A DNA stretch of 64,000 nt from Thalassobium sp. R2A62 (GTDB taxonomy: Bacteria; Pseudomonadota; Alphaproteobacteria; Rhodobacterales; Rhodobacteraceae). Numbering within the stretch: the stretch's first letter is position 1; every line of letters begins with the position of its first letter. The notes under the pieces are model-generated. The model saw only the letters and a program-made list of their open reading frames with translations. It was not told the origin of the DNA and did not search any database. This document shows, piece by piece, positions 1 to 64,000 of the stretch. The stretch covers positions 124,001-188,000 of the forward strand of contig NZ_GG697169.2 in the NCBI RefSeq assembly GCF_000161835.1. Reading direction: 5' to 3'. The position numbers and the translations under genes are program-made.

Positions 1-500
1 GGGCCAATCTTGACCGCACTCAAAAACAACTGACTGTTCCATGGCACAACCGCAGCAATTACGCCCAAGGGTTCGCGGTCAGTCAGGACCAACATGTCGG
101 GTTTGTCGATCGGCAGGACTTCACCCGTCACCTTGTCTGCGGCACCGGCAAAAAAGTGAAAGAATTCAGCGATATACTGAGCCTGCCAACGGGTTTCCTT
201 GAGCATTTTCCCAGTGTCGCGGGTCTCAATGCGGCCTAACTCTTCGGATTTATCCGCTAGTAGGTCACCCAGATTGCGCAGGCATTTGCCGCGTTGCGTG
301 GGGGTCATGTCGGCCCATGGTCCAGTGTTAAACGCGCGATCTGCGGCACGAACGGCACGATCAACATCGTCTGCTGTGGCCTCTGGAATGCGTGCCCATT
401 CGACGCCCGTGCTGGGGTTCATGCTGGTAAAACTGCCGCCATCGCCCGCGTCGACCCATTGGCCGTCGATCAACATCTGAAAGGATTGTAAGTCGCTCAT
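1..500 (-). CDS. aldehyde dehydrogenase, N-terminal part (runs off the window)
   Basis: The first 166 residues of an NAD(P)-dependent aldehyde dehydrogenase, read from the ATG at 500; the rest lies beyond position 1. Translation begins MSDLQSFQMLIDGQWVDAG and shows the typical N-terminal coenzyme-binding features: the NPSTG-type strand turn, RAFNTGPWADM, and the PLGVIAAVVPWNSQ stretch that precedes the nucleotide-binding region. The catalytic Cys and Glu are outside the window, so the substrate cannot be named. It is divergent from the LysR gene at 599, with a 98-bp shared control region, so that regulator is its likely controller (inference). It might feed the neighbouring inositol pathway, but it does not look specifically like methylmalonate-semialdehyde dehydrogenase. 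Confidence 0.85.
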   Translation of the reverse strand, partial: MSDLQSFQMLIDGQWVDAGDGGSFTSMNPSTGVEWARIPEATADDVDRAVRAADRAFNTGPWADMTPTQRGKCLRNLGDLLADKSEELGRIETRDTGKMLKETRWQAQYIAEFFHFFAGAADKVTGEVLPIDKPDMLVLTDREPLGVIAAVVPWNSQLFLSAVKIG

Positions 501-553
501 GTGGTGTCTCCCTTGGTTGTAGAATGACGCGATTCTTGTAATTTGAAAAACGA

Positions 554-573
554 AACTATTTGAATAGATAGTT
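554..573. promoter_or_regulatory. inverted repeat, candidate LysR-type operator
   Basis: AACTAT and ATAGTT form a perfect 6-bp inverted repeat separated by 8 bases, in an AT-rich stretch between the divergent aldehyde dehydrogenase and lysR genes. It includes a T-N11-A type arrangement as expected for LysR regulators. Position and symmetry are seen; the binding role is inferred. Confidence 0.45.
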
Positions 574-598
574 CGACTTTTTCGAATTAAGTTGTGAT

Positions 599-1435
599 AT
601 GAACATTACTGCGCTCCAGACCTTTTTGGCGATCGTTGAGACGGGTAGTCTTGCGCGGGCGTCCGAACAAATGAACGTAACCCAGTCGACCGTCACTGCG
701 CGGCTACAATCATTAGAGCAGGAGTTGGGCCAACAGCTGATCGTGCGGCAAAAGTCGGGTGCGCGTATGACGGCGTCCGGTCAGCGGCTCAAACGCACGG
801 CCGAGGTCATGACCCAACTGTGGCGCCAAGCGCGCCAAGAAACGGCGCTGCCTGAGCGGATCAGCGAAGTGTGCAATATTGGCTGCCAACACGAGCTGTG
901 GTCGGATCTGGGTGAGCGTCTGATCACCGATATTCGGACGATGCGGCCTAATGCAGCGCTGTCTGTATGGCCAGGCAGCGCATCGGAACTGACTGCGTGG
1001 TTGGCTGCAGGGTTGATTGATGTTGCGTTGACACACAGCGCGACAGTTCAGCAAAACCAACAAATTTTTCCAATTGGAACGGAGGACTTGATCCTCGTAT
1101 CGACCGATGCGGCGGCCCCTTTGCGGTTTGATCCGGGGTATGTGTTTGTTGAGGGTGGGGAAGAGTTTGGGCGTGCCCATGCTGCAGCTTATTCCGATGC
1201 GGCCAGTGCGCGTTTGAGCTTTGGCAGCGCGACTTGGGGGCTTGCGCATATTCTGGGGCAGGGTGGGTCTGCGTATCTGCCCGCGCGGATGGTGGCGCCC
1301 TATATTAAAACGGGCCAATTGCATCGACTGGCGGACGCGCCGGTGTTTCAACGGCGCGCCTATTTGATCTTGAATGCGCATGCAGCGCAGGCGTGGCCGT
1401 GGATCCAGCCGTTGATCGAACAGCTTAGCCGCTGA
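599..1435 (+). CDS. LysR-family transcriptional regulator
   Basis: A 278-residue regulator. The N-terminal winged helix-turn-helix is clear (MNITALQTFLAIVETGSL, then the recognition-helix region NVTQSTVTARLQSLEQELG), followed by a LysR-type effector domain from about residue 90. It is slightly short for the family (about 300 residues). Its 3' end overlaps the convergent iolG gene by 11 bp. It is divergent from the aldehyde dehydrogenase at 1-500 and probably controls that gene and itself through the inverted repeat at 554-573. The inducer is unknown. Confidence 0.88.
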   Translation: MNITALQTFLAIVETGSLARASEQMNVTQSTVTARLQSLEQELGQQLIVRQKSGARMTASGQRLKRTAEVMTQLWRQARQETALPERISEVCNIGCQHELWSDLGERLITDIRTMRPNAALSVWPGSASELTAWLAAGLIDVALTHSATVQQNQQIFPIGTEDLILVSTDAAAPLRFDPGYVFVEGGEEFGRAHAAAYSDAASARLSFGSATWGLAHILGQGGSAYLPARMVAPYIKTGQLHRLADAPVFQRRAYLILNAHAAQAWPWIQPLIEQLSR

Positions 1436-2417
1436 TCTCTTTGGCCTTGCCGGTTTCCCACGCGAGGGTGGCTGCATCGGCAAGCATCTGGGCCTTGAGC
1501 CCGTCAGTGCCATCAGGGCTGATCGGAGTGCTATTGGTAACGGCGTCAATGAAGTGGATCATCTCTGACCGATACGCTTGTGCATAGCGTTCGAGGAAAA
1601 AGTTCTGAGCAACCGCGCGGGTGAACCCGGCTTCGGTTGCGATTTCCACATGGTTTTCCAGAACATTGTCAGCGCGGATCAGACCTTTGGAACCGTGCAC
1701 TTCGATGCGCTGGTCATAGCCATAGGTGGCACGGCGCGAGTTCGAGATTTGGCAAAGCTTGCCGCTCGCAGTTCTAAGCTGAACGATCGCGGTATCAACA
1801 TCACCTTCGGCACCGATTGCCGGATCGACAAGGCACGAGCCCATCGCCTGCACTTCGACGGGGTCTTCGCCCAAGAGGAAGCGCGCCATGTCAAAGTCGT
1901 GGATCATCATGTCGCGGAAAATTCCGCCCGAGGTTGCCACATAGCTCGCGGGGGGCGGGCTAGGGTCACGGCTGAGAATGTTGACCATCTCGACGTCGCC
2001 TACGGCACCTTGGGAGAGTTGGCTTTGAAGGTGAGCAAAGTTCGCGTCAAACCGGCGGTTAAATGCGGTCAGAAATGGCACGCCAGCGGTTTCGACAGCG
2101 ACGAGACACGCACGGATATTATCGACGGACATGTCGACTGGTTTCTCGCAAAAGATCGCCTTGCCTGCGGCGGCGGCTGCGTGGATCAGGTCGTAGTGTG
2201 TTGTGGTCGGTGTGCCGATGACAACCGCGTCGACGTCAGGGTTCGCGATGACCTCTTCTGACATCTGAACGGCTGCACCCAATGTACCAGCAAGAGCCCG
2301 TGCTGCTTCAGGGACAAAGTCGGAGACAGCCACAACGCGTGCGGTGTCCAAGCCCTTGATTGTCATGCCGTGGACCTGACCAATACGGCCGCATCCCAAG
2401 AGTCCTATGTTGAGCAT
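1425..2417 (-). CDS. iolG: inositol 2-dehydrogenase-like Gfo/Idh/MocA oxidoreductase
   Basis: A 330-residue NAD(P)-dependent oxidoreductase. The start chosen is the ATG at 2417 (MLNIGLLGCGRIGQVH), which puts the Rossmann GxGxxG motif at the N-terminus as usual; upstream in-frame sequence belongs to the preceding gene. The FCEKPVD motif near residue 95 carries the conserved Lys-Pro of the family, and a catalytic region HDFDMARFLLG lies near residue 175. It is the last gene of the leftward iolD-iolC-iolB-aldolase operon, one base after the aldolase stop, which supports oxidation of myo-inositol to scyllo-inosose. Two more Gfo/Idh proteins sit in the divergent operon, so the exact division of substrates among the three is uncertain. 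Confidence 0.8.
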   Translation of the reverse strand: MLNIGLLGCGRIGQVHGMTIKGLDTARVVAVSDFVPEAARALAGTLGAAVQMSEEVIANPDVDAVVIGTPTTTHYDLIHAAAAAGKAIFCEKPVDMSVDNIRACLVAVETAGVPFLTAFNRRFDANFAHLQSQLSQGAVGDVEMVNILSRDPSPPPASYVATSGGIFRDMMIHDFDMARFLLGEDPVEVQAMGSCLVDPAIGAEGDVDTAIVQLRTASGKLCQISNSRRATYGYDQRIEVHGSKGLIRADNVLENHVEIATEAGFTRAVAQNFFLERYAQAYRSEMIHFIDAVTNSTPISPDGTDGLKAQMLADAATLAWETGKAKEISG

Positions 2418-2418
2418 A

Positions 2419-3261
2419 CTAGCCTCGTAGATCAGGGGCGCCAAAAGCGCGCAAAACGGATTGAGTGGCAGTCATCACTGGGTCATGCGTTGCCTTGAGG
2501 AGCACAGCGCGATCAAACTGATCGGGGTCGCTGTTGACCGACGCGCGCAATGCCGCGCCAAAGGCCATACGCAGTTCGGTCCCGATGTTGAATTTGCAGA
2601 CTTTCGATGTCTGTGCCAGCAACGTTCGTTGGGCCACGGGCACACCTGATCCACCATGAATGACAAGTGGAACGCTTGTGACGGCCTCGATCGCTTGGAT
2701 GCGGGGCAGGTCGAGCCCGCCTTCTTTGTCCTGTTGCAGGTGCACATTGCCGACAGAGATTGCCATTGCGTCAACACCGCTTTCGCGGGCGAATTGCGCG
2801 GCTTCATCTGGGTCAGTCCCGGCCGAGTTTTCGCCGTTGGCATACCCGACAAAGCCGATCTCGCCTTCGCAGGAAATGCCCGCTGCATTAGCAAGCTCTG
2901 CGATGCGTGCGGTCTCGTCGATGTTCTGGTTCAGCGGTTTGCGCGACCCGTCATACATCAGCGAGGTAAAGCCTGAATCGAGCGCTTTGCTGCATTCGTC
3001 AAAGGTATAGCCGTGATCAAGATGGGCAACGACAGGCACATCAACCTCGGCGGCTAAGTGCCGGTACATTTTGCCCAAAATCGGAAGGGGCGTGTGTTCG
3101 CGGCAACCCGGCCCTGCCTGTAGAATAACAGGCGCACCAATGGATTGTGCGGCATAGGCATAGGCCCGCATGTCTTCCCACCCAAGGGTGACAAGACCGC
3201 CGACAGCATAATTTCCCTTCAGCGCTGGCTGAAGGACGTCTGCAAGTGTGGCTAGTGTCAT
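2419..3261 (-). CDS. iolJ: class II aldolase, likely 6-phospho-5-dehydro-2-deoxy-D-gluconate aldolase
   Basis: A 280-residue zinc-dependent class II fructose-bisphosphate aldolase-family protein. Metal-ligand signatures are visible: VPVVAHLDHGYTF (the His after the first third), the CEGEIG loop, and the late HGGSGV motif, with phosphate-binding sequence near the end. The ATG at 3261 overlaps the iolB stop codon (ATGA), indicating translational coupling; longer in-frame readings are non-homologous. Within an iol operon the expected reaction is cleavage of 2-deoxy-5-keto-gluconate-6-phosphate to dihydroxyacetone phosphate and malonate semialdehyde. A fructose- or tagatose-bisphosphate aldolase cannot be excluded by sequence alone. 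Confidence 0.8.
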   Translation of the reverse strand: MTLATLADVLQPALKGNYAVGGLVTLGWEDMRAYAYAAQSIGAPVILQAGPGCREHTPLPILGKMYRHLAAEVDVPVVAHLDHGYTFDECSKALDSGFTSLMYDGSRKPLNQNIDETARIAELANAAGISCEGEIGFVGYANGENSAGTDPDEAAQFARESGVDAMAISVGNVHLQQDKEGGLDLPRIQAIEAVTSVPLVIHGGSGVPVAQRTLLAQTSKVCKFNIGTELRMAFGAALRASVNSDPDQFDRAVLLKATHDPVMTATQSVLRAFGAPDLRG

Positions 3262-4100
3262 TTGAATTTGGCAATCATGTCTTTGATGCCCGGGATGGTT
3301 TCCAACTGGTCCGCATGAGAGGGCTGGAAATACTGAATGAGGCTGCGCTGGCTCAGTCCGCCAAGGATTGTGAAATAATACATCTCGTAACCGGGCAGCA
3401 CACAGCAAGGGTGATAGCCGCTGTCGAGACAAATGGTCGATCCATCGACGAGATGATAGGCGTCGCCGGGTTTGCCGTCTTCGCGCTGCAACATCTGCAC
3501 GCCGGAACCATGGTTGGGACGGAAGCGGAAGTTGTAGGTTTCGTCATGACGCGTCTCGATAGGCAAACGGTCTGTGTCATGCTTGTGGCTTGGGAAACCG
3601 GACCAGCCGCCCTGACCGACAGTAAAGAGTTCTGACACCAACAAACGCCCGACTTTGTCGTGCTGTTTCTGACCCAAGATGTGCTTGATCTTGCGGTGGG
3701 TTTTGGTGTCGTCCGAGCCGTATTGAACCTTGTCCAGCTCGTCTGAACGGACGGCAAAGGCTTCGAGTACTTGATCGTATTTCGCACCAGCGACAAAGAT
3801 CTCGGCAGTGTCCGAAGTACATACGATTTCGGCACGTGCTGCGGTGGGGACGTATACGCCCTCAGGTTCGCCATCCCAAACGTCGATCACGCGACCGCCG
3901 AGGCTTGAGACTTTGAACCCTTCGACATTGACGTCAACGGTGCCTGTCGCTGGCACGATGCAAGTCTCGTAGCCAGGGGTCATGTATTCGAATGCCTGAC
4001 CTTTGGTCAGTTTGACGATGTTGAAATAGTTCAGTGGAACCGTTGCATCATCTACGTCCACGATCGGGGCGTTCTTGTTATCAAATGGGGCGATGTGCAT
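3258..4100 (-). CDS. iolB: 5-deoxy-glucuronate isomerase
   Basis: A 280-residue cupin-fold isomerase converting 5-deoxy-glucuronate to 2-deoxy-5-keto-gluconate in myo-inositol breakdown. It reads MHIAPFDNKNAPIVDVDD at the start and has the metal-site region GWSGFPSHKHDTD with several His residues, then the ETYNFRF strand of the second cupin core. Length is normal for IolB. It lies 3 bp downstream of iolC and overlaps the aldolase start by 4 bp. Identification is strong because both the sequence and the operon place agree. Confidence 0.92.
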   Translation of the reverse strand: MHIAPFDNKNAPIVDVDDATVPLNYFNIVKLTKGQAFEYMTPGYETCIVPATGTVDVNVEGFKVSSLGGRVIDVWDGEPEGVYVPTAARAEIVCTSDTAEIFVAGAKYDQVLEAFAVRSDELDKVQYGSDDTKTHRKIKHILGQKQHDKVGRLLVSELFTVGQGGWSGFPSHKHDTDRLPIETRHDETYNFRFRPNHGSGVQMLQREDGKPGDAYHLVDGSTICLDSGYHPCCVLPGYEMYYFTILGGLSQRSLIQYFQPSHADQLETIPGIKDMIAKFK

Positions 4101-4103
4101 GGG

Positions 4104-5087
4104 TTATCCTTTTACGTCACTTGGTCCGGGGTGGGTGGCGAGAAACGCCTCGAGTTGTTCGTTATTTGGCATAGCGGGTGCGCAGCTGGGTTTTGCCACG
4201 ACAATCGCGGCACAAGCCGAGCCGCGCAAAACGGCCTCGTCCATATCGCGACCTTCGGCAAGGCTGGCGATGAAACCCGCCATGAAACTGTCGCCTGCGC
4301 CTGTCGGCTTGACCGCTTCGACGGCATAGATGCCGGTGCGGGTCTCTGTTCCGTTTGCAAATGTAATCGCGCCAAGGTGACCCATCTTGTAGACCACGAT
4401 ACTGGCAGTTGTGCTGGCCAGTTCGCGCGCTTTGGCGAGGCCTTTGTCGATGCCACCAGCCATAAAGCCGAATTCTTCGTCATTGGCGACGATCACATCC
4501 GATAGCGTGCCTGCACGTGACAGCACGTCTTCGGCCACTTCGGCGCTCGGCCAGCTATACGGGCGGTAATCTACGTCAAATATGATTGGCAGCCCGGCCG
4601 CACGGGCCAATTCGAACGCGCGAAACGCAGCACTGCGCGACGGCTCTGCGGCAAAGACTGTACCCGCGGTGATCAGTGCACCGTATTTGCTGTAGTCGAC
4701 GGCTTCGACATCCTCGATGCTCATCTGAAAATCAGCGGCACCGTTGCGGTAGATGACCGATTGGTGGTCTTCAACGCGGGTTTCATAGAGCGCCAGTGAA
4801 TTGCGAAATTCGCCTGCAATGGGTGTCACATGGGTGGAGTCAACGCCGTAGTGTTTCAACTGGTTCAAGCAGTAGCGTCCGATCGAGTCGTCCGACACAC
4901 GCGTGACAAGCGCGGTAGACGCCCCGAATTTCGAAAGGCCAGCGGCGATGTTTGCACTGCTGCCGCCCATGGCGACGACCACCGTTTCGGCGTTTTCGGT
5001 TTTGACGTCTGTGGGCGGGGACAGGTCCATGCCCACGCGCCCTACAACGACAAAACTGTTCTTTTTGATCCCTGTAAGGATGTCCAT
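4104..5087 (-). CDS. iolC: 5-dehydro-2-deoxygluconokinase
   Basis: A 327-residue PfkB/ribokinase-family kinase phosphorylating 2-deoxy-5-keto-gluconate. It begins MDILTGIKKNSFVVVGRVGMD and shows the first PfkB signature region (VAMGGSSANIAAGLSKFG) and the second signature PTGAGDSFMAGF with the catalytic Asp of GAGD. The ATG at 5087 overlaps the iolD stop (ATGA), giving tight coupling. Length matches stand-alone IolC, without the C-terminal DUF2090 fusion seen in some bacteria. Third pathway enzyme of this operon. Confidence 0.92.
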   Translation of the reverse strand: MDILTGIKKNSFVVVGRVGMDLSPPTDVKTENAETVVVAMGGSSANIAAGLSKFGASTALVTRVSDDSIGRYCLNQLKHYGVDSTHVTPIAGEFRNSLALYETRVEDHQSVIYRNGAADFQMSIEDVEAVDYSKYGALITAGTVFAAEPSRSAAFRAFELARAAGLPIIFDVDYRPYSWPSAEVAEDVLSRAGTLSDVIVANDEEFGFMAGGIDKGLAKARELASTTASIVVYKMGHLGAITFANGTETRTGIYAVEAVKPTGAGDSFMAGFIASLAEGRDMDEAVLRGSACAAIVVAKPSCAPAMPNNEQLEAFLATHPGPSDVKG

Positions 5088-6958
5088 CAGACGCCCTTTC
5101 GCTGGCGGGATCGGCTGGATTCCCAATCGACGTGTGCCTCGCGGACGCGGTCGCTGTTGGTGATATGTGGTGTTCCCACCTCCCACCAAGTGTGACCTTT
5201 GGTTGTCCAGCCGTCATAGGCGTCGACCTTCATCACGATGACTGAGGTCGTGTCGCTGGCTTTGGCACGTTTGAACGCCTCGGCCAGTTCTGCTGGATTT
5301 CCAACGGTTTCCGCATTGGCCCCCATCGCAGCGGCGTGCGCCTCAAAGTCGACCCCAACCTGATGGGTCGCGGTCGGTGTGTCTGCGATCAGGTTGTTAA
5401 AACTCTCGTTGCCGGTGTTGTTCTGCAACTTGTTGATGACAGCAAAGCCCCCATTGTCGAGCACCAGAACAATCATCTTTTTCTGGGTCAGAACGCTGGA
5501 ATAGAGGTCTGAGTTCAGCATCAGATACGATCCGTCGCCGGTAAAGATGATGGTGTCGTTGTCTGGTTCAGATTCAGACTGGGCAATTCGTGCGCCCCAG
5601 CCGCCAGCGATCTCGTAGCCCATGCATGAGAAACCAAATTCGACGTCGACGGTGCCAATGTCCAAGGTCCGCCAGTTGGCGGTCACCTCGGCAGGTAGAC
5701 CGCCGGCAGCGGCCACCACGCGGTCACGGGGATCACATAGGGCGTTTACGGTCCCGATGGCTTGGGCATAAGAGTTTGGGCGATTACCGGGTTTGACGTT
5801 GCCGGCGACATAGTCGTTCCATTTGGCACGTTCCGCCTGCGCCTCTGCGGTCCAAGCTGCTGGGGCGGTATAGCCATCCAGTGCTTTCGTCAGTGCAGTG
5901 ATTCCCAGTTTGGCATCACCCACGACCGGCAGTGACCGGTGTTTGCCCGCATCATGACGCCCTGCATTCAGGGAAATGATCTGGGCGTCTTTGGCAAATG
6001 CGGTCCAAGAGCCCGTGGTAAAATCCTGAAGACGGCAGCCAACAGATAGGATTACATCGGCGCGTTCGGCCACATGGTTGGCGCTGTCTGAACCGGTGAC
6101 GCCGACTGGACCGATGTTCAGCGCGTGATCATTGGTCAGGTTGGCGCGGCCCGCGATTGTTTCGATGACTGGAATATTGTGCGCCTCGGCAAAGGCTGTC
6201 ACCTCGGCCACTGCACGGGAATATTGCACGCCACCACCTGCGATCAACACAGGGCGTTCTGCCGATTTCAAGGCGGCCACGGCATCTGCGATTTCGTCTG
6301 CATCGGGTGCAGAGCGACGAATGCGCCATGTCTTTTCTTCAAAGAACTCGACGGGATAATCGTAGGTCCAGCCCTGAATGTCTTGTGGCAGTGCAATAAA
6401 TGCCGGGCCGCAGTCGGCAGGGTCAAGCATCGTTGCCAACGAAGCAGGAAGCGACTGAACAATCTGTGCAGGATGCGTGATGCGATCCCAATAGCGGCTG
6501 ACAGACTGAAATCCGTCGTTCACGCCAATCGTTGGATTGCCAAAGTGTTCGAGCTGTTGAAGCACCGGATCAGGTAGGCGCGTTTGAAACGCGTCGCCAC
6601 ACAGCAGCAACATTGGCAGCCGGTTGGCATGGGCGAGGGCCGCAGACGTGTAAAGGTTTGCCGTACCGGGCCCCGCGCTGGCGGTGCAGAACATGAAACG
6701 TCGGCGCAAATGATATTTTGCATATGCAGCAGCAGCGAATCCCATGCTCTGTTCGTTTTGACCACGATAGAGAGGCAGTTCCTCTTGCTGGTTATAGAGC
6801 GCTTCACCCAAACAGGTGACGTTTCCGTGACCAAAAATGCCAAAGCCGCCGCCACAGACACGGGTGCGAACCCCATCAATTTCAATGAATTGCGCGGCCA
6901 GATAGCGAATAATGGCCTGTGCGGTCGTCAGGGTAATGGTCTGCGTGTCTTGGCTCAC
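5087..6958 (-). CDS. iolD: 3D-(3,5/4)-trihydroxycyclohexane-1,2-dione hydrolase
   Basis: A 623-residue thiamine-diphosphate enzyme that hydrolyses the ring of the inosose dehydration product. The PYR domain is N-terminal, a central domain follows, and the C-terminal PP domain holds the ThDP motif GDGSYLMLNSDLYS. I chose the GTG at 6958 because GAGAGG lies 9 bases upstream and the product then starts VSQDTQTITLTTAQA, close to known IolD N-termini; an in-frame ATG at 7006 is an alternative without a good ribosome site. First gene of the leftward operon, controlled from the 120-bp region shared with the rightward operon, where a LacI-type palindrome lies. Confidence 0.92.
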   Translation of the reverse strand: MSQDTQTITLTTAQAIIRYLAAQFIEIDGVRTRVCGGGFGIFGHGNVTCLGEALYNQQEELPLYRGQNEQSMGFAAAAYAKYHLRRRFMFCTASAGPGTANLYTSAALAHANRLPMLLLCGDAFQTRLPDPVLQQLEHFGNPTIGVNDGFQSVSRYWDRITHPAQIVQSLPASLATMLDPADCGPAFIALPQDIQGWTYDYPVEFFEEKTWRIRRSAPDADEIADAVAALKSAERPVLIAGGGVQYSRAVAEVTAFAEAHNIPVIETIAGRANLTNDHALNIGPVGVTGSDSANHVAERADVILSVGCRLQDFTTGSWTAFAKDAQIISLNAGRHDAGKHRSLPVVGDAKLGITALTKALDGYTAPAAWTAEAQAERAKWNDYVAGNVKPGNRPNSYAQAIGTVNALCDPRDRVVAAAGGLPAEVTANWRTLDIGTVDVEFGFSCMGYEIAGGWGARIAQSESEPDNDTIIFTGDGSYLMLNSDLYSSVLTQKKMIVLVLDNGGFAVINKLQNNTGNESFNNLIADTPTATHQVGVDFEAHAAAMGANAETVGNPAELAEAFKRAKASDTTSVIVMKVDAYDGWTTKGHTWWEVGTPHITNSDRVREAHVDWESSRSRQRKGV

Positions 6959-7037
6959 CGGCTGTGTCCGCCTCTCGTAAAATTCAAGTTTGAGTCGATT
7001 GACCATTGACCAGCCGACCCAATCAAAGATACTCACT

Positions 7038-7053
7038 TTGCAACCGGTTGCAA
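7038..7053. promoter_or_regulatory. LacI-type operator of the divergent inositol operons
   Basis: TTGCAACCGGTTGCAA is a perfect 16-bp palindrome with the central CG typical of LacI/GalR-family operators. It lies between iolD (start 6958) and the rightward dehydrogenase gene (start 7079), so one bound repressor could block both promoters. A copy with one change sits in front of the LacI-family gene at 11398-11413. Sequence is seen; binding is inferred. Confidence 0.75.
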
Positions 7054-7078
7054 TCGGTTTTTCAAATGGGTGACGCGC

Positions 7079-8182
7079 ATGACGAAAATTGGCATCGGAT
7101 TGGTGGGTGGCGGTTATATGGGCAAGGCGCATGCCGTAGCCTATGCATCGGTCGGATTGGTGTTTGGAACTGCATTGCGGCCGTATCTTGCTTCGGTTTG
7201 TGGCAGCACTCCTGCGAGCTCGAAACGTTACCAAGAGGCGTTTGGCGCAGAATCGGCAGCCAACAATTGGATGGATTTGGTCAATGATCCGGCGGTTGAG
7301 GCCGTTGTGATCGCGTCCCCGCAAGAGACACACCGAGAGATTGCGCTGGCGGCGTTCGTATTGGGCAAGCCTGTGTTTTGTGAAAAGCCGCTGGGTGCGT
7401 CTATGGAAGATGGGCAGGCGATGGTCGATGCAGCCAAGGCGTCTGGCTGTGTGAACATGATCGGGTTCAACTACATCCGTACCCCAGCCTCGCAATATGC
7501 CCAGAACCTAATCGCGGAGGGTGCCATCGGCGATGTCACGTGGTTCCGCGGTGAGCATACAGAAGATTTTCTGGCCGACCTGACCAAACCCGCGAATTGG
7601 CGGACCACGGGGCGGGCCAACGGGACGATGGGCGATCTGGCCCCGCATATGATCAACGGTGCCCGCGCGCTAATCGGTCCAATAACCGAAGTGAACGCCC
7701 GCATCGAGACCGTCCACGAAACGCGCAACGGAGTTGCCGTTACCAATGATGACCAAGCGCAAATGATGTGCCGGTTTGAGAATGGGGTCATGGGGCACCT
7801 ATTTTTTAGCCGCGTCGCGACAGGGCGCAAAATGGGCTATGCGTATGAAATCCACGGAACCAAAGGGTCGATCAAATTCGACCAAGAGGACCAGAACGCG
7901 CTGCATCTCTATTTGATGGACGGGCCTGACGCGACACGCGGTTTCCGTAAAATTCTTACGGGACCTGCGCATCCGGATTACCTTCCGTTTTGTCAGGGGC
8001 CGGGTCACGGCACTGGCTATCAAGATCAAATCATCATCGAAGCGCGCGATTTCCTCGCCGCTATTGAAAAGGGCCAGAACATCTGGCCGACCTTTGCCGA
8101 AGGGTTAGAGGTCAACCGCGTCGTCGCTGCCGCTTGGGGTTCGCAAGACGGCGGTCAATGGAAAACAGTTAAAGATTACTAG
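7079..8182 (+). CDS. Gfo/Idh/MocA-family oxidoreductase of the inositol locus
   Basis: A 367-residue NAD(P)-dependent dehydrogenase. Starting at the ATG at 7079 the product reads MTKIGIGLVGGGYMGKAHA, with the Rossmann glycine motif. VFCEKPLGASMEDG contains the catalytic-type Lys of EKP, and the second domain includes GDLAPHMINGARAL. First gene of the rightward operon, 26 bp after the LacI-type palindrome and 16 bp before the iolE-like gene. It probably oxidises an inositol isomer or inosose derivative; the exact substrate cannot be assigned, and it differs clearly from both other Gfo/Idh proteins of the locus. Confidence 0.82.
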   Translation: MTKIGIGLVGGGYMGKAHAVAYASVGLVFGTALRPYLASVCGSTPASSKRYQEAFGAESAANNWMDLVNDPAVEAVVIASPQETHREIALAAFVLGKPVFCEKPLGASMEDGQAMVDAAKASGCVNMIGFNYIRTPASQYAQNLIAEGAIGDVTWFRGEHTEDFLADLTKPANWRTTGRANGTMGDLAPHMINGARALIGPITEVNARIETVHETRNGVAVTNDDQAQMMCRFENGVMGHLFFSRVATGRKMGYAYEIHGTKGSIKFDQEDQNALHLYLMDGPDATRGFRKILTGPAHPDYLPFCQGPGHGTGYQDQIIIEARDFLAAIEKGQNIWPTFAEGLEVNRVVAAAWGSQDGGQWKTVKDY

Positions 8183-8198
8183 ATAAGGCTTTGAAAAC

Positions 8199-9086
8199 AT
8201 GATCACTATTGGCAACGCGCCCTGTAGTTGGGGTGTCGAATTCGCGGATGATCCGCGCAATCCAAACTGGAAAACCGTGCTGGCTGAAAATGCGTCAGCG
8301 GGCTTTACCGGCATCGAATTGGGACCGATCGGCTTTATGCCTGAGGATCCACCACTGGTCGCAGACGCGCTCGAAGAGACGGGCCAGACCCTGATCGGTG
8401 GCGTTGTTTTCCGCCCGTTTCATGATTTGGAAAAATGGGACGAAGTTTTGGATGCGTCTGTTCGGACATGCAAAGCATTGGTGGCGCATGGTGCGCAACA
8501 CCTTGTTCTTATTGATTCAATTTCACCACGTCGTGCGCCGACAGCAGGTCGCCCCGACGAGGCTGAACAAATGGACAAGGCGGAGTGGATTGCGTTCCGT
8601 GACCGCATCGCAACTGTCGCGAAAATGGGTGCCGAAGAATACGGGTTGACCGTCGGAATGCACGCCCACGCGGCTGGTTTCATCGATTTTGAACCAGAGC
8701 TCGAGCGCCTGCTATCTGAAGTCGACGAATCACACTTGAAAATCTGTTTTGACACTGGTCACCACTCTTATGCAGGATACGATCCGATTGCGTTCATGGA
8801 ACGGAACATGGATCGCATTTCTTATATGCATTTTAAAGATATCAACCCCAAAGTTAAAGCCGACGTCGTTGCCAAACGGACAGGATTCTACGACGCATGT
8901 GCGCAGGGCATCTTTTGCAATTTGGGCGACGGCGACGTCGATTTCCCGAAGGTGCGCGCGCTGTTGGTCAACGCGGGCTTTGAAGGTTGGTGCACTGTTG
9001 AGCAAGACTGCGATCCTGAAGGTGACACGTCGCCTGCAGCTGATGCGCTTTTGAACGGCAACTATCTGAAATCCATCGGTTTTTAA
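8199..9086 (+). CDS. iolE: IolE/IolI-like inosose dehydratase or isomerase (TIM barrel)
   Basis: A 295-residue protein of the xylose-isomerase-like TIM-barrel family (AP endonuclease 2 fold). It starts MITIGNAPCSWGVEF, in the style of IolE/MocC proteins, and carries metal-site segments GMHAHAAGFI, LKICFDTGHHSYAG, SYMHFKDINPK and TVEQDCD that match the Glu/Asp/His ligand pattern of the fold. Between two dehydrogenases in an inositol operon, it most likely dehydrates scyllo-inosose, supplying the substrate of IolD. Inosose isomerase (IolI) is the alternative. No other IolE candidate is in the window, which favours the dehydratase reading. Confidence 0.75.
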   Translation: MITIGNAPCSWGVEFADDPRNPNWKTVLAENASAGFTGIELGPIGFMPEDPPLVADALEETGQTLIGGVVFRPFHDLEKWDEVLDASVRTCKALVAHGAQHLVLIDSISPRRAPTAGRPDEAEQMDKAEWIAFRDRIATVAKMGAEEYGLTVGMHAHAAGFIDFEPELERLLSEVDESHLKICFDTGHHSYAGYDPIAFMERNMDRISYMHFKDINPKVKADVVAKRTGFYDACAQGIFCNLGDGDVDFPKVRALLVNAGFEGWCTVEQDCDPEGDTSPAADALLNGNYLKSIGF

Positions 9087-9096
9087 GGAACAGATC

Positions 9097-10230
9097 ATGG
9101 CAAAACTGAATTGGGGTATGATCGGCGGCGGCAAAGGTAGCCAAATCGGTCCAGCACACCGTATGGGCGCGCATGCTGATGGCATTTTTTCGTTTACTGC
9201 TGGTGCGCTAGATATCGATGCTGAAGCAGGCCGCGCCTATGCAGCCGAGCTTGGGATCGAGTCTGATCGCGCCTATGCAAATTGGCAGGACATGCTAGAG
9301 GGCGAACGCAACCGCGAGGATCGGGTCGATCTGGTGACCGTTGCGACGCCGAACAACACCCACTTTGAAATCACCAAGAATTTTCTTGAAGCCGGGTTCA
9401 ACGTGCTTTGCGAAAAGCCGATGACAATGACCGTCGAGCAAGGTGAAGAGATCGTCAAGATCGCCGAGAAGACCGGCAAAATTTGTGCGGTGAACTACTG
9501 CTATTCGGCCTATCCGATGGTCCGCGAGATGCGTGAAATGGTGCGCACCGGACAGGTTGGTAAGGTACGTTTGGTTGTCACAAATTTTAGCCACGGACAC
9601 CACGGCGATGCGACCGATGCGGACAATCCGCGGGTGCGCTGGCGCTATGATCCAGCGATGGCTGGTGTGTCTGGCCAGTTCGCAGATTGCGGTATTCATG
9701 CCATGCATATGGCCAGCTTTATCGCAGGTGATCAGGTGCGTAGCTTGTCTGCGGACTTTGCCTCGACCATCTCTAGCCGCGAGCTGGAAGACGATGCGAT
9801 GGTGAATTTCCGTATGGAAAACGGGACTGTAGGCCGTCTGTGGACGTCGTCCGTGGCGATTGGTCGTCAGCACGGTTTTGATATCCAAGTGTTTGGCGAA
9901 ACGGGTGGCATGCGTTGGATGTCAGAGCAGCCAAACCAAGTGATGTACACGCCTGTAGGTGGTCGCACACAAATCATGGAGAAGGGCGAAGGCAGCTTGT
10001 CTGATGAGGCATCGCGTTTGTCACGGGTGGCAATCGCGCACCCCGAAGGCTTCCCTTTGGCTGTGGCGAACATCTATGTCGATCTCGCAGCGGCCATTCG
10101 CGGCGAGACCCGCGATGGTCTGCCTACAGCCGAGGATGGCGTGCGGTCGATGGCGGCGGTCTATGCGGCTGTGCAATCTGCAAAAGATGATGGTGCGTGG
10201 GTAGACGCCCGTCCGTCTATCTATCGATAA
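9097..10230 (+). CDS. Gfo/Idh/MocA-family oxidoreductase of the inositol locus
   Basis: A 377-residue NAD(P)-dependent oxidoreductase beginning MAKLNWGMIGGGKGSQIGPAHR, an extended glycine-rich Rossmann turn typical of a subgroup of larger Gfo/Idh proteins. The VLCEKPMTMTVEQG motif carries the EKP lysine; GQFADCGIHAMHMASF forms the active-site helix. It ends the rightward operon, 10 bp after the iolE-like gene and 60 bp before a strong terminator. Function is inferred as oxidation of an inositol or related cyclitol; scyllo-inositol dehydrogenase is a reasonable but unproven guess. Confidence 0.82.
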   Translation: MAKLNWGMIGGGKGSQIGPAHRMGAHADGIFSFTAGALDIDAEAGRAYAAELGIESDRAYANWQDMLEGERNREDRVDLVTVATPNNTHFEITKNFLEAGFNVLCEKPMTMTVEQGEEIVKIAEKTGKICAVNYCYSAYPMVREMREMVRTGQVGKVRLVVTNFSHGHHGDATDADNPRVRWRYDPAMAGVSGQFADCGIHAMHMASFIAGDQVRSLSADFASTISSRELEDDAMVNFRMENGTVGRLWTSSVAIGRQHGFDIQVFGETGGMRWMSEQPNQVMYTPVGGRTQIMEKGEGSLSDEASRLSRVAIAHPEGFPLAVANIYVDLAAAIRGETRDGLPTAEDGVRSMAAVYAAVQSAKDDGAWVDARPSIYR

Positions 10231-10293
10231 ATTTTATGTAATTTGCGTAATTTTGACTTCGAATTACGTAATTTGCATATTTTGAACCCAATC

Positions 10294-10330
10294 GCGGGCG
10301 GTCTGTTAACGGGATCGCCCGCTTTTTTTT
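10294..10330 (+). terminator. rho-independent terminator of the rightward inositol operon
   Basis: GCGGGCG and CGCCCGC form a 7-bp GC stem with a 15-base loop, followed by eight T residues. It lies between the last dehydrogenase gene and the convergent LacI-family gene, whose stop codon touches the T run. Confidence 0.85.
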
Positions 10331-11333
10331 ACGGTGCGCTGCGTTTGGGCAGGGTTCCGCGATCAATGACGTGACACTGAAACAGGCGCGCTTCGGGATA
10401 GCGGTCTGGTTCCTCTAGCATCGCTTCGATCAATTCGATGGATGACGCGATGATTTGGCGAACGGGTTGGTGGATCGTCGTCAGGTCAAGGTTCTCCCAG
10501 CGCGACATTTCCATATCATTGAGACCAATGAGCCCGATGTCGTCTGGGCAACTAAGGCCCGCTGATTGGATGGCGCTAAGCGCCCCGATGGTCAGAACGT
10601 CGTCACCGCAAAAATAGGCTTGGGCCGGATCGGTCATCAGACGCTTGGTCATTTCGACACGGCCTGCATCAAAAGAATAGGCGCTGGCAAAGCTGCTGGT
10701 GACTTCGATATGCGGCGCCGTCGCCATTTCCTGTAAAAAGCCGTCGAGACGGTCACCGGTCGATGTCGCATCCTCGGGGCCACCCAGAAACCCGACATTT
10801 GAATACTCGCGCCGGATCAGTTCGCGGGCGGCCATGCGGCCTGCCTCGATATTGTCGATGCCGACGACGTGGACTTCGGGTGTCGACGCATGACGGCCAA
10901 AACAATGGACAACCGGAATGCGCGCATCACGAAATGCCTTGGCAAAAGAAGGGGGCAGCGTGGACGAGGCCACAACGACCCCATCGACAGAATACTGCTG
11001 AAGCATCTGGACCCATTTATCGGGGGTCGTTTCGTCAGAAAGGTTCACAATCAGCGGGCGAAGGCCACGGTCCTGCAAGCCGCGCGTAAAGAGATCGAAC
11101 ACCTCTAGAAAGATCGGATTGTGAAAGTTGTTAGAGACGAGGCCAATCAATTTTGTTCGGCCTGTTGTCATCGCAGAGGCCAGCGCGTTTGGACTGTAGC
11201 CCAGTTCGGTTGCTGCCTTTTGCACCTTGCGGCGTGTCTTTTCCGAAACGGACGCGCCTGCAGTAAATGTACGGGAAACGGCTGATCGAGAGACACCGGC
11301 CTTGAGTGCAACATCTTTTAAAGTAACGGCCAT
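10329..11333 (-). CDS. LacI-family repressor, probable inositol regulator
   Basis: A 334-residue LacI/GalR regulator. The N-terminal helix-turn-helix is textbook (MAVTLKDVALKAGVSRSAVSR) followed by the hinge helix region SPNALASAMTTGRT and a periplasmic-binding-protein-like effector domain (LIGLVSNNFHNPIF onward). It sits beside the inositol operons, and near-identical TTGCAACCGG-type palindromes occur upstream of both the operons and this gene, so autoregulated repression relieved by an inositol metabolite is the simplest model. The effector is unknown. Confidence 0.88.
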   Translation of the reverse strand: MAVTLKDVALKAGVSRSAVSRTFTAGASVSEKTRRKVQKAATELGYSPNALASAMTTGRTKLIGLVSNNFHNPIFLEVFDLFTRGLQDRGLRPLIVNLSDETTPDKWVQMLQQYSVDGVVVASSTLPPSFAKAFRDARIPVVHCFGRHASTPEVHVVGIDNIEAGRMAARELIRREYSNVGFLGGPEDATSTGDRLDGFLQEMATAPHIEVTSSFASAYSFDAGRVEMTKRLMTDPAQAYFCGDDVLTIGALSAIQSAGLSCPDDIGLIGLNDMEMSRWENLDLTTIHQPVRQIIASSIELIEAMLEEPDRYPEARLFQCHVIDRGTLPKRSAP

Positions 11334-11397
11334 CCAGTGTCTTTCATATTTACGTGCGCAAGCGGCGCTGGGGCATATTGCTGTGATTGCACGGCCA

Positions 11398-11413
11398 TTG
11401 CAACCGGATGCAA
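11398..11413. promoter_or_regulatory. LacI-type operator upstream of the repressor gene
   Basis: TTGCAACCGGATGCAA differs at one base from the perfect palindrome at 7038-7053 and lies 65 bp upstream of the LacI-family start codon. Immediately next to it, TGCAA-N5-TTGCA continues at 11409-11423, so three half-sites are clustered, suggesting autoregulation. The remaining sequence to 11623 shows no gene I can support. Confidence 0.65.
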
Positions 11414-11623
11414 GATTTTTGCAACGGGTGTGGCTTGGGGCAGAATCAGTCTGCCGTTCTGTTCCGGCATACGCAGGAAGAGAGCTGGCCTAAGGTAAGG
11501 AAAACCCCCGGCTGATCCGCAATTCACACCTTTTTTCAAAGACAATTCACGGAATTCACAGGAAAACTCACACCTGATCTGGCGCTTGTCGTGTCACCCT
11601 AGAGTTGTTCTGGCCGCGGTGGG

Positions 11624-12612
11624 TTGCGGCACAAGCCAAGCGCGTTTTACCACGGTGATGCGGCCGCTCTATTACCTGTGATTTGTGAAGTGTCGCACGC
11701 GCTGGGACATGGTGTGTTGTTCTTGGACGGCGCGTTGATGCAGTTTTCTTTGGATGAATTGGCAGGGGCCGCCTGCCGGATCACGCGGGATGCCATGCTC
11801 TGCGGGCGTGTTTTGGTCCTAAGTGATGGGCCGATGATTTGGGCATTGTCCAAACGGCTCGGGGTGCCGCATTTTATGATGACGACTGCGCCCGAGGATA
11901 TGGATCATGCTGTCGCTCTGGCGCCTCCGAACGATGCTGTTGGCGCGTGGGAGACAAGGGTGCCGGATGGTCTGCACAATCGTGATGCGCAGATCGCTGC
12001 TGTGTGCGGATCTTACCAACTAACGCCGGCCCAAGTCGAACGGTCGGTTCGGGGGGGTGGCTATGGTCTGGCGCCGGACCTTTGGCATGCGGCCCAAGCA
12101 CATGTGTCCAACACGATGGGGCCTTTGGCGGAACGGGTCGAGGCGCGCGCGCGGTGGGATGATTTGATCCTGCCAGTTGCGCAAAAACAGGCCCTGTCGC
12201 AGATGACGACGTTTTTGACCCACCGCGGACAAGTGATCGACGATTGGGGATTTGGAGCATCTTCGACACGTGGCTTGGGTATGGCGGCTGTGTTCTTTGG
12301 TCCCAGCGGAACAGGAAAAACCACCGCGGCCGAGGCGATCGTCCGTGAGATGGCCCCAGACGGCGGCGGGCCAGTGCCATTGTACCGCGTGAACGTCGCG
12401 GGGTTGGTGTCCAAGTATATCGGTGAGAAGGCCAAGAATTTTGCGTGTGTGTTCGAGGCGGTGCGCAGATCTGGGGCGGCTCTGCTTTTTGATGGAGTGG
12501 AAGGGCTGTTCGGCAAGCGCACGACGCAGGTCAAGGACAGCAACGACAAACATTCGAACGCCGAGCTGGGGTTCTTGCTGCAATGCCTCGAGGCCTATCC
12601 AGGGATTGCGTG
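11624..12612 (+). pseudogene. truncated AAA+ ATPase of contractile-injection-system type
   Basis: About 330 recognisable residues of an AAA+ ATPase. A variable N-terminal part is followed by ARWDDLILP (about residue 176), DDWGFGASSTRGLG, Walker A GPSGTGKT (226-233), SKYIGEKAKNF and FGKRTTQVKDSNDKHSNAE, a set typical of the ATPase in extracellular contractile injection system (phage-tail-like) clusters. The Walker B region reads LLFDGVEGLF where the family has DEADALF, so the catalytic Glu is lost. The protein breaks off in the sensor-1 region, where an IS3-type orfA remnant begins. The start is unclear (TTG at 11624, stop codon shortly upstream). Surely non-functional; no other injection-system gene is visible here. 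Confidence 0.75.
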
Positions 12613-12892
12613 CCTCACGCTTCAAGCCCGTGACTTCGCTGGATGTTGCTTGGCGGGTTGTATCGCCAGCCAGACGCTTCTTTCCGGCCTCCATGAAGTC
12701 CTTTGACCAATTGTAATACAGGCTCTCGGCAATCTCTTCGCGACGACAAAGCTCAGAGATCGAACTCTCTCCTCGCAAGCCATCTAAAACGATCCGGATC
12801 GTCTCTTGCGCAGAGAATTGCCGACGCGTCTTGCGCTTGATCTCTTTAACGTGTTTGTCGGCCGATCCATTCAGCCCTGTCTTCGTTCTCAT
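12610..12892 (-). mobile_element. IS3-family orfA transposase remnant
   Basis: About 94 residues from the ATG at 12892 match an IS3-family OrfA: basic N-terminus, RRQFSAQETIRIVLDGLRGE, helix-turn-helix segment ISELCRREEIAESLYYNWSKDF, and the leucine-zipper start SSEVTGLKREA. The reading then runs into the antisense of the truncated ATPase, and no orfB exists, so only a piece is left. It joins two other broken genes (ATPase on the left, tolC on the right), pointing to IS-driven deletion. Confidence 0.8.
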
Positions 12893-12915
12893 CTCGTATC
12901 ATTTCAAGGATTACG

Positions 12916-13502
12916 ATGAACCGAAAACTCTCGTTAAGCAAAACTGCCGCTCTGTCTCAAAGGCCGTGACGAGATACAATGCGGACCCTCTGGATGTCTT
13001 GAAGGTCGAAGCTGAGAGCAGCCGTGCTGTTGCCAGTGCGATTGCAGCGCGGGCCGGGTATTTGCCCGGTGTGTCGTTGACTGGTGCCGTAGGCTCGGGC
13101 GGCAGCCGTGCAAATATTGGCGTTAGTGCGGACAACGGATATGGTTGGGGCAAAGGTGCCTCTCTCAAAGCGATTGAAGCCGAAGAAGCCGCCGCCGCCG
13201 CGCGTGTTGGGCAGTCTCGCGAGGATGCAAACCGCGTCTTGCGGTCGCTCGAGGCGCAGTTGGCCTCGCTCAATACTCAGCAAGGCGAACGCGAGTCTAT
13301 CGCGGCACAAGCCAAAGCGAATTTCGAGCTCTTTGACGAGCAATACCGCGCTGGTCAGCGCACCGTGATGGATGTGATTTCGGTCTACGAGACGCATCTG
13401 GACACACAAGCTGACGCTGCGGTGGTGAAGTATCAAAAAGCGCGTGTGCGTTTGGCGATTGCAAACGAGCGTGGCACGCTTGTTGAAGGAGAACGGATTT
13501 GA
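12916..13502 (+). pseudogene. tolC/lapE-like outer membrane protein with internal deletion
   Basis: The C-terminal third of a TolC-family outer-membrane factor (about 180 residues) lies in one frame: AVTRYNADPLDVLKVEAES, ARAGYLPGVSLTGAVG, and RAGQRTVMDVISVYETHLDTQ, the characteristic second-repeat helices. An AAGGA ribosome site and ATG at 12916 open a signal-peptide-like start, MNRKLSLSKTAALS, in another frame that stops after 17 codons. I read this as the original 5' end fused out of frame to the 3' end after loss of most of the gene. A normal TolC has about 450 residues. The stop codon overlaps the TTG start of the ABC transporter gene. Confidence 0.7.
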
Positions 13503-15790
13503 CCGGACCTGTCATCGCCTTTGCTGGAACGACATCAGGTGGCAAAGAAAGCCGCGTCGTTCGATCTGCGAATGCTCAACCTGCAAACACGCAAGCCCTT
13601 GCACCTATTGCGAAAATCTCGCCCGAGATCTTGGCCAAGGCTGCGTCGAACAAGGCGGCGAAGCACGGCAAGTCAGGTGGATCACCGTTCACTGCGCGAG
13701 CCCGTGGTCGCGCCGAACTGGCCGCGACATATGCTAGTGTTTTGGGTGTGGAATTGCCGGTATCTGACGTCTTGGAAAAGATGGGTGCGGACGCTGACAA
13801 AGAAAACCCTGCAAATGCGATTGCTCATGCGCTGACGGCGTTGGGTCTGAGCGCGAATGTTGAAACAGTGGCGCAAGTGTTGCCGCATGATTTCCCAGCA
13901 CTGGCCTACATGCGTGGTGGCCAGATCGTGTTAGTCTTGGGGCAAGAGGGTGAGCGTCTGTCAATCTATGACAAGGACGCGCCTGATCACCGGACCGAAA
14001 TCAAACGCGCTGAATTTGAGCCGCATTTCTCGGGGCTTTTGGTCCGCAAGGAAATGTCGGTGACGCAGTTGACGAAAAAGCACGCGAGCAAACTGGGTTC
14101 GAACCATTGGTTCTGGGGTGAATTTCCAAAGTTCCGCCGCCAGATCGCAGAAATTACCCTCGGATCCTTTGTTGCGAACATTCTTGCGGTGGCGGTCGCG
14201 TTGTTCTCGCTGCAGGTCTATGATCGCGTGATCCCGCATCAGTCGACTTCGACGTTGTGGGTCTTGGCCGTTGGTGCCGGACTTGCGATTTTGATGGAGA
14301 GCTTTCTCAAAATGAGCCGTGCGCGCATTTTGGATGGGGCGGGCCGCAAGATTGAATTGAGCGTTCAGGCCCTGTTGATGGATCGGTTGCTGGGCATGCG
14401 TGGTGGCCAAAAAGGTCAGACACCAAGCGGGCTGTTCAACGCGATGCGCGAGTTCGGCTCGGTGGGTGAATTCTTTATGGCTTCGACGATTGGCAGCCTG
14501 ACGGACCTTCCGTTTATTGTCTTGTTTCTTGCTCTTGTGGTATCGATTGCGGGCCCAATTGTATGGGTATTGGTCATCGGCGGATTGCTGATGGTGATCC
14601 CATCGTTCTTTTTGCAAAAGAAGATGATCAAGCTGACACAGCAAACCCAAGGCGCATCGGCTAAGTCATCGCGTCTGCTGCACGAAGCAATCTACGACGC
14701 CGACACGGTTAAATCCCAGCGTGGCGAGGACCGTTTCAAGCGTCTTTGGGGAGAGCTGACAGCATTGTCGTCACTGGCAAGTGCCGAGCAGCGCAAACTG
14801 GCATCGTTTCTGCAGTTCTGGAGCCAAGGCGTCCAACAGGCGACCTATGTAACGGCTGTTGTTTGCGGCACGTTCCTTGTGTTCCAAGGGCAATTCACAA
14901 TCGGTTCGATCATCGCGGTTGGTATTCTGACATCACGGACACTGGCGCCGCTGACACAGCTGGCGCGTACGCTCGCACGCTGGTCGAATGTTAAGGCCGC
15001 GCTGGAAGCGTTGGATCAGGTCGCAAGCTCTGAGCAAGATTTGCAAGAAGACCGCACATACCTGCGCCGCGAGAGCCTAGATGGATCGTTTGAGATCCGC
15101 GAGATGACGTATCGCTATGATGATGATGATGCAGCGACATTGGATATCCCAGGTATCCGGATCATGCCGGGTCAACGGATTGCGATCTTGGGCTCTAATG
15201 GTTCAGGCAAATCGACGCTGCTGAAATTGCTGAGCTGTCTTTATACGCCGTCAACAGGACGCGTGTTGGTTGACGGTGTTGATATGAACCAGTTGCACAG
15301 CCGCGATCTGCGTCGTGGGATTGGCTACCTGTCCCAAGAGGTGCGTCTGTTCAGCGGAACACTGCGCGACAACTTGAACCTCAATACGCTAGAGCGGAAT
15401 GACGACCGTATGCTCCAAGCGCTTGATTTCGCGGGTCTCGGCCCGTTTGTGCGAGGCCACGCCAAGGGACTGGATTTGGAAATCCGGGACGGCGGCGAAG
15501 GCATGAGCATCGGCCAACGCCAGTCTATCGGTTGGGCGCGCCTATGGTTGCAAGACCCCAAGATTTGCCTGCTGGATGAACCAACCGCGGCCTTGGACCA
15601 AGCGCTGGAGAGCGCCTTGGTCGGTCGTTTGGACAAATGGCTCAAAGGCCGGACAGCGGTGATTGCCACACACCGTGTGCCGATCTTGGAGCTGACAGAA
15701 CGGACATTGATTTTGCAAAACGGGCGCATGTCCGTTGACGGGCCGCGTGATGATGTATTGGCCCATTTCAAACAAAGAAAGAGCGCGTAA
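13499..15790 (+). CDS. type I secretion ABC transporter (LapB-like)
   Basis: A 763-residue inner-membrane exporter. Order: a long non-conserved N-terminal region, an inactive C39-peptidase-like domain (about 70-190, ending near SGLLVRKEMS, no catalytic Cys visible), six membrane helices (about 215-480), and an ATPase domain with Walker A GSNGSGKST (about 565), Q-loop LSQEVRLFSG, signature MSIGQRQ, Walker B ICLLDEPTAALD and H-loop IATHR. This layout is that of LapB-type exporters of large RTX adhesins. The likely start is a TTG overlapping the tolC stop; a later start is possible. It is followed at once by a HlyD-type adaptor. The outer-membrane partner next door is broken, and no RTX substrate is in the window. 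Confidence 0.88.
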   Translation: MTGPVIAFAGTTSGGKESRVVRSANAQPANTQALAPIAKISPEILAKAASNKAAKHGKSGGSPFTARARGRAELAATYASVLGVELPVSDVLEKMGADADKENPANAIAHALTALGLSANVETVAQVLPHDFPALAYMRGGQIVLVLGQEGERLSIYDKDAPDHRTEIKRAEFEPHFSGLLVRKEMSVTQLTKKHASKLGSNHWFWGEFPKFRRQIAEITLGSFVANILAVAVALFSLQVYDRVIPHQSTSTLWVLAVGAGLAILMESFLKMSRARILDGAGRKIELSVQALLMDRLLGMRGGQKGQTPSGLFNAMREFGSVGEFFMASTIGSLTDLPFIVLFLALVVSIAGPIVWVLVIGGLLMVIPSFFLQKKMIKLTQQTQGASAKSSRLLHEAIYDADTVKSQRGEDRFKRLWGELTALSSLASAEQRKLASFLQFWSQGVQQATYVTAVVCGTFLVFQGQFTIGSIIAVGILTSRTLAPLTQLARTLARWSNVKAALEALDQVASSEQDLQEDRTYLRRESLDGSFEIREMTYRYDDDDAATLDIPGIRIMPGQRIAILGSNGSGKSTLLKLLSCLYTPSTGRVLVDGVDMNQLHSRDLRRGIGYLSQEVRLFSGTLRDNLNLNTLERNDDRMLQALDFAGLGPFVRGHAKGLDLEIRDGGEGMSIGQRQSIGWARLWLQDPKICLLDEPTAALDQALESALVGRLDKWLKGRTAVIATHRVPILELTERTLILQNGRMSVDGPRDDVLAHFKQRKSA

Positions 15791-16960
15791 ATGGCCACGG
15801 TAGATGCAGAGTTGAACGATGAAATGCGCGGGTCGTCGATGACGATCTGGCTGGTGCGCGCGACTGTGTTCATCTTTATCGCGTGGGCCGCCTTTGCATG
15901 GATCGACGAGATTGTTCGTGCGGATGGTGAGATCGTCAGTTCGTCACGCCCGGAGATCATACAGAACCTCGAAGATGGTATTCTGGCTGAAATGATGGTG
16001 TCCGAGGGTGACATTGTATTGCCCGGTGATGTTCTTGCGCGTCTAGAAAGTACACGCTTTCAAACAGCGGCCAACGACATTCAGGACCAGATCTACAGTT
16101 TGGACATTCGCCGTTTGCGGCTTGAGGCCGAGCTGGAAGGCCAATTTGATTTTATCGTGCCGAACGAATTGTCTACACGTCAGCCGGCTATCGTGGCGTC
16201 TGAGCGTGCGTTGTTGAACGCGCGGCAGTCGGACTATGATAGCAAGGTGCGCGGCGCCAAGGGTATCCTGACAGAGGCTCGCTGCGAATTGGACCTGATG
16301 GAAGACATGCTGAACCGCGAGGTCGTGGCGCTGATCGAAGTGACCTGCGCGCGCAAAGCCCACTCAGATGCTGAGATCAAATTCAACGAGATCATCACAA
16401 AGACCGAACTAGAGCGGGCAGGCAGCTACTCTGACACGCCCAAAGAGCTCGCGACTTTGCGCCAAGATGCGCGGATTGCACAGGATCAGCTGTCGCGGAC
16501 GTTGATCACGTCGCCAATGCGCGGGATTGTTAACAACCTAGGTGTGACGACAATCGGCGGTGTTGTGCGTCCGGGCGAAGAGATTTTCCAGATCATCCCA
16601 ATGGATGAAGAGCTGTTTGTCGAGGCGCAGGTCAAGCCAGAAGATATCGCAAACGTCGTGCGCGGGCAGGATGCAACGATCAAGCTAAGCGCCTATGATT
16701 ATACGATCTATGGATCGCTCAAAGGTGCTGTTCATCTGATTTCTGGGGACACGTTCAAAGACGAGCGTAAGCCGGATGGCGATCCGCATTACAAAGTGAC
16801 CCTGCGCGTTGATCTGAGCCAACTGACAGATCGTCAGCAGATGATTGATATCCGTTCAGGGATGCTGGCGTCCGTCGAATTGCATACAGGTGAGCGGACA
16901 GTTCTGCGGTACCTGACGCGGCCGCTGTACAAATCCCGCGAGGCGTTGCGCGAGCCTTAA
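15791..16960 (+). CDS. HlyD-family type I secretion adaptor (LapC-like)
   Basis: A 389-residue periplasmic adaptor. One N-terminal membrane helix (about residues 17-35, MTIWLVRATVFIFIAWAAFAW), a biotinyl-lipoyl-like half (IIQNLEDGILAEMMVSEGD), a coiled-coil hairpin rich in Arg/Glu (about 95-220), then the closing lipoyl half and beta-barrel (VKPEDIANVVRGQDATIKLSAY). The gene abuts the ABC transporter with no gap and overlaps the convergent photolyase-like gene by 4 bp. It would bridge the transporter and a TolC-type channel; the local channel gene is a pseudogene, so another TolC would be required. Confidence 0.88.
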   Translation: MATVDAELNDEMRGSSMTIWLVRATVFIFIAWAAFAWIDEIVRADGEIVSSSRPEIIQNLEDGILAEMMVSEGDIVLPGDVLARLESTRFQTAANDIQDQIYSLDIRRLRLEAELEGQFDFIVPNELSTRQPAIVASERALLNARQSDYDSKVRGAKGILTEARCELDLMEDMLNREVVALIEVTCARKAHSDAEIKFNEIITKTELERAGSYSDTPKELATLRQDARIAQDQLSRTLITSPMRGIVNNLGVTTIGGVVRPGEEIFQIIPMDEELFVEAQVKPEDIANVVRGQDATIKLSAYDYTIYGSLKGAVHLISGDTFKDERKPDGDPHYKVTLRVDLSQLTDRQQMIDIRSGMLASVELHTGERTVLRYLTRPLYKSREALREP

Positions 16961-18093
16961 AGCTGGCTGAGCAGTTTCGGAATCTTATCTTTGAAGCGAA
17001 AGAACCCGTGCGTCGCGTGTGGCCACGCCGCGTTATCGTAGGGCCGGATAATCTGGACCAAAGGTAAACCACCCAACGCGTCTCGGGTCGGACCGACCGG
17101 AATATACGGTGTTGCGATTTGTTCGATGCCGTTGGCTGTGGCCCACTCACGTACCTGTTCCGTTGTGGCCAAGGGGGCGGCGATTTCAGACAGTGCCTGT
17201 TCCACGAATTGTATGACGTTTGGTGCGGGGGCAAGAGGGCTTCGATATTCAGTTGTCTGGACCGTCTCCGTTGCAATCAGGTTTGGAAGGCGTTGGGCCA
17301 GCCAATCTGTCGACATGTCATCTTCGGTGATTAAGAGGCCCGTGCGTTTTGCGGGATCAAGGGTACTTGACGTCGGGGCTGGGCCGCGGGCACGGGGCGG
17401 AGTGCCGTCCACGGGAAATGCGTGGGTGGCGAGCTCTTTGGGCCGAAAGCGTCCTCCGGTGTATTTGGTGATGTTGTCTGGTCGTGCGAGGTAGGTTTTC
17501 CCGATTGTCTGCAGTCCGGCAACCCAACGCCACGACAGTGTGTTCGATGCCGCGTCCCCATCAAGAAGGTGGCGCAGAAAGAAATCAGCGCCCAGCGACC
17601 ATGGCAGCCGCAGCGTGAAAATCCAGATCGAGGCGAACCACATCCGCGAATGGTTGTGCAAGTAACCAGTGGCGGCCAAGTCCTGTGCCCAATGGTCAAA
17701 GCACTCGATGCCCGTGCGTCCCAAACAGGCGTCTTCCCACGCCGTGCGTAGCCCTGATTGTGTTTGCACGTCATTCCATGCCTGATCTCGCTCAACAACG
17801 TAGTCGTCCCAGACCGAGGGACGCAGTTCCAGCCACCCCTTCCAATAAGTGCGCCAGAACACCTCTTGGATAAACTTTTCAGCGTCCGCGTCGGAGTGGT
17901 TTTCTCGCACAGAGGCTAGCACCTCGGGTTCGGTGAGCATGCGGTGACGGATATAGGGCGAAAGCGCAGAAACGCCCGCCGCATCCGGTCTGTCAAAGTT
18001 GCGATCTCGCGCATAGGCACGGCCAGCGCCTGGTGCAAAAGCATGAAGACGGGTCAGAGCCGCTGCACGGGTCGGAGGGAATGAGAGTGTCAT
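16957..18093 (-). CDS. photolyase/cryptochrome-like FAD-binding protein
   Basis: A 378-residue protein with an N-terminal photolyase FAD domain: EVFWRTYWKGWLELRP, then ECFDHWAQDLAATGYLHNHS and LDGDAASNTLSWRWVAG (about 130-193), the hallmark FAD- and substrate-pocket helices. The usual N-terminal alpha/beta antenna domain is absent. Instead, about 140 residues follow the FAD domain (from LLITEDDMSTDWL to the end), possibly a permuted or degenerate antenna-like domain (inference). I chose ATG 18093 (MTLSFPPTRAAAL). DNA repair or light sensing is plausible; a true photolyase function is not shown. Confidence 0.75.
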   Translation of the reverse strand: MTLSFPPTRAAALTRLHAFAPGAGRAYARDRNFDRPDAAGVSALSPYIRHRMLTEPEVLASVRENHSDADAEKFIQEVFWRTYWKGWLELRPSVWDDYVVERDQAWNDVQTQSGLRTAWEDACLGRTGIECFDHWAQDLAATGYLHNHSRMWFASIWIFTLRLPWSLGADFFLRHLLDGDAASNTLSWRWVAGLQTIGKTYLARPDNITKYTGGRFRPKELATHAFPVDGTPPRARGPAPTSSTLDPAKRTGLLITEDDMSTDWLAQRLPNLIATETVQTTEYRSPLAPAPNVIQFVEQALSEIAAPLATTEQVREWATANGIEQIATPYIPVGPTRDALGGLPLVQIIRPYDNAAWPHATHGFFRFKDKIPKLLSQL

Positions 18094-18131
18094 GAGCCTG
18101 AGATGTTGCGGGGCGGCCCGCAATCAACCCC

Positions 18132-18548
18132 TCAGGCGGCTGTTTTTTGCGCCCAAGTCCCAGTCCAGCGTTGGGTCGCGTCTGGAGTGCTAAGAGATTC
18201 GAACCCGTCATGGACGAGATCAACCTGTTTGCCGCCGATCCCTTGGGTAAAGGTCACGCTGACGGTCGTCACGGCAGTCTCGTCGCGATCCAAATACCAA
18301 TCAACAGACAGCCGGTGCCCCGGTGTCCAATCCGTGATGGTGCCCGATTTTGCAATACTGCCGTCGGCACGCGTCTCAGTAATTGCCCCGCCGAGTTCAG
18401 GCTCGAGCGAGAGGCTGCTGGGGGCGTGACTGACATTTGCCGAACCCGTCTGCGGCCACCACAGTGATAGATCGCGGGTAAAGATCGTAAAGGCGCACAT
18501 TGGTGTTTGAGAGACCGTGACGGTTTTACGGATCGGATTGCGTGTCAT
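18132..18548 (-). CDS. SRPBCC/AHSA1-like domain protein
   Basis: A 138-residue protein with the START/SRPBCC fold typical of AHSA1-type proteins: [25 protein letters not shown], then GGAITETRADG and a beta-rich core ending in the C-terminal helix with RWTGTW. Its start overlaps the end of an ArsR gene by 23 bp; ArsR-SRPBCC pairs are very common in bacteria, and the ArsR usually controls the pair. The ligand is unknown. Confidence 0.8.
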   Translation of the reverse strand: MTRNPIRKTVTVSQTPMCAFTIFTRDLSLWWPQTGSANVSHAPSSLSLEPELGGAITETRADGSIAKSGTITDWTPGHRLSVDWYLDRDETAVTTVSVTFTQGIGGKQVDLVHDGFESLSTPDATQRWTGTWAQKTAA

Positions 18549-18873
18549 CGTCGTCTCCTGCAAGGGCGGTGGCGTGGACTGCAAAAGCGTCTAGCGCATC
18601 CGTCCACAGACTATCGAGATAGGAGCGGATCGCGGCAATTCCATCGGGTGCGATCGAATATAGCCTGCGGGTTCCGTGCGGCGTGACCGTTAGCAAGCCA
18701 GCATCAGAGAGCACGCGCAGGTGTTGTGAAACGGCGGGGCGGGTCACGGGGAGGTCATTGGCCAGCGCACTGACCGCCAGCGGCCCCTCGCGCAGCGCAT
18801 TCATGATCGCGCGACGTGTTGGATCAGCAAGTGCTGTGATCGCCATTTCTGGGGTTGCAGATGTGTTAGTCAT
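18526..18873 (-). CDS. ArsR-family transcriptional regulator
   Basis: A 115-residue winged helix-turn-helix protein. [27 protein letters not shown] is the ArsR-type lead helix, and the recognition helix region [19 protein letters not shown] follows, with the wing [11 protein letters not shown]. No metal-binding Cys motif is visible, so it belongs to the non-metal type that accompanies SRPBCC genes. It overlaps the downstream SRPBCC gene by 23 bp and starts 132 bp from the divergent clpP. Confidence 0.85.
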
Positions 18874-19005
18874 GACTTACGGTTAGTTAGGGCTTACGTT
18901 TTTGTCAAGAAAAACCGGATGCCCTTGAAGCACCCCAGAGCCAGCACTAAGGTTCTTTTAACCAAACCGGACTACCGTCCCCTAAGTTATGAATTGGCAG
19001 GCCAA

Positions 19006-19635
19006 ATGAACGATCCAGTAGAAACCTATATGAACCTTGTTCCCATGGTGGTCGAGCAGACCAGCCGTGGTGAGCGCGCTTATGATATTTTCAGCCGCTT
19101 GCTGAAAGAACGGATCATCTTTCTGAATGGTCCTGTGCATGACGGTATGAGCCAATTGATCGTGGCGCAGCTGCTGCACCTCGAAGCCGAGAACCCGAGC
19201 AAAGAAATCAGCATGTACATCAATTCGCCCGGTGGTGTGGTGACGTCTGGTTTGTCGATCTACGACACGATGCAGTACATCAAACCAAAGGTGTCGACAC
19301 TCGTGATTGGTCAGGCGGCTTCTATGGGATCGCTGTTGTTGACTGCTGGCGAAAAAGGGATGCGTTTCTCGCTGCCCAACAGTCGCGTCATGGTTCACCA
19401 GCCGTCCGGCGGGTACCAGGGGCAGGCGACGGATATCATGATCCACGCCGCTGAGACGCAAAAGCTCAAAGATCGGTTGAATTCGATCTATGTGCGCCAC
19501 ACAGGCCAGACCTTGAAAAAGGTTGAAGCCGCTCTGGAGCGGGACAATTTCATGTCTGCCGAGGATGCAAAAGACTGGGGTTTGATCGACGAGATTGTCG
19601 AGAACCGCAACAAAGAAGATGACGCAAAAGACTAA
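19006..19635 (+). CDS. clpP: ATP-dependent Clp protease proteolytic subunit
   Basis: A 209-residue serine protease subunit. The catalytic triad is in place: Ser106 (GQAASMGS), His131 (VMVHQPSGG) and Asp180 (LERDNF). I chose ATG 19006 ([15 protein letters not shown]), which matches the normal ClpP propeptide; in-frame upstream codons are not conserved-looking. It forms the tetradecameric chamber served by ClpX, whose gene follows 134 bp downstream. Confidence 0.95.
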
Positions 19636-19694
19636 ACAAATTGTTCCCCGTGCAACAGGGTTTGGATGGGGCACATTTTGGCGTTGTAGACAGT

Positions 19695-19732
19695 TTCGGG
19701 CTGCCATAGTGTTGTATCACGGGCAGCCCGAA
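19695..19732. promoter_or_regulatory. intercistronic stem-loop between clpP and clpX
   Basis: TTCGGGCTGCC pairs perfectly with GGCAGCCCGAA across a 16-base loop, an 11-bp stem. There is no T run, so it is more likely an mRNA processing or stabilising hairpin than a terminator. Confidence 0.6.
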
Positions 19733-19769
19733 TGCATGAAAATGGGCCAAACGCCCTTCGAGGATTGAG

Positions 19770-21038
19770 ATGGCAAACAACTCTAGCGGTGACAGCAAAA
19801 ACACCCTGTACTGCAGCTTTTGTGGCAAGAGCCAGCATGAGGTGCGCAAGCTAATTGCGGGACCGACTGTGTTCATCTGTGATGAGTGCGTCGAGTTGTG
19901 CATGGATATCATCCGCGAAGAGACTAAAACAGCAGGTCTCAAGGCCGCAGATGGTGTGCCGACGCCCAAAGAAATTTGCGAAGTTTTGGATGACTATGTG
20001 ATCGGTCAGTCGCACGCGAAACGCGTTCTGTCTGTCGCGGTCCATAACCACTACAAACGCTTGAACCACGCAGCGAAATCTGGCGGCGATATTGAGCTGG
20101 CGAAATCCAACATCATGCTCGTTGGCCCGACCGGTTGCGGCAAGACGCTTCTCGCTCAGACGCTTGCGCGGATTCTGGATGTTCCGTTTACGATGGCTGA
20201 TGCCACAACTCTTACCGAAGCCGGTTATGTGGGCGAGGATGTCGAGAATATCATCCTCAAACTGCTCCAAGCCTCTGAGTACAATGTCGAGCGTGCACAA
20301 CGTGGCATCGTCTACATCGACGAAGTCGACAAGATCACGCGCAAGTCGGACAATCCATCGATCACACGTGACGTTTCGGGCGAAGGTGTTCAGCAGGCGT
20401 TGCTCAAGATCATGGAAGGCACGGTTGCCAGTGTTCCACCGCAAGGTGGCCGGAAGCATCCGCAGCAGGAATTCCTGCAAGTTGATACAACCAATATCTT
20501 GTTCATCGTTGGCGGTGCGTTCGCTGGACTGGACAAAATCATTGCCCAACGTGGCAAAGGCTCGGCAATGGGCTTTGGCGCGGATGTGCGCGAAAAGAAC
20601 GACAAGGGTATCGGCGAGCTGTTTCTCGATCTCGAGCCTGAAGATCTGCTGAAGTTTGGTTTGATCCCTGAATTCGTCGGACGTTTGCCCGTTCTCGCGA
20701 CATTGCAGGACCTCGACGAAGACGCGCTGATCACGATCCTGACCGAGCCAAAGAATGCTTTGGTCAAACAGTACCAACGTCTGTTCGAGCTGGAAGAAAC
20801 GGCGCTGACCTTTACCGATGACGCGCTGACGGCAATTGCCCGCCGCGCGATCGAGCGGAAAACTGGTGCACGTGGCCTGCGTTCGATCCTCGAGGATATC
20901 TTGCTTGAGACGATGTTCGATCTTCCTGGTATGGACAGCGTGACCGAAGTTGTTGTGAACGAAGAGGCTGTGACCTCGGACGCGCAACCACTGATGATCC
21001 ACGGAGAGGCGGATAAAGAAACCGCCGAAGCTGGTTAA
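19770..21038 (+). CDS. clpX: ATP-dependent Clp protease ATP-binding subunit
   Basis: A 422-residue AAA+ unfoldase. The N-terminal zinc-binding domain shows CSFCGK and ICDECVELC; Walker A is GPTGCGKT, Walker [11 protein letters not shown], and the pore and RKH loops follow ([13 protein letters not shown]). It delivers substrates to ClpP. Length and order are standard. A RidA-family gene begins 3 bp after its stop. Confidence 0.96.
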
Positions 21039-21041
21039 CTG

Positions 21042-21419
21042 ATGAAGCGTATTCATTCAGGCGGAGCATTCGAAGCCAAGATTGGCTATTGCCGCGCAGT
21101 TGTCGCAGGCGATTGGGTCCATGTGGCCGGGACTGTATCCGCACCGGCGGCAGAAACGGGTGAGCCGCCCACTGACGTCGTTGCGCAATGCGAAAGCGCG
21201 TTGGCAATCATCAAAGCCGCACTTGCTGAAGCCGGTGCAGGGCTTGGTGACGTGGTCCGCGTAAACTATTACCTTCCGACCGCTGCAGATTTTGAAGCGT
21301 GCTGGCCTGCTTTGCGCGCTGCGTTTGGGGATGCGCCACCGGCAGCGACAATGGTCGAGTGCGGCTTGATCGATCCGAAATATAAAATCGAAATCGAAGC
21401 GACCGCCTATATCGGATAG
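21042..21419 (+). CDS. RidA-family protein
   Basis: A 125-residue YjgF/YER057c/UK114-type protein (probably a 2-iminoacid deaminase relative). Visible features are [24 protein letters not shown] and the C-terminal [22 protein letters not shown]. The Arg that binds the substrate carboxylate in canonical RidA (R105 in a C-R-A-x-x-E-like context) is not evident; the equivalent segment reads ATMVECGLI, so it may be a non-canonical Rid subgroup. It starts 3 bp after clpX, likely cotranscribed. Confidence 0.8.
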
Positions 21420-21496
21420 GCGGTTTGCCGCGCTGGGGCTGGACGCGCATCGCGGGATGCGGCATAGCAGTCTTACGATACTTCAGGAGCACGGAC

Positions 21497-21874
21497 ATGG
21501 GTCTGAAAACATCAATTCTTCGCGCTTTGACATGGTGGCATGGCTCGACCTTTGGCACCCAGCTGTTCACATGGCGCAATGGTAGCAAGGTTGGCGAAGA
21601 TGACGCTGGCAACGTGTTCTACGAATATGGCGCGCGCCGCTGGGTGATCTTTAACGGAGAGCCAGAAGCAAGCCGCGTAAGCCCTGATTGGCATGGCTGG
21701 CTACACCACACCTATGACACGCCTCCGACTGATGCGCCGTTTGCCCACAAAGAGTGGGAAAAGCCGCACCAAGAGAACCTGACTGGCACCGCGATGGCCT
21801 ATGCGCCCCAAGGGTCGATCCGTCGTGCGTCCCCAGCACTTCGACGCGACTACGAGGCGTGGACCCCCGAATAG
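21497..21874 (+). CDS. NDUFA12-family complex I accessory subunit
   Basis: A 125-residue homologue of the mitochondrial complex I subunit NDUFA12 (B17.2), found across alphaproteobacteria. Signature stretches: [55 protein letters not shown] and the C-terminal Pro-rich tail. A CAGGAG ribosome site lies 8 bases before the ATG at 21497. The DUF2155 gene follows after 8 bp, a pairing common in this group. Confidence 0.88.
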
Positions 21875-21882
21875 GAGCCCTT

Positions 21883-22242
21883 ATGGCCCGTTTCGTATCA
21901 GCTATGATCCTTCTATGCGCCTTGGCAGCACCTGTTGGTGCGCAACAAGTCACCGCAGGATCGGGCGCTATGTTGCGTATACTGGACAAGATTACTGGGC
22001 GTGTCGCCGATGTTGAGCTCGACACCGGTGGAACAGCGCGTCAGGGTCGATTGTCCGTCACGCTGGCTGAATGTCGATATCCATCTGGAAACCGGTCTGG
22101 CAACGCTTATGCGTTGCTCACTGTTATAGAAGCGGGCACGCCTGATCCGGTATTTCGTGGCTGGATGATTGCATCTGCACCTGCGTTGAACGCGATGGAA
22201 CATCCGCGCTACGACGTTTGGGTCATGCGCTGCAAGAGCTGA
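21883..22242 (+). CDS. DUF2155 periplasmic protein
   Basis: A 119-residue protein with a signal peptide (MARFVSAMILLCALAAPVGAQ) followed by a DUF2155 domain: LRILDKITGRVADVELDTGG, two Cys residues (AECRYP and VMRCKS), and VFRGWMIASAPALNAMEHPRYDVW. Function is unknown; it is usually found beside the NDUFA12 gene and aat, as here. Its 3' end overlaps the convergent aat gene by 34 bp. Confidence 0.85.
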   Translation: MARFVSAMILLCALAAPVGAQQVTAGSGAMLRILDKITGRVADVELDTGGTARQGRLSVTLAECRYPSGNRSGNAYALLTVIEAGTPDPVFRGWMIASAPALNAMEHPRYDVWVMRCKS

Positions 22243-22856
22243 TCTGGGGTTGAAACAGCCGCATTCGTGTCAAAATCTGCCTCTATTTCAATCGCTTCTG
22301 CCAAATACCTGCGATACGTCCCGCGGGGAATTTCGATGGCGCCGAGGCTCGACAGATGGTCCGTGATGAACTGTGTGTCGAACAAAACAAATCCACTGCT
22401 GCGCAACTTGTCGATCAAATAGGCGAGCGCGATCTTGGACGCATTGGTGCGGGTTGAGAACATGCTCTCGCCAAAGAACGCGGCACCGATTGTGACCCCG
22501 TAGACGCCACCGACCAACCGCTGTTCGTCCCAGACTTCGACAGAATGGGCAAACCCGGCATCGGCGAGTGCCGCATAGAGACGGGTGATAGGGCCATTGA
22601 TCCATGTCTCTTCTCGGTCGGCGCAGCCAGCGACGACACTGGAAAAATCCGTGTCAAACGTGATGCGAAACGGGGACGTCCGGATTGCGCGCCGCAGCGA
22701 GCGTGAGATGCGAAACCCATCCAAGGGAAACACACCACGTTTGCGCGGATCGACCCAAAACACCTCGTCAGTGTCGCGCCCCTCGGACATGGGAAAAATG
22801 CCGTTGGAGTAGGCGCGCAACAACAGCTCTGGGGTTAGGCCCTGAGATGGTGTCAT
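22209..22856 (-). CDS. aat: leucyl/phenylalanyl-tRNA-protein transferase
   Basis: A 215-residue enzyme of the N-end rule pathway that adds Leu or Phe to proteins with N-terminal Arg or Lys. Motifs: LLLRAYSNGIFPMSEG, EVFWVDPRKRGVFPLDGF, ETWINGPITRLYAALADAGFAHSVEVWDEQRLVGGVYGVTIGAAFFGESMFS, all typical of the GNAT-like Aat fold (shown here as positions 5 to about 135). Length is normal. It lies 19 bp downstream of accC on the same strand. Confidence 0.93.
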   Translation of the reverse strand: MTPSQGLTPELLLRAYSNGIFPMSEGRDTDEVFWVDPRKRGVFPLDGFRISRSLRRAIRTSPFRITFDTDFSSVVAGCADREETWINGPITRLYAALADAGFAHSVEVWDEQRLVGGVYGVTIGAAFFGESMFSTRTNASKIALAYLIDKLRSSGFVLFDTQFITDHLSSLGAIEIPRGTYRRYLAEAIEIEADFDTNAAVSTPDQLLQRMTQTS

Positions 22857-22875
22857 CAGAATGCCCGCCCGCGCA

Positions 22876-24222
22876 TTAGTTTAGATTGTGCTCCAACCAG
22901 TGTTCCAGCCAGTGAATGTTATAGTTACCGCTGTGCACGTCTGGATCAGCGAGCAATGCGTGGAACAATGGTACGGTGGTGTCGACACCATCGACGATCA
23001 ATTCGCCCAAGGCACGGGCCAAACGGGCCAATGCTTCTGGTCGATCACGTCCATGTACGATCAGTTTGCCAATCAGGCTGTCGTAGTATGGAGGGATCGA
23101 ATATCCATCGTACAGTGCGCTATCCATCCGCACACCAAGACCGCCAGGTGCATGATATTGCGTGATTTTTCCGGGGCAGGGTGCAAAGTTCGGCAGCTTT
23201 TCAGCATTGATCCGAACCTCGATGGCATGACCGTTGATCTCGAGATCGTCTTGGGTAAAGGACATGTCCATCCCAGAGGCGACACGGATCTGTTCACGCA
23301 CCAGATCTTGTCCAAAGATGGCTTCTGTTACAGGGTGCTCGACCTGCAAACGGGTGTTCATTTCGATGAAGTAGAACTCGCCATTCTCATAGAGAAACTC
23401 GATTGTGCCAGCGCCGATATAGTTGATGTTCGCAACAGCGTCGGCGCAGATTTTACCAATCTTGGCACGCGTTTCGGGGTCAATTGAGGGGCCAGGAGCC
23501 TCTTCAAAAACCTTTTGGTGACGCCGTTGCAGCGAACAATCGCGTTCGCCCAAATGCACGGCTTTGCCTTTGCCGTCGCCAAAGACTTGGATTTCGATGT
23601 GGCGCGGGGTCGTCAGGTATTTTTCAATATAGACTTCATCGTTGCCAAAGTTCGACTTGCCTTCGGCACGGGCTGTCTGGAATGCGCTTTCCATGTCAGC
23701 AGCTGTTTGAGCGACTTTCATGCCTTTGCCGCCACCACCAGCGGTTGCTTTGATGATGACGGGATAGCCAACGTCTTCGCCGATACGCTTGGCATCTTCG
23801 AGAGTGGGCACCCCACCGTCCGAGCCCGGCACGCAAGGAACGCCAAGACGCTTCATCGTGTCCTTGGCCGAAATTTTGTCGCCCATCACGCGGATATGCT
23901 CGGCCGTTGGGCCGATAAATGTCAGGTCGTGGTCTTGGACGATCTGAACAAAGTTCGCGTTCTCGGACAGGAAGCCATAGCCCGGGTGGATCGCCTGCGC
24001 GCCGGTGATTTCGCACGCCGAGATGATCGCAGGGATTGAAAGATAGCTATCGGTGCCGCGGGCAGGCCCGATGCAGACGCTTTCGTCAGCCATGCGTACG
24101 TGCATCGCGTCGGCGTCAGCAGTTGAGTGTACCGCGACTGATTTGATACCCATTTCGCGGGCCGCACGAATGACGCGCAGAGCAATTTCACCACGGTTGG
24201 CGATCAGGATTTTGTCGAACAT
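22876..24222 (-). CDS. accC: biotin carboxylase subunit of acetyl-CoA carboxylase
   Basis: A 448-residue ATP-grasp enzyme that carboxylates the biotin on AccB. The start at ATG 24222 gives [20 protein letters not shown], the canonical N-terminus. ATP-binding glycine loop [22 protein letters not shown] and [14 protein letters not shown] (catalytic and metal residues) are all present. It follows accB by 22 bp, the usual bacterial accBC order. Confidence 0.95.
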
Positions 24223-24244
24223 GTCAGACCCCAAGTGGTTGGTA

Positions 24245-24724
24245 TTATTCAACAATAACGAGTGGCGTGCCGAACTCGACCGGTGCGCCATCTTCGACCA
24301 AGATACGTTTGATCGTACCAGATTTTGGTGCAGGGATGTGGTTCATCGTCTTCATGGCTTCGACGATCAAGATGGTATCACCTTCGTTGATCTGGGCGCC
24401 GACAGTCGCAAAGGCGGGCGCGCCGGGCTCGGGGGCCATGTAGACGGTTCCGACCATCGGAGACGTCACCGCACCTGGATGCGACGCTGGGTCTGCGGCT
24501 GGCTCGGCTGCGGCAGGCGCGGCGACAGGGGCCGCCGCGGCCGGTGCAGCGGCAACTTGGGTTACGATCTGTTGTGGCTGTTGGCGGCTCACACGCACGT
24601 TCAGCGTATCGTTTTCGCCGTAGTCACGTTTGACCTGCAATTCGGTCAGATCGTTCTCGCGCAGGACTGCGGCCAGCGCTTGGATGAAATCAACGTCGCT
24701 GTCAGCTTGGTTTTTTTTGGTCAT
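24245..24724 (-). CDS. accB: biotin carboxyl carrier protein
   Basis: A 159-residue carrier. An N-terminal helical region is followed by an Ala/Pro-rich linker (about 58-82) and the C-terminal biotinyl domain, with Lys125 in EAMKTMNHI as the biotinylation site. It is the first gene of accB-accC; the 263 bp upstream up to the acs gene contain only a shared terminator and, presumably, the promoter. Confidence 0.95.
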
Positions 24725-24937
24725 GATGTTTCAGCCCGTCTATTTGTCTTGTTTTTTGGTGCCTTGTCGCAAGGCATAGCACCGGTTCCCACCAGCACCA
24801 TAGATCAAGGGTGACGTAGTGGAAAGGCAGCACTGTTGCAATGTTCGGCACCATATTTTGCAGGATATTGGGCCGATAACGGCCAACAGACGCTGATTTC
24901 CGGCCCAAGGGTGATGGGTTGGCTGTCGTTCATGCAA

Positions 24938-24965
24938 AAAGAGCGCCCCGATTGGGACGCTCTTT
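24938..24965 (-). terminator. rho-independent terminator downstream of acs
   Basis: AAAGAGCG/CGCTCTTT with inner CCC/GGG pairs forms an almost perfect 12-bp stem (one mismatch) around a short loop, followed on the minus strand by T residues. It lies 22 bp beyond the acs stop codon. The sequence between it and accB (24725-24937) holds no supportable gene. Confidence 0.8.
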
Positions 24966-24987
24966 TGCAAAAGATATGTGTGTATGA

Positions 24988-26937
24988 TCAGCTGCGGTTC
25001 ATGCGGTTTTCGATCAGATCATCAACCACCGATGGATCAGCGAGCGTCGATGTATCGCCCAATGCACCAAAGTCATTTTCAGCGATTTTGCGCAGGATCC
25101 GGCGCATGATTTTACCCGAACGTGTTTTCGGCAGCCCAGGGGCCCACTGGATCAAGTCGGGTTTGGCGATCGGGCCGATTTCAGAACGGACCCAAACCTC
25201 TAGCTCTTTGCGCAGCTCTTCTGTTGGCTCTTCGCCGCCCATCAGCGTGACATAGGCATAGATGCCCTGACCCTTGATGTCGTGGGGATAGCCGACAACC
25301 GCGCTTTCGGCGACTTTCGGGTGGGCAACGAGGGCGGATTCGACTTCGGCTGTACCCATGCGGTGGCCCGAGACGTTGATGACGTCGTCAACACGGCCTG
25401 TGATCCAATAGTCGCCATCGGCGTCGCGGCGGCATCCGTCACCGGTAAAGTAGTAGCCTTTGTAGTCGGCAAAATAGGTCTTCATGAATCGCTCGTGATC
25501 ACCCCAGACGGTACGCATTTGAGCAGGCCAGCTGTCTTTGATGCAGAGCACGCCTTCGGCAGCGGTTTCAGTGATTTCTTCGCCTGTTGTCGGCTCGAGG
25601 ATCACGGGCTGGATGCCAAAGAACGGTTTGGTGGCCGAACCGGGCTTTGTCGTCGTTGCGCCGGGTAGGGGCGTCAGCAGGTGACCACCTGTTTCGGTCT
25701 GCCACCACGTGTCAACGATTGGGCAACGGCCGCCGCCCACAACGTCGTTATACCAGTTCCAAGCCTCGGGGTTGATTGGCTCGCCCACTGTGCCCAAGAG
25801 CTTGAGCGATGAGAGGTCTGATCCGGTGACAAAGTCGTCGCCTTGCCCCATCAACGCGCGTATCGCGGTTGGTGCTGTATAGAATTGGTTTACCTTGTGC
25901 TTCTCGCAGACCTGCCAAAAGCGGCTGGCGTCTGGGTACGTCGGTACACCCTCAAACATAACAGTCGTCGCACCGTTGGCGAGGGGGCCATAGACGATAT
26001 AGCTGTGGCCTGTGACCCAGCCCACGTCCGCGGTGCACCAGAAGATATCGCCGTCGTGATAATCGAATGTGTACTGATGCGTCATCGAGGCATAGACGAT
26101 ATATCCACCGGTCGAGTGAACGACGCCCTTGGGCATGCCCGTTGATCCAGAGGTGTAGAGGATGAAGAGTGGATCCTCTGCGTTCATCTCGGTTGGCTCG
26201 CAGGTGTCAGAGACTGTTGCGGAAACTTCGTGCAACCAGTGATCCCGACCATCGACCATTGGGACGTCGCCGCCAGTGCGCTGAACCACGAGCATTTTTG
26301 CGCCAACAGTAATTTTCTCGAATGCTGTATCGGCGTTGGTTTTGAGCGGTGTGTTCTTGCCGCCTCGCGGTGCCTCGTCTGCCGTGATGACCACCTTGGC
26401 CTCAGAGCCATTCACACGAGCGGCGAGCGCGTCCGCCGAAAAGCCAGCAAAGACGATGGAATGGATCGCACCAATGCGCGCGGATGCCAGCATGGCATAG
26501 GCCGCTTCGGGGATCATTGGCATGTATATGACGACGCGGTCGCCTTTGCCGACACCCAGTTCTTTGAGCACGTTGGCGAATTTGGAAACTTCGGCGTGCA
26601 GCTGGTTGTAAGTGATGTGTTTGGCGTCTTCAGCTGGGCTATCGGGTTCCCAAATGATCGCTGTCTGGTCGCCGCGTGTCGCGAGATGGCGATCGATGCA
26701 GTTGGCACTGACGTTCAGGCTGCCGTCTTCATACCACTTTATGTCGACCTTGCCGAACTCATACGTCGTGTTCTTGACGGCTGAATAGGGCTTGATCCAA
26801 TCGATCCGTTTACCATGTTCGCCCCAGAACGCTGCGGGATCAGCAATAGAAGCGTCGTACATCTCTTGGTACTTTGCGGCATCGGCATGGGCGTTCGCGG
26901 CAAAGTCAGCGGTAGGGGCATAGGTTTTGGCAGTCAT
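24988..26937 (-). CDS. acs: acetyl-CoA synthetase
   Basis: A 649-residue AMP-forming acyl-CoA synthetase activating acetate to acetyl-CoA. Motifs: the AMP-binding P-loop [27 protein letters not shown], the hinge [18 protein letters not shown], and the C-terminal [11 protein letters not shown] containing the acylation-controlled catalytic lysine. Length and N-terminus are normal for Acs. It is downstream of, and in the same direction as, a five-gene ABC transporter, and a sensor kinase of the acetate-sensing type is encoded nearby, supporting a carboxylate-use locus. Confidence 0.94.
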
Positions 26938-26975
26938 GGTTATAGGTCCCGATTGGTCTAGGGCAGGGGGAATAG

Positions 26976-26992
26976 GCGAGGTCGAGCCTCGC
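26976..26992 (-). promoter_or_regulatory. small stem-loop between livF-like gene and acs
   Basis: GCGAGG and CCTCGC form a 6-bp stem with a 5-base loop 10 bp beyond the transporter stop codon. No T run follows, so attenuation or mRNA stabilisation is more likely than full termination. Weak on its own. Confidence 0.35.
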
Positions 26993-27002
26993 TTATACCA
27001 AT

Positions 27003-27752
27003 TTAGATTGCGAGGTATTCGGCCCGCAATTTTTCATCTTCGAGCACTTCTTTGGCCGAGCCGTCATAGACGACCGTGCCGGTGTCGAGGATCACAGCGC
27101 GATCCGCAAGCTTGAGTGCCGCGACCGCGTTCTGTTCAACGATAATCGTTGTGATGCCTTGGTCGCGAATGATTTCGAGCGTCTTGGCGATCTCTTGAAC
27201 AATAACGGGGGCCAGACCCTCGTAGGGCTCGTCCAGCAGCAGCACCTTAATGTCGCGGCACAATGCGCGGGCAATCGAAAGCATTTGTTGCTCACCACCA
27301 GAGAGGGTCACACCTTCTTGCTTGCGGCGCTCTTTCAGTCTTGGGAACAACTCATAGACCCGCTCGAGGCTCCAACCAATGGGTGGTGCGATTTGTGCGA
27401 GCTGCAAGTTTTCCTCAACGGTGAGGCCTGGAATAATCCGGCGATCTTCGGGCACCAACGCGATGCCGTTTGTCGCGGCTTCGTGGCTGGCCATTTTGTG
27501 CAACGGTTTGTGATCGAGCCAAATCTCACCGTGCTTTAGCTGGGGATCACCCATCCGGGCAATTGTACGCAAGGTCGAGGTTTTGCCAGCGCCGTTACGG
27601 CCCAACAACGCGAGAATTTCGCCCTCGTGGATGTTAAAGCTTACGCCTTGAACAATATAGCTTTCACCATAGTAGGCTTGGATGTCCCAGACCGAAAGAA
27701 AGGCCGGATGTGTCGCGGCGTTGTTCTGGCGTTTGTCGAATGAGGAGTTCAT
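27003..27752 (-). CDS. livF: branched-chain amino acid-type ABC transporter ATPase (LivF-like)
   Basis: A 249-residue ATPase. From ATG 27752 (MNSSFDKRQ) it has a short extra N-terminus, then Walker [11 protein letters not shown], signature LSGGEQQ, Walker [14 protein letters not shown] and the H-loop IIVEQN typical of LivF. It is the last gene of the transporter operon (binding protein, livH, livM, livG, livF), 76 bp after livG, and is followed by acs 65 bp further on. Substrate is inferred from context only. Confidence 0.9.
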
Positions 27753-27828
27753 AGCGCGTCCTTTTGTTCGAGGCCCACGTTCCGAACCAAGACGATGCAG
27801 GTGCATGCCTTGGTCCAAAGTGTGGGGA

Positions 27829-28587
27829 TCAGATCTGTGCTTCGCCCAAGTAGGCTTCGCGCACTTTTGGGTGGCCTTTGATGTTTTCTGGCGTCTCTTC
27901 GACCAGGGGCGTTCCTTGGGCCAGAACGGTGATCCGTTCGGCCAAAGAGAACACAACGTGCATGTCATGCTCAATGATCGCCATGGTGATGTTGCGCTTT
28001 TCATTGATCTCTTTGAGCAGATCGATGGTGTTGTTGGTGTCAGCACGGGCCATACCGGCGGTCGGTTCGTCCAACAATAGAAGGCGCGGTTCTTGGACCA
28101 AACACATTGCCATCTCGAGGCGACGTTTGTCACCGCGCGACATCGAGGCTGCGTGCATGTTGCGCTTGTCCAGCATGTTCACGTCATCGAGGATCGTTTC
28201 GGCCATGAGCCGGATGTCCTTTTGCGAACTGACCGATCCAATCGCGTTCAATTCAAACGCGCCGTCCCGTTTGGCAAAACAAGGGATCATCACGTTTTCC
28301 ATAACGGTGAGATCTGCAAAAATCTCGGGCGTTTGGAACACGCGCGAAATGCCCATCTGGTTGATCTCGTGCGGCTTGCGCCCCAGTACGGACTGACCGT
28401 CGAACATGACCGAACCCGTGTCAGGGATCAGTTTTCCGACCAGCACGTTCAGCAGGGTGGATTTACCCGCGCCGTTCGGACCGATGATGGCGTGTACGGT
28501 GTTCTCGGGGATGGAAAGGTTCACATCACCGAGGGCCTGCAACCCGCCAAAGCGTTTGTTGACGCCTTTTACTTCAAGGATACCCAT
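27829..28587 (-). CDS. livG: branched-chain amino acid-type ABC transporter ATPase (LivG-like)
   Basis: A 252-residue ATPase with Walker A GPNGAGKST, Walker B LLLLDEPTAGMA and the LivG-type IIEHDM H-loop region. The signature motif is unusual: MSRGDKRRLEMAM where LivG normally has LSYGQQRRLE, so the second Gly-Gln pair is replaced by Gly-Asp-Lys. It starts 11 bp after livM. The altered signature is probably a subfamily trait, since the rest of the ATPase is intact. Confidence 0.9.
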   Translation of the reverse strand: MGILEVKGVNKRFGGLQALGDVNLSIPENTVHAIIGPNGAGKSTLLNVLVGKLIPDTGSVMFDGQSVLGRKPHEINQMGISRVFQTPEIFADLTVMENVMIPCFAKRDGAFELNAIGSVSSQKDIRLMAETILDDVNMLDKRNMHAASMSRGDKRRLEMAMCLVQEPRLLLLDEPTAGMARADTNNTIDLLKEINEKRNITMAIIEHDMHVVFSLAERITVLAQGTPLVEETPENIKGHPKVREAYLGEAQI

Positions 28588-28598
28588 TCTTCTGTTCC

Positions 28599-29804
28599 TT
28601 ATTCCGCGGGTTTCGTATCGCCAGCAGCGTCTTGGTTCTTTTTACCGAACCGTTTGCTGAGACGTTTGCCAAGCTCAACCAGACCACCAGGAAGGAAGAT
28701 GATCACAGCCATGAACATCAGACCCAGCGTGAGGTGCCAGCCTTTACCAATGAACGGATAGATGATCGCCACGATAAAGTTTTCCAGACCGTCTGGCAGG
28801 AAGGCGAACCATTCGTGCAACAGCGACGAGTTGATCTTGGAGAAGATGTTCTCGAAGTACTTGATGAGACCTGCGCCCAGAACCGGACCGATCAAGGTGC
28901 CGATACCGCCAAGGATCGTCATGAGTACGACCTCGCCTGATGCAGTCCACTGCATCCGTTCTGCGCCAACCTGTGGGTCCATTGCTGCCATCAGGCCGCC
29001 AGCCAGACCCGCATACATCCCAGAGATGACAAAGCATGTCAGCATGTAGGGGCGTGTGTTAAGGCCAGTATAGCTCATCCGGTGTTGGTTTGATTTCACA
29101 GCCTTGAGCATCAAGCCAAAGGGGGAGCGGAAGATCCGGATCGCGATATAGAATGCAACCAGCATCATGACGCCGCACAGGTAGTAGCCCCAGTTGAACG
29201 TCCATTCCCAGCCACCAACAGGCACCTTAAAGCTGGACGACATCTCGATGCCAAAGAGCGATGGTTTCGGAATGTTACCATCCACCGACGAGCCACCACC
29301 CAAAAACTCGGGGAAGATCCGGGGGTCGTTTAGGTTTGTTTGCAGACCGGTCTCACCACCTGTGATCGGTGTCAGAACCGAAGCCGCCAGTGCAAAGGCC
29401 ATCTGCGCAAAGGCCAAGGTCAGGATCGAAAAGTAGATCCCCGAGCGGCGCAGCGAAATCCAACCAATGGCCAGCGCGATAACACCGGCAACAACTGTCG
29501 ACAGGATGATCGCTGGGATCACGTTGATCGACAAGAGTTTCATCATCCACATGCCAGCATAGCTGCCTGCGCCCAAGAAGGCGGCGTGACCAAACGAGAG
29601 GTAGCCGGTGAGACCGAAGAGGATGTTGAAGCCGATGGCAAAGATACCAAAGATAACAAATCGCTGCATCAGGTCAGGATAGCCCGCGTTGAACTGGGCC
29701 ATTGCCGAGTCTTCCGGGAAGGGGTTCAGGATGATGGGCGCAAGTGCGACCATCACTGCGACGATCAGCAAAAGCCGTGCGTCTTTTTTGTCTAGTCCGA
29801 ACAT
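28599..29804 (-). CDS. livM: branched-chain amino acid-type ABC transporter permease (LivM-like)
   Basis: A 401-residue membrane permease with about ten hydrophobic segments, including [20 protein letters not shown] near residue 70, a LivM hallmark, and [15 protein letters not shown] near residue 300. A Lys-rich C-terminal tail faces the cytoplasm. The gene follows livH by 4 bp. It contains an unusually long loop (about 150-200, [20 protein letters not shown] and following), seen in urea/amide- and carboxylate-type relatives, but substrate cannot be read from it. Confidence 0.9.
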
Positions 29805-29808
29805 TGGC

Positions 29809-30840
29809 TTAGTCCTCCATCACGCCTTTGCGACCCATCAGGCCACGAGGGCGGGTCAACAAGATGATGATTGCTGCAAGATAAATAACGACTTGGTTGA
29901 TGCCGGGCAGGAATTCGATGACTTCGCGCATCGAGGCAAAGCTTTCGAGAATACCCAGAACAAATCCGGCGAGTACCGCGCCAGGCAAAGAGCCCATGCC
30001 GCCCACAACAACCACAACAAAGGAGATCACGAGGAAATCCATACCCATGTGATAGTTGGGCGAGTTGATCGGCGTATACATAACGCCCGCCAGACCTGCG
30101 ACGGCAGCGGCGATACCAAACATGATGGTAAAGCGGCGGTCGATGTTGATGCCCAAGAGGCCAACAGTTTCACGGTCAGCCATACCGGCACGTACAACCA
30201 TGCCGAATGTGGTAAAGCGCAGGAATGCAAACACGGCACCGATCAGGATCATCGCAAAGCAGAAGTAAACGATGCGCCAGTAGGGGTAGATGATCGCGCC
30301 CGCTTTGGCTCCAAAGGCCGCACCAAAGTCGAATGACCCAGTAAAGGCTTCGGGTGCAGGGGCAGGGATCTGGTTTGCGCCAAAGTAGTATTTGATGATC
30401 TCTTGCAAAACGATCGCCAAGCCAAAGGTCACGAGGATCTGATCCGCGTGGGGGCGATTGTAGAAATGCTTGATCAAGCCACGTTCCATGATGACACCGA
30501 TGGAAATCATGATCGGAATGGCAAAGATGATCGAGAGCGGAACCGCCCAATCAATGATCGCAGCACCGGTCGCTTCCCCGAACCAGTCATAGAGGTAGGG
30601 TATTTCAACTTTGAGCGGGTTGCCCAAAAAGTCGGTGCGCGTCTCGTCGATGACGGTGCGGCTGATGCCCAACAAACGTGAGAGTGTGACGGTGCAAAAT
30701 GCACCCAGCATGAACAGTGCACCATGTGCAAAGTTGACAACGCCCAGCGTGCCAAAAATCAAGGTAAGTCCCAACGCGATCAAGGCATAGGCGCTGCCTT
30801 TATCAAGTCCGTTCAGGATTTGCAGGATGATCTGGTCCAT
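29809..30840 (-). CDS. livH: branched-chain amino acid-type ABC transporter permease (LivH-like)
   Basis: A 343-residue permease from ATG 30840 ([19 protein letters not shown]). LivH hallmarks: [17 protein letters not shown] near residue 40 and [17 protein letters not shown] near 280. It carries a longer periplasmic insert than typical LivH (about 60-95). It begins 98 bp after the binding-protein stop, a gap holding a strong stem-loop that probably lowers expression of the downstream genes relative to the binding protein. Confidence 0.9.
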
Positions 30841-30891
30841 TGCGGTCCCCACGATCGAAAGGTTGAATTTTTAGGTGTGATGCCACAATGG

Positions 30892-30925
30892 CCTTGCCCC
30901 CAACGCACACGGCGAGGGGGCAAGG
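30892..30925 (-). promoter_or_regulatory. intercistronic stem-loop after the binding-protein gene
   Basis: CCTTGCCCCC and GGGGGCAAGG form a perfect 10-bp stem with a 14-base loop, 14 bp after the binding-protein stop codon. No T run follows on the minus strand. Such hairpins commonly stabilise the upstream message and give the binding protein higher expression than its permeases. Confidence 0.65.
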
Positions 30926-30938
30926 GTCGTGGAGTAGC

Positions 30939-32306
30939 TTATGCGCCTGGGTTACAGGAGCCCAACTCGCCGCCGAAGATTGCAGGGTCATAAGAAACCT
31001 GCTCGGTTGGCGTTACGTCTACGATTTCGAGAAGGTCGAATTCGTTGTCTGGGTTCTCTTTACCCTTCACAACCAGAACGTCCTTGAAGCACTGGTGGTC
31101 CGCACCACGGTACATAGTTGGGCCATTGCCCAGACCGTCGAACGAATAGTCCTCAAGAGCTTCGGCAATCGCACATGGGTTGAACGAGCCCGCACGCTGT
31201 GCAGCATCTGCATAAAGCAGTGTCTGACAGTATACTGTGTGAGCAGCCTGGCTTGGTGGGAAGCCGTACTTTTCGCCGAACGATTTAACAAAGGCGTTTG
31301 TACCTGCGTATTTCGCGCCAGCAACGTTCTCGAGCGACCAGTGCCAGTTTGTGGAACCAAAGATACCGGCAACGTTCTCACCAGCACCCTTCGCCATCAG
31401 GCGCGAGTACAGTGGAACAACGATTTCAAAGTTCTTGCCGTTGGCTTCCGCAGCGCGCAGACCAAACTGAACAGCCGAAGTCAGCGAGTTCACCATGTTG
31501 CCGCCGTAGTGGTTCAGAACCAGCACGTCAGCGCCAGAGTTCAGAACTGGTGCAACGTAGGACGAGAAGTCAGTCTGTGCGAGAGGTGTCTTAACAGCTG
31601 CAACAGTTTCCCAGCCCATGGCTTCTGTCGACGTACGAACAGCCTCTTCCGTAGTGTAACCCCAGTTGTAGTCAGCTGTCAGGTGATAGGCTTTACGGTC
31701 GTTACCATAACGGTCGGCAAGGATCGGAGCCAAAGCAGCACCAGACATGTAAGAGTTAAAGAAATGACGGAAACCGTTGGCCTTCTTGTCCTTACCTGTT
31801 GTGTCGTTCGAGTGGGTCAGACCCGCCATGAAGATGATGCCTGCTTCTTGGCAAAGAGCCTGAACAGCAACAGCAACACCCGAGGACGAACCACCGGTGA
31901 TCATGACAGCGCCGTCTTTTTCGATCATCGAACGTGCCGATGCGCGGGCTGCGTCTGGTTTTGTCTGTGTATCGCCTGTGACGAACTCGACTTTCTTGCC
32001 CAGGATACCTGTGCCGTCGAGAACTTTGGACGAGAACGTCTGCATCATGCCGCCGTCGCCGCCACCGTTCAGGTGCTCAACAGCCAGCTGGTATGCGCGA
32101 AGCTCGTCCGCACCCTCGTCCGCGTATGGACCAGTCTGTGGAACGTTAAAGCCCAGAGTGACAGTGTCGCCCTGTGGTGCGTTAGTGTAACCAGCGTGAG
32201 CCGCAGCCCATACATTGCCGGTGAACAACGTCGGTGTCGCAAGACCTGCACCGGCAACTGCGCCAGTTTTGATGAGGCCACGACGGGTCAGTTTCGAATT
32301 GGACAT
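30939..32306 (-). CDS. ABC transporter substrate-binding protein, Tat-type signal
   Basis: A 455-residue periplasmic binding protein of the LivJ/amide-binding type. From ATG 32306, preceded by GGGAGGA, the N-terminus MSNSKLTRRGLIKTGAVAG has the twin-arginine pattern and a hydrophobic stretch, so Tat export is likely. The mature part starts near GDTVTLGFNVPQTGPYADEG. First gene of the five-gene transporter operon, divergent from the XRE/short-chain acyl-CoA regulator. Co-location with acs and a CbrA/CrbS-like kinase suggests a short-chain carboxylate or an amide as ligand; this is inference. Confidence 0.88.
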   Translation of the reverse strand: MSNSKLTRRGLIKTGAVAGAGLATPTLFTGNVWAAAHAGYTNAPQGDTVTLGFNVPQTGPYADEGADELRAYQLAVEHLNGGGDGGMMQTFSSKVLDGTGILGKKVEFVTGDTQTKPDAARASARSMIEKDGAVMITGGSSSGVAVAVQALCQEAGIIFMAGLTHSNDTTGKDKKANGFRHFFNSYMSGAALAPILADRYGNDRKAYHLTADYNWGYTTEEAVRTSTEAMGWETVAAVKTPLAQTDFSSYVAPVLNSGADVLVLNHYGGNMVNSLTSAVQFGLRAAEANGKNFEIVVPLYSRLMAKGAGENVAGIFGSTNWHWSLENVAGAKYAGTNAFVKSFGEKYGFPPSQAAHTVYCQTLLYADAAQRAGSFNPCAIAEALEDYSFDGLGNGPTMYRGADHQCFKDVLVVKGKENPDNEFDLLEIVDVTPTEQVSYDPAIFGGELGSCNPGA

Positions 32307-32526
32307 AAAATCCTCCCGTTTGTGTTTTGCACGGGATTTGCCTCCTCGCATCCCCCATGCGCGCTTGACAGCGTGTACGCAGTATTGGGGAGGCGGCGAA
32401 AACCTTTCAACAAATGCTTTGGATTGTTGGGTTTTTATGTAAATCCTTACACAATACGATTGCATACTTTGTAAATTTTTTTTCAATGCAGTGCAGAAAG
32501 CCGCTGAAAAGGTTAAGGAATTCCAC

Positions 32527-33780
32527 ATGCCAGCTTCGCGCTTGACGGGTTCAAGGATCCGGGAACAACGTCTGATTAATGGGGTGCGGCAGGCCGACTT
32601 GGCCCGCGCAGCGGGAATTTCGGCTTCCTACCTCAATCTGATTGAACACAACCGCCGCAGAATCGGGGGCAAGCTGTTGGCGAACCTCGCTCGCGAGCTG
32701 GGTGTGGAAACGTCGGGGTTGGCTGAGGGTGCCGAGACCGTTTTGCTCGACCAGCTTAGTACGGCAGCGGCGACTGCGCGGCAGGCCGAGGTTGAGTTGG
32801 CGCGTACGGATGAGTTTGCCGGACGTTTTCGCGGCTGGGCCGGTTTGGTCGTCGAGCAGCATGATCGGATCACCGAACTCGAGGCGAGGATAGCAGCACT
32901 TAGTGATCGGATGACCCATGATCCATTGTTGGCGCGATCTCTGCACGATGTGATTTCGTCAGTGACTTCGATCAGGTCAACGTCATCCATTCTGGTCAAT
33001 GGCGAGGATTTGGACAGCGATTGGCAACGGCGGTTCCATTCTAACCTCTACGACGATTCCGTACGTTTGGCCGAAAGCAGTCAGTCGTTGGTCGATTATC
33101 TAGAGCAAAGCCAAGACGCAGGTGGGGCAGCGATCACGCCTCTTGAAGACCTTGAGGCCTACTTGGAAGAGGTTGGGTTTGCATTTCCGATCCTAGAACA
33201 GGGTGGTGTTGTCGCGGACGTGATGGCCGAACCGGGTGTTCCGCAATCCGAAGCTGTGCGTGTGATGTTGGTCACCTATCTGGCGCGGTATAAACAGGAC
33301 GCCCGTGCGTTGCCGTTGTCGGAACTTCGAACAGACGAGTCGCCGGGTGTCACCGCGGCGCGGCTAAATCTGCCATTTGCTTTGGTCCTGCGGCGTCGAG
33401 CCGCCGCTGGCGGCACCGTGGGGATGGTACGGTGTGATGGGTCTGGTGCGCTGACCTTGCACAAACAGATTGCAGGCTTTGCGATGCCGCGACTTGGTGC
33501 AGCCTGCGCCCTTTGGCCGATTTTTGAAGCCTTGAGCCGTCCGATGGTGCCTGTGCGCAAGACTGTAGATGTGCCAGGAACCACTCGTCAGCAATTTGTG
33601 TGCCATGCCATCGCCGAGCCAAAGTTTACCGGTGATTTCGATGCCCCCCAAGTGCTGGAGGCCGTTATGCTGATTGAGCCGGCACAAGAAGATGCAAATG
33701 CCACGCCCATTGGAACAAGTTGCCGGATTTGTCCCCGCGAGCCATGCCCTGCGCGGCGCGAGACGTCGATCCTGCGCTAA
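32527..33780 (+). CDS. XRE-family regulator with short-chain acyl-CoA sensor domain
   Basis: A 417-residue regulator. The N-terminal helix-turn-helix (IREQRLINGVRQADLARAAGISASYLNLIEHNRRR) is followed by a coiled helical middle and a C-terminal domain ending in CRICPREPCPAR, the Cys-rich finger of the ScfR/RamB/PrpC-type family that senses short-chain acyl-CoA. It is about 50 residues shorter than usual for the family. The ATG at 32527 is preceded by AAGGAATTCC. It is divergent from the ABC transporter operon, with a 220-bp shared control region rich in T and A, and most likely controls it. Confidence 0.85.
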   Translation: MPASRLTGSRIREQRLINGVRQADLARAAGISASYLNLIEHNRRRIGGKLLANLARELGVETSGLAEGAETVLLDQLSTAAATARQAEVELARTDEFAGRFRGWAGLVVEQHDRITELEARIAALSDRMTHDPLLARSLHDVISSVTSIRSTSSILVNGEDLDSDWQRRFHSNLYDDSVRLAESSQSLVDYLEQSQDAGGAAITPLEDLEAYLEEVGFAFPILEQGGVVADVMAEPGVPQSEAVRVMLVTYLARYKQDARALPLSELRTDESPGVTAARLNLPFALVLRRRAAAGGTVGMVRCDGSGALTLHKQIAGFAMPRLGAACALWPIFEALSRPMVPVRKTVDVPGTTRQQFVCHAIAEPKFTGDFDAPQVLEAVMLIEPAQEDANATPIGTSCRICPREPCPARRETSILR

Positions 33781-33850
33781 TTTGACATGAGGGGTTTTGA
33801 CAGAGGTGGTCTTTGCGGCAATAGTTAGCGCTGCACGAGGGGGAACGAAT

Positions 33851-34219
33851 ATGGGCCGCAGGGTTCTATTAATTGAGGACGAGCCGAACATCATCGAGGC
33901 GATCAGTTTCATTCTGAGCCGCGATGGTTGGACGGTGCACACACATTCAGACGGGGAAACTGCCGCTGCACGCGTGCGCAAGGACATGCCCGAAGTTCTG
34001 ATCCTTGATGTCATGCTCCCCGGACGCAGTGGGTTCGATATTTTGCGAGAGCTGCGCGAGGATAAGGTGACAAACGCGCTGCCTATCATGATGTTGACGG
34101 CACGTGGTCAAACCAAGGACCGCGAATTGGCGGAAAAATTGGGTGTCACCGCCTTTATGACCAAACCGTTTTCCAACAAGGATGTGTTGAGCAAAGTGCG
34201 CGCGCTGGCTGACGCATGA
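33851..34219 (+). CDS. single-domain response regulator (CheY-like)
   Basis: A 122-residue receiver domain and nothing else. Phosphorylation site Asp53 (LILDVMLPG), acidic pocket E9-D10-E11 (LLIEDEP), Thr83 and Lys105 (MTKPF) are all in place. It overlaps the next gene by ATGA. With no output domain it would act through protein contacts, and the kinase two genes downstream is its natural partner. Confidence 0.9.
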   Translation: MGRRVLLIEDEPNIIEAISFILSRDGWTVHTHSDGETAAARVRKDMPEVLILDVMLPGRSGFDILRELREDKVTNALPIMMLTARGQTKDRELAEKLGVTAFMTKPFSNKDVLSKVRALADA

Positions 34220-34497
34220 ATTCTCGCACGCCCCCAGAACAACGACCCGCAGTCTTTCTGGAACGCACGTCCTATCGACGGCGCAGGCTCAGAGATGTTG
34301 GGCGGCTGTTGCCGTTTATCGGGGCATTGTTGTTTCTCGTTCCGCTGCTATGGAACGCAGGTGGTGAGACGCGCACGGCTATGGCGATGGTCTATCTCTT
34401 TGGCGCATGGGCCGTTTTGATCGCGTTGGCTGCAATCTTGTCGCGTCCGTTGAAGACCCGCGATGATGTGGCTCAGCAATCCAACGGACCGGACTAA
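34216..34497 (+). CDS. small membrane protein of unknown function
   Basis: A 93-residue protein with an Arg-rich N-terminal segment (SYRRRRLRDVGR) and two hydrophobic helices (about 33-48 and 58-76). Nothing else is recognisable. It is wedged between the receiver gene (4-bp overlap) and the kinase gene, whose ATG follows its stop directly, so it is translated with them. Its place resembles that of the small DUF485-like proteins that accompany solute symporters, but the sequence is not clearly one. Confidence 0.7.
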   Translation: MNSRTPPEQRPAVFLERTSYRRRRLRDVGRLLPFIGALLFLVPLLWNAGGETRTAMAMVYLFGAWAVLIALAAILSRPLKTRDDVAQQSNGPD

Positions 34498-37176
34498 ATG
34501 CTGAGCTTTAACATCCTGATCACAGTCGCACTTGGGTATGTTGTGCTGCTGTTCGGGGTTGCGTTTTACGCAGAGCGCCGCGCGGCCCAAGGGCACACGG
34601 GATGGCTGCGATCGTCCTTGATTTATACCTTGTCGCTGTCCGTCTATTGTACCGCTTGGACGTTCTATGGTGCGGTTGGTTATGCTGCGCGTTCGGGGCT
34701 CGAGTTCTTGACGATCTATCTGGGGCCAACGTTGGTCATGATAGGCTGGTGGTTGATCCTGCGCAAATTGGTTCGGATCGGGCGCAGTCAACGGATCACA
34801 TCAATCGCTGACTTGATCTCATCGCGGTTTGGTAAGTCGAACACGCTGGGTGTCATTGTCACTGTGTTGGCAGTGATCGGCACAACGCCCTACATCGCGC
34901 TGCAGCTACAGTCGGTCACCCTTAGTTTTTCCGTCTTCGCAGGTGACAGCGGCCCGTGGACGGCCCAAGATTTGAGTGGAACGGCGCTTTGGGTGGCTGT
35001 GGGATTGGCTGCTTTTACCGTGCTATTTGGCACGCGGACGCTGGATAGTAATGAACGCCACCATGGCGTTGTCATGGCCATCGCGGTCGAGGCGATTGTC
35101 AAACTCTTCGCTCTGGTCGCTGTTGGTGTTTTTGTCGTTTGGGGGATCGCGTCGGGGCCGACTGATATCTTAGCGCGGATCGATGCGTCGCCTATCGCCG
35201 AATGGCAGGTCAATGGCGGCCGGTGGGTTGGTTTGACGTTCCTGTCTGCCGCGGCCTTCTTGTGTTTGCCTCGGATGTTTCAGGTTTTGGTCGTGGAGAA
35301 CGCCGACGAACAACACGTGGCCACTGCGGGTTGGGCGTTTCCTTTGTATCTCGCTGTGATGAGCCTCTTTGTCATTCCGATTGCCGTCGTAGGGCTTGAT
35401 TTGATGCCCGCGGGGTCGAACCCTGATTTGTTTGTCTTGACACTGCCCTTGTCGCAAGGGGCCAATGGCCTCGCGACCCTGTCATTTCTAGGTGGCTTTT
35501 CGTCCGCCACGTCGATGGTGATTGTCGCGGCCTTGGCGCTGGCGACGATGGTATCCAACCACGTTGTCATGCCGTTGTGGTTGGGATTGCGCCCACAAGG
35601 TGCGACGGTGTCTGGCGACGTTCGCCGCGTGGTCATCTTGGCGCGGCGTATTTCGATCGCGGCGGTTCTGGCGTTGGGATGGTTGTACTATCGGATGTCT
35701 GGTGGCGGCACGGCTCTGGCTGCAATTGGTTTGATCTCGTTTTGTGGTGTTGCGCAGGTCCTGCCAGCTCTTTTGGGCGGGATATTCTGGCGGGGCGCGA
35801 CACGTTTTGGCGCCGCAGGTGGATTGCTGACCGGCTTTGCTGTTTGGGCCTACGCATTGTTTTTGCCCAGCTTTGGCGCAGGCGGCGTTATGTCCGAGGC
35901 GCTATTGGCCCAAGGTCCCTTTGGAATTGGCTGGCTACGGCCGCAGGCATTGTTTGGGATCGAAGGGTTAGACCCCGTCGTACATGCGGTTTTGTGGTCT
36001 ATGTTGCTGAACACCAGCGTGTTTTGTGTCGGATCAGTCCTTAGTTTTCCATCGCCTGTCGAGAGATTGCAGGGCGCGCAGATCGTCAATGTTTTTGAGC
36101 ATTCCAGCGGTCCGCGTGGGTGGAGCCGCGGGACACCTGCCGCCGAAGATTTGTTGGTGATGGTGCAACGTATTCTAGGTTCACGACAGGCCCAAACGGT
36201 GTTCGAACAAGAGGCAAACCGACAAGAGTTGTCGGGTTATCTACCTGAAATTACTCCAGATTTTCTAGAGCGGCTTGAACGAGAATTGGCCGGTTCTGTG
36301 GGGGCCGCGACGGCCCACGCGATGATCAGCCAGATACTAGGTGGCGCGGCGGTATCAGTTGAAGACCTGATTGCTGTGGCCGATGAAACGGCGCAAATGA
36401 TGGAATATTCCAGTCGGCTCGAAGCGCAGTCTGTTGAACTCACTCGGACGGCGCGACAGCTGCGCGATGCCAATGACAAGCTGACTGCGCTATCGATTCA
36501 AAAGGATGGGTTTCTGAGCCAGATTTCTCATGAATTGCGGACACCAATGACGTCGATCCGTTCGTTCTCGGAACTGCTCCGAGACGATGATGTGAGCGAT
36601 GTAGAGCGTCAGAAATTCGCGGGTATCATGCATGACGAGGCGATCCGCCTGACACGACTGTTGGATGACTTATTAGATCTGAGTGTTTTGGAAAACGGTC
36701 AAGTCCACCTGAATCTACAGGACGGAAACCTGCGCGACATCATTGATCGGGCGTTGGTTGCCAGCAAACAAGATGCATCGCTCAAGGTCGTCCGCGCACC
36801 AGATCATGAACGCGAATTGCTGCACACGGATCTGGACCGTTTGGGGCAGGTGTTCATCAATCTGGTCGCGAATGCGCAGAAATACTGTGATGCGGATCGA
36901 CCGACGCTCGAGATCGCGGTCAGCCGATCGGAGCCGGATGTTTTTGTTGATTTTATTGACAATGGGACTGGCATCCCGCGCAAGCATCAGGCGGTCATCT
37001 TTGAGAAATTCTCGCGGCTTAGCGATCAGGCGGCGGCTGGTGGTGCGGGCCTCGGGCTGGCGATTTGCCGTGAAATTATGGAACGTTTGGGTGGCTCGGT
37101 CACCTATCTACCGGGTAAAGGCGGTGCCGCGTTTCGCGTGGTTCTGCCCCGTGCGCAAGCGCTCGCCGCGCAATGA
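34498..37176 (+). CDS. sodium/solute symporter-domain sensor histidine kinase (CbrA/CrbS-like)
   Basis: An 892-residue membrane kinase. Residues 1 to about 510 form an SSS (SLC5) transporter-like domain with about 13 hydrophobic helices; a STAC-like/linker region follows, then a coiled coil (about 635-670), a HisKA domain with His678 in SHELRTPMTSIRSF, and a HATPase domain with N-box LVANAQKY, G1 DNGTGIP and G2 GGAGLGLAI. No C-terminal receiver is fused; the CheY-like protein upstream probably serves. In known relatives, such kinases control nutrient use, and in Vibrio CrbS controls acs. Here acs and an acyl-CoA-type regulator are neighbours. Confidence 0.9.
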   Translation: MLSFNILITVALGYVVLLFGVAFYAERRAAQGHTGWLRSSLIYTLSLSVYCTAWTFYGAVGYAARSGLEFLTIYLGPTLVMIGWWLILRKLVRIGRSQRITSIADLISSRFGKSNTLGVIVTVLAVIGTTPYIALQLQSVTLSFSVFAGDSGPWTAQDLSGTALWVAVGLAAFTVLFGTRTLDSNERHHGVVMAIAVEAIVKLFALVAVGVFVVWGIASGPTDILARIDASPIAEWQVNGGRWVGLTFLSAAAFLCLPRMFQVLVVENADEQHVATAGWAFPLYLAVMSLFVIPIAVVGLDLMPAGSNPDLFVLTLPLSQGANGLATLSFLGGFSSATSMVIVAALALATMVSNHVVMPLWLGLRPQGATVSGDVRRVVILARRISIAAVLALGWLYYRMSGGGTALAAIGLISFCGVAQVLPALLGGIFWRGATRFGAAGGLLTGFAVWAYALFLPSFGAGGVMSEALLAQGPFGIGWLRPQALFGIEGLDPVVHAVLWSMLLNTSVFCVGSVLSFPSPVERLQGAQIVNVFEHSSGPRGWSRGTPAAEDLLVMVQRILGSRQAQTVFEQEANRQELSGYLPEITPDFLERLERELAGSVGAATAHAMISQILGGAAVSVEDLIAVADETAQMMEYSSRLEAQSVELTRTARQLRDANDKLTALSIQKDGFLSQISHELRTPMTSIRSFSELLRDDDVSDVERQKFAGIMHDEAIRLTRLLDDLLDLSVLENGQVHLNLQDGNLRDIIDRALVASKQDASLKVVRAPDHERELLHTDLDRLGQVFINLVANAQKYCDADRPTLEIAVSRSEPDVFVDFIDNGTGIPRKHQAVIFEKFSRLSDQAAAGGAGLGLAICREIMERLGGSVTYLPGKGGAAFRVVLPRAQALAAQ

Positions 37177-37236
37177 CATCTTAAACGGTTGGTAACCAAC
37201 TAGGGCTAGATTAAGGTATTCCTTGTGAGAGCCCTC

Positions 37237-38217
37237 ATGACTGACACAGAAGCCCTGAACCCGCTGCGCCGCATGCTGCGCCCAGCTGATCCACCAAAAT
37301 CTGGTCCAACAGATATGGACGTTCTGGCCCGTGCGATGCGTCGTGCGGCGGATTTTGTGGTGGGAATGCCCGTTCTGCTAAAGGGGGGCGAGGCAAGCGA
37401 GGTGTCGCTGGTTGAGCTTGCCGAACAGCTTAACGAACAAGATCTGACCATGATGCTGATTGGCCGCGACGGTGCGCGGGCGATCATGACGTGTGACGGG
37501 CCAATGGTTTCGGCCCTGATCGAAATGTCGACAATAGGTCATGTCACAACGGCCAACTCAGCCGCGCGGCGGATGACCCGTACAGATGTGGCGTTGATCA
37601 CTCCGTTTTTGGGCCAAGTGTTGGTCGAGGTGAGCGGCGGTGACGCGGATGTTCCCGTGACAAGTTTGATGTCAGGTTATGATGAAATGACGCGTGTTTT
37701 GGACGTATGCACCGTCGAGCTGATCATGCCGCAAGTGCAGTACCACGTCTATGATCTGTCTCTCGAACTGGGGCAGGGTAGCAAGACAGGGCGCGTCATG
37801 CTGTGCCTGCCAAAGCGCGCGTCGCAAGATGAGAAAATAGCACAAGACACGGCCAAGAATTGGAAGGCCTCTGTCGAGGCGACCGTCTTGGATCTACCCT
37901 CGCAACTCGATGCGGTGCTACATACCGTGTCAATGCCTTTGTCTGAGGTGCGTGCATTCGCAGTTGGCGACATGATCAAAATGGCGGCGAGTTCGCTGAA
38001 GACTGTTCAGGTTCGGGGGCTCGATAGCCAAACGATCACGACGGCTCGTCTAGGACAGGTTCATGGCACGCGTGCCTTGTGCCTGAACGGAGGGCAGGTG
38101 TCTGGCTCGCAGCCATTTACACCAGCTCAGACAAACGAATTGGCCCTGCCAGAAGATATTTTGGAAGAGATCCAAGCGTTAGCGTCTGATGTAGAAATCA
38201 AGGCGGAGAACCGCTAG
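37237..38217 (+). CDS. FliM/FliN-like (SpoA-domain) protein, no flagellar context
   Basis: A 326-residue protein from ATG 37237 (a GTG at 37225 is an alternative). The N-terminal half has alternating helical segments with a FliM-like middle-domain look (DLTMMLIGRDGARAIMTCDGPMVSALIEMSTIG). The C-terminal SpoA domain (about 230-290) reads LHTVSMPLSEVRAFAVGDMIKM, then RLGQVHGTRAL, typical of flagellar switch and type III secretion C-ring proteins. No flagellar gene is nearby; it follows the symporter-domain kinase by 60 bp in the same direction. It may be a repurposed signalling partner of the CheY-like protein (inference). Confidence 0.75.
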   Translation: MTDTEALNPLRRMLRPADPPKSGPTDMDVLARAMRRAADFVVGMPVLLKGGEASEVSLVELAEQLNEQDLTMMLIGRDGARAIMTCDGPMVSALIEMSTIGHVTTANSAARRMTRTDVALITPFLGQVLVEVSGGDADVPVTSLMSGYDEMTRVLDVCTVELIMPQVQYHVYDLSLELGQGSKTGRVMLCLPKRASQDEKIAQDTAKNWKASVEATVLDLPSQLDAVLHTVSMPLSEVRAFAVGDMIKMAASSLKTVQVRGLDSQTITTARLGQVHGTRALCLNGGQVSGSQPFTPAQTNELALPEDILEEIQALASDVEIKAENR

Positions 38218-38246
38218 AAGGCGACTAGGCGCGAAACGATCCGATG

Positions 38247-38672
38247 TTATTGCGCCGCGATCGCGTCTAGCTGCGGGCGCATCTGACCCAATTGATAGCC
38301 AGCTTTGGTCGTCGCACTGATGATTTCGTCCGTGGGCAGGCGACCTGCCATTCCAAAGGACCAGATGATCGAACTACGCGTGCCAGACGCGCAATATGCA
38401 AGGACCGGTCCACCGGCATCATCAACGAGGCTTGCCTGATGTTGTGCCATATTTAGCGATAAGGTTTGATGGGTGGCGGGTAGATTGATGAACGTCAGCC
38501 CGGCTGCTTCGACAGCAATTTTCATCGTCTCGAACCCAAGCTCGACTGGCACCTCTTCGTCAGGGCGATTGCAAACCACTGTTTTGAAACCCGCAGCGGC
38601 AATCTGGGGCACATCTGTTGGGTCGATTTGCGGCGAAACGGCGAAGTCGGGGGTCAGCTGTCGAATATCCAT
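38247..38672 (-). CDS. Blh-type DUF442 sulfur transferase/phosphatase-like protein
   Basis: A 141-residue protein of the TIGR01244/DUF442 family. It has a Cys-based phosphatase-like active loop, LAYCASGTRSS (C-x-x-x-x-R), and the FKTVVCNRPDEE segment typical of the family. In some bacteria this domain is fused to the metallo-beta-lactamase domain of Blh (BigR operon); here it is a separate gene at the far end of the same sulfide operon. It may act on protein or low-molecular-weight persulfides (inference). Confidence 0.85.
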   Translation of the reverse strand: MDIRQLTPDFAVSPQIDPTDVPQIAAAGFKTVVCNRPDEEVPVELGFETMKIAVEAAGLTFINLPATHQTLSLNMAQHQASLVDDAGGPVLAYCASGTRSSIIWSFGMAGRLPTDEIISATTKAGYQLGQMRPQLDAIAAQ

Positions 38673-38686
38673 AGGGCTTTTTAAGC

Positions 38687-39112
38687 TTAGGCCGTTGCGG
38701 GGTCCAGCCTAATGGCCAGTTTTGGTGCGGCAATCATCCCAGCAAGCATCGCCGCAAGAAAAATGAGACCTCCGGTTCCACCAAAACCTAGCGATGCCAT
38801 CGCAGGACCTGGGCACAAACCCGTTAGTCCCCAACCCATGCCGAAAAATATCGACCCAATAGTCAGTTTTGGTGTGATTTCCGCGTCAGTTGGTACTGGA
38901 AAGGCGCCACCTACGATCGGTGCACGCGCGCGTGTTAGCTGCCATGCGATTGCCATCGGAACGATCGCGCCGCCCATGACAAAAGCGAGCGTTGGATCCC
39001 AATCGCCAAAAATATCGAGCCATCCTTGTACCTTGCGGGTATCGGTCATCTCCGAGATCAAAAGCCCGGTTCCCAAAAGCCCACCGGCAAGTGCTGCAAA
39101 TAGGTTTCTCAT
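38687..39112 (-). CDS. YeeE/YedE-type membrane protein (PmpB-like)
   Basis: A 141-residue membrane protein, one of a pair of short YeeE/YedE-family genes. Four hydrophobic segments are visible; the key motif GWGLTGLCPGPAMASLG contains the conserved Cys of sulfur/thiosulfate transporters. Its ATG overlaps the stop of the partner gene (ATGA), so the two probably assemble together to take up a sulfur compound or export persulfide. Confidence 0.85.
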   Translation of the reverse strand: MRNLFAALAGGLLGTGLLISEMTDTRKVQGWLDIFGDWDPTLAFVMGGAIVPMAIAWQLTRARAPIVGGAFPVPTDAEITPKLTIGSIFFGMGWGLTGLCPGPAMASLGFGGTGGLIFLAAMLAGMIAAPKLAIRLDPATA

Positions 39113-39537
39113 GCGATGATCCCCAACGTGTGTTTGAACAATAGGACAGTCACTGCGCCTGCACCGATGTAGAACAAGGTCGCGACGATGCCACGAACTG
39201 ATAGACGTGAAATGCCGCAAACTCCGTGCCCTGACGTGCACCCATTTGCCAACCGCGTTCCGAGACCCACGAGCAATCCGCCGATAATCACCAGACCGAT
39301 GTTCCCTGTGAGATAGGTTTGAGCGCCGCCAAAGACGAAAGCCAACACAAACGGCACAAAGATGAGGGCCGCAAGAAAGCTAAGCCGCTCGGTTTTGTTG
39401 TGTCGACCTGTGCCGTCCACAAGACCACCAATGATCCCGCTGGCGCCCATGATGCGCCCGTTGGCGAGCAGGAACACGGCGCCAGCCGCGCCAATGAGCA
39501 GCCCGCCGAGCAGGCCGTAAATCCAATCGATTGGCAT
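39109..39537 (-). CDS. YeeE/YedE-type membrane protein (PmpA-like)
   Basis: A 142-residue membrane protein. It starts MPIDWIYGLLGGLLIGAAG and carries the second half-signature TRLANGCTSGHGVCGISRLS, with two conserved Cys that face the channel in YeeE-type proteins. It is coupled to the downstream partner by an ATGA overlap and begins 10 bp after the metallo-hydrolase gene. Together they replace the single long YeeE of other bacteria. Confidence 0.87.
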   Translation of the reverse strand: MPIDWIYGLLGGLLIGAAGAVFLLANGRIMGASGIIGGLVDGTGRHNKTERLSFLAALIFVPFVLAFVFGGAQTYLTGNIGLVIIGGLLVGLGTRLANGCTSGHGVCGISRLSVRGIVATLFYIGAGAVTVLLFKHTLGIIA

Positions 39538-39547
39538 GAGTTGTCCT

Positions 39548-40408
39548 TTAGAGTTTGTTGATTGGGACCCTGAGGAATACGTCCCCTTGGTCGTCGGGTT
39601 CGGGCATGTTGCCCGCCCGCATGTTAATTTGCAGAGACGGCACAATCAGCTTGGGCATTGCGAGCGTCGCGTCACGAGCTTCGCGCATTTCGACGAACCC
39701 TTCTGGAGTATTGCCAGCAAGGTGTACGTTCTTGGCTTTTTGAGCGCCTACCGTTGTTTCCCATGCAAAGTCTTCTCTGCCGGGGGCCTTGTAGTCGTGA
39801 CCAACAAAGATCCGCGTTTCGTCTGGCAGCGCTAGAATGCGCTGGATCGAGGCGTAGAGATCTTGAGCAGATCCACCGGGGAAATCGCAACGGGCCGTAC
39901 CGAAATCTGGCATGAACAGCGTATCGCCCACAAAGGCGGCATCACCGATCACGTAGGTCAGGCAGGCTGGCGTATGTCCCGGTGTGTGCAAGACATCGAC
40001 GCGCATTTGTCCGATCATCACGCTGTCGCCGTCTTGGAACAATTGATCGAATTGGCTGCCGTCCCGTTGAAAGGCGGTGCCTTCGTTGAAGACTTTGCCA
40101 AACGTATCTTGGATCGCGGTGATCTGGTCTCCGATCCCAATTTTACCGCCCAAGCGTTCTTGGAGATAGGGCGCGGCGGAGAGGTGGTCAGCATGAACAT
40201 GGGTCTCGATGATCCATTCGGTCCGTAGGTCATTTTTCGTAATAAACTCGGCAATCTCGTCAGCCGATTTCGTCGCGGTCCGGCCAGAAGCATAGTCAAA
40301 ATCGAGAACACTATCGATCACCGCGCAGGATACTCCTGCAGGGTCGCGCACAACATATGACACGGTGTTGGTTGCAGTGTCGAAAAAGGCATGAACGTCG
40401 GGGGACAT
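39548..40408 (-). CDS. blh: MBL-fold persulfide dioxygenase-like hydrolase
   Basis: A 286-residue metallo-beta-lactamase-fold protein of the ETHE1/Blh group. Metal ligands are visible in ETHVHADHLSAAPYL (HxHxDH), LHTPGHTPACLTY and FVGDTLF, and FVGHDYKAPGR near the end. Such enzymes oxidise glutathione persulfide to sulfite. It leads the leftward operon and faces the ArsR-type regulator across a perfect palindrome. Confidence 0.88.
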   Translation of the reverse strand: MSPDVHAFFDTATNTVSYVVRDPAGVSCAVIDSVLDFDYASGRTATKSADEIAEFITKNDLRTEWIIETHVHADHLSAAPYLQERLGGKIGIGDQITAIQDTFGKVFNEGTAFQRDGSQFDQLFQDGDSVMIGQMRVDVLHTPGHTPACLTYVIGDAAFVGDTLFMPDFGTARCDFPGGSAQDLYASIQRILALPDETRIFVGHDYKAPGREDFAWETTVGAQKAKNVHLAGNTPEGFVEMREARDATLAMPKLIVPSLQINMRAGNMPEPDDQGDVFLRVPINKL

Positions 40409-40453
40409 TGCGGTCTCCTTGCAAATGAGTCGTGTAAATATGTTTCAAACCGG

Positions 40454-40479
40454 AATACATTTCAATATTGAAATGTATT
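40454..40479. promoter_or_regulatory. perfect 26-bp palindrome, candidate SqrR/BigR operator
   Basis: The core CATTTCAATATTGAAATG extends by four more bases on each side into a fully symmetric 26-bp sequence. It lies between the divergent blh-like and ArsR-type genes, 24 bp before the regulator's start codon, and overlaps the probable promoter. Symmetry is seen; binding by the ArsR-type protein is inferred. Confidence 0.8.
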
Positions 40480-40502
40480 GGGCCGTGTGGCAAGATGCCG
40501 AA

Positions 40503-40811
40503 ATGAAAGACAGTCAGCTCGATCAGATGGATGCAGCAGCAACCGAGGCCGCCGCCATAATGAAGGCGTTGTCCAATCCTGCGCGGTTGCGGCTGTTGTG
40601 CGCGCTGGTTCCCCAAGACCGCAGTGTCAGCGATCTCATCGAAATTCTGGATGCCCCACAGGCCTATGTATCAAACCAACTGGCGCGATTGCGTGTGGAT
40701 GGTTTGGTGACGTGTGACCGTGAGGGACGGACCATAACATACCGGCTGCGGGATGACCGTGTCCGCCCCGTTCTAGAGCGGCTTTACGAGGTGTTTTGCT
40801 CAGAGGACTAG
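40503..40811 (+). CDS. ArsR-family persulfide sensor (SqrR/BigR-like)
   Basis: A 102-residue winged helix-turn-helix protein from ATG 40503. LSNPARLRLLCALV and DAPQAYVSNQLARLRVDGLV are the ArsR helices. Cys33 and Cys99 are 66 residues apart, the same spacing as the two Cys that form a tetrasulfide bridge in SqrR of Rhodobacter; a third Cys71 is also present. It would repress the divergent sulfide operon until persulfides accumulate. In-frame upstream sequence covers the palindrome and is not coding. Confidence 0.88.
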   Translation: MKDSQLDQMDAAATEAAAIMKALSNPARLRLLCALVPQDRSVSDLIEILDAPQAYVSNQLARLRVDGLVTCDREGRTITYRLRDDRVRPVLERLYEVFCSED

Positions 40812-40887
40812 CCAAAGTGGGTTCTAGCTGGGCAAGGGGCGCAAAATTTGCCAAAATAGTATGGGAACAGGCAAATTTGAGGCACCC

Positions 40888-42762
40888 ATGGCAAAGGTCG
40901 TACGGTTTCGCGTGAAAGACGGGGTGGCTATTGTCACGATCGACAACCCGACAGTTAACGCATTGTCCGCAGAAGTTCGATTGGGCCTGGCCGATGTGTT
41001 CGAACGGATCGAACGCCGAAATGCTGTCAAAGCAGTTGTGCTGACGGGCGAGGGTGATGTCTTTTCGGCAGGCGCAGACGTCCGCGAGACAGGAGCGGCT
41101 TTGGCTGAGCCTAGCTTTGCCAAAATCTGCAAGTTGATCGAAGACTGCACGCTGCCCGTGGTTGCCGCCTTGCATGGGCGTGCACTGGGGGCGGGGTTCG
41201 AGATCGCGCTGGCTGCCCACTACCGAGTGGCCGAACCTGCCTGCCTTTTGGGTCTGCCAGAGGTCACACTGGGGATGTTGCCAAGTGCAGGTGCGACCCA
41301 GCGGTTGCCCCGTTTGGTGGGGGCAGGTGTGGCCCTCGGCATGTTGATTTCAGGGCGACCAATCAAAGCGAGAGAAGGGCATGCCCGCGGAATGATTGAT
41401 GCCTTGGCCGAGGGACATGTCCTGACCCAAGCCTTTCAATTTGCCCAAGCATTGCTTGAGGCGGGAAAAGGGCCGCGCCCAGTTTCCAAGATGCGCCGTG
41501 GGTTTGGGAATTTCGCCGGATATCAGGCTGACATCAGCAAGAGACGGGCCGCGATCAAAGGATCCAAAACGTTGGCTATGCACAAGATTGTCGACTGTAT
41601 TGAAGCAGCGAGTTTGCTGCCGTTTGATGTCGGCTGTGCGTTCGAAGCGGCTGCCTTTGACGATTGCCAAGCGAGCGCCCAATCAAGCGCGCTGCGTCAT
41701 ATGTTCTTGGCCGAACGAACTGCTGGACGATCCCCCAAACCCTTGGGTAAAGTCGAAGCGCTTGATCGGGTTGGTGTCTATGGCGGCCCCGGCAGTGGAT
41801 CGTCCTGGGCGTTATCTTTGATGGCGGCTGCGACAGATGTGACGGTGGTTTGCGAAGATGTTGAAACCCTCGACGCCACACGAGATGCGATCAACCAATC
41901 GCTAGACGCGGATGTAAGCCGCGGCGCGCTGACCGACGCCGTGCGCGTGTCGCAGCAGCAACGATTGGTTTTGACCACGGATTTCAATGCGCTGGTTGGG
42001 GTCGGGCTAGGGATTTATGCAGGCCAAGACACAGGTAAGGGCGCCAAAGACGGGCTGCGCAAAATGGCCGCGCAAATGGCGCCGGACAGTGTGCTGGCGT
42101 TGGCTGGATACCGGAACGTTGTTGGTAATATCGGGGCCGAGATTGACCGCAGTTCTGATGTTATTGGCCTAGGCTTCGCCACAGGTGCGCGCCGATCTCG
42201 TTTGGTCGAGGTGCGCTGTAGTCCCAAGACGGGACCGCAGGCTCGGGCAACCGCCGAATATCTGGCGCAAAAGATGCGCAAACGGGTCATGTGGATCGGC
42301 CCCGAAGCGTGGGGCGTCGGGCCGCGCACGATGGCCACATTGCGCAAGGCGGCCCAACATCTGGCGGGCTTGGGGGTCAGTATTTCCCAGCTGGCCAATG
42401 CGATCGACAGCATTGATTGGGACACCCGCCCGTTTCTGGATCGGATTGATGGGCCAGACCAACCGACCAGTGAATTCAATGATGCACAGATTGTAAACTT
42501 GGTGCTTGGGGCATTGAGCAACGAAGGTTTAGAGATGCTGGACGGACGCCAAATTGTATCAACGTCGATGGTCGATCTCGCGTTGGTGTCCAGCTACTAT
42601 TTCCCGCGCTGGCATGGTGGGCCTATGCGGCTGGCGCAATCCAATGGATTGTTGAAAATACGCAATGAAATGAATGCATTATCCGACAGAAATGATTTTT
42701 TTAAACCGCATCCGTTGTGGGCCGAAGCGATCAAAACACCCCAAGGGTTCGATGTTCTCTAA
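40888..42762 (+). CDS. FadJ-like enoyl-CoA hydratase fused to a decayed 3-hydroxyacyl-CoA dehydrogenase
   Basis: A 624-residue multidomain protein. I chose ATG 40888 (GAGG five bases before). Residues 1-190 are a crotonase domain with oxyanion-hole GADV and LHGRALGAG and catalytic Glu105 and Glu125. From about 290 the dehydrogenase part follows, but the NAD motif is YGGPGSGSSWA instead of GAGTMGxGIA, and the HFFNP loop with the catalytic His reads GLGFATGARR. The C-terminal domain (SYYFPRWHGGPM) looks normal. Hydratase activity is likely; dehydrogenase activity is doubtful. The 3' end overlaps the convergent gene by 4 bp. Confidence 0.82.
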   Translation: MAKVVRFRVKDGVAIVTIDNPTVNALSAEVRLGLADVFERIERRNAVKAVVLTGEGDVFSAGADVRETGAALAEPSFAKICKLIEDCTLPVVAALHGRALGAGFEIALAAHYRVAEPACLLGLPEVTLGMLPSAGATQRLPRLVGAGVALGMLISGRPIKAREGHARGMIDALAEGHVLTQAFQFAQALLEAGKGPRPVSKMRRGFGNFAGYQADISKRRAAIKGSKTLAMHKIVDCIEAASLLPFDVGCAFEAAAFDDCQASAQSSALRHMFLAERTAGRSPKPLGKVEALDRVGVYGGPGSGSSWALSLMAAATDVTVVCEDVETLDATRDAINQSLDADVSRGALTDAVRVSQQQRLVLTTDFNALVGVGLGIYAGQDTGKGAKDGLRKMAAQMAPDSVLALAGYRNVVGNIGAEIDRSSDVIGLGFATGARRSRLVEVRCSPKTGPQARATAEYLAQKMRKRVMWIGPEAWGVGPRTMATLRKAAQHLAGLGVSISQLANAIDSIDWDTRPFLDRIDGPDQPTSEFNDAQIVNLVLGALSNEGLEMLDGRQIVSTSMVDLALVSSYYFPRWHGGPMRLAQSNGLLKIRNEMNALSDRNDFFKPHPLWAEAIKTPQGFDVL

Positions 42763-43760
42763 AGATCGGTTGGATGTTCACCCAGATAGTGCCGCATCCG
42801 TGCGAGCAGATCATTGCCCAATCCATGTGCCATCCCCAGGATGTCAATTGGCAGCCAGTTCTCGACAATCACGCCGTCTTTGAGCCGGTAAAAATCCATC
42901 ACCGGCATCCACGCGGTTTTATGGGTGGCTGTCATACCTAGGTAGGCTGCGGAATGGGTACCAAAGACCCGCCCGCCCGTCACTGCATAGTCGCCATCGC
43001 TGATCCGGATAAAGTGCCCTTCTGCATCGCGGTCCGGAAATGCGTGTAGGAACGGGATTTGGTGATGCGCGCGAAAGCCAGCGAGACCCCGCATCGAGCC
43101 AATTCCTGCACCGGCATAGTACATGAAATTCGGATCCCAATATTGACTGTGGGGCATGCTATCGAGCGTTTTGCCGTCAAAGGATAGCAGAGCATTGTGC
43201 ATCTTGAACACGGTCGCCAACGTGTCGCTGGGCCCGTCATTGGTCAGTCGCACGCCGTCATTGCTGGCTGGACCTGGCCACAATCCTTCGGACCCTAGTG
43301 AATGGGGAAGGGGCCAGACATTTGCCTGTCGCATCAGGTCGAGCAGATCGATGAAAACCCATGACCGGCGAATTTTTTCACCGTCGAGGTAATGTGCTTC
43401 GGAAAACCGTAGATTGATCGCCCCGTGTGTCGCGGGGATGTCGAACAGAGGGGATTTGAATGTTCCCTGATAGTGCCCGATAGAGGCAACGAGATGCGGC
43501 GCGCGCCACCGGTCAGGCACACGCGGGTCATCCATGTTCTCGCCACCGACAAAAATCAGATTGCGGCGCTCCATCTCCGGAAGGGACATGCGCAACCGGC
43601 CCCAAAATTCAGTGATGTTGGACAAGCCCGAGATGTCGCCGACGGGGTGCGAACCCCATAGTGTCGCGTCATCGTGATAAATGTCCGAGACATCAGCACC
43701 CGCCGCTAGATCGGCGAGCAACCCGTGTAGTTGGGTCTTCATTGCGCCGAGGTTGGTCAT
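42759..43760 (-). CDS. SnoaL-like ester cyclase with two tandem domains
   Basis: A 333-residue protein formed by two SnoaL/NTF2-like halves. Motifs include DIYHDDATLWGSHPVGDISGL, EFWGRLRMSLPEME in the first half, and MPHSQYWDPNFMYYAGAGIG, HHQIPFLHAFPDR and DFYRLKDGVIVENWLPIDI in the second. Such proteins are annotated as ester cyclase or polyketide cyclase-like and usually lack a proven role. Its ATG overlaps the stop of the upstream small membrane gene (ATGA). Confidence 0.8.
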   Translation of the reverse strand: MTNLGAMKTQLHGLLADLAAGADVSDIYHDDATLWGSHPVGDISGLSNITEFWGRLRMSLPEMERRNLIFVGGENMDDPRVPDRWRAPHLVASIGHYQGTFKSPLFDIPATHGAINLRFSEAHYLDGEKIRRSWVFIDLLDLMRQANVWPLPHSLGSEGLWPGPASNDGVRLTNDGPSDTLATVFKMHNALLSFDGKTLDSMPHSQYWDPNFMYYAGAGIGSMRGLAGFRAHHQIPFLHAFPDRDAEGHFIRISDGDYAVTGGRVFGTHSAAYLGMTATHKTAWMPVMDFYRLKDGVIVENWLPIDILGMAHGLGNDLLARMRHYLGEHPTDL

Positions 43761-43975
43761 CCGAGCAGAACCCCAACCACCACCATCATCAGGCCGATCA
43801 CTGACAAAAACAGCGCGCCGAGGTTCATGGGTAGAACTTTTTGCAAAGCGTCGCGGAGAATTCCATCATCGTCGCCTGCCGTCTTTTTGGCGCGGCGCAC
43901 CAGATAAATACAATAGAGGATGCCGCCCAAACCAATGAGCGAGACTAACGCCCCAATCCAAATAAGTGCGTCCAT
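43757..43975 (-). CDS. small two-helix membrane protein
   Basis: A 72-residue protein with two hydrophobic segments (about 5-25 and 50-71) joined by a basic and acidic loop (RRAKKTAGDDDG). Unknown function. It starts at ATG 43975 and overlaps the ester-cyclase-like gene by 4 bp, so the two are coupled. Divergent from gapR. Confidence 0.75.
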   Translation of the reverse strand: MDALIWIGALVSLIGLGGILYCIYLVRRAKKTAGDDDGILRDALQKVLPMNLGALFLSVIGLMMVVVGVLLG

Positions 43976-44103
43976 GTGTCTTCTCCTCTTTGCGTTGTTG
44001 CTAACGAGGCTTTTGAGAGCTGGCAAGAGGCTTGGCCCTTGTCCCAATCGGGCGGGAAAGATAGGGATGGCGGACCTATAGATTTCGCTTCGGAGAATGG
44101 CAG

Positions 44104-44361
44104 ATGAATGACGACGTATTGGATGCAAGCTACCGCGTGACCGCAGATGAATTGCGCGCCTTTATCGAACGGGTCGAGCGGCTGGACGCGGAAAAGAAAG
44201 ACCTCGCCGAGCAGCAAAAAGAAGTGATGGCCGAAGCCAAAGGCCGTGGCTACGACACAAAGGTGATGCGCAAAATAATCGCTCTGCGTAAACGGGACAG
44301 CAATGATATCGCTGAAGAAGAAGCTGTCATGGACATGTATAAAGAAGCACTGGGTATGTGA
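44104..44361 (+). CDS. gapR: GapR-family DNA-binding protein (DUF2312)
   Basis: An 85-residue coiled-coil protein: LRAFIERVERLDAEKKDLAEQQKEVM, then the conserved GRGYDTKVMRKIIALRKRD and EEEAVMDMYKEAL. GapR binds overtwisted AT-rich DNA ahead of replication and transcription in Caulobacter. Size and sequence are canonical. Its TGA overlaps the pgm ATG by one base. Confidence 0.93.
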   Translation: MNDDVLDASYRVTADELRAFIERVERLDAEKKDLAEQQKEVMAEAKGRGYDTKVMRKIIALRKRDSNDIAEEEAVMDMYKEALGM

Positions 44362-45992
44362 TGCAAATAGAGCGGATTGAAGTTACCCCCTTTGGCGGCC
44401 AATCACCTGGTACGTCGGGCCTGCGTAAAAAGACGCGGGTAATGATGGAACCGCACTACCTTGCTGCCTTTGTACAATCTATCTGGAGCGCGATCGACGG
44501 CGTCTCTGGTAAAACACTCATCTTGGGTGGCGATGGCCGCTATTTTAATGCCGAAGCGATCCAATTGATCCTGCGCATGGCCGCGGCGTCTGGTGCCGCA
44601 CGGGTCGTCGTTGGGCAAGGTGGTATCTTGTCGACGCCTGCGGCCTCTCATTTGATCCGCAAACGTGGTGCTGACGGAGGTATCATTCTGTCGGCGAGCC
44701 ACAATCCCGGCGGCATTGATGAGGATTTTGGGATCAAATTCAACGGTGCCAATGGTGGTCCAGCAACAGCAGCGGTGACCGATCGCATGGTTGTGGCCTC
44801 GCAAGCGATTGACCACTACCTGATGCTAGATACGCCCGATTATTCGATTGATCTGGTTGGTCAGGGCAAGATTGGCGAAATGTCAGTCGAGATCGTTGAT
44901 CCGGTGGCCGACTATGCTGAAATGCTCGAAGAGCTATTTGATTTCGACAAGATCAGGGGCCTGTTTGCTGGTGGTTTCCGCATGGCCTTTGACGCGATGC
45001 ACGCGGTGACGGGACCTTATGCGACTGAGGTGATCGAACGTCGCCTGGGGGCCGCACCGGGCACAGTGATGAACGGTACGCCGCAGGTTGATTTTGGAGG
45101 TCGCCATCCCGATCCAAACCCGATTTGGGCGCACGCGCTGATGGACGTGATGTACCAAGAAAATGGTCCTGACTTTGGCGCGGTGTCAGACGGGGACGGG
45201 GATCGCAACATGATTGTTGGGCCGTCACAATACGTGTCTCCTTCTGACAGTTTGGCAATTTTGGCGGCGAATGCGCATTTGGCCAAAGGGTACCGCGCTG
45301 GGCTAGCCGGAGTTGCCCGTTCAATGCCAACCAGCCGCGCCGTTGACCGCGTGGCCGCTGCGATGGACATGCCGTGCTATGAGACCCCAACAGGTTGGAA
45401 ATTCTTTGGCACGTTGCTGGACGACGGGCGGGTCACATTGTGTGGCGAAGAAAGCGCAGGCACCGGATCCGACCATGTCCGCGAAAAAGACGGGCTGTGG
45501 GCAGTGATGCTTTGGCTGAACATATTGGCCGAAACCGGCAAAGGCGTCGGGGATATCATGAGCAGCCATTGGGCGACGTTCGGTCGGAATTATTATACCC
45601 GTCACGACTATGAAGCGGTTGAAGTGGATCGAGCAAATGCCGTGATGGACGGACTTCGTGCCCAGCTGGGCATGCTAGCTGGTCAAACATTCGCGGGCCG
45701 CACGATCGATGCCGCAGATGAGTTTTCGTATGTTGATCCTGTTGACGGATCGACGGCGAGCGCGCAGGGCTTGCGGCTGAGTTTTGAGGGTGGTGGTCGG
45801 ATTGTTTTCCGCCTGTCAGGCACTGGAACGCAGGGCGCGACATTGCGAGTCTACATCGAAGATTTCATCAATGATAAAAATGCGTTGGATGGAGATGTTC
45901 AAGTGATGCTTGAACCTATGATTGCATTGGCAGATCGCCTTGCTCGGATCACCGAGCTGACGGGTCGAGATGGCCCCGACATCCGCAGCTAG
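44361..45992 (+). CDS. pgm: phosphoglucomutase
   Basis: A 543-residue enzyme interconverting glucose-1-phosphate and glucose-6-phosphate. Motifs: phosphoserine loop GGIILSASHNPGG, metal loop SDGDGDRN, sugar-binding CGEESAG and the phosphate-binding RLSGTGTQGATLR near the C-terminus. Length fits the alpha-D-glucose-specific Pgm family. It shares a one-base overlap with gapR and ends before a stem-loop. Confidence 0.94.
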   Translation: MQIERIEVTPFGGQSPGTSGLRKKTRVMMEPHYLAAFVQSIWSAIDGVSGKTLILGGDGRYFNAEAIQLILRMAAASGAARVVVGQGGILSTPAASHLIRKRGADGGIILSASHNPGGIDEDFGIKFNGANGGPATAAVTDRMVVASQAIDHYLMLDTPDYSIDLVGQGKIGEMSVEIVDPVADYAEMLEELFDFDKIRGLFAGGFRMAFDAMHAVTGPYATEVIERRLGAAPGTVMNGTPQVDFGGRHPDPNPIWAHALMDVMYQENGPDFGAVSDGDGDRNMIVGPSQYVSPSDSLAILAANAHLAKGYRAGLAGVARSMPTSRAVDRVAAAMDMPCYETPTGWKFFGTLLDDGRVTLCGEESAGTGSDHVREKDGLWAVMLWLNILAETGKGVGDIMSSHWATFGRNYYTRHDYEAVEVDRANAVMDGLRAQLGMLAGQTFAGRTIDAADEFSYVDPVDGSTASAQGLRLSFEGGGRIVFRLSGTGTQGATLRVYIEDFINDKNALDGDVQVMLEPMIALADRLARITELTGRDGPDIRS

Positions 45993-46004
45993 CGGACATA
46001 AATA

Positions 46005-46030
46005 GCGCCGCCCGATGTCTCGGACGGCGC
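46005..46030. terminator. stem-loop between pgm and the convergent repeat-protein gene
   Basis: GCGCCG-CCGA and TCGG-CGGCGC pair in an interrupted 10-bp stem around a short loop. It is flanked by A residues on one side and a short T run on the other, so it could end transcription from both directions, more weakly than a classic terminator. Confidence 0.55.
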
Positions 46031-46051
46031 AAAAATCTGAGCGTTAATCTG

Positions 46052-47275
46052 TTAGTCTGCTGGTACGTAACGTTCGATCACGACGCGGATCGTTCCTGTT
46101 TTACCCGAGCCGCCCGGCTGCATAACTGCAAAGGCATACTGGCCTGGAAACACCCGTGCGGCGACAAGGCTGTCCAGTGAACCGGCGTTGTCATCATTGC
46201 GCTGAATTTCCCGGCCTACATCATCAAACAGAACGATCATTGGATCAGTGTCCGCGACAGCAATTCCTTCGATCAGCAACAGCCCGGCTTCTTCAACATC
46301 AATCGCGTACCAGACCGCTGGCCCAGTTGTGCGAACGTCCAAACGCGTGCGGCCTTCCAATGCGCCAAGGTTCTCGACGGGGTGGCTTCCGTCCAGTGTC
46401 GGGCTTGCGTCGCCCTTGTCGAACATCGCTGTCATGATCGCTTCTTCGTCGTATTCAAAAACGGACACCTCGATTGGGGCATCTGCATTTGATAGCGCGC
46501 GAATACCGATACAATAGTTGCCAGCCGGAAGAGGCTCTGCCATGTCGATGCGGCTGCTGAGCCCGTCAAAGTCGTCGTTTTCGGCCAGCAAAGTCCCGTC
46601 GTTGTCGAAGAGATACAGCACTGGGTCGGCATCTTCGTTTGTCGCGGTCAAGCTAAGTGGGGACGCTTCGTCCAGCGTAAAGCGATAAAACGGGACGTTT
46701 GTCGCGTTGTTCGAGGCGCTGATGCCGTCGCCTGCAAGCATAGCGTTAAGTGCAGCGTCACCCAATGCCCTGGCAGGGGTGTCGCGATTACACCGTGCGC
46801 TCTCGGTGTTGGGGTTCCCGGCGGTCAGGGGCTCGTGCTCGGTCAAACCGACGCGAACTTGGGCCATCATGACGTCGCCACCAAAGCTGCGAGTGGACAA
46901 ACAGTATGTTCCAGCAGCGAGATCCATTTCACCCCGCGACGCACCATTGCCGCCTGAATCGTCATCCTCGAGGATCATTTCGCCAGTGTCGTTGCGCAAT
47001 TCGATGACGGTATCGCCACCGTTTTGGCCCGTTGCCTCGACACGAACGCTGGCCGGAGCCGACAGCGTAAACAGCGAAACATAATCGGTGTTCAGGGGCA
47101 AAAGCGTGAGCTGTTCGACACCAGTTGAAGCCACCGCAATGTCAGACGCAGCCGCGTTGCCGCCGATCCACTGGCCATTGAGGCCGCCGCAGGCCGTAGC
47201 CTGTGCAAACGCGGCGCCTGAGCCGAGCAGCGTAATGGCGGTAGCCGTTGCGAAGGTTTGTTTGAAAGAGGGCAT
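46052..47275 (-). CDS. secreted PPC-like repeat protein
   Basis: A 407-residue exported protein with a signal peptide (MPSFKQTFATATAITLLGSGAAFAQ) and three pre-peptidase C-terminal-like beta domains of about 110 residues. Each has an acidic turn followed by a tyrosine-rich strand: ILEDDDSGGN...GTYCLS, LLAENDDFDG...GNYCIG and EIQRNDDNAG...GQYAFA. No catalytic domain is present. It may bind calcium or act in the cell envelope; this cannot be proved from sequence. The ATG at 47275 follows AAGGAGACC. Confidence 0.75.
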   Translation of the reverse strand: MPSFKQTFATATAITLLGSGAAFAQATACGGLNGQWIGGNAAASDIAVASTGVEQLTLLPLNTDYVSLFTLSAPASVRVEATGQNGGDTVIELRNDTGEMILEDDDSGGNGASRGEMDLAAGTYCLSTRSFGGDVMMAQVRVGLTEHEPLTAGNPNTESARCNRDTPARALGDAALNAMLAGDGISASNNATNVPFYRFTLDEASPLSLTATNEDADPVLYLFDNDGTLLAENDDFDGLSSRIDMAEPLPAGNYCIGIRALSNADAPIEVSVFEYDEEAIMTAMFDKGDASPTLDGSHPVENLGALEGRTRLDVRTTGPAVWYAIDVEEAGLLLIEGIAVADTDPMIVLFDDVGREIQRNDDNAGSLDSLVAARVFPGQYAFAVMQPGGSGKTGTIRVVIERYVPAD

Positions 47276-47398
47276 GGCGGTCTCCTTGGACTGAATTTCA
47301 GTCACTCTAACGTTGATCAAGGCGATCTGACCAGTGCCCGCAGAGCAGGGAGGTGATTAAAGTTTCCGTCCGCAGCCCATTCTTGCAGGCTGTGGATG

Positions 47399-48274
47399 TT
47401 ATGGGGCGATAAAGTTCACGCCCGCCATACGCTCGATGGTATAGAGGTCTTCCTCGTAGAGCTCGGTCAACTCATCAACCATCTCTTCTGTCCAACCTGG
47501 CAGGTCAAATTCCTCTTCGACTTCATCGTCGATGACGTATTTGTCCAGAAACGCGGCGATGATCCGGCGTTTTTGCACCTCTGTACGCGGGGGATGGCTC
47601 TTTAGATAAGAATGAAAACGCTTCATCCCTTCGACCGACATGATCTGGCCCAACAAATCGAACCCGCCTGAGATTTTGGTCATTGGATCGACGCCTGCGA
47701 TCTCGCGAATGAGCTGCGCCCAGATCAGTGGGGTGTCCTCATTGCTCCAAACCGTGATGTTTGCTTGGGGGCAAACAGATTTGATCCGAGTGATCAGATC
47801 CGACCATTTGATTTGACCGGGATGTACACCGCGCAAGAACTCTTGGAACGTCATGCCCTCGACCCGTTCAAAGGCCGCAGGGACAAAGGTCGCAGGGTTG
47901 CGGACGCCCAAAAAGATCTCGATTTCGTCATCGGGAAACAACTGGGCCAAAGCCAGAATTTTTTGTTCGGCCATGCCGTAGAAACGCCCGTCAGAAAACA
48001 CCCGGCGAGGCACACAGATAAATGAATGGTGGCTCATCACCAAACGGTCAGCTTCTGCTTCGTCCAAAATCGCATCTAGCAAGATATCTCGCGTGTCAGT
48101 GGCAGGTGTTGCGCCGTCAAGGTTCTGAATTGTCTCGCGAATAATCGCGCGGTACCGGCTAGGGCCGGGTACAGTAACACCAAGCTCTAGAAACGCTTCG
48201 GCATTCTTGAGCAACGATTTGAGGAGGCGGTCATCATCCGTGCAATTCGCACCGATATGATAGACGATCTGCAT
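47399..48274 (-). CDS. hypothetical protein, sulfotransferase-like fold possible
   Basis: A 291-residue protein not recognised with confidence. It begins MQIVYHIGANCTDDDRLLKS, reminiscent of the HIG-type phosphosulfate loop region of P-loop sulfotransferase-like proteins in roseobacters, but lacks the full GxxxxGT/S pattern. EIEIFLGVRNPATFVPAAFE has an Arg-Asn-Pro segment like the 3'-phosphate loop (RDP) of sulfotransferases. The C-terminal third is very acidic. It stands alone between two transcription units. Confidence 0.6.
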   Translation of the reverse strand: MQIVYHIGANCTDDDRLLKSLLKNAEAFLELGVTVPGPSRYRAIIRETIQNLDGATPATDTRDILLDAILDEAEADRLVMSHHSFICVPRRVFSDGRFYGMAEQKILALAQLFPDDEIEIFLGVRNPATFVPAAFERVEGMTFQEFLRGVHPGQIKWSDLITRIKSVCPQANITVWSNEDTPLIWAQLIREIAGVDPMTKISGGFDLLGQIMSVEGMKRFHSYLKSHPPRTEVQKRRIIAAFLDKYVIDDEVEEEFDLPGWTEEMVDELTELYEEDLYTIERMAGVNFIAP

Positions 48275-48363
48275 AGAGGACCTAACTGTGAGACACTTAA
48301 CTTTGCGACCAGACTACAGGGGTTTTCTGGACAGGCAAACCTCTTTCAGATAGGCCGCGTTCT

Positions 48364-50022
48364 ATGTCCGAGCAAACCAGTCAGATATTGCCAAAGAACA
48401 GGCGGCGCTTGCGCCTAGACCGTTGGGGTTTGGGGGCGATTATTATCGCGATGATCGTGCTGTTGCCGATTGTTTCGGTGATCTGGATCGCGGCCAATCC
48501 GGAAACGAACGTCTGGCCCCATTTGGTATCCACCACGCTGCCGCGATATTTGCGGAATACGATTGTTTTGATGCTGGGGGTCGGCGGGCTGACCATTGTT
48601 GTTGGGGTCGGCACTGCTTGGTTGGTTTCAATGTACCGTTTTCCAATGGTGCGTTGGCTCGAATGGGCATTGCTGTTGCCGCTCGCGATCCCTGCTTATG
48701 TCGGGGCCTATGCGTTGGTCGATTTCTTGGAATACGCGGGCCCTGTCCAGACGTTGCTACGTGATCTGTTCGGCTGGGAAAACGCCCGCGCATATTGGTT
48801 TCCACAGGTGCGAACGCGCACGATGGCGACACTCGTGATTGCCGCGTCGCTCTACCCTTATGTCTATCTGATGGCGCGTGCCGCGTTTAGAGAACAGTCA
48901 GGTGCAGCCTATGAAGTCGCCCAAGCGTTAGGGGTGGGGCCATGGCGCAGGTTTTTCAAAGTTGGTCTGCCGCTTGCAAGACCTGCAATTGCTGCGGGTG
49001 TGGCCGTGGTCATGATGGAAACCGTGAATGATTTTGGAACAGTCGACTACTTTGCTGTCCAAACGCTGACGACTGGAATCTTTTCGCTTTGGGACGAGAG
49101 CCGCAATGCTGCAGGCGCGGCCCAGATCGCGTGTCTCGTTTTGACGCTTGTTGTGGTTCTGGTTGTGTTAGAGCAGGTAGGGCGCGCGCGCAGCCGCTAC
49201 TTTGGCGCCGCGCGGTCTGTTCGACCTATTGTTCGGCCTCGGATCATCGGTGTTCGTGGGTGGATTGCAGGGGGACTGTGCTTGATGCCGTTCCTGTTGG
49301 GGTTTGTTCTGCCAACATCCGTATTGTTGTCTCATGCTCTGGACGCCCCCGAGGTTTGGATTTCTCAGGGCCTGTTGTCTGCACTCGGCACATCTGTTCT
49401 TGTTGGTGGTGTTGCCGCGGTCGTCACGGTCTTGGGCGGGGTCTTTATGGTTTATGGGGTCCGTCTATCTGGTCGCCGTTTGCCGCAACTGCTAATGCCA
49501 GCGACGCTGATCGGATACGCTGTCCCGGGGGCGGTTTTGGGAATTGGTGTCCTGATCCCAATGGCCGCATTCGACAACGCCCTTGCCGACGCAATTGTTG
49601 CCATCACCGGCTTCGAGGTCGGATTGATCATGACGGGATCAATCGGTGCTTTGGTCATCGCGTATTTTGTGCGGTTCTTTGCGATTGCTCAAGGTACCGC
49701 TGACGCAGCAATCGGGCGCGTGACCCCCAGCCTGCCAATGGCGGCACGGTCCTTGGGGCGGACGGCAGGTGGCACTTTGGCCGCTGTCTATGCTCCGCTT
49801 ATCCGAACATCGGTGGCGTCTGCTTTGCTGTTGGTCTTTGTCGATTGCATCAAAGAATTGCCCGCCACACTGCTGCTCAAGCCGACCTATGTCGACACCT
49901 TGGCAACTCGTGTTCACTATCAAGCGTCGCTCGAAGATATCGCCCAAGCAGCCCCTCCCGCATTGCTAATTGTTGTCGTCGGACTGGTCGCTGTCGGATT
50001 ACTTGCGCGCGCGAACAGGTAG
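48364..50022 (+). CDS. iron(III)-type ABC transporter permease (FbpB-like)
   Basis: A 552-residue permease made of two fused six-helix units. Each unit has an EAA-type loop: AYEVAQALGVGPWRRFFKVGLPLARPAI in the first and MAARSLGRTAGGTLAAVYAPLIRTSV in the second. This doubled architecture is typical of FbpB/SfuB iron transporters. The binding protein and ATPase genes are not in the window, so it is an orphan here. It ends 41 bp before the tRNA-Thr gene. Confidence 0.85.
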   Translation: MSEQTSQILPKNRRRLRLDRWGLGAIIIAMIVLLPIVSVIWIAANPETNVWPHLVSTTLPRYLRNTIVLMLGVGGLTIVVGVGTAWLVSMYRFPMVRWLEWALLLPLAIPAYVGAYALVDFLEYAGPVQTLLRDLFGWENARAYWFPQVRTRTMATLVIAASLYPYVYLMARAAFREQSGAAYEVAQALGVGPWRRFFKVGLPLARPAIAAGVAVVMMETVNDFGTVDYFAVQTLTTGIFSLWDESRNAAGAAQIACLVLTLVVVLVVLEQVGRARSRYFGAARSVRPIVRPRIIGVRGWIAGGLCLMPFLLGFVLPTSVLLSHALDAPEVWISQGLLSALGTSVLVGGVAAVVTVLGGVFMVYGVRLSGRRLPQLLMPATLIGYAVPGAVLGIGVLIPMAAFDNALADAIVAITGFEVGLIMTGSIGALVIAYFVRFFAIAQGTADAAIGRVTPSLPMAARSLGRTAGGTLAAVYAPLIRTSVASALLLVFVDCIKELPATLLLKPTYVDTLATRVHYQASLEDIAQAAPPALLIVVVGLVAVGLLARANR

Positions 50023-50063
50023 GGCTTGCACTGCCGCGAATCTTTGCTAAAAGCTCTCGCAGT

Positions 50064-50139
50064 GCCCCTATAGCTCAGCTGGTAGAGCAACTGATTTGTA
50101 ATCAGTAGGTCCGCGGTTCGAGTCCGTGTGGGGGCACCA
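50064..50139 (+). tRNA. tRNA-Thr (anticodon TGT)
   Basis: A 76-base tRNA including an encoded CCA. The acceptor stem GCCCCTA pairs with TGGGGGC; the D arm reads GCTCAGCTGGTAGAGC, the anticodon stem ACTGA/TCAGT encloses loop TTTGTAA, and the T arm contains GGTTCGAGTCC. An integrase remnant and accessory genes follow, so the tRNA is a probable integration site. No second copy of its 3' end was noticed in the rest of the window. Confidence 0.96.
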
Positions 50140-50416
50140 CTTTACACCCAAAACTCCCATAAAATCATAGATTATCAGTTATAATCAGCGATATGGGGAC
50201 ATTTTACGGGAACGCTTTGGGGAACTCTTTGCGGTTTACGGGGAGTTCTCGAAAGTCTGCTACTCAGCATCGCTTCACAAGGTTGATTCCTTCAGAAACG
50301 TCTCTGTATGGTTCGTCAAAAGCGTCGAAAACTAACCAAGCTTCGTCAGAAACTGACAAACTCCTCGGTGGAAGTGTTCCCATAGTACCCGTAAGGTCAG
50401 AAAAGGGAGCCGAAAG
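50140..50416. other. gene-free stretch between tRNA-Thr and integrase remnant
   Basis: About 280 bp with no supportable gene. It includes several GGGGA/GGGAA repeats (around 50193-50250) and a lower GC content than the upstream genes. It is the kind of spacer expected between an integration site and an integrase gene and may hold arm-type binding repeats (inference). Confidence 0.5.
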
Positions 50417-50539
50417 ATGTCCAAGACTAGCCAAGACAAGTTGCCAAAGTACGTGTTCAGGACTGCCTTTGGTGTGTTTCGCTTCAAGCGCAACGTCCCG
50501 AAGGACATCCGCGAAGTCTCTGGCAAGGTGTTCTTCTAA
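50417..50539 (+). pseudogene. tyrosine integrase N-terminal remnant
   Basis: A 40-codon frame starting MSKTSQDKLPKYVFRTAFG and continuing VFRFKRNVPKDIREVSGKVFF before a TAA. It matches the start of phage/island integrases (RRxVPKDLR-type segment). In-frame sequence after the stop still reads KVLRSAQYP, consistent with an old nonsense mutation, then other stops follow and the catalytic domain is absent. A GGGAG ribosome site precedes the ATG. A relic of the element that entered at tRNA-Thr. Confidence 0.6.
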
Positions 50540-50595
50540 AAGGTGCTGCGGAGCGCACAGTACCCATAAGAAAACACTTTTCGAAAAGAGGATTG

Positions 50596-51615
50596 ATGGG
50601 CAACTTCATCGACAAGACATTGGACGATCCAACATATTGGCGGTCGATCATTCTGTTTGGTCGGAATGTTGCATCGTACAAGTTTGCGCTGGCCAGAAGC
50701 CTCGTTGAGGTCGTTCGTAACAATGATGATCTGGTTCGGTTGGATGATCTGGCGGAACCGTTCGCTCGACACATCTGCCAGCACATCAAGGATGCTCCGG
50801 TTCAAGCAACATCCAAATCCAGCCGTTTCTTGGAGGCGTGTCAGAACTTCAACGATGGACACATCGACGCGACCCAGCTTCGTGATACAACGGTGCGTCT
50901 TGGATTCAACAACGTCATCGATGCGTTCCATGTGGTGAACGGAGACGATGTGCCAACTCGGTTTTTTCTTGATGAACGAAAGACCAATGGCGGTATTCGA
51001 CTAACCACCGCCGCATTCAACCTTCTCAACGAAAACATGGTGGGCACTCTGGATAGTGAAGTTCAATCACGGTGGCGATTGGTCGAGACCGCTTGGGAAT
51101 TAAACATGAACCGGAACCTGATTTCGGTTAAACACGACACCGACAGCCACACACTGTTTGTGGACAAAGAAAACCATCGGATAAACGTAACCTCGGCCCG
51201 TGACGCGTTGAACGGGTATCAAAAGGGGCACTGCTTCTTCTGTTTCGCCCCCATCTCTCTGACACAGATCGCGTTGCAGCCCGATGTCGATCACTTCTTC
51301 CCCCACGTGTTGGGGAGCTATGATCACAAAACCAATTATGACGGGGTTTGGAATCTGACCCTTTCATGTCGCGACTGCAATCGTGGTGAGAATGGAAAGT
51401 TTGCCAAACTGCCTTCTCTCAAACTACTGGAACGGCTCAATACGCGAAATGAATTCTTGATTACCAGCCATCACCCACTTCGGGAAACACTGATCCAGCA
51501 AACTGGTCGATCACCCGCAGATCGCATACGGTATTTGCAACGACAATTCGACAACGCCAAATCAATACTCATACACGAATGGGAGCCAGAGCAGCTTGGG
51601 CCAGAACGTTTCTGA
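50596..51615 (+). CDS. HNH endonuclease-domain protein
   Basis: A 339-residue protein with a GAGG ribosome site before the ATG. The first 200 residues are helical and unrecognised. The C-terminal HNH domain contains CFFC (213-216), the Asp-His pair of DVDHFFPH (231-237), Asn253 in WNLTLSCRDCN, and the second Cys pair (258, 261), so zinc-ribbon and catalytic residues are complete. It overlaps the methyltransferase gene by 20 bp. It is the first intact gene after the integrase relic at tRNA-Thr. A defence or modification-linked nuclease is likely (inference); the target is unknown. Confidence 0.85.
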   Translation: MGNFIDKTLDDPTYWRSIILFGRNVASYKFALARSLVEVVRNNDDLVRLDDLAEPFARHICQHIKDAPVQATSKSSRFLEACQNFNDGHIDATQLRDTTVRLGFNNVIDAFHVVNGDDVPTRFFLDERKTNGGIRLTTAAFNLLNENMVGTLDSEVQSRWRLVETAWELNMNRNLISVKHDTDSHTLFVDKENHRINVTSARDALNGYQKGHCFFCFAPISLTQIALQPDVDHFFPHVLGSYDHKTNYDGVWNLTLSCRDCNRGENGKFAKLPSLKLLERLNTRNEFLITSHHPLRETLIQQTGRSPADRIRYLQRQFDNAKSILIHEWEPEQLGPERF

Positions 51616-52210
51616 TACAGTCAAGTATTACGACGACAACGCGGATGTTTTTGTTGCACAGACGGTCAAGGCAGATGTGACTGGGCTTTATGTACCGTTT
51701 CTTTCAAAGCTGCCGAAACGTGCACGTATCTTAGATGCTGGTTCAGGATCAGGTCGCGACACCAAAGCGTTCCGTGACATGGGGCATGACGTAGTCGCAA
51801 TTGATGCATCGAAGGAGATGGTGGAGGCTACGCGTCGTCTTTCCAATGGACCAGCGATCCACTCAACATTCTTGGGCTATTCGGATGGCGATCAGTTCGA
51901 TGGCATCTGGGCCTGTGCGTCACTGTTGCACGTACCAAGTACCGATCTCCCCAAGACGCTAAACCACCTCAGCGGACTGTTGAACGATAGCGGGTGGATG
52001 TTTGCCTCCTTTAAGATCGGTGAGAGTGAGCAAATCCGCAATGGCCGGTTCTTCAATGATATGGATGTTGGGCGGCTAGATGCGGCTGTAGACGCCATTC
52101 AGCGCCTATCAGTGGTCAACACATGGAAAACCGAGGATGTCCGCCCAGAGCGTGATGAACGGTGGCTGAATGTGCTGCTGTCGAAAGAGGGGGCAGAGGA
52201 AAATTCATGA
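51596..52210 (+). CDS. class I SAM-dependent methyltransferase
   Basis: A 204-residue methyltransferase. Motif I is LDAGSGSGRDTKAF, with DVVAIDASKEM as the acidic loop, GIWACASLLHVP as motif IV, and a beta-strand end near ERDERWLNVLL. It resembles the small methyltransferases with a TehB-like core whose genes often lie next to nucleases or helicases in accessory regions. The start is probably TTG 51596 (GGGAG upstream), overlapping the HNH gene by 20 bp. No DNA-recognition domain is visible, so it is not a normal restriction-modification methylase. Confidence 0.83.
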   Translation: MGQNVSDTVKYYDDNADVFVAQTVKADVTGLYVPFLSKLPKRARILDAGSGSGRDTKAFRDMGHDVVAIDASKEMVEATRRLSNGPAIHSTFLGYSDGDQFDGIWACASLLHVPSTDLPKTLNHLSGLLNDSGWMFASFKIGESEQIRNGRFFNDMDVGRLDAAVDAIQRLSVVNTWKTEDVRPERDERWLNVLLSKEGAEENS

Positions 52211-52305
52211 AACAAAATGGCGATACAACAGCGATCCCCGCCTGAGCCCTGCCGGTCACCGATCTGTCAATTCGCTGTGGCCACGACCTCTCAATACGCC
52301 AATCT

Positions 52306-53123
52306 GGTCTTGTCAGAAGGATTTGAGTTGAGGCGGGCAGGGTGGTTGCGTAGCCTGTCCACATGATTAAAACAGACCCATTCAAGGGCTTTCATAGCAG
52401 CCCTGAGATTATCCGCCTCGCCGTCATGTTGTATGTTCGTTTTCCTTTGTCGCTGAGAAACGTCAAAGATCTTTTGCACGAGCGCGGCGTCGACATCAGC
52501 CACGAAACCGTTCGATATTGGTGGAATAGATTTGGCCCAATGTTCGCCGCTGAAATCCGCCGCAAGCGAGTTCAGCAGATGCGCGCATACTCGAACTGGC
52601 AGTGGCATTTGGATGAGGTATTTGTGAAGACTAATGGCGAGACGCATTATCTTTGGCGTGCCGTGGATCAAGAGGGCGAGGTGCTGGAAAGCTATGTCAC
52701 AAAGCGCCGGAATCGCAAAGTAGCGTTGAAATTCCTCAGGAAAACTATGAAGCGTCACGGTCACCCTCATATCCTGGTGACCGACAAACTCCGGTCTTAC
52801 GGTGCTGCAATGAAGGAAATCGGCAACGAGCAGAGGCAGGAAACCGGTCGCTGGCTCAACAATCGCGCGGAGAATTCACACCTTCCGTTTCGACGACGAG
52901 AACGGGCCATGCAACGTTTCCGCAGCATGCGAAGTTTACAGAAATTCGCCTCCGTTCATGCCTCTGTCTGCAACCATTTCAATAAGGAACGCGCCCTGTA
53001 CAGCAGAGACAATTTCAAGCTCAACCGCGCCGCCGCTCTTGCCGAGTGGCGCGATCTCGGTGCGGCATAAGGGACAGCCTCACTGTCCTTGCAGAGACGA
53101 GTTCGAATTGGTCTGACACCACC
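52306..53123 (+). mobile_element. IS6-family insertion sequence, copy A (818 bp)
   Basis: Left end GGTCTTGTCAGA and right end (reverse complement) GGTGGTGTCAGA form an imperfect inverted repeat of about 24 bp. The flanking octamers (GCCAATCT and CGTCTATG) differ, so no target duplication remains. Same length as copies B and D and nearly identical in sequence to copy C. Confidence 0.9.
52363..53070 (+). CDS. IS6-family transposase (copy A)
   Basis: A 235-residue DDE transposase. An N-terminal helix-turn-helix (LRNVKDLLHERGVDISHETVR) is followed by the catalytic Asp of WHLDEVFVK, the Asp of LVTDKLRSYG and the Glu of NNRAENSHLP. RRRERAMQRFRS is the family's basic C-terminal segment. It appears intact and differs from copy C by single residues (K for E at about 36, V for A, F for S) and two extra codons. 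Confidence 0.95.
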   Translation: MIKTDPFKGFHSSPEIIRLAVMLYVRFPLSLRNVKDLLHERGVDISHETVRYWWNRFGPMFAAEIRRKRVQQMRAYSNWQWHLDEVFVKTNGETHYLWRAVDQEGEVLESYVTKRRNRKVALKFLRKTMKRHGHPHILVTDKLRSYGAAMKEIGNEQRQETGRWLNNRAENSHLPFRRRERAMQRFRSMRSLQKFASVHASVCNHFNKERALYSRDNFKLNRAAALAEWRDLGAA

Positions 53124-53326
53124 CGTCTATGTGCTAATAGTGCAGCCGATGACTGTAAATGTTGGTAAAGGTGCGCCACGAATGCCGTCCAATTCCAACG
53201 TTTTCTGGCATGCTCAACTCTGCCGTTGAAAATCAGTAAGGAAGGTTTTCAAGTGGGGCTTGAAATTTCTGACAATAATAGTCAACTATGAACTTTCTGC
53301 GATGAGCAACCTAAACAGAGGGCCCC

Positions 53327-53749
53327 ATGACCCAAGTCCAACAGATTGAAGTGGTTGAAGAAGTTTCTATTCAGCGCCATGAGGTCGGGGCGGGCGCGTT
53401 TTTGAATCATCTTCGCTTCACAGCCATGCAGTGTCGAACAAAACCCCAAACGGAGTTGTTTCAAGCCTGCGCTTTGCTTCAGGTGTCCCAAAGTGATTGC
53501 CAAGTGGCCCATTCAGAGGCGTTGATGCGGTGTTTGGGGCAGGCGCTCGGGCAACCGGCGCGGTTGTTGGCGCCTGGCACGGCGGAACTGACATTTGATG
53601 AACGATGGTTGGTTCAAGTGGGAACGGCCTGTGCTGATGGTGATGATCTGAGCCTCGCTTTTCTGTTGCGGTCCCGGGTGGCCCATGAAAACCGGAGATT
53701 GATCACTTTTTTAATCAGGCGAATAGCTGACTGTTTCCCTCTGATTTAG
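53327..53749 (+). CDS. hypothetical protein next to dps
   Basis: A 140-residue soluble protein, not recognised. It has four Cys residues, a helix-rich centre (ELFQACALLQVSQSDCQVAHSEALMRCLGQALGQPAR) and a C-terminal basic helix (LRSRVAHENRRLITFLIRRIADCF). It precedes dps in the same direction; its stop codon lies inside the iron-box palindrome at 53745-53761. The sequence from the end of IS copy A to its start (53124-53326) shows nothing else. Confidence 0.6.
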   Translation: MTQVQQIEVVEEVSIQRHEVGAGAFLNHLRFTAMQCRTKPQTELFQACALLQVSQSDCQVAHSEALMRCLGQALGQPARLLAPGTAELTFDERWLVQVGTACADGDDLSLAFLLRSRVAHENRRLITFLIRRIADCFPLI

Positions 53750-53761
53750 AATTATTCTAAA
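53745..53761. promoter_or_regulatory. Irr-like iron control (ICE) box upstream of dps
   Basis: TTTAGAATTATTCTAAA is a perfect 17-bp palindrome around a central T. It fits the TTTAGAA-N3-TTCTAAA pattern I recall for ICE boxes bound by Irr in alphaproteobacteria. It sits 95 bp before the dps start codon and overlaps the stop codon of the preceding gene. Binding is inferred. Confidence 0.7.
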
Positions 53762-53855
53762 AATTCTTGCAATACGAGATGCAGGCGCTAATTGTCAGCG
53801 ACAGCAAGCCAGTGACGTTGTCGCAAGCCAGCTTTTCATTAGCAGGAGTAAAAAG

Positions 53856-54326
53856 ATGACACAGACTGCAGTCGCGCTGTCTACGGACGCAAAAATCGCA
53901 ATTGTCGAATCCTTGAACCAGTCCGTTGCCGAGACGGCGGTCGCGACGATGTTGGCGCAGAATTTCCACTGGAACGTGACAGGCATGGGCTTTGGCCCGC
54001 TTCATGACCTGTTCCAGAAGATATATGAAGATCACTTCATCGCACAGGATGATCTGGCAGAGCGGATCAAAGCACTTGATGCCCACGCTGCAGGCACGCT
54101 TGCTGGTATGTTGGCGCGTTCAAAGGTTAAGGAACATGACGGCCACGCCACGGATAAAGAAATGATCAAAGCGATGCAGATCGCCCAAGAAACATTGGCC
54201 GCGACGCTGGCTGGTGCTGGGGCCATCGCGGCTGATCACGGCGATACGTTGACCGAAGACCTTTGCATTGCACGCGGCCAAACCCACGAAAAATTCGCGT
54301 GGTTCTTGCGGGCCCACCTCAGCTAA
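53856..54326 (+). CDS. dps: Dps-family DNA-binding ferritin-like protein
   Basis: A 156-residue mini-ferritin that stores iron and protects DNA from peroxide. Ferroxidase-site residues appear in NFHWNVTGMGFGPLHDLFQKIYEDHF (His38, His50, Asp/Glu following). The N-terminus has few Lys residues, so DNA binding may be weak. AGCAGGAG precedes the ATG. The upstream ICE-like palindrome and the hemP/DUF1289 neighbours indicate iron-linked control. Confidence 0.92.
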   Translation: MTQTAVALSTDAKIAIVESLNQSVAETAVATMLAQNFHWNVTGMGFGPLHDLFQKIYEDHFIAQDDLAERIKALDAHAAGTLAGMLARSKVKEHDGHATDKEMIKAMQIAQETLAATLAGAGAIAADHGDTLTEDLCIARGQTHEKFAWFLRAHLS

Positions 54327-54327
54327 C

Positions 54328-54345
54328 AGCCGCGTCCCCGCGGCT
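54328..54345 (+). terminator. stem-loop after dps
   Basis: AGCCGCG and CGCGGCT form a 7-bp stem with a 4-base loop directly after the dps stop codon, followed only by TAAAT. Compact and GC-rich, probably an end-of-message hairpin. Confidence 0.6.
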
Positions 54346-54420
54346 TAAATGCGAAGGAAGCCACCGAGCCAGACAGCCACCTATCGGCAGCAAGCAAGCC
54401 CGGTCGCCACCCAAGCGGGG

Positions 54421-54678
54421 TCAAGCCACGTCCTTTTCCACGGCGACTGGATTGACCTTTTTCTTTGCGCATTTCTTGTTATATTTCGATAGCCAATGAC
54501 TGTATTTCCCGAGCCTATTCTGTTGTTCGATCAACATTTCAACAAAGGCTTCGCGGCTCTTGTTCTTCTTTAGCTCTTTAAACAAAGACTTCTGAGCCTT
54601 GGTCATAGAACATCCGAGACAATGGCCTTCTCGTTTGAACTTACACACATCAACACAAGGGCTGGGCGTTTTCGGCAT
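54421..54678 (-). CDS. DUF1289 Cys-rich small protein
   Basis: An 85-residue protein starting at ATG 54678 (AAGGA upstream). It begins MPKTPSPCVDVCKFKREGHCLGCSMT, with the DUF1289 Cys pattern (C-x3-C-x7-C-x2-C) that probably binds a metal. The rest is basic and helical, longer than the common 60-residue members. It lies 67 bp downstream of hemP on the same strand. Confidence 0.82.
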   Translation of the reverse strand: MPKTPSPCVDVCKFKREGHCLGCSMTKAQKSLFKELKKNKSREAFVEMLIEQQNRLGKYSHWLSKYNKKCAKKKVNPVAVEKDVA

Positions 54679-54745
54679 TCGGTTTTCCTTGCTTAGCAAG
54701 CAGCCGTATTGCTGCTCGATACTCGGTATTTGATCGCAGTGTGAG

Positions 54746-54910
54746 TTACTTTGTGAGGATCAGCTTTCCTGCACGCGTGATGCGCAGATAATATGATTGA
54801 TCACCGAGAACGATGCAGGCGGGATTCCCATCGGGCATCAACTCATGCGCGTCGTATGTCTTGGGGCGGGGAGGTTCATTGGCGGTGGTAAGCACTGCGA
54901 CGTCGGTCAT
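54746..54910 (-). CDS. hemP: hemin uptake protein HemP
   Basis: A 54-residue protein, MTDVAVLTTANEPPRPKTYD at the start and ending in YYLRITRAGKLILTK, the HemP/HmuP hallmark. HemP relatives are small activators or accessory factors of haem uptake under iron limitation. The start codon overlaps the stop of the upstream 53-residue gene (ATGA). No haem transporter gene is in the window; it is the middle gene of a three-gene leftward group with DUF1289. Confidence 0.85.
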   Translation of the reverse strand: MTDVAVLTTANEPPRPKTYDAHELMPDGNPACIVLGDQSYYLRITRAGKLILTK

Positions 54911-55068
54911 TGAACGCGCCCTTCGGTCACGAGCCTGTCCAGAACAAGTTCGGCTACACCCAATGACGCGGACCCTTCACCAAGCATCGTTTCAAGTACT
55001 TCGTTCTTGTTCAGCGTGGGTGTCTTCGCTGCTAGTCCATTGGATGGTTTTTGCGTTTGCCAGACCAT
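54907..55068 (-). CDS. small protein of unknown function coupled to hemP
   Basis: A 53-residue frame beginning MVWQTQKPSNGLAAKTPTLN. It is preceded by a strong AGGAG ribosome site and overlaps hemP by ATGA, so it is very likely translated. The second half, NKNEVLETMLGEGSASLGVAEL-type helix, is leucine- and glutamate-rich (residues 21-48). I recognise no family. Its place suggests a role in haem uptake or iron response. Confidence 0.65.
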   Translation of the reverse strand: MVWQTQKPSNGLAAKTPTLNKNEVLETMLGEGSASLGVAELVLDRLVTEGRVQ

Positions 55069-55136
55069 GACGTTTCTCCTGAGTGGTTCTGGTCCGGGCT
55101 CTCCAAATAGGTTGACTAGGACCGGCTGTATATTAC

Positions 55137-55153
55137 CTGATTAAATTAGTCGG
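55137..55153. promoter_or_regulatory. imperfect palindrome upstream of the hemP group
   Basis: CTGATTAAATTAGTCGG is a 17-bp imperfect inverted repeat in the AT-rich promoter region of the leftward hemP group. An iron-responsive operator is plausible from its place. IS copy B begins 19 bp away and may have cut off further upstream control sites. Confidence 0.4.
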
Positions 55154-55171
55154 AAATTTAACACAAGGGGG

Positions 55172-55989
55172 GGTCTTGTCAGAAGGATTTGAGTTGAGGC
55201 GGGCAGGGCGGTGACCTAGCCTTGTAGGATGACAAAACGCTCCCCATTTCGCTATTTTAAAACCAACCCAGAGGTCATTCGCCTGGCGGTGATGCTCTAT
55301 GTTCGGTTTCCGCTTTCGCTGAGGAACGTGGAAGATCTTCTGCATGAGCGTGGGATTGAGATCAGCCATGAAACCGTCCGGTTCTGGTGGAACAGATTTG
55401 GTCCGATGTTCGCAGCCGAGATCCGCAGAAAGCGGGCAAGCCGGATGCGCGCCTATTCAAACTGGCAGTGGCACCTGGACGAGGTTTTCGTGAAGATCAA
55501 TGGTGAGACGCATTACCTGTGGCGGGCCTTGGATCACGAGGGCGAAGTGCTTGAATCCTTCGTCACAAAGCGACGGGATCGCAAAGCAGCATTGAAATTC
55601 ATAAAAAAATCAATGAAGCGGTGTGGTCGACCGCAGATTATTGTGACCGACAGACTGAGATCATACGGTGCTGCTATGAAGGTCATCGGCAATGCGCCGA
55701 AACAGGAAACAGGCCGTTGGCTAAACAATCGCGCTGAGAATTCACACCTGCCATTTCGACGACGAGAGCGGGCCATGCTTCGGTTCAGGCGCATGCGAAG
55801 TTTACAGAAATTCGCCACCGTCCATTCTTCAGTTCACAACCATTTCAATCAGGAACGCCACCTCTACTCACGCACCAATTTCAAGCTCAACCGCACCGCC
55901 GCTCTTGCCGAGTGGCGTCAACTCGGCGCGGCATAAGGATCAGCCTCACTGGCCTAGTAGAGACTGGTTCGCATTCGTCTGACAGCACC
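55172..55989 (+). mobile_element. IS6-family insertion sequence, copy B (818 bp)
   Basis: Left end GGTCTTGTCAGA; right end (reverse complement) GGTGCTGTCAGA. Flanking octamers CAAGGGGG and GTTCCGGC differ, so there is no target duplication. Same orientation and length as copy A, but clearly diverged in sequence; it lies directly upstream of the hemP group promoter. Confidence 0.9.
55229..55936 (+). CDS. IS6-family transposase (copy B)
   Basis: A 235-residue transposase with all three catalytic residues (WHLDEVFVK, IVTDRLRSYG, NNRAENSHLP). It starts MTKRSPFRYFKTNPEV, like copy D and unlike A and C, so the window holds two subfamilies. No frameshift or early stop is visible. Confidence 0.94.
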   Translation: MTKRSPFRYFKTNPEVIRLAVMLYVRFPLSLRNVEDLLHERGIEISHETVRFWWNRFGPMFAAEIRRKRASRMRAYSNWQWHLDEVFVKINGETHYLWRALDHEGEVLESFVTKRRDRKAALKFIKKSMKRCGRPQIIVTDRLRSYGAAMKVIGNAPKQETGRWLNNRAENSHLPFRRRERAMLRFRRMRSLQKFATVHSSVHNHFNQERHLYSRTNFKLNRTAALAEWRQLGAA

Positions 55990-56012
55990 GTTCCGGCCTT
56001 TGGCGGTAAACT

Positions 56013-56105
56013 GAGACTGGTTCGAATTGGTCTAACAGCACTGAAATTCGGCGCTGTCCATGCCTCGATCTACAACCTGTTAAATTTGGAGTGCAGCCTC
56101 AAAAG
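56013..56105 (+). repeat. tandem IS6 relics (right end plus transposase 3' fragment)
   Basis: Bases 56013-56041 repeat an IS6 right end (GACTGGTTCGAATTGGTCTA, then ACAGCAC). Directly after it, 56041-56105 match the transposase segment that reads QKFASVHASVCNHFN in copy A, here KFGAVHASIYNLLNLE. Both are outside copy B and far more diverged, showing older insertions at the same place. Confidence 0.7.
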
Positions 56106-56185
56106 CAATACCTTGCCGTTACCAATGAAAACTGGCACCGTAAATTTTGAGCGCTTGATAACGAAAGACTACTTGGGAAGTATTC

Positions 56186-57178
56186 ATGACCTATCTCCTG
56201 CGAGTGATTTTGGCTGCTATTGCACTTGGGGTCGCGGGTTTCCCAACCTTGGCGCAATATGCACCCAATGGGATCCAACGCACACCCGACGACGTGGGTC
56301 CCCGGGAAGACGGCAGTGGTGCATTCCGCACCCATTGCGTTGAGTCTCACGACAGCCATAATGACCCGTTGGTCTGGCCCGGACGGCCCGGGGCCACGCA
56401 TCGCCATGTCTTTTTTGGAAATCCAAACGTAGATCATGAGACCACAATCGAGACACTAGTAAGGGCCACCACCACCACATGCGATGGCGGTAGACTGAAC
56501 CGATCTGCCTATTGGGTGCCTGCGCTGTATGACCAACAGGGTGAACGGATAAGGTATATTGATCCGCTGTTTTATTATAAAACGGGGTACCATGTGCTGG
56601 CCGCGTCCATCCGCCCGCCTCCCCAAGGGTTGCGAATGATTGCGGGAAACGCTCATGCCACACGCCCCCAAGGCGTACATGTCGCTAAATTTCGCTGTTC
56701 AGGGTGGCGTTCCAATCAGGTTTGGTTTGATCAAACCGACCCGTTAGATCATGTGAATTACCTGCCCGACTGTGACGTAGGCGATCAGTTGGAAATCCGG
56801 ATCGTGTTTCCCCAATGTTGGGATGGCATACACTTGTCAGCACCTGACAATCAAAGCCATATGGCGTACCCTCGCCCCGCCACTCCGCCGCATGTAGGCA
56901 CAGGAGCATGCCCGCGATCACACCCCATCGCCATCCCCGAGATTTCATATAACTTTTCGATATATGTCAGCGAACACCTAGGGGCTTCTAGCGCGTGGCG
57001 GTTTTCATCAGATATGGGGGAAGCAATCCCCGGCTCAAGCATCCACGCCGATTGGATGAATGGCTGGGACCCTGACATCATGGAAAAAGTGGTTCTAAAC
57101 TGCCTCAATACAGGTTTTGACTGCGTGGTGGGCCTGCTGGGCGATGGTACTCGCTTAAGGCCAGTGGAGTTGGATTGA
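56186..57178 (+). CDS. secreted DUF1996 protein
   Basis: A 330-residue exported protein. The signal peptide MTYLLRVILAAIALGVAGFP ends near TLAQ. The DUF1996 domain follows: FRTHCVESHDSHNDPLVWPG, PGATHRHVFFGN (about 45-78), NRSAYWVPALYD, FRCSGW and FPQCWDGIHL. Conserved His and Cys residues suggest a metal or disulfide-rich active fold; the function of this family is unknown to me. It lies alone between IS copies B and C. The start is supported by TTGGGAAG 9 bases upstream. Confidence 0.82.
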   Translation: MTYLLRVILAAIALGVAGFPTLAQYAPNGIQRTPDDVGPREDGSGAFRTHCVESHDSHNDPLVWPGRPGATHRHVFFGNPNVDHETTIETLVRATTTTCDGGRLNRSAYWVPALYDQQGERIRYIDPLFYYKTGYHVLAASIRPPPQGLRMIAGNAHATRPQGVHVAKFRCSGWRSNQVWFDQTDPLDHVNYLPDCDVGDQLEIRIVFPQCWDGIHLSAPDNQSHMAYPRPATPPHVGTGACPRSHPIAIPEISYNFSIYVSEHLGASSAWRFSSDMGEAIPGSSIHADWMNGWDPDIMEKVVLNCLNTGFDCVVGLLGDGTRLRPVELD

Positions 57179-57259
57179 GGGGTCGGCAATTGAGGGTATC
57201 GCGAAGTAAGAATTCACATTCGCAAAGCCAACGTCTGAAAATTGTGCAGCCCTGACATT

Positions 57260-58071
57260 GGTCTTGTCAGAAGGATTTGAGTTGAGGCGGGCAGGGTGGT
57301 TGCGTAGCCTGTCCACATGATTAAAACAGACCCATTCAAGGGCTTTCATAGCAGCCCTGAGATTATCCGCCTCGCCGTCATGTTGTATGTTCGTTTTCCT
57401 TTGTCGCTGAGAAACGTCGAAGATCTTTTGCACGAGCGCGGCGTCGACATCAGCCACGAAACCGTTCGATATTGGTGGAATAGATTTGGCCCAATGTTCG
57501 CCGCTGAAATCCGCCGCAAGCGAGTTCAGCAGATGCGCGCATACTCGAACTGGCAGTGGCATTTGGATGAGGTATTTGTGAAGACTAATGGCGAGACGCA
57601 TTATCTTTGGCGTGCCGTGGATCAAGAGGGCGAGGTGCTGGAAAGCTATGTCACAAAGCGCCGGAATCGCAAAGCAGCGTTGAAATTCCTCAGGAAAACT
57701 ATGAAGCGTCACCCTCATATCCTGGTGACCGACAAACTCCGGTCTTACGGTGCTGCAATGAAGGAAATCGGCAACGAGCAGAGGCAGGAAACCGGTCGCT
57801 GGCTCAACAATCGCGCGGAGAATTCACACCTTCCGTCTCGACGACGAGAACGGGCCATGCAACGTTTCCGCAGCATGCGAAGTTTACAGAAATTCGCCTC
57901 CGTTCATGCCTCTGTCTGCAACCATTTCAATAAGGAACGCGCCCTGTACAGCAGAGACAATTTCAAGCTCAACCGCGCCGCCGCTCTTGCCGAGTGGCGC
58001 GATCTCGGTGCGGCATAAGGGACAGCCTCACTGTCCTTGCAGAGACGAGTTCGAATTGGTCTGACACCACC
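57260..58071 (+). mobile_element. IS6-family insertion sequence, copy C (812 bp)
   Basis: Ends as in copy A and nearly identical throughout, with only a few base changes and a 6-bp deletion in the transposase gene. Flanks CTGACATT and GTCCAACT differ, so no target duplication. A recent duplicate of copy A, separated from it by about 4.1 kb. Confidence 0.9.
57317..58018 (+). CDS. IS6-family transposase (copy C)
   Basis: A 233-residue transposase, identical to copy A except for a loss of two codons (KRHPH instead of KRHGHPH) just before the second catalytic Asp strand and three residue changes (E, A and S where copy A has K, V and F). Catalytic DDE residues remain; activity after the deletion is uncertain. 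Confidence 0.94.
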   Translation: MIKTDPFKGFHSSPEIIRLAVMLYVRFPLSLRNVEDLLHERGVDISHETVRYWWNRFGPMFAAEIRRKRVQQMRAYSNWQWHLDEVFVKTNGETHYLWRAVDQEGEVLESYVTKRRNRKAALKFLRKTMKRHPHILVTDKLRSYGAAMKEIGNEQRQETGRWLNNRAENSHLPSRRRERAMQRFRSMRSLQKFASVHASVCNHFNKERALYSRDNFKLNRAAALAEWRDLGAA

Positions 58072-58111
58072 GTCCAACTTTATATGACGACGGACAATCT
58101 TGGGAGTAGTC

Positions 58112-61100
58112 ATGCAAAAGTTTGTCATTTTTTCTGCAATAGCACTGACCGCGGCATCGCAAGCACTCGATGCGCAGCAAGTAGAGACTAAAGGTTTCGA
58201 ACAGCATCCAATTTTCACAGCTCAGTTCGTATTGAACCAGCTTGGATATGACGCTGGTCGTGTTGATGGCGACTATGGCCCTAGAACAGCTGCCGCAATT
58301 TCTGAATTTTATCAGGAAACAAATCTCGATGATGACGACCCCACTGTAGTCGATACCTCAGACCTGCTTTCTCTCATCAATGTTGCGGAAGAAGCAGGGC
58401 TAAGAACCGTCCCTTTCTCTGGCTTTGAACACGAGAATTCTATTTCTGAATTTCTCTATCCACCTATCAGTCCGGCGATCACTAGAGAGCGATATTGGTT
58501 CGGGCATTTTTGGTCGAACTACGACTTCAACAACGATGGGCTTCTCGATTTCATCTACACGGGAACCATGAACCCAGAAAACGTTGAGGTGACGGGCGAA
58601 GATACTGCGGGACTGTGCGGCGGCCGTGATTGCGAGGGCGACATGCCCGGGCCAACGCTGTTCTTGCAGGATCAAAATAGAGCTTTCATCGACCGAAGTG
58701 ACCTCTTTGTAGATTTGCGCAGTGTTCCTGGCCAGTCTTTAGCAAGACAAAACTTGGTCGCTGACTTTAACGGTGACGATATTCCAGACCTTTTCATTGC
58801 TGATCATGCAATCGGTCATCATGAAGGTATTCGGGACAGTTATTTTCTGAGCCAACCCGATGGGACATGGTTTGAAAGCTCAAACACGCATCTGAGCGAT
58901 CCAAGCTACCAAATTTTCGATCATGGTGGTGCTGTCGGAGACATAGATGCAGATGGAGATGTAGACATTGTCCTTACCGAACTTGCAAACAAGCTGACTT
59001 GTTGGATCAATGATGGCTCTGGATCCATGTCTAGGCGGACATGTGGCGATGTTAATGCGTTCGCTATTGAGCTAGGCGATATGGATGGAGATGGTGACCT
59101 GGATTTGGTTCATTCTGGTCATGAATATGGAGGCTCATCGCCAACAGGTATCGCTTTAAATGATGGCCGAGGCAATTTTATTCGCTCTGTGCGGCTGCCT
59201 GTTGTTGAAGATTGGGGAACAGTTCCCGAACTGAGCCTATGGGACCTAGATACAGATGGTGATCTCGACATCGTCTTATCACGTGCGGGTATCCTATACG
59301 TTGGCACCGGTGTGCAAGTTATCGAGAACCTCGGCGATGGTTCCTACGATTCCTCATTCTATCCAATCGTTACTGCGCCAGCTGGATATGTTGCAGAACA
59401 TGAAGGCAATGAGTGGAACAATTTCATTGAGAACTTCCGGTTTCATGATGTTGATTTGGATGGCCTTGTGGACGTGGCATTTATTGGCGGAGGAGGAGAC
59501 GATCAACAAAACGCTCCCATGGTCAGAGGCTCGTATCTCAAAAATCTTGGTGGGTTGGCTTTTTCACACATTCCGGCGAATGACCCACAAAACCATGTGC
59601 TTCGCGTTCCTGAGAGCCTGTTCGGCGGGTCGGGTGCCCAGGGCAGAATTCTGCGAAATTCAGATATTCCCTCTGGTAATATTTATGCTGCAGCATTTGA
59701 TGACTTCGTGAGTGGCTACTCCAGCCGGCCATTTTCTCTTGATGATTTCTCCATTTTGGATGCACCAATCGAGTTACCAACCTCTGGCGCTATCATCACA
59801 GCAATGGGCAATTTAGAGATCCATGATCGTGTTCTGGCTGGCAAATACGATGTGATCATTGAGTGGGCCGGACGAGAGTTTGTCGCTACGTTGTGCCAAG
59901 AATATTACCCTCAGTATGACTTTCTTGCGAACCGACTGGTTTTAGGCGCGGATCAGGGTTTCGGTGGTTTTGATCAATTGGCGCAATTCGCAACAAACTC
60001 TTGCGCATTCTATCAAGGTCGTGTCGCTGTCGGCGCTTGGGAAGCTGACCCTGACATTTCAGCAACCGGCTTAGACGCAGTTTTAAGCGACCTGAATAGT
60101 AAGGAAATTGGGCTAGAGTTGATCGTAAAAATGCCAATGCTCACCAACGAGCAACGGAGTGAAATCCTTACTGCAGTTGGTGGTCAATTGATAGACATGC
60201 TTGTCAACGAACAAACCATTGAGGTGGCGGAAGTCAACGGTCAGCCCAGTTCAGAGGAAACATCAAGCTCGGTTCTCTATACCAGCTCTTCAGATGCAGT
60301 TTGTAGTAATGGCGAACCGGCAGCATTTCATGTTTATCGCACTGGCTCTGATCAATGGTTCGTATACCTGCAGGGTGGCGGCCTAGCTTCAAACTCTGAA
60401 GAGTATTTGTCTCGTATTCCGACCTGGACAACACCCCGCACTCAACCCGGTTATCTTCAGGATATGCCCGCCGTCGAAGATTTTCTTAACAAAGGCTACA
60501 ATGTGGCAGTAATCCCCTATTGCTCGAATGACCTATACCAAGGTTTTCACACGCACACTATCCGGGGTGAAACGGTGTATTTCCGAGGACGAGCAATTGT
60601 AGAAAATGTCATCGAACAATTGGCTCCTGATTTATCAACTGCATCTCGTTTAGTATTTGGTGGCTCAAGTGCTGGAGCAATTGGATTGGGTTACAATGCT
60701 GACTTGATTGCTCAATTTGAAAACCCATACCTGCTAGTAGACAGTTTTTGGCTCGATACTGAATCCAGAGCTGTCCGAGATAGCTGGAGCGGGCCCAATT
60801 GGGATGCAATCGAGCAGTTTGTATACGCCAACATGCCTGAACAATGTGCGTCACAGTGGGCTAGTTGTTTTCCACAAAGAACACATTTTGACCGATATGG
60901 ATTTGAGAACGTGTTCTTCATTTGGAACATGGGCGATCCTTACATGCGAGGCGACACCAACGCCAATCGAGCGAGCATTGAAAGTGATTTAGCCTATTAC
61001 GGGCAAGGCCTATCCATCCAGAACGGCGAAGCGATACACCCTAACTATGGCGACTGGGTTCATGGAATGCTTTTCAATGATTTTTATGATTTCCCGTTGG

Positions 61101-61144
61101 AGGGTGGCTCTCTGCAAGAGCGTATCTGGGCGTGGTTAAATTGA
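58112..61144 (+). CDS. secreted multidomain pectinacetylesterase/Notum-like protein
   Basis: A 1,010-residue exported protein. Order: signal peptide (1-22), a peptidoglycan-binding-like domain (about 35-75, FVLNQLGYDAGRVDGDYGPR), a VCBS/FG-GAP beta-propeller-like region with calcium loops (DFNNDGLLD 138, DFNGDDIPD 218, DIDADGDVD 277, DMDGDGDLD 323, DLDTDGDLD 378, DVDLDGLVD 446), a linker, and a C-terminal alpha/beta-hydrolase domain (about 715-1010). The hydrolase has the oxyanion segment YLQGGG, PYCSNDLYQG, nucleophile Ser853 in GGSSAG, and likely Asp942 and His984. This matches plant pectinacetylesterase/Notum enzymes. GGGAG precedes the ATG. Codon use is more AT-rich than upstream genes. 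Confidence 0.83.
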   Translation: MQKFVIFSAIALTAASQALDAQQVETKGFEQHPIFTAQFVLNQLGYDAGRVDGDYGPRTAAAISEFYQETNLDDDDPTVVDTSDLLSLINVAEEAGLRTVPFSGFEHENSISEFLYPPISPAITRERYWFGHFWSNYDFNNDGLLDFIYTGTMNPENVEVTGEDTAGLCGGRDCEGDMPGPTLFLQDQNRAFIDRSDLFVDLRSVPGQSLARQNLVADFNGDDIPDLFIADHAIGHHEGIRDSYFLSQPDGTWFESSNTHLSDPSYQIFDHGGAVGDIDADGDVDIVLTELANKLTCWINDGSGSMSRRTCGDVNAFAIELGDMDGDGDLDLVHSGHEYGGSSPTGIALNDGRGNFIRSVRLPVVEDWGTVPELSLWDLDTDGDLDIVLSRAGILYVGTGVQVIENLGDGSYDSSFYPIVTAPAGYVAEHEGNEWNNFIENFRFHDVDLDGLVDVAFIGGGGDDQQNAPMVRGSYLKNLGGLAFSHIPANDPQNHVLRVPESLFGGSGAQGRILRNSDIPSGNIYAAAFDDFVSGYSSRPFSLDDFSILDAPIELPTSGAIITAMGNLEIHDRVLAGKYDVIIEWAGREFVATLCQEYYPQYDFLANRLVLGADQGFGGFDQLAQFATNSCAFYQGRVAVGAWEADPDISATGLDAVLSDLNSKEIGLELIVKMPMLTNEQRSEILTAVGGQLIDMLVNEQTIEVAEVNGQPSSEETSSSVLYTSSSDAVCSNGEPAAFHVYRTGSDQWFVYLQGGGLASNSEEYLSRIPTWTTPRTQPGYLQDMPAVEDFLNKGYNVAVIPYCSNDLYQGFHTHTIRGETVYFRGRAIVENVIEQLAPDLSTASRLVFGGSSAGAIGLGYNADLIAQFENPYLLVDSFWLDTESRAVRDSWSGPNWDAIEQFVYANMPEQCASQWASCFPQRTHFDRYGFENVFFIWNMGDPYMRGDTNANRASIESDLAYYGQGLSIQNGEAIHPNYGDWVHGMLFNDFYDFPLEGGSLQERIWAWLN

Positions 61145-61216
61145 GCGACATCACCCTAGTATGAAGCCGTCCCTTTCTTGGACCAAAATGGGTAGTTTGA
61201 TGGTTACCCTAGCTGA

Positions 61217-62034
61217 GGTCTTGTCAGAAGAAAGCTGCTTGAGACGGGCAGGGTGGTCTCGTAGCGTTTGAGGATGACAAAACGCTCCCCATTTCGCTAC
61301 TTCAAAACCAGTCCTGAGATCATTCGCCTGGCTGTTATGCTCTACGTCCGATTTCCGCTCTCGCTACGAAACGTTGAGGACCTGCTGCACGAACGCGGCA
61401 TCGAGATCAGCCATGAGACGGTCCGGTTCTGGTGGAACAGATTTGGACCGATGTTTGCAGCCGAGATCCGCAGAAAACGGGTTCAGCAGATGCGCGCATA
61501 CTCGAACTGGCAGTGGCATCTGGATGAGGTTTTTGTAAAGATTAACGGCGAGACGCACTACCTTTGGCGAGCCGTGGATCACGAGGGGGAGGTACTTGAA
61601 AGCTCCGTGACCAAGCGCCAGGATCGAAAAGCGGCATTGAAATTTCTCAGGAAAACCATGAAGCGTCACGGTTATCCTAATATCCTGGTGACAGACAAAC
61701 TCCGGTCCTACGGCGCGACAATGAAGGAAATCGGCAACGAGCAGAGGCAGGAAGCGGGCCGCTGGGAAAACAACAGAGCTGAGAATTCTCACCTTCCGTT
61801 TCGACGACGAGAACGGGCGATGCTGCGGTTCCGGCAGATGAACAGTCTACAGAAATTAGTTGCTGTTCGTTCTTCCGTTCACAACCACTTTAATCTGGAA
61901 CGCCACCTCTACTCCCGCGAAAATTTCAAGCTCAACCGTGCCGCCGCTCTCGCTGACTGGGGTCAACTTTGCGCAGCATAAGGGACAGTGTCATTGTCCT
62001 TGTAGAGACTGGTTCGCATTGGTCTGACACCACC
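61217..62034 (+). mobile_element. IS6-family insertion sequence, copy D (818 bp)
   Basis: Left end GGTCTTGTCAGA, right end (reverse complement) GGTGGTGTCAGA. Flanks CTAGCTGA and CGAGTAGG differ. Subfamily related to copy B; the fourth copy in the same orientation within 9.8 kb. Confidence 0.9.
61274..61981 (+). CDS. IS6-family transposase (copy D)
   Basis: A 235-residue transposase from ATG 61274 (MTKRSPFRYFKTSPEI). Catalytic residues are present (WHLDEVFVK, LVTDKLRSYG, NNRAENSHLP). It is a mosaic: the N-terminus resembles copy B and the centre (VQQMRAYSNWQ to EIGNEQRQE) resembles A and C, which may mean recombination between subfamilies. Confidence 0.93.
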   Translation: MTKRSPFRYFKTSPEIIRLAVMLYVRFPLSLRNVEDLLHERGIEISHETVRFWWNRFGPMFAAEIRRKRVQQMRAYSNWQWHLDEVFVKINGETHYLWRAVDHEGEVLESSVTKRQDRKAALKFLRKTMKRHGYPNILVTDKLRSYGATMKEIGNEQRQEAGRWENNRAENSHLPFRRRERAMLRFRQMNSLQKLVAVRSSVHNHFNLERHLYSRENFKLNRAAALADWGQLCAA

Positions 62035-62427
62035 CGAGTAGGTCCTGTTCGCGCTAGATTGATGAAAAACGCGGCGACTGCAGAATTGTTAGAGTATCTG
62101 TCTGGTTGATCTCGATTGATTGCCTTTGAAATGCCGACCGCTGCGGAGCAGCATTTTTGCAAATGCAAACGTCTTCTTTGGGCCGTCCTTGCCTGTGACT
62201 GTACGCCCCTGATGCAAAAATACTGCGACCGATCTAATGGCGGGAAGGAGCCGTTCGCTGCGGATGCGCGGTATCTACGGTGGTCTCGCGAAAGCTGCCG
62301 TTCACCGAGTGGCCAAGCCCAAGAATGCTGCTGTCGATCTAATGGCCGCGAAGAGCCCATAGCGGACCCGCTTTGGTATGCCTGCGTTCCCGTTAGATGC
62401 TGTAGACTTGATGATATCGATGGTTCC
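62035..62427. other. gene-poor stretch between IS copy D and tetR
   Basis: About 390 bp without a gene I can support. CGATCTAATGGC occurs twice (62230-62241 and 62335-62346), each followed by a similar GAAG/GAGCC segment, so this is a decayed or repetitive non-coding area. The open frame that crosses it has no homology-like features. Confidence 0.5.
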
Positions 62428-63015
62428 TCAATTCGGTGCCAAAAGCGCCGCCTCAGCAAGACGCCCAATCTGGCTCTCGTAATCCCTTTGGGACCAGCCA
62501 CAGTCGCGGACCAGCTGTTCCCAATTTTCAACCGATAAGAGCGACCACAGCAGATCGGTTGCAACGTCCTCGTTTAGGTCGGACCTTAGCATCTTGTCCG
62601 CGGCTAAAGCCTGAACTGCGGCCGCGCACCCGTGCCTGACGGCTTGCATCCGGTCATCCCACGCCGCAGCGGCCTCAGCATCGTTGGCGCGCATGGCGCG
62701 CAGGGCGACGGACATGCCGTAGATCTCAGGAATATAGCCGCTCCAGGCGTTGATGAAAGCTGTCAGTCGCTCATGGCCAGAGATTGCCGCCCTGCTTGCG
62801 GCCAATCGCGCATCAACGTTCTTGACGGAATCGATGCGGCGAGTTGTGGCGACGAGAAGCTCTGCCCGCGTTGGAAAATGTAGGTAGAGCGCCTGACGGC
62901 TAATGCCGACCGCCTTGGCGATATCAGACATACGAACTTTTTTATCGCCTGATTCCAATAGTTTCCAAGTGAAATCGAGGATGCGGGCGCGGGTATCGGA
63001 TGAATTTCTTGACAT
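62428..63015 (-). CDS. TetR-family transcriptional regulator
   Basis: A 195-residue regulator with a clear TetR DNA-binding domain (RARILDFTWKLLESGDKKVRMSDIAKAVGISRQALYLHFPTRAELL, positions 8-55) and a helical ligand domain. It is divergent from the NAD(P)-binding gene at 63103, and a perfect 17-bp palindrome covers its own start codon, fitting autoregulation and control of the neighbour. Confidence 0.9.
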   Translation of the reverse strand: MSRNSSDTRARILDFTWKLLESGDKKVRMSDIAKAVGISRQALYLHFPTRAELLVATTRRIDSVKNVDARLAASRAAISGHERLTAFINAWSGYIPEIYGMSVALRAMRANDAEAAAAWDDRMQAVRHGCAAAVQALAADKMLRSDLNEDVATDLLWSLLSVENWEQLVRDCGWSQRDYESQIGRLAEAALLAPN

Positions 63016-63024
63016 GGTGTCAAG
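63008..63024. promoter_or_regulatory. palindromic TetR-type operator
   Basis: CTTGACATGGTGTCAAG has perfect 7-bp arms around TGG and overlaps the tetR start codon. A further half-site TGTCAAG occurs at 63060-63066, closer to the divergent gene. Confidence 0.65.
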
Positions 63025-63102
63025 TTAACGATTATCGATGGCAAGTCAACTTTACACTGTGTCAAGCAATTGATCGGTAACAACCTCGAAAGGAAAGCCA
63101 CA

Positions 63103-63732
63103 ATGAAAGTCATCGTATTTGGAGCCACCGGGACCGTTGGGCGTCTCGCTGTTGAAAACCTACTGAAGTCGGGCCACAGAGTTACCGCTTTTGCTCGCTC
63201 GCCCCAAAAACTGAACCTGAATGATCCAAAGCTGCGTCTGATTGCGGGCGATGCGATGAAACGCTCCGACGTGTCAGATGCTGTTGCAGGGCACGACGCT
63301 GTTGTTGTCACCCTTGGTGCAGGCATGTCACGAAAGAGCACGATCCGCTCGCAAGGCACGATGAACGTGATCAAGGCGATGCATGACCACAGTATCCGCC
63401 GGCTGATCGTGCAATCCACATTGGGCGCTCGCGATAGCTGGCCCACATTGAATTTTTGGTGGAAACGCGTCATGTTTGGTGCTCTGCTAGCCCCTGTCTT
63501 CCGCGACCACGAATTGCAGGAACAACTTGTTGAAGCCAGCGGTCTGGATTGGACTACTGTTCGCCCCGGTGCCTTCACCGACAAAGCAACGTCGCGCCCA
63601 GTGATCGAGGATGTGCCCAATACGGCCCGTGGCCTTGATCTGAAAATCGCACGTAGTGAATTGGCCAGGTTCCTGACCCGTCAGCTATCTGACCGCAAAT
63701 ACATCGGTCGCGCTGTCGGCCTATCAAGCTAG
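63103..63732 (+). CDS. NAD(P)H-binding SDR-like protein
   Basis: A 209-residue atypical short-chain dehydrogenase. MKVIVFGATGTVGRLAVENLL carries the GATGxxG dinucleotide motif; RDHELQEQLVEASGLDWTTVRPGAFTD is typical of the NAD(P)-binding/BVR-B-like family. AAAGGA lies 8 bases before the ATG. Paired with the TetR gene, it may belong to a stress or quinone-related response; substrate unknown. Confidence 0.88.
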   Translation: MKVIVFGATGTVGRLAVENLLKSGHRVTAFARSPQKLNLNDPKLRLIAGDAMKRSDVSDAVAGHDAVVVTLGAGMSRKSTIRSQGTMNVIKAMHDHSIRRLIVQSTLGARDSWPTLNFWWKRVMFGALLAPVFRDHELQEQLVEASGLDWTTVRPGAFTDKATSRPVIEDVPNTARGLDLKIARSELARFLTRQLSDRKYIGRAVGLSS

Positions 63733-63742
63733 GGGGCAGAAA

Positions 63743-64000
63743 ATGGAATGGGTTTTGATGATTGCAGGAGGCGCGGCTGCATTAGTTGCTGGCGTTTTCT
63801 TCGGGTTTTCCGATTTCATCATGCGAGGACTCATCCGAGCCCCCGCATCTCAAGGAGCAGCAGGCATGATCGCGCTAAACCGCACAGTCTATCGGTCCGT
63901 TTTTATGGTGCTGCTTCTGGGTTTGGTGCCAGTATCGGTTGCACTGGGATTGTGGGCGTTCTGGCAATTTGACGGTGCCGGACGGGCGCTGACCCTTGCA
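63743..64000 (+). CDS. DUF1772-like membrane protein (partial, runs off the window)
   Basis: The first 86 residues of a membrane protein starting MEWVLMIAGGAAALVAGVFF, with two hydrophobic segments (about 5-22 and 52-74) and the GFSDFIMRGL segment seen in DUF1772/anthrone oxygenase-like proteins. It follows the NAD(P)-binding gene by 10 bp in the same operon; GGGGGC-AGAA precedes the ATG. The 3' end is outside the window. Confidence 0.75.
   Translation, partial: MEWVLMIAGGAAALVAGVFFGFSDFIMRGLIRAPASQGAAGMIALNRTVYRSVFMVLLLGLVPVSVALGLWAFWQFDGAGRALTLA

Follow-up and report, generated by a model that had tools for sequence, protein, structure and literature searches.

How does a bacterium come to encode a pectinacetylesterase/Notum-like hydrolase behind a wall-binding-like module and a series of calcium-type repeats, and what might such a protein do? 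The question is raised by one open reading frame in a 64,000-nucleotide stretch of the Thalassobium sp. R2A62 genome, hereafter the window. A sequence-only reading had described this frame as an exported protein of 1,010 residues and of novel architecture that could de-acylate polysaccharides of algae or of a cell wall. Its observation on the frame and the domain order was confirmed, and its interpretation was partly supported. The frame runs from the ATG at 58112 to the stop codon at 61144 with no internal stops, and it is the only full-length copy in its own genome. We consider this ATG the better start because the in-frame TTG at 58100 would overlap the possible ribosome-binding site. A gap of 40 bp separates the ATG from the end of insertion sequence IS6 copy C. 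A scan of positions 57900-61300 for promoters of the consensus type, the only type that it covers, returned none, against a mean of 4.1 in shuffled sequences. Pfam placed PG_binding_1, five FG-GAP_3 stretches and PAE along the protein in that order, all above their cut-offs, which bears out the three domain calls made beforehand (wall-binding-like, VCBS-type repeats and PAE/Notum). An NCBIfam scan of the whole protein touched seven families, none at its own cut-off.

Table 1. Features of the fusion gene and its IS6 surroundings, in window positions.
Feature	Position	Strand	Basis or remark
IS6 copy A	52306-53123	+	same direction as C and D
IS6 copy B	55172-55989	+	same direction as C and D
IS6 copy C	57260-58071	+	transposase 57317-58018; inverted ends GGTCTTGTCAGA / GGTGGTGTCAGA
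GGGAG, possible ribosome-binding site	58102-58106	+	5 nt upstream of the ATG; suggested by sequence
Fusion gene	58112-61144	+	open frame, 1,010 aa plus stop
Probable signal peptide, about residues 1-22	58112-58177	+	hydrophobicity; cleavage site by eye
PG_binding_1, residues 37-72	58220-58327	+	Pfam, 26.3 bits, cut-off 23
Predicted β-propeller, residues 133-487	58508-59572	+	five FG-GAP_3 stretches, six loops, model
β-rich segment, residues 546-611	59747-59944	+	five strands, pLDDT about 48-61
Fusion joint/linker, about residues 687-716	60170-60259	+	ends of free scaffold and free esterase
PAE/Notum-type esterase domain, residues 717-1010	60260-61141	+	Pfam PAE, L038 alignment, profile comparison
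IS6 copy D	61217-62034	+	transposase 61268-61981; DDE_Tnp_IS240, 135.8 bits

The protein looks like an exported one, judging from an N-terminal signal read by eye and from hydrophobicity, as the most hydrophobic 15-residue stretch starts at residue 5. The PG_binding_1 (PF01471) match that follows is marginal. A full-length AlphaFold model, built with 13 relatives, had a mean pLDDT of 55.1 and gave nothing usable from residue 611 onward. In this model the N-terminal module has helices at residues 33-43, 57-69 and 82-94, with pLDDT of about 67-83 up to residue 90. Several relatives of the scaffold, the part of the protein ahead of the esterase domain, carry a lipobox-like or other N-terminus at this place; the lipobox-like form was read by eye in the viral contigs L063-L066 and L068.

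Residues 133-487 are predicted to form an FG-GAP/VCBS-type propeller, a call that draws on several repeats over the Pfam cut-off and on a fold match. FG-GAP_3 (PF13517) scored 56.1 bits over five stretches (cut-off 26.9), and 'VCBS repeats' is a fair label since this family was earlier named VCBS. Six loops of the DxDxDGxxD type start at residues 138, 218, 277, 323, 378 and 446, where 2,000 shuffled sequences held 0.03 on average and two at most; they look canonical and are putative calcium sites. The pLDDT of the propeller is mostly 70-94, with dips near residues 165 and 235. Foldseek against the PDB gave 30 matches with E at or below 0.001, mainly propellers by their titles, and none at that threshold among viral models. 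Residues 107-479 superimposed on the propeller chain of LGI1 (9kzc_B) with Z 21.9 and rmsd 2.9 over 277 aligned residues. LGI1, aldos-2-ulose dehydratase, the PLL/PHL lectins and CRTAC1 were among the VIA rows, at Z about 19-22; the rows span residues 107-500 only, so that the fold comparison barely touches the remaining parts. The PLL/PHL lectins, whose structures were solved with sugars, align over about 290 residues at Z about 20 and rmsd 3.1-3.3. A sequence-profile search of the PDB with the scaffold found mainly integrin chains, at best with E 1.9e-6 over 64 profile positions. The six loops suggest six blades; several of the fold matches are seven-bladed, and the number may be six or seven. 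Beyond the propeller, the β-rich segment is common to scaffold relatives and aligned in L003, L004 and G422.

The C-terminal domain can be assigned to the PAE/Notum family (PF03283, CAZy CE13) by a Pfam score above cut-off and by its GxSxG serine. Pfam PAE matched residues 725-915 (71.2 bits, cut-off 26.6), and human Notum matched residues 727-868 in a phmmer search (E about 1e-14). Ser853, proposed earlier as the nucleophile, proved to be the second S of GGSSAG and falls in the shared nucleophile column of the PAE alignments. For the main alignment 17 loci were tried: L057 yielded no frame, L038 was trimmed to the 270 aa that start at its first M, and a single protein stands under both L049 and L132b. 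GxS[A/S]G is present in each of the 18 rows, this duplicate counted twice, as is a C-terminal His whose position agrees to within two columns; in the fusion protein it is His984. This is also the only His after Ser853 that the fusion protein has in common with L038, its closest relative found in this domain. Asp942 lies in a GDPYM motif common to L038 and follows a strand in the low-confidence model; it is outside any shared Asp column in either PAE alignment. The predicted triad would thus have Ser853 as nucleophile, with His984 as the probable base and Asp942 as a tentative acid.

Profile comparison extended this assignment over the length of the domain. A profile of the PAE half of the fusion protein and L038 matched Notum-like bacterial PAEs with a probability of 97.7 and E 1.7e-12 over 283 columns; the Notum-like profile excludes both query proteins, and its five rows are four distinct proteins. 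Against Notum itself the query profile reached an E of 1.2e-14 in a match that covers the domain's first half. An E-value of 2.8e-56 against Notum was not counted, as it is probably owed mostly to Notum-like rows in the alignment, and the comparison of alignments A3 and A1 was ignored as circular, A1 including both A3 sequences. Alignments A5 and A6 contain one protein twice (L056 and L133). NCBIfam found no family in the PAE half. Modelled alone from its single sequence, this half had a pLDDT of 34.8 and the model was left unused; in the full model it stayed under 50. The α/β-hydrolase fold typical of the family is a prediction from sequence profiles here. We consider catalytic activity of the domain likely.

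Both halves of the protein also occur separately. L038 (in G726, another genome of the class) is a free PAE of 320 residues, 42% identical over residues 717-1010, and shares with the fusion protein the GDPYM motif, the GGG ahead of GxSAG and the C-terminal His. Unlike the fusion protein, it has its own signal peptide (by eye), no scaffold and other neighbours, among them GcrA and genes that by eye look like housekeeping ones. This GcrA agrees with a placement in the Alphaproteobacteria, to which the gene content of the window points as well. Scaffolds without the esterase include L004 (624 aa, 52% identity), one in G422 (607 aa, 49% identity), and those of G171 (578 aa) and G164 (447 aa). A metagenome-assembled relative, L003, is 64% identical over residues 29-665, and its contig ends before the esterase point. 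The genome of the fusion gene itself holds a scaffold paralogue without esterase, of 703 aa, about 29 kb downstream (L060 4168-6279; G000:C1:214168-216279), in which the PG_binding_1 match is below cut-off. The free G422 scaffold ends opposite residue 686, its last 20 or so residues aligning weakly, and L038 aligns from residue 717. The joint falls at the end of the free scaffold, where the signal peptide of the free esterase would sit, and we therefore read the architecture as the product of a gene fusion. Considering that G422, with a free scaffold, and G726, with a free esterase, belong to one genus, a donor near this lineage is plausible. Judging from their names, the relatives are probably marine.

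No second fused copy was found in the sampled genomes, in phage and plasmid records or in the viral scans. The genome counts given here (family, class and phylum) are samples of larger groups, and the genus of the window is represented by one genome. At E 0.001 the whole protein matched in 30 of 295 genomes of the family, its own included, and among the matches listed none but its own extended beyond residue 490. Residues 479-1010 matched in one of 394 genomes, again its own. At 1e-20 the scaffold profile matched in seven of the 385 sampled genomes of the class, among them the window's own. When 84,980 species, each represented by a single genome, were scanned by pattern, a method limited to close relatives, two loci came up, L003 and L004. 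Neither of these two genomes yielded a PAE, in a weak search that had no known positive, and a sample of 118 genomes from the phylum to which G1118, the genome of L004, belongs had none. In the class and phylum samples no other PAE frame exceeded 539 aa, against 1,018 for the fusion frame. Annotated phage and plasmid records and a first viral scan held no relatives of the whole protein, and two viral scans confirmed none of the PAE half. The open-licence papers searched gave us nothing that joins pectinacetylesterase with FG-GAP, nor anything that combines VCBS repeat, peptidoglycan binding, marine and phage.

The architecture is a real and apparently rare fusion of two gene families. Profile and genome searches found no second example of the combination; neither half is new, since the two families occur separately. 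PAE/Notum-type proteins, described beforehand as best known in plants and animals, also occur in bacteria: the class sample of 385 genomes and the phylum sample of 398 each had eight that carry the family, the window's own genome being counted in both. Plant and animal members are not known to be joined to PG_binding_1 or FG-GAP.

How the gene reached its present place may be read from its flanks and its composition. It occupies nearly all of the 3,145 bp between IS6 copies C and D (58072-61216), which lie in direct orientation, both on the plus strand. The C transposase scored 192.7 bits with the IS6 model (cut-off 125) and 136.8 bits with DDE_Tnp_IS240. Over the 300-nt stretches compared, copies A and C are 100% identical, and B and D share 75-81% identity with A. 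As proteins A and C are 99% identical, and C is 6 bp shorter. The fusion gene has a GC content of 0.48, compared with 0.557 for positions 1-52000 of the window, and a GC3 of 0.44, compared with 0.56-0.65 in five other window genes. Low GC and the IS6 flanks suggest that it arrived by transfer. The GC of its two halves (0.48 and 0.47) is nearly equal, which would fit halves that were already fused on arrival or that came from a single donor. An IS6 composite transposon made of C and D was not accepted, as the two differ (85% protein identity) and no target duplication was found; the eight flanks of 8 bases around copies A-D include no pair with six bases in common. IS6 pseudo-compound transposons need not retain a target duplication. 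The gene does lie between C and D, as had been pointed out, but the setting is not special: IS6-like sequences match at 40 places in the genome, many of them incomplete or interrupted by stops, and the flanks thus say little about function.

A DUF1996 protein (153.2 bits), its N-terminus hydrophobic by eye, is encoded at 56186-57178 (+) between IS6 copies B and C. The papers on DUF1996 that turned up mostly concern fungi (PMC4738358). A role in anti-phage defence was set aside, as neither the fusion protein nor the DUF1996 protein nor the transposase of copy C had a PADLOC match.

As to function, the reading that we favour, with modest confidence, is an envelope-held serine esterase whose propeller docks a glycan and which removes O-acyl groups from surface or extracellular polysaccharide. 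Fusion of the two families would have produced a single, presumably exported protein, which the N-terminal PG_binding_1 module may tether to the cell envelope. The propeller with its six calcium-type loops could serve as a glycan docking platform. The PAE/Notum domain, with Ser853, His984 and probably Asp942, would then hydrolyse O-acyl, most likely O-acetyl, esters of the polysaccharide predicted as its target. In favour of this reading are the PAE score, a Notum match that spans the nucleophile, a propeller predicted both by sequence and by model, and the sugar-bound lectins among its fold matches. Polysaccharide genes also lie near relatives. In L132 (G1018) Notum-like PAEs have two glycosyltransferases, a sulfotransferase and FG-GAP proteins as neighbours; in L133 (G854) a Notum-like PAE precedes Poly_export and Wzc genes. 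A polysaccharide lyase gene (106.4 bits) directly precedes the scaffold gene in viral contig L072, as does an alginate-lyase match in L004 that is below cut-off (20.1 bits, cut-off 22.2). The context of the relatives leans towards surface or extracellular polysaccharide, over peptidoglycan, as the general setting.

Several observations weigh against the envelope-held esterase. The PAE half is poorly modelled and Asp942 is off the shared Asp column; the PG_binding_1 match is barely above its cut-off; and the propeller match is one of fold, not of glycan binding. The Notum-like PAEs from polysaccharide clusters are just 16-19% identical to the domain, and its closest relative sits beside GcrA. 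The lyase neighbours come to two cases, one of them below cut-off, and no further lyases were noted by eye among the neighbours of L063-L070 and L073-L075. The near neighbours of the fusion gene are the IS6 copies, the DUF1996 protein, a ferritin-like gene and DUF1289, and none in the window is linked to polysaccharide.

Alternatively, the enzyme might be released or surface-exposed and attack acylated polysaccharides of algae or other cells, like a scavenging CAZyme. Members of the PAE family act on pectin in plants (PMC5465549), and the lyase-type genes that adjoin the scaffold in L072 and, below cut-off, in L004 would fit such a role. Degradation genes were not seen among the near neighbours in the window, and the PG_binding_1 module argues for a tether; we regard free scavenging as rather unlikely. 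A PG_binding_1 module above cut-off, with its weak match to an endolysin family in PHROGs (22.9 bits), could instead guide an O-acetyl-peptidoglycan esterase to the wall. This is decidedly unlikely, considering that the free PAE L038 has no wall module, that Notum-like PAEs are located with polysaccharide genes, and that the N-terminus of several scaffold relatives is lipobox-like in place of PG_binding_1. We doubt just as strongly that the hydrolase domain is dead or binding-only and the protein an adhesin or receptor-like scaffold. The insecurely placed triad acid and the lack of Pfam enzyme domains in the scanned scaffold relatives speak for it, whereas the GxSAG, the preceding GGG and the C-terminal His are kept relative to L038 at 42% identity. 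An assembly or sequencing artefact is extremely improbable even though the fused frame was found in one genome only, given a frame of 1,010 codons that runs without a break in a genome assembled as one contig, halves alike in their low GC, and a joint that coincides with the natural ends of both partners. If the favoured reading of an envelope-held esterase is true, the protein would be a bacterial Notum/PAE enzyme held at the envelope by a modular scaffold, and it would give access, through bacteria, to a family whose known members come mostly from plants and animals.

The scaffold family extends into viral contigs. With the scaffold alignment as query, 69 loci were found there, of which 62 had a frame with repeat motifs. 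Four of them (L063, L069, L070 and L072) were scanned with Pfam, which found PG_binding_1 and FG-GAP_3 in the latter three. These three, L003 and the own-genome paralogue L060 resemble the fusion protein in having a wall-binding module followed by a propeller, with the L060 module below cut-off; unlike it, L060, L069, L070 and L072 have no PAE match in Pfam. PHROGs supported the phage nature of some contigs: L063 encodes a PhoH-like protein, L067 a DNA helicase and L072 a clamp loader. One neighbour in L065 matched no family and one in L070 a weak, unnamed family only. We presume the phages that carry the scaffold to be T4-like. Three scaffold queries found no named phage with it.

Viral and bacterial scaffold rows are mixed on the tree, on which well-supported branches force at least four label changes. 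Shuffling the viral/bacterial labels gave an equally low value in 193 of 500 runs, so that they cluster no more than at random. The fusion protein pairs with L003 (92/99, not starred). The places of some rows are unsure because of four long branches (G164, the own-genome paralogue, L072 and G552a) and three rows of odd composition. One could imagine that the scaffold circulates between bacteria and phages as an envelope-display platform which here captured a Notum-like esterase. Phages would alter the surface of infected cells with the bare scaffold, and the bacterium would strip acyl groups from its surface polysaccharide, changing recognition by phages or algae. We judge this scenario unlikely. 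A propeller family common to bacteria and viral contigs, whose gene adjoins a polysaccharide lyase once and a sub-threshold alginate-lyase match once, might represent a surface-modification module in phage-host biology. FG-GAP-repeat proteins of the prasinovirus MntV1 have a proposed role in attachment or entry (PMC11467894). The likeness, drawn by description alone, lies in the repeats in a virus, and MntV1 is a eukaryotic virus.

Across L063-L075, the propeller family occurs in viral contigs and is mixed with bacterial copies on the tree. The bacterial scaffold protein of G552 shares 84% identity with the one encoded in viral contig L074; in G552 the gene lies among others that look like housekeeping genes. 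In two genomes of different families a scaffold gene is placed between genes read by eye as mnmE and rho (L142 7140-8963 in G422 and L145 4687-6123 in G552).
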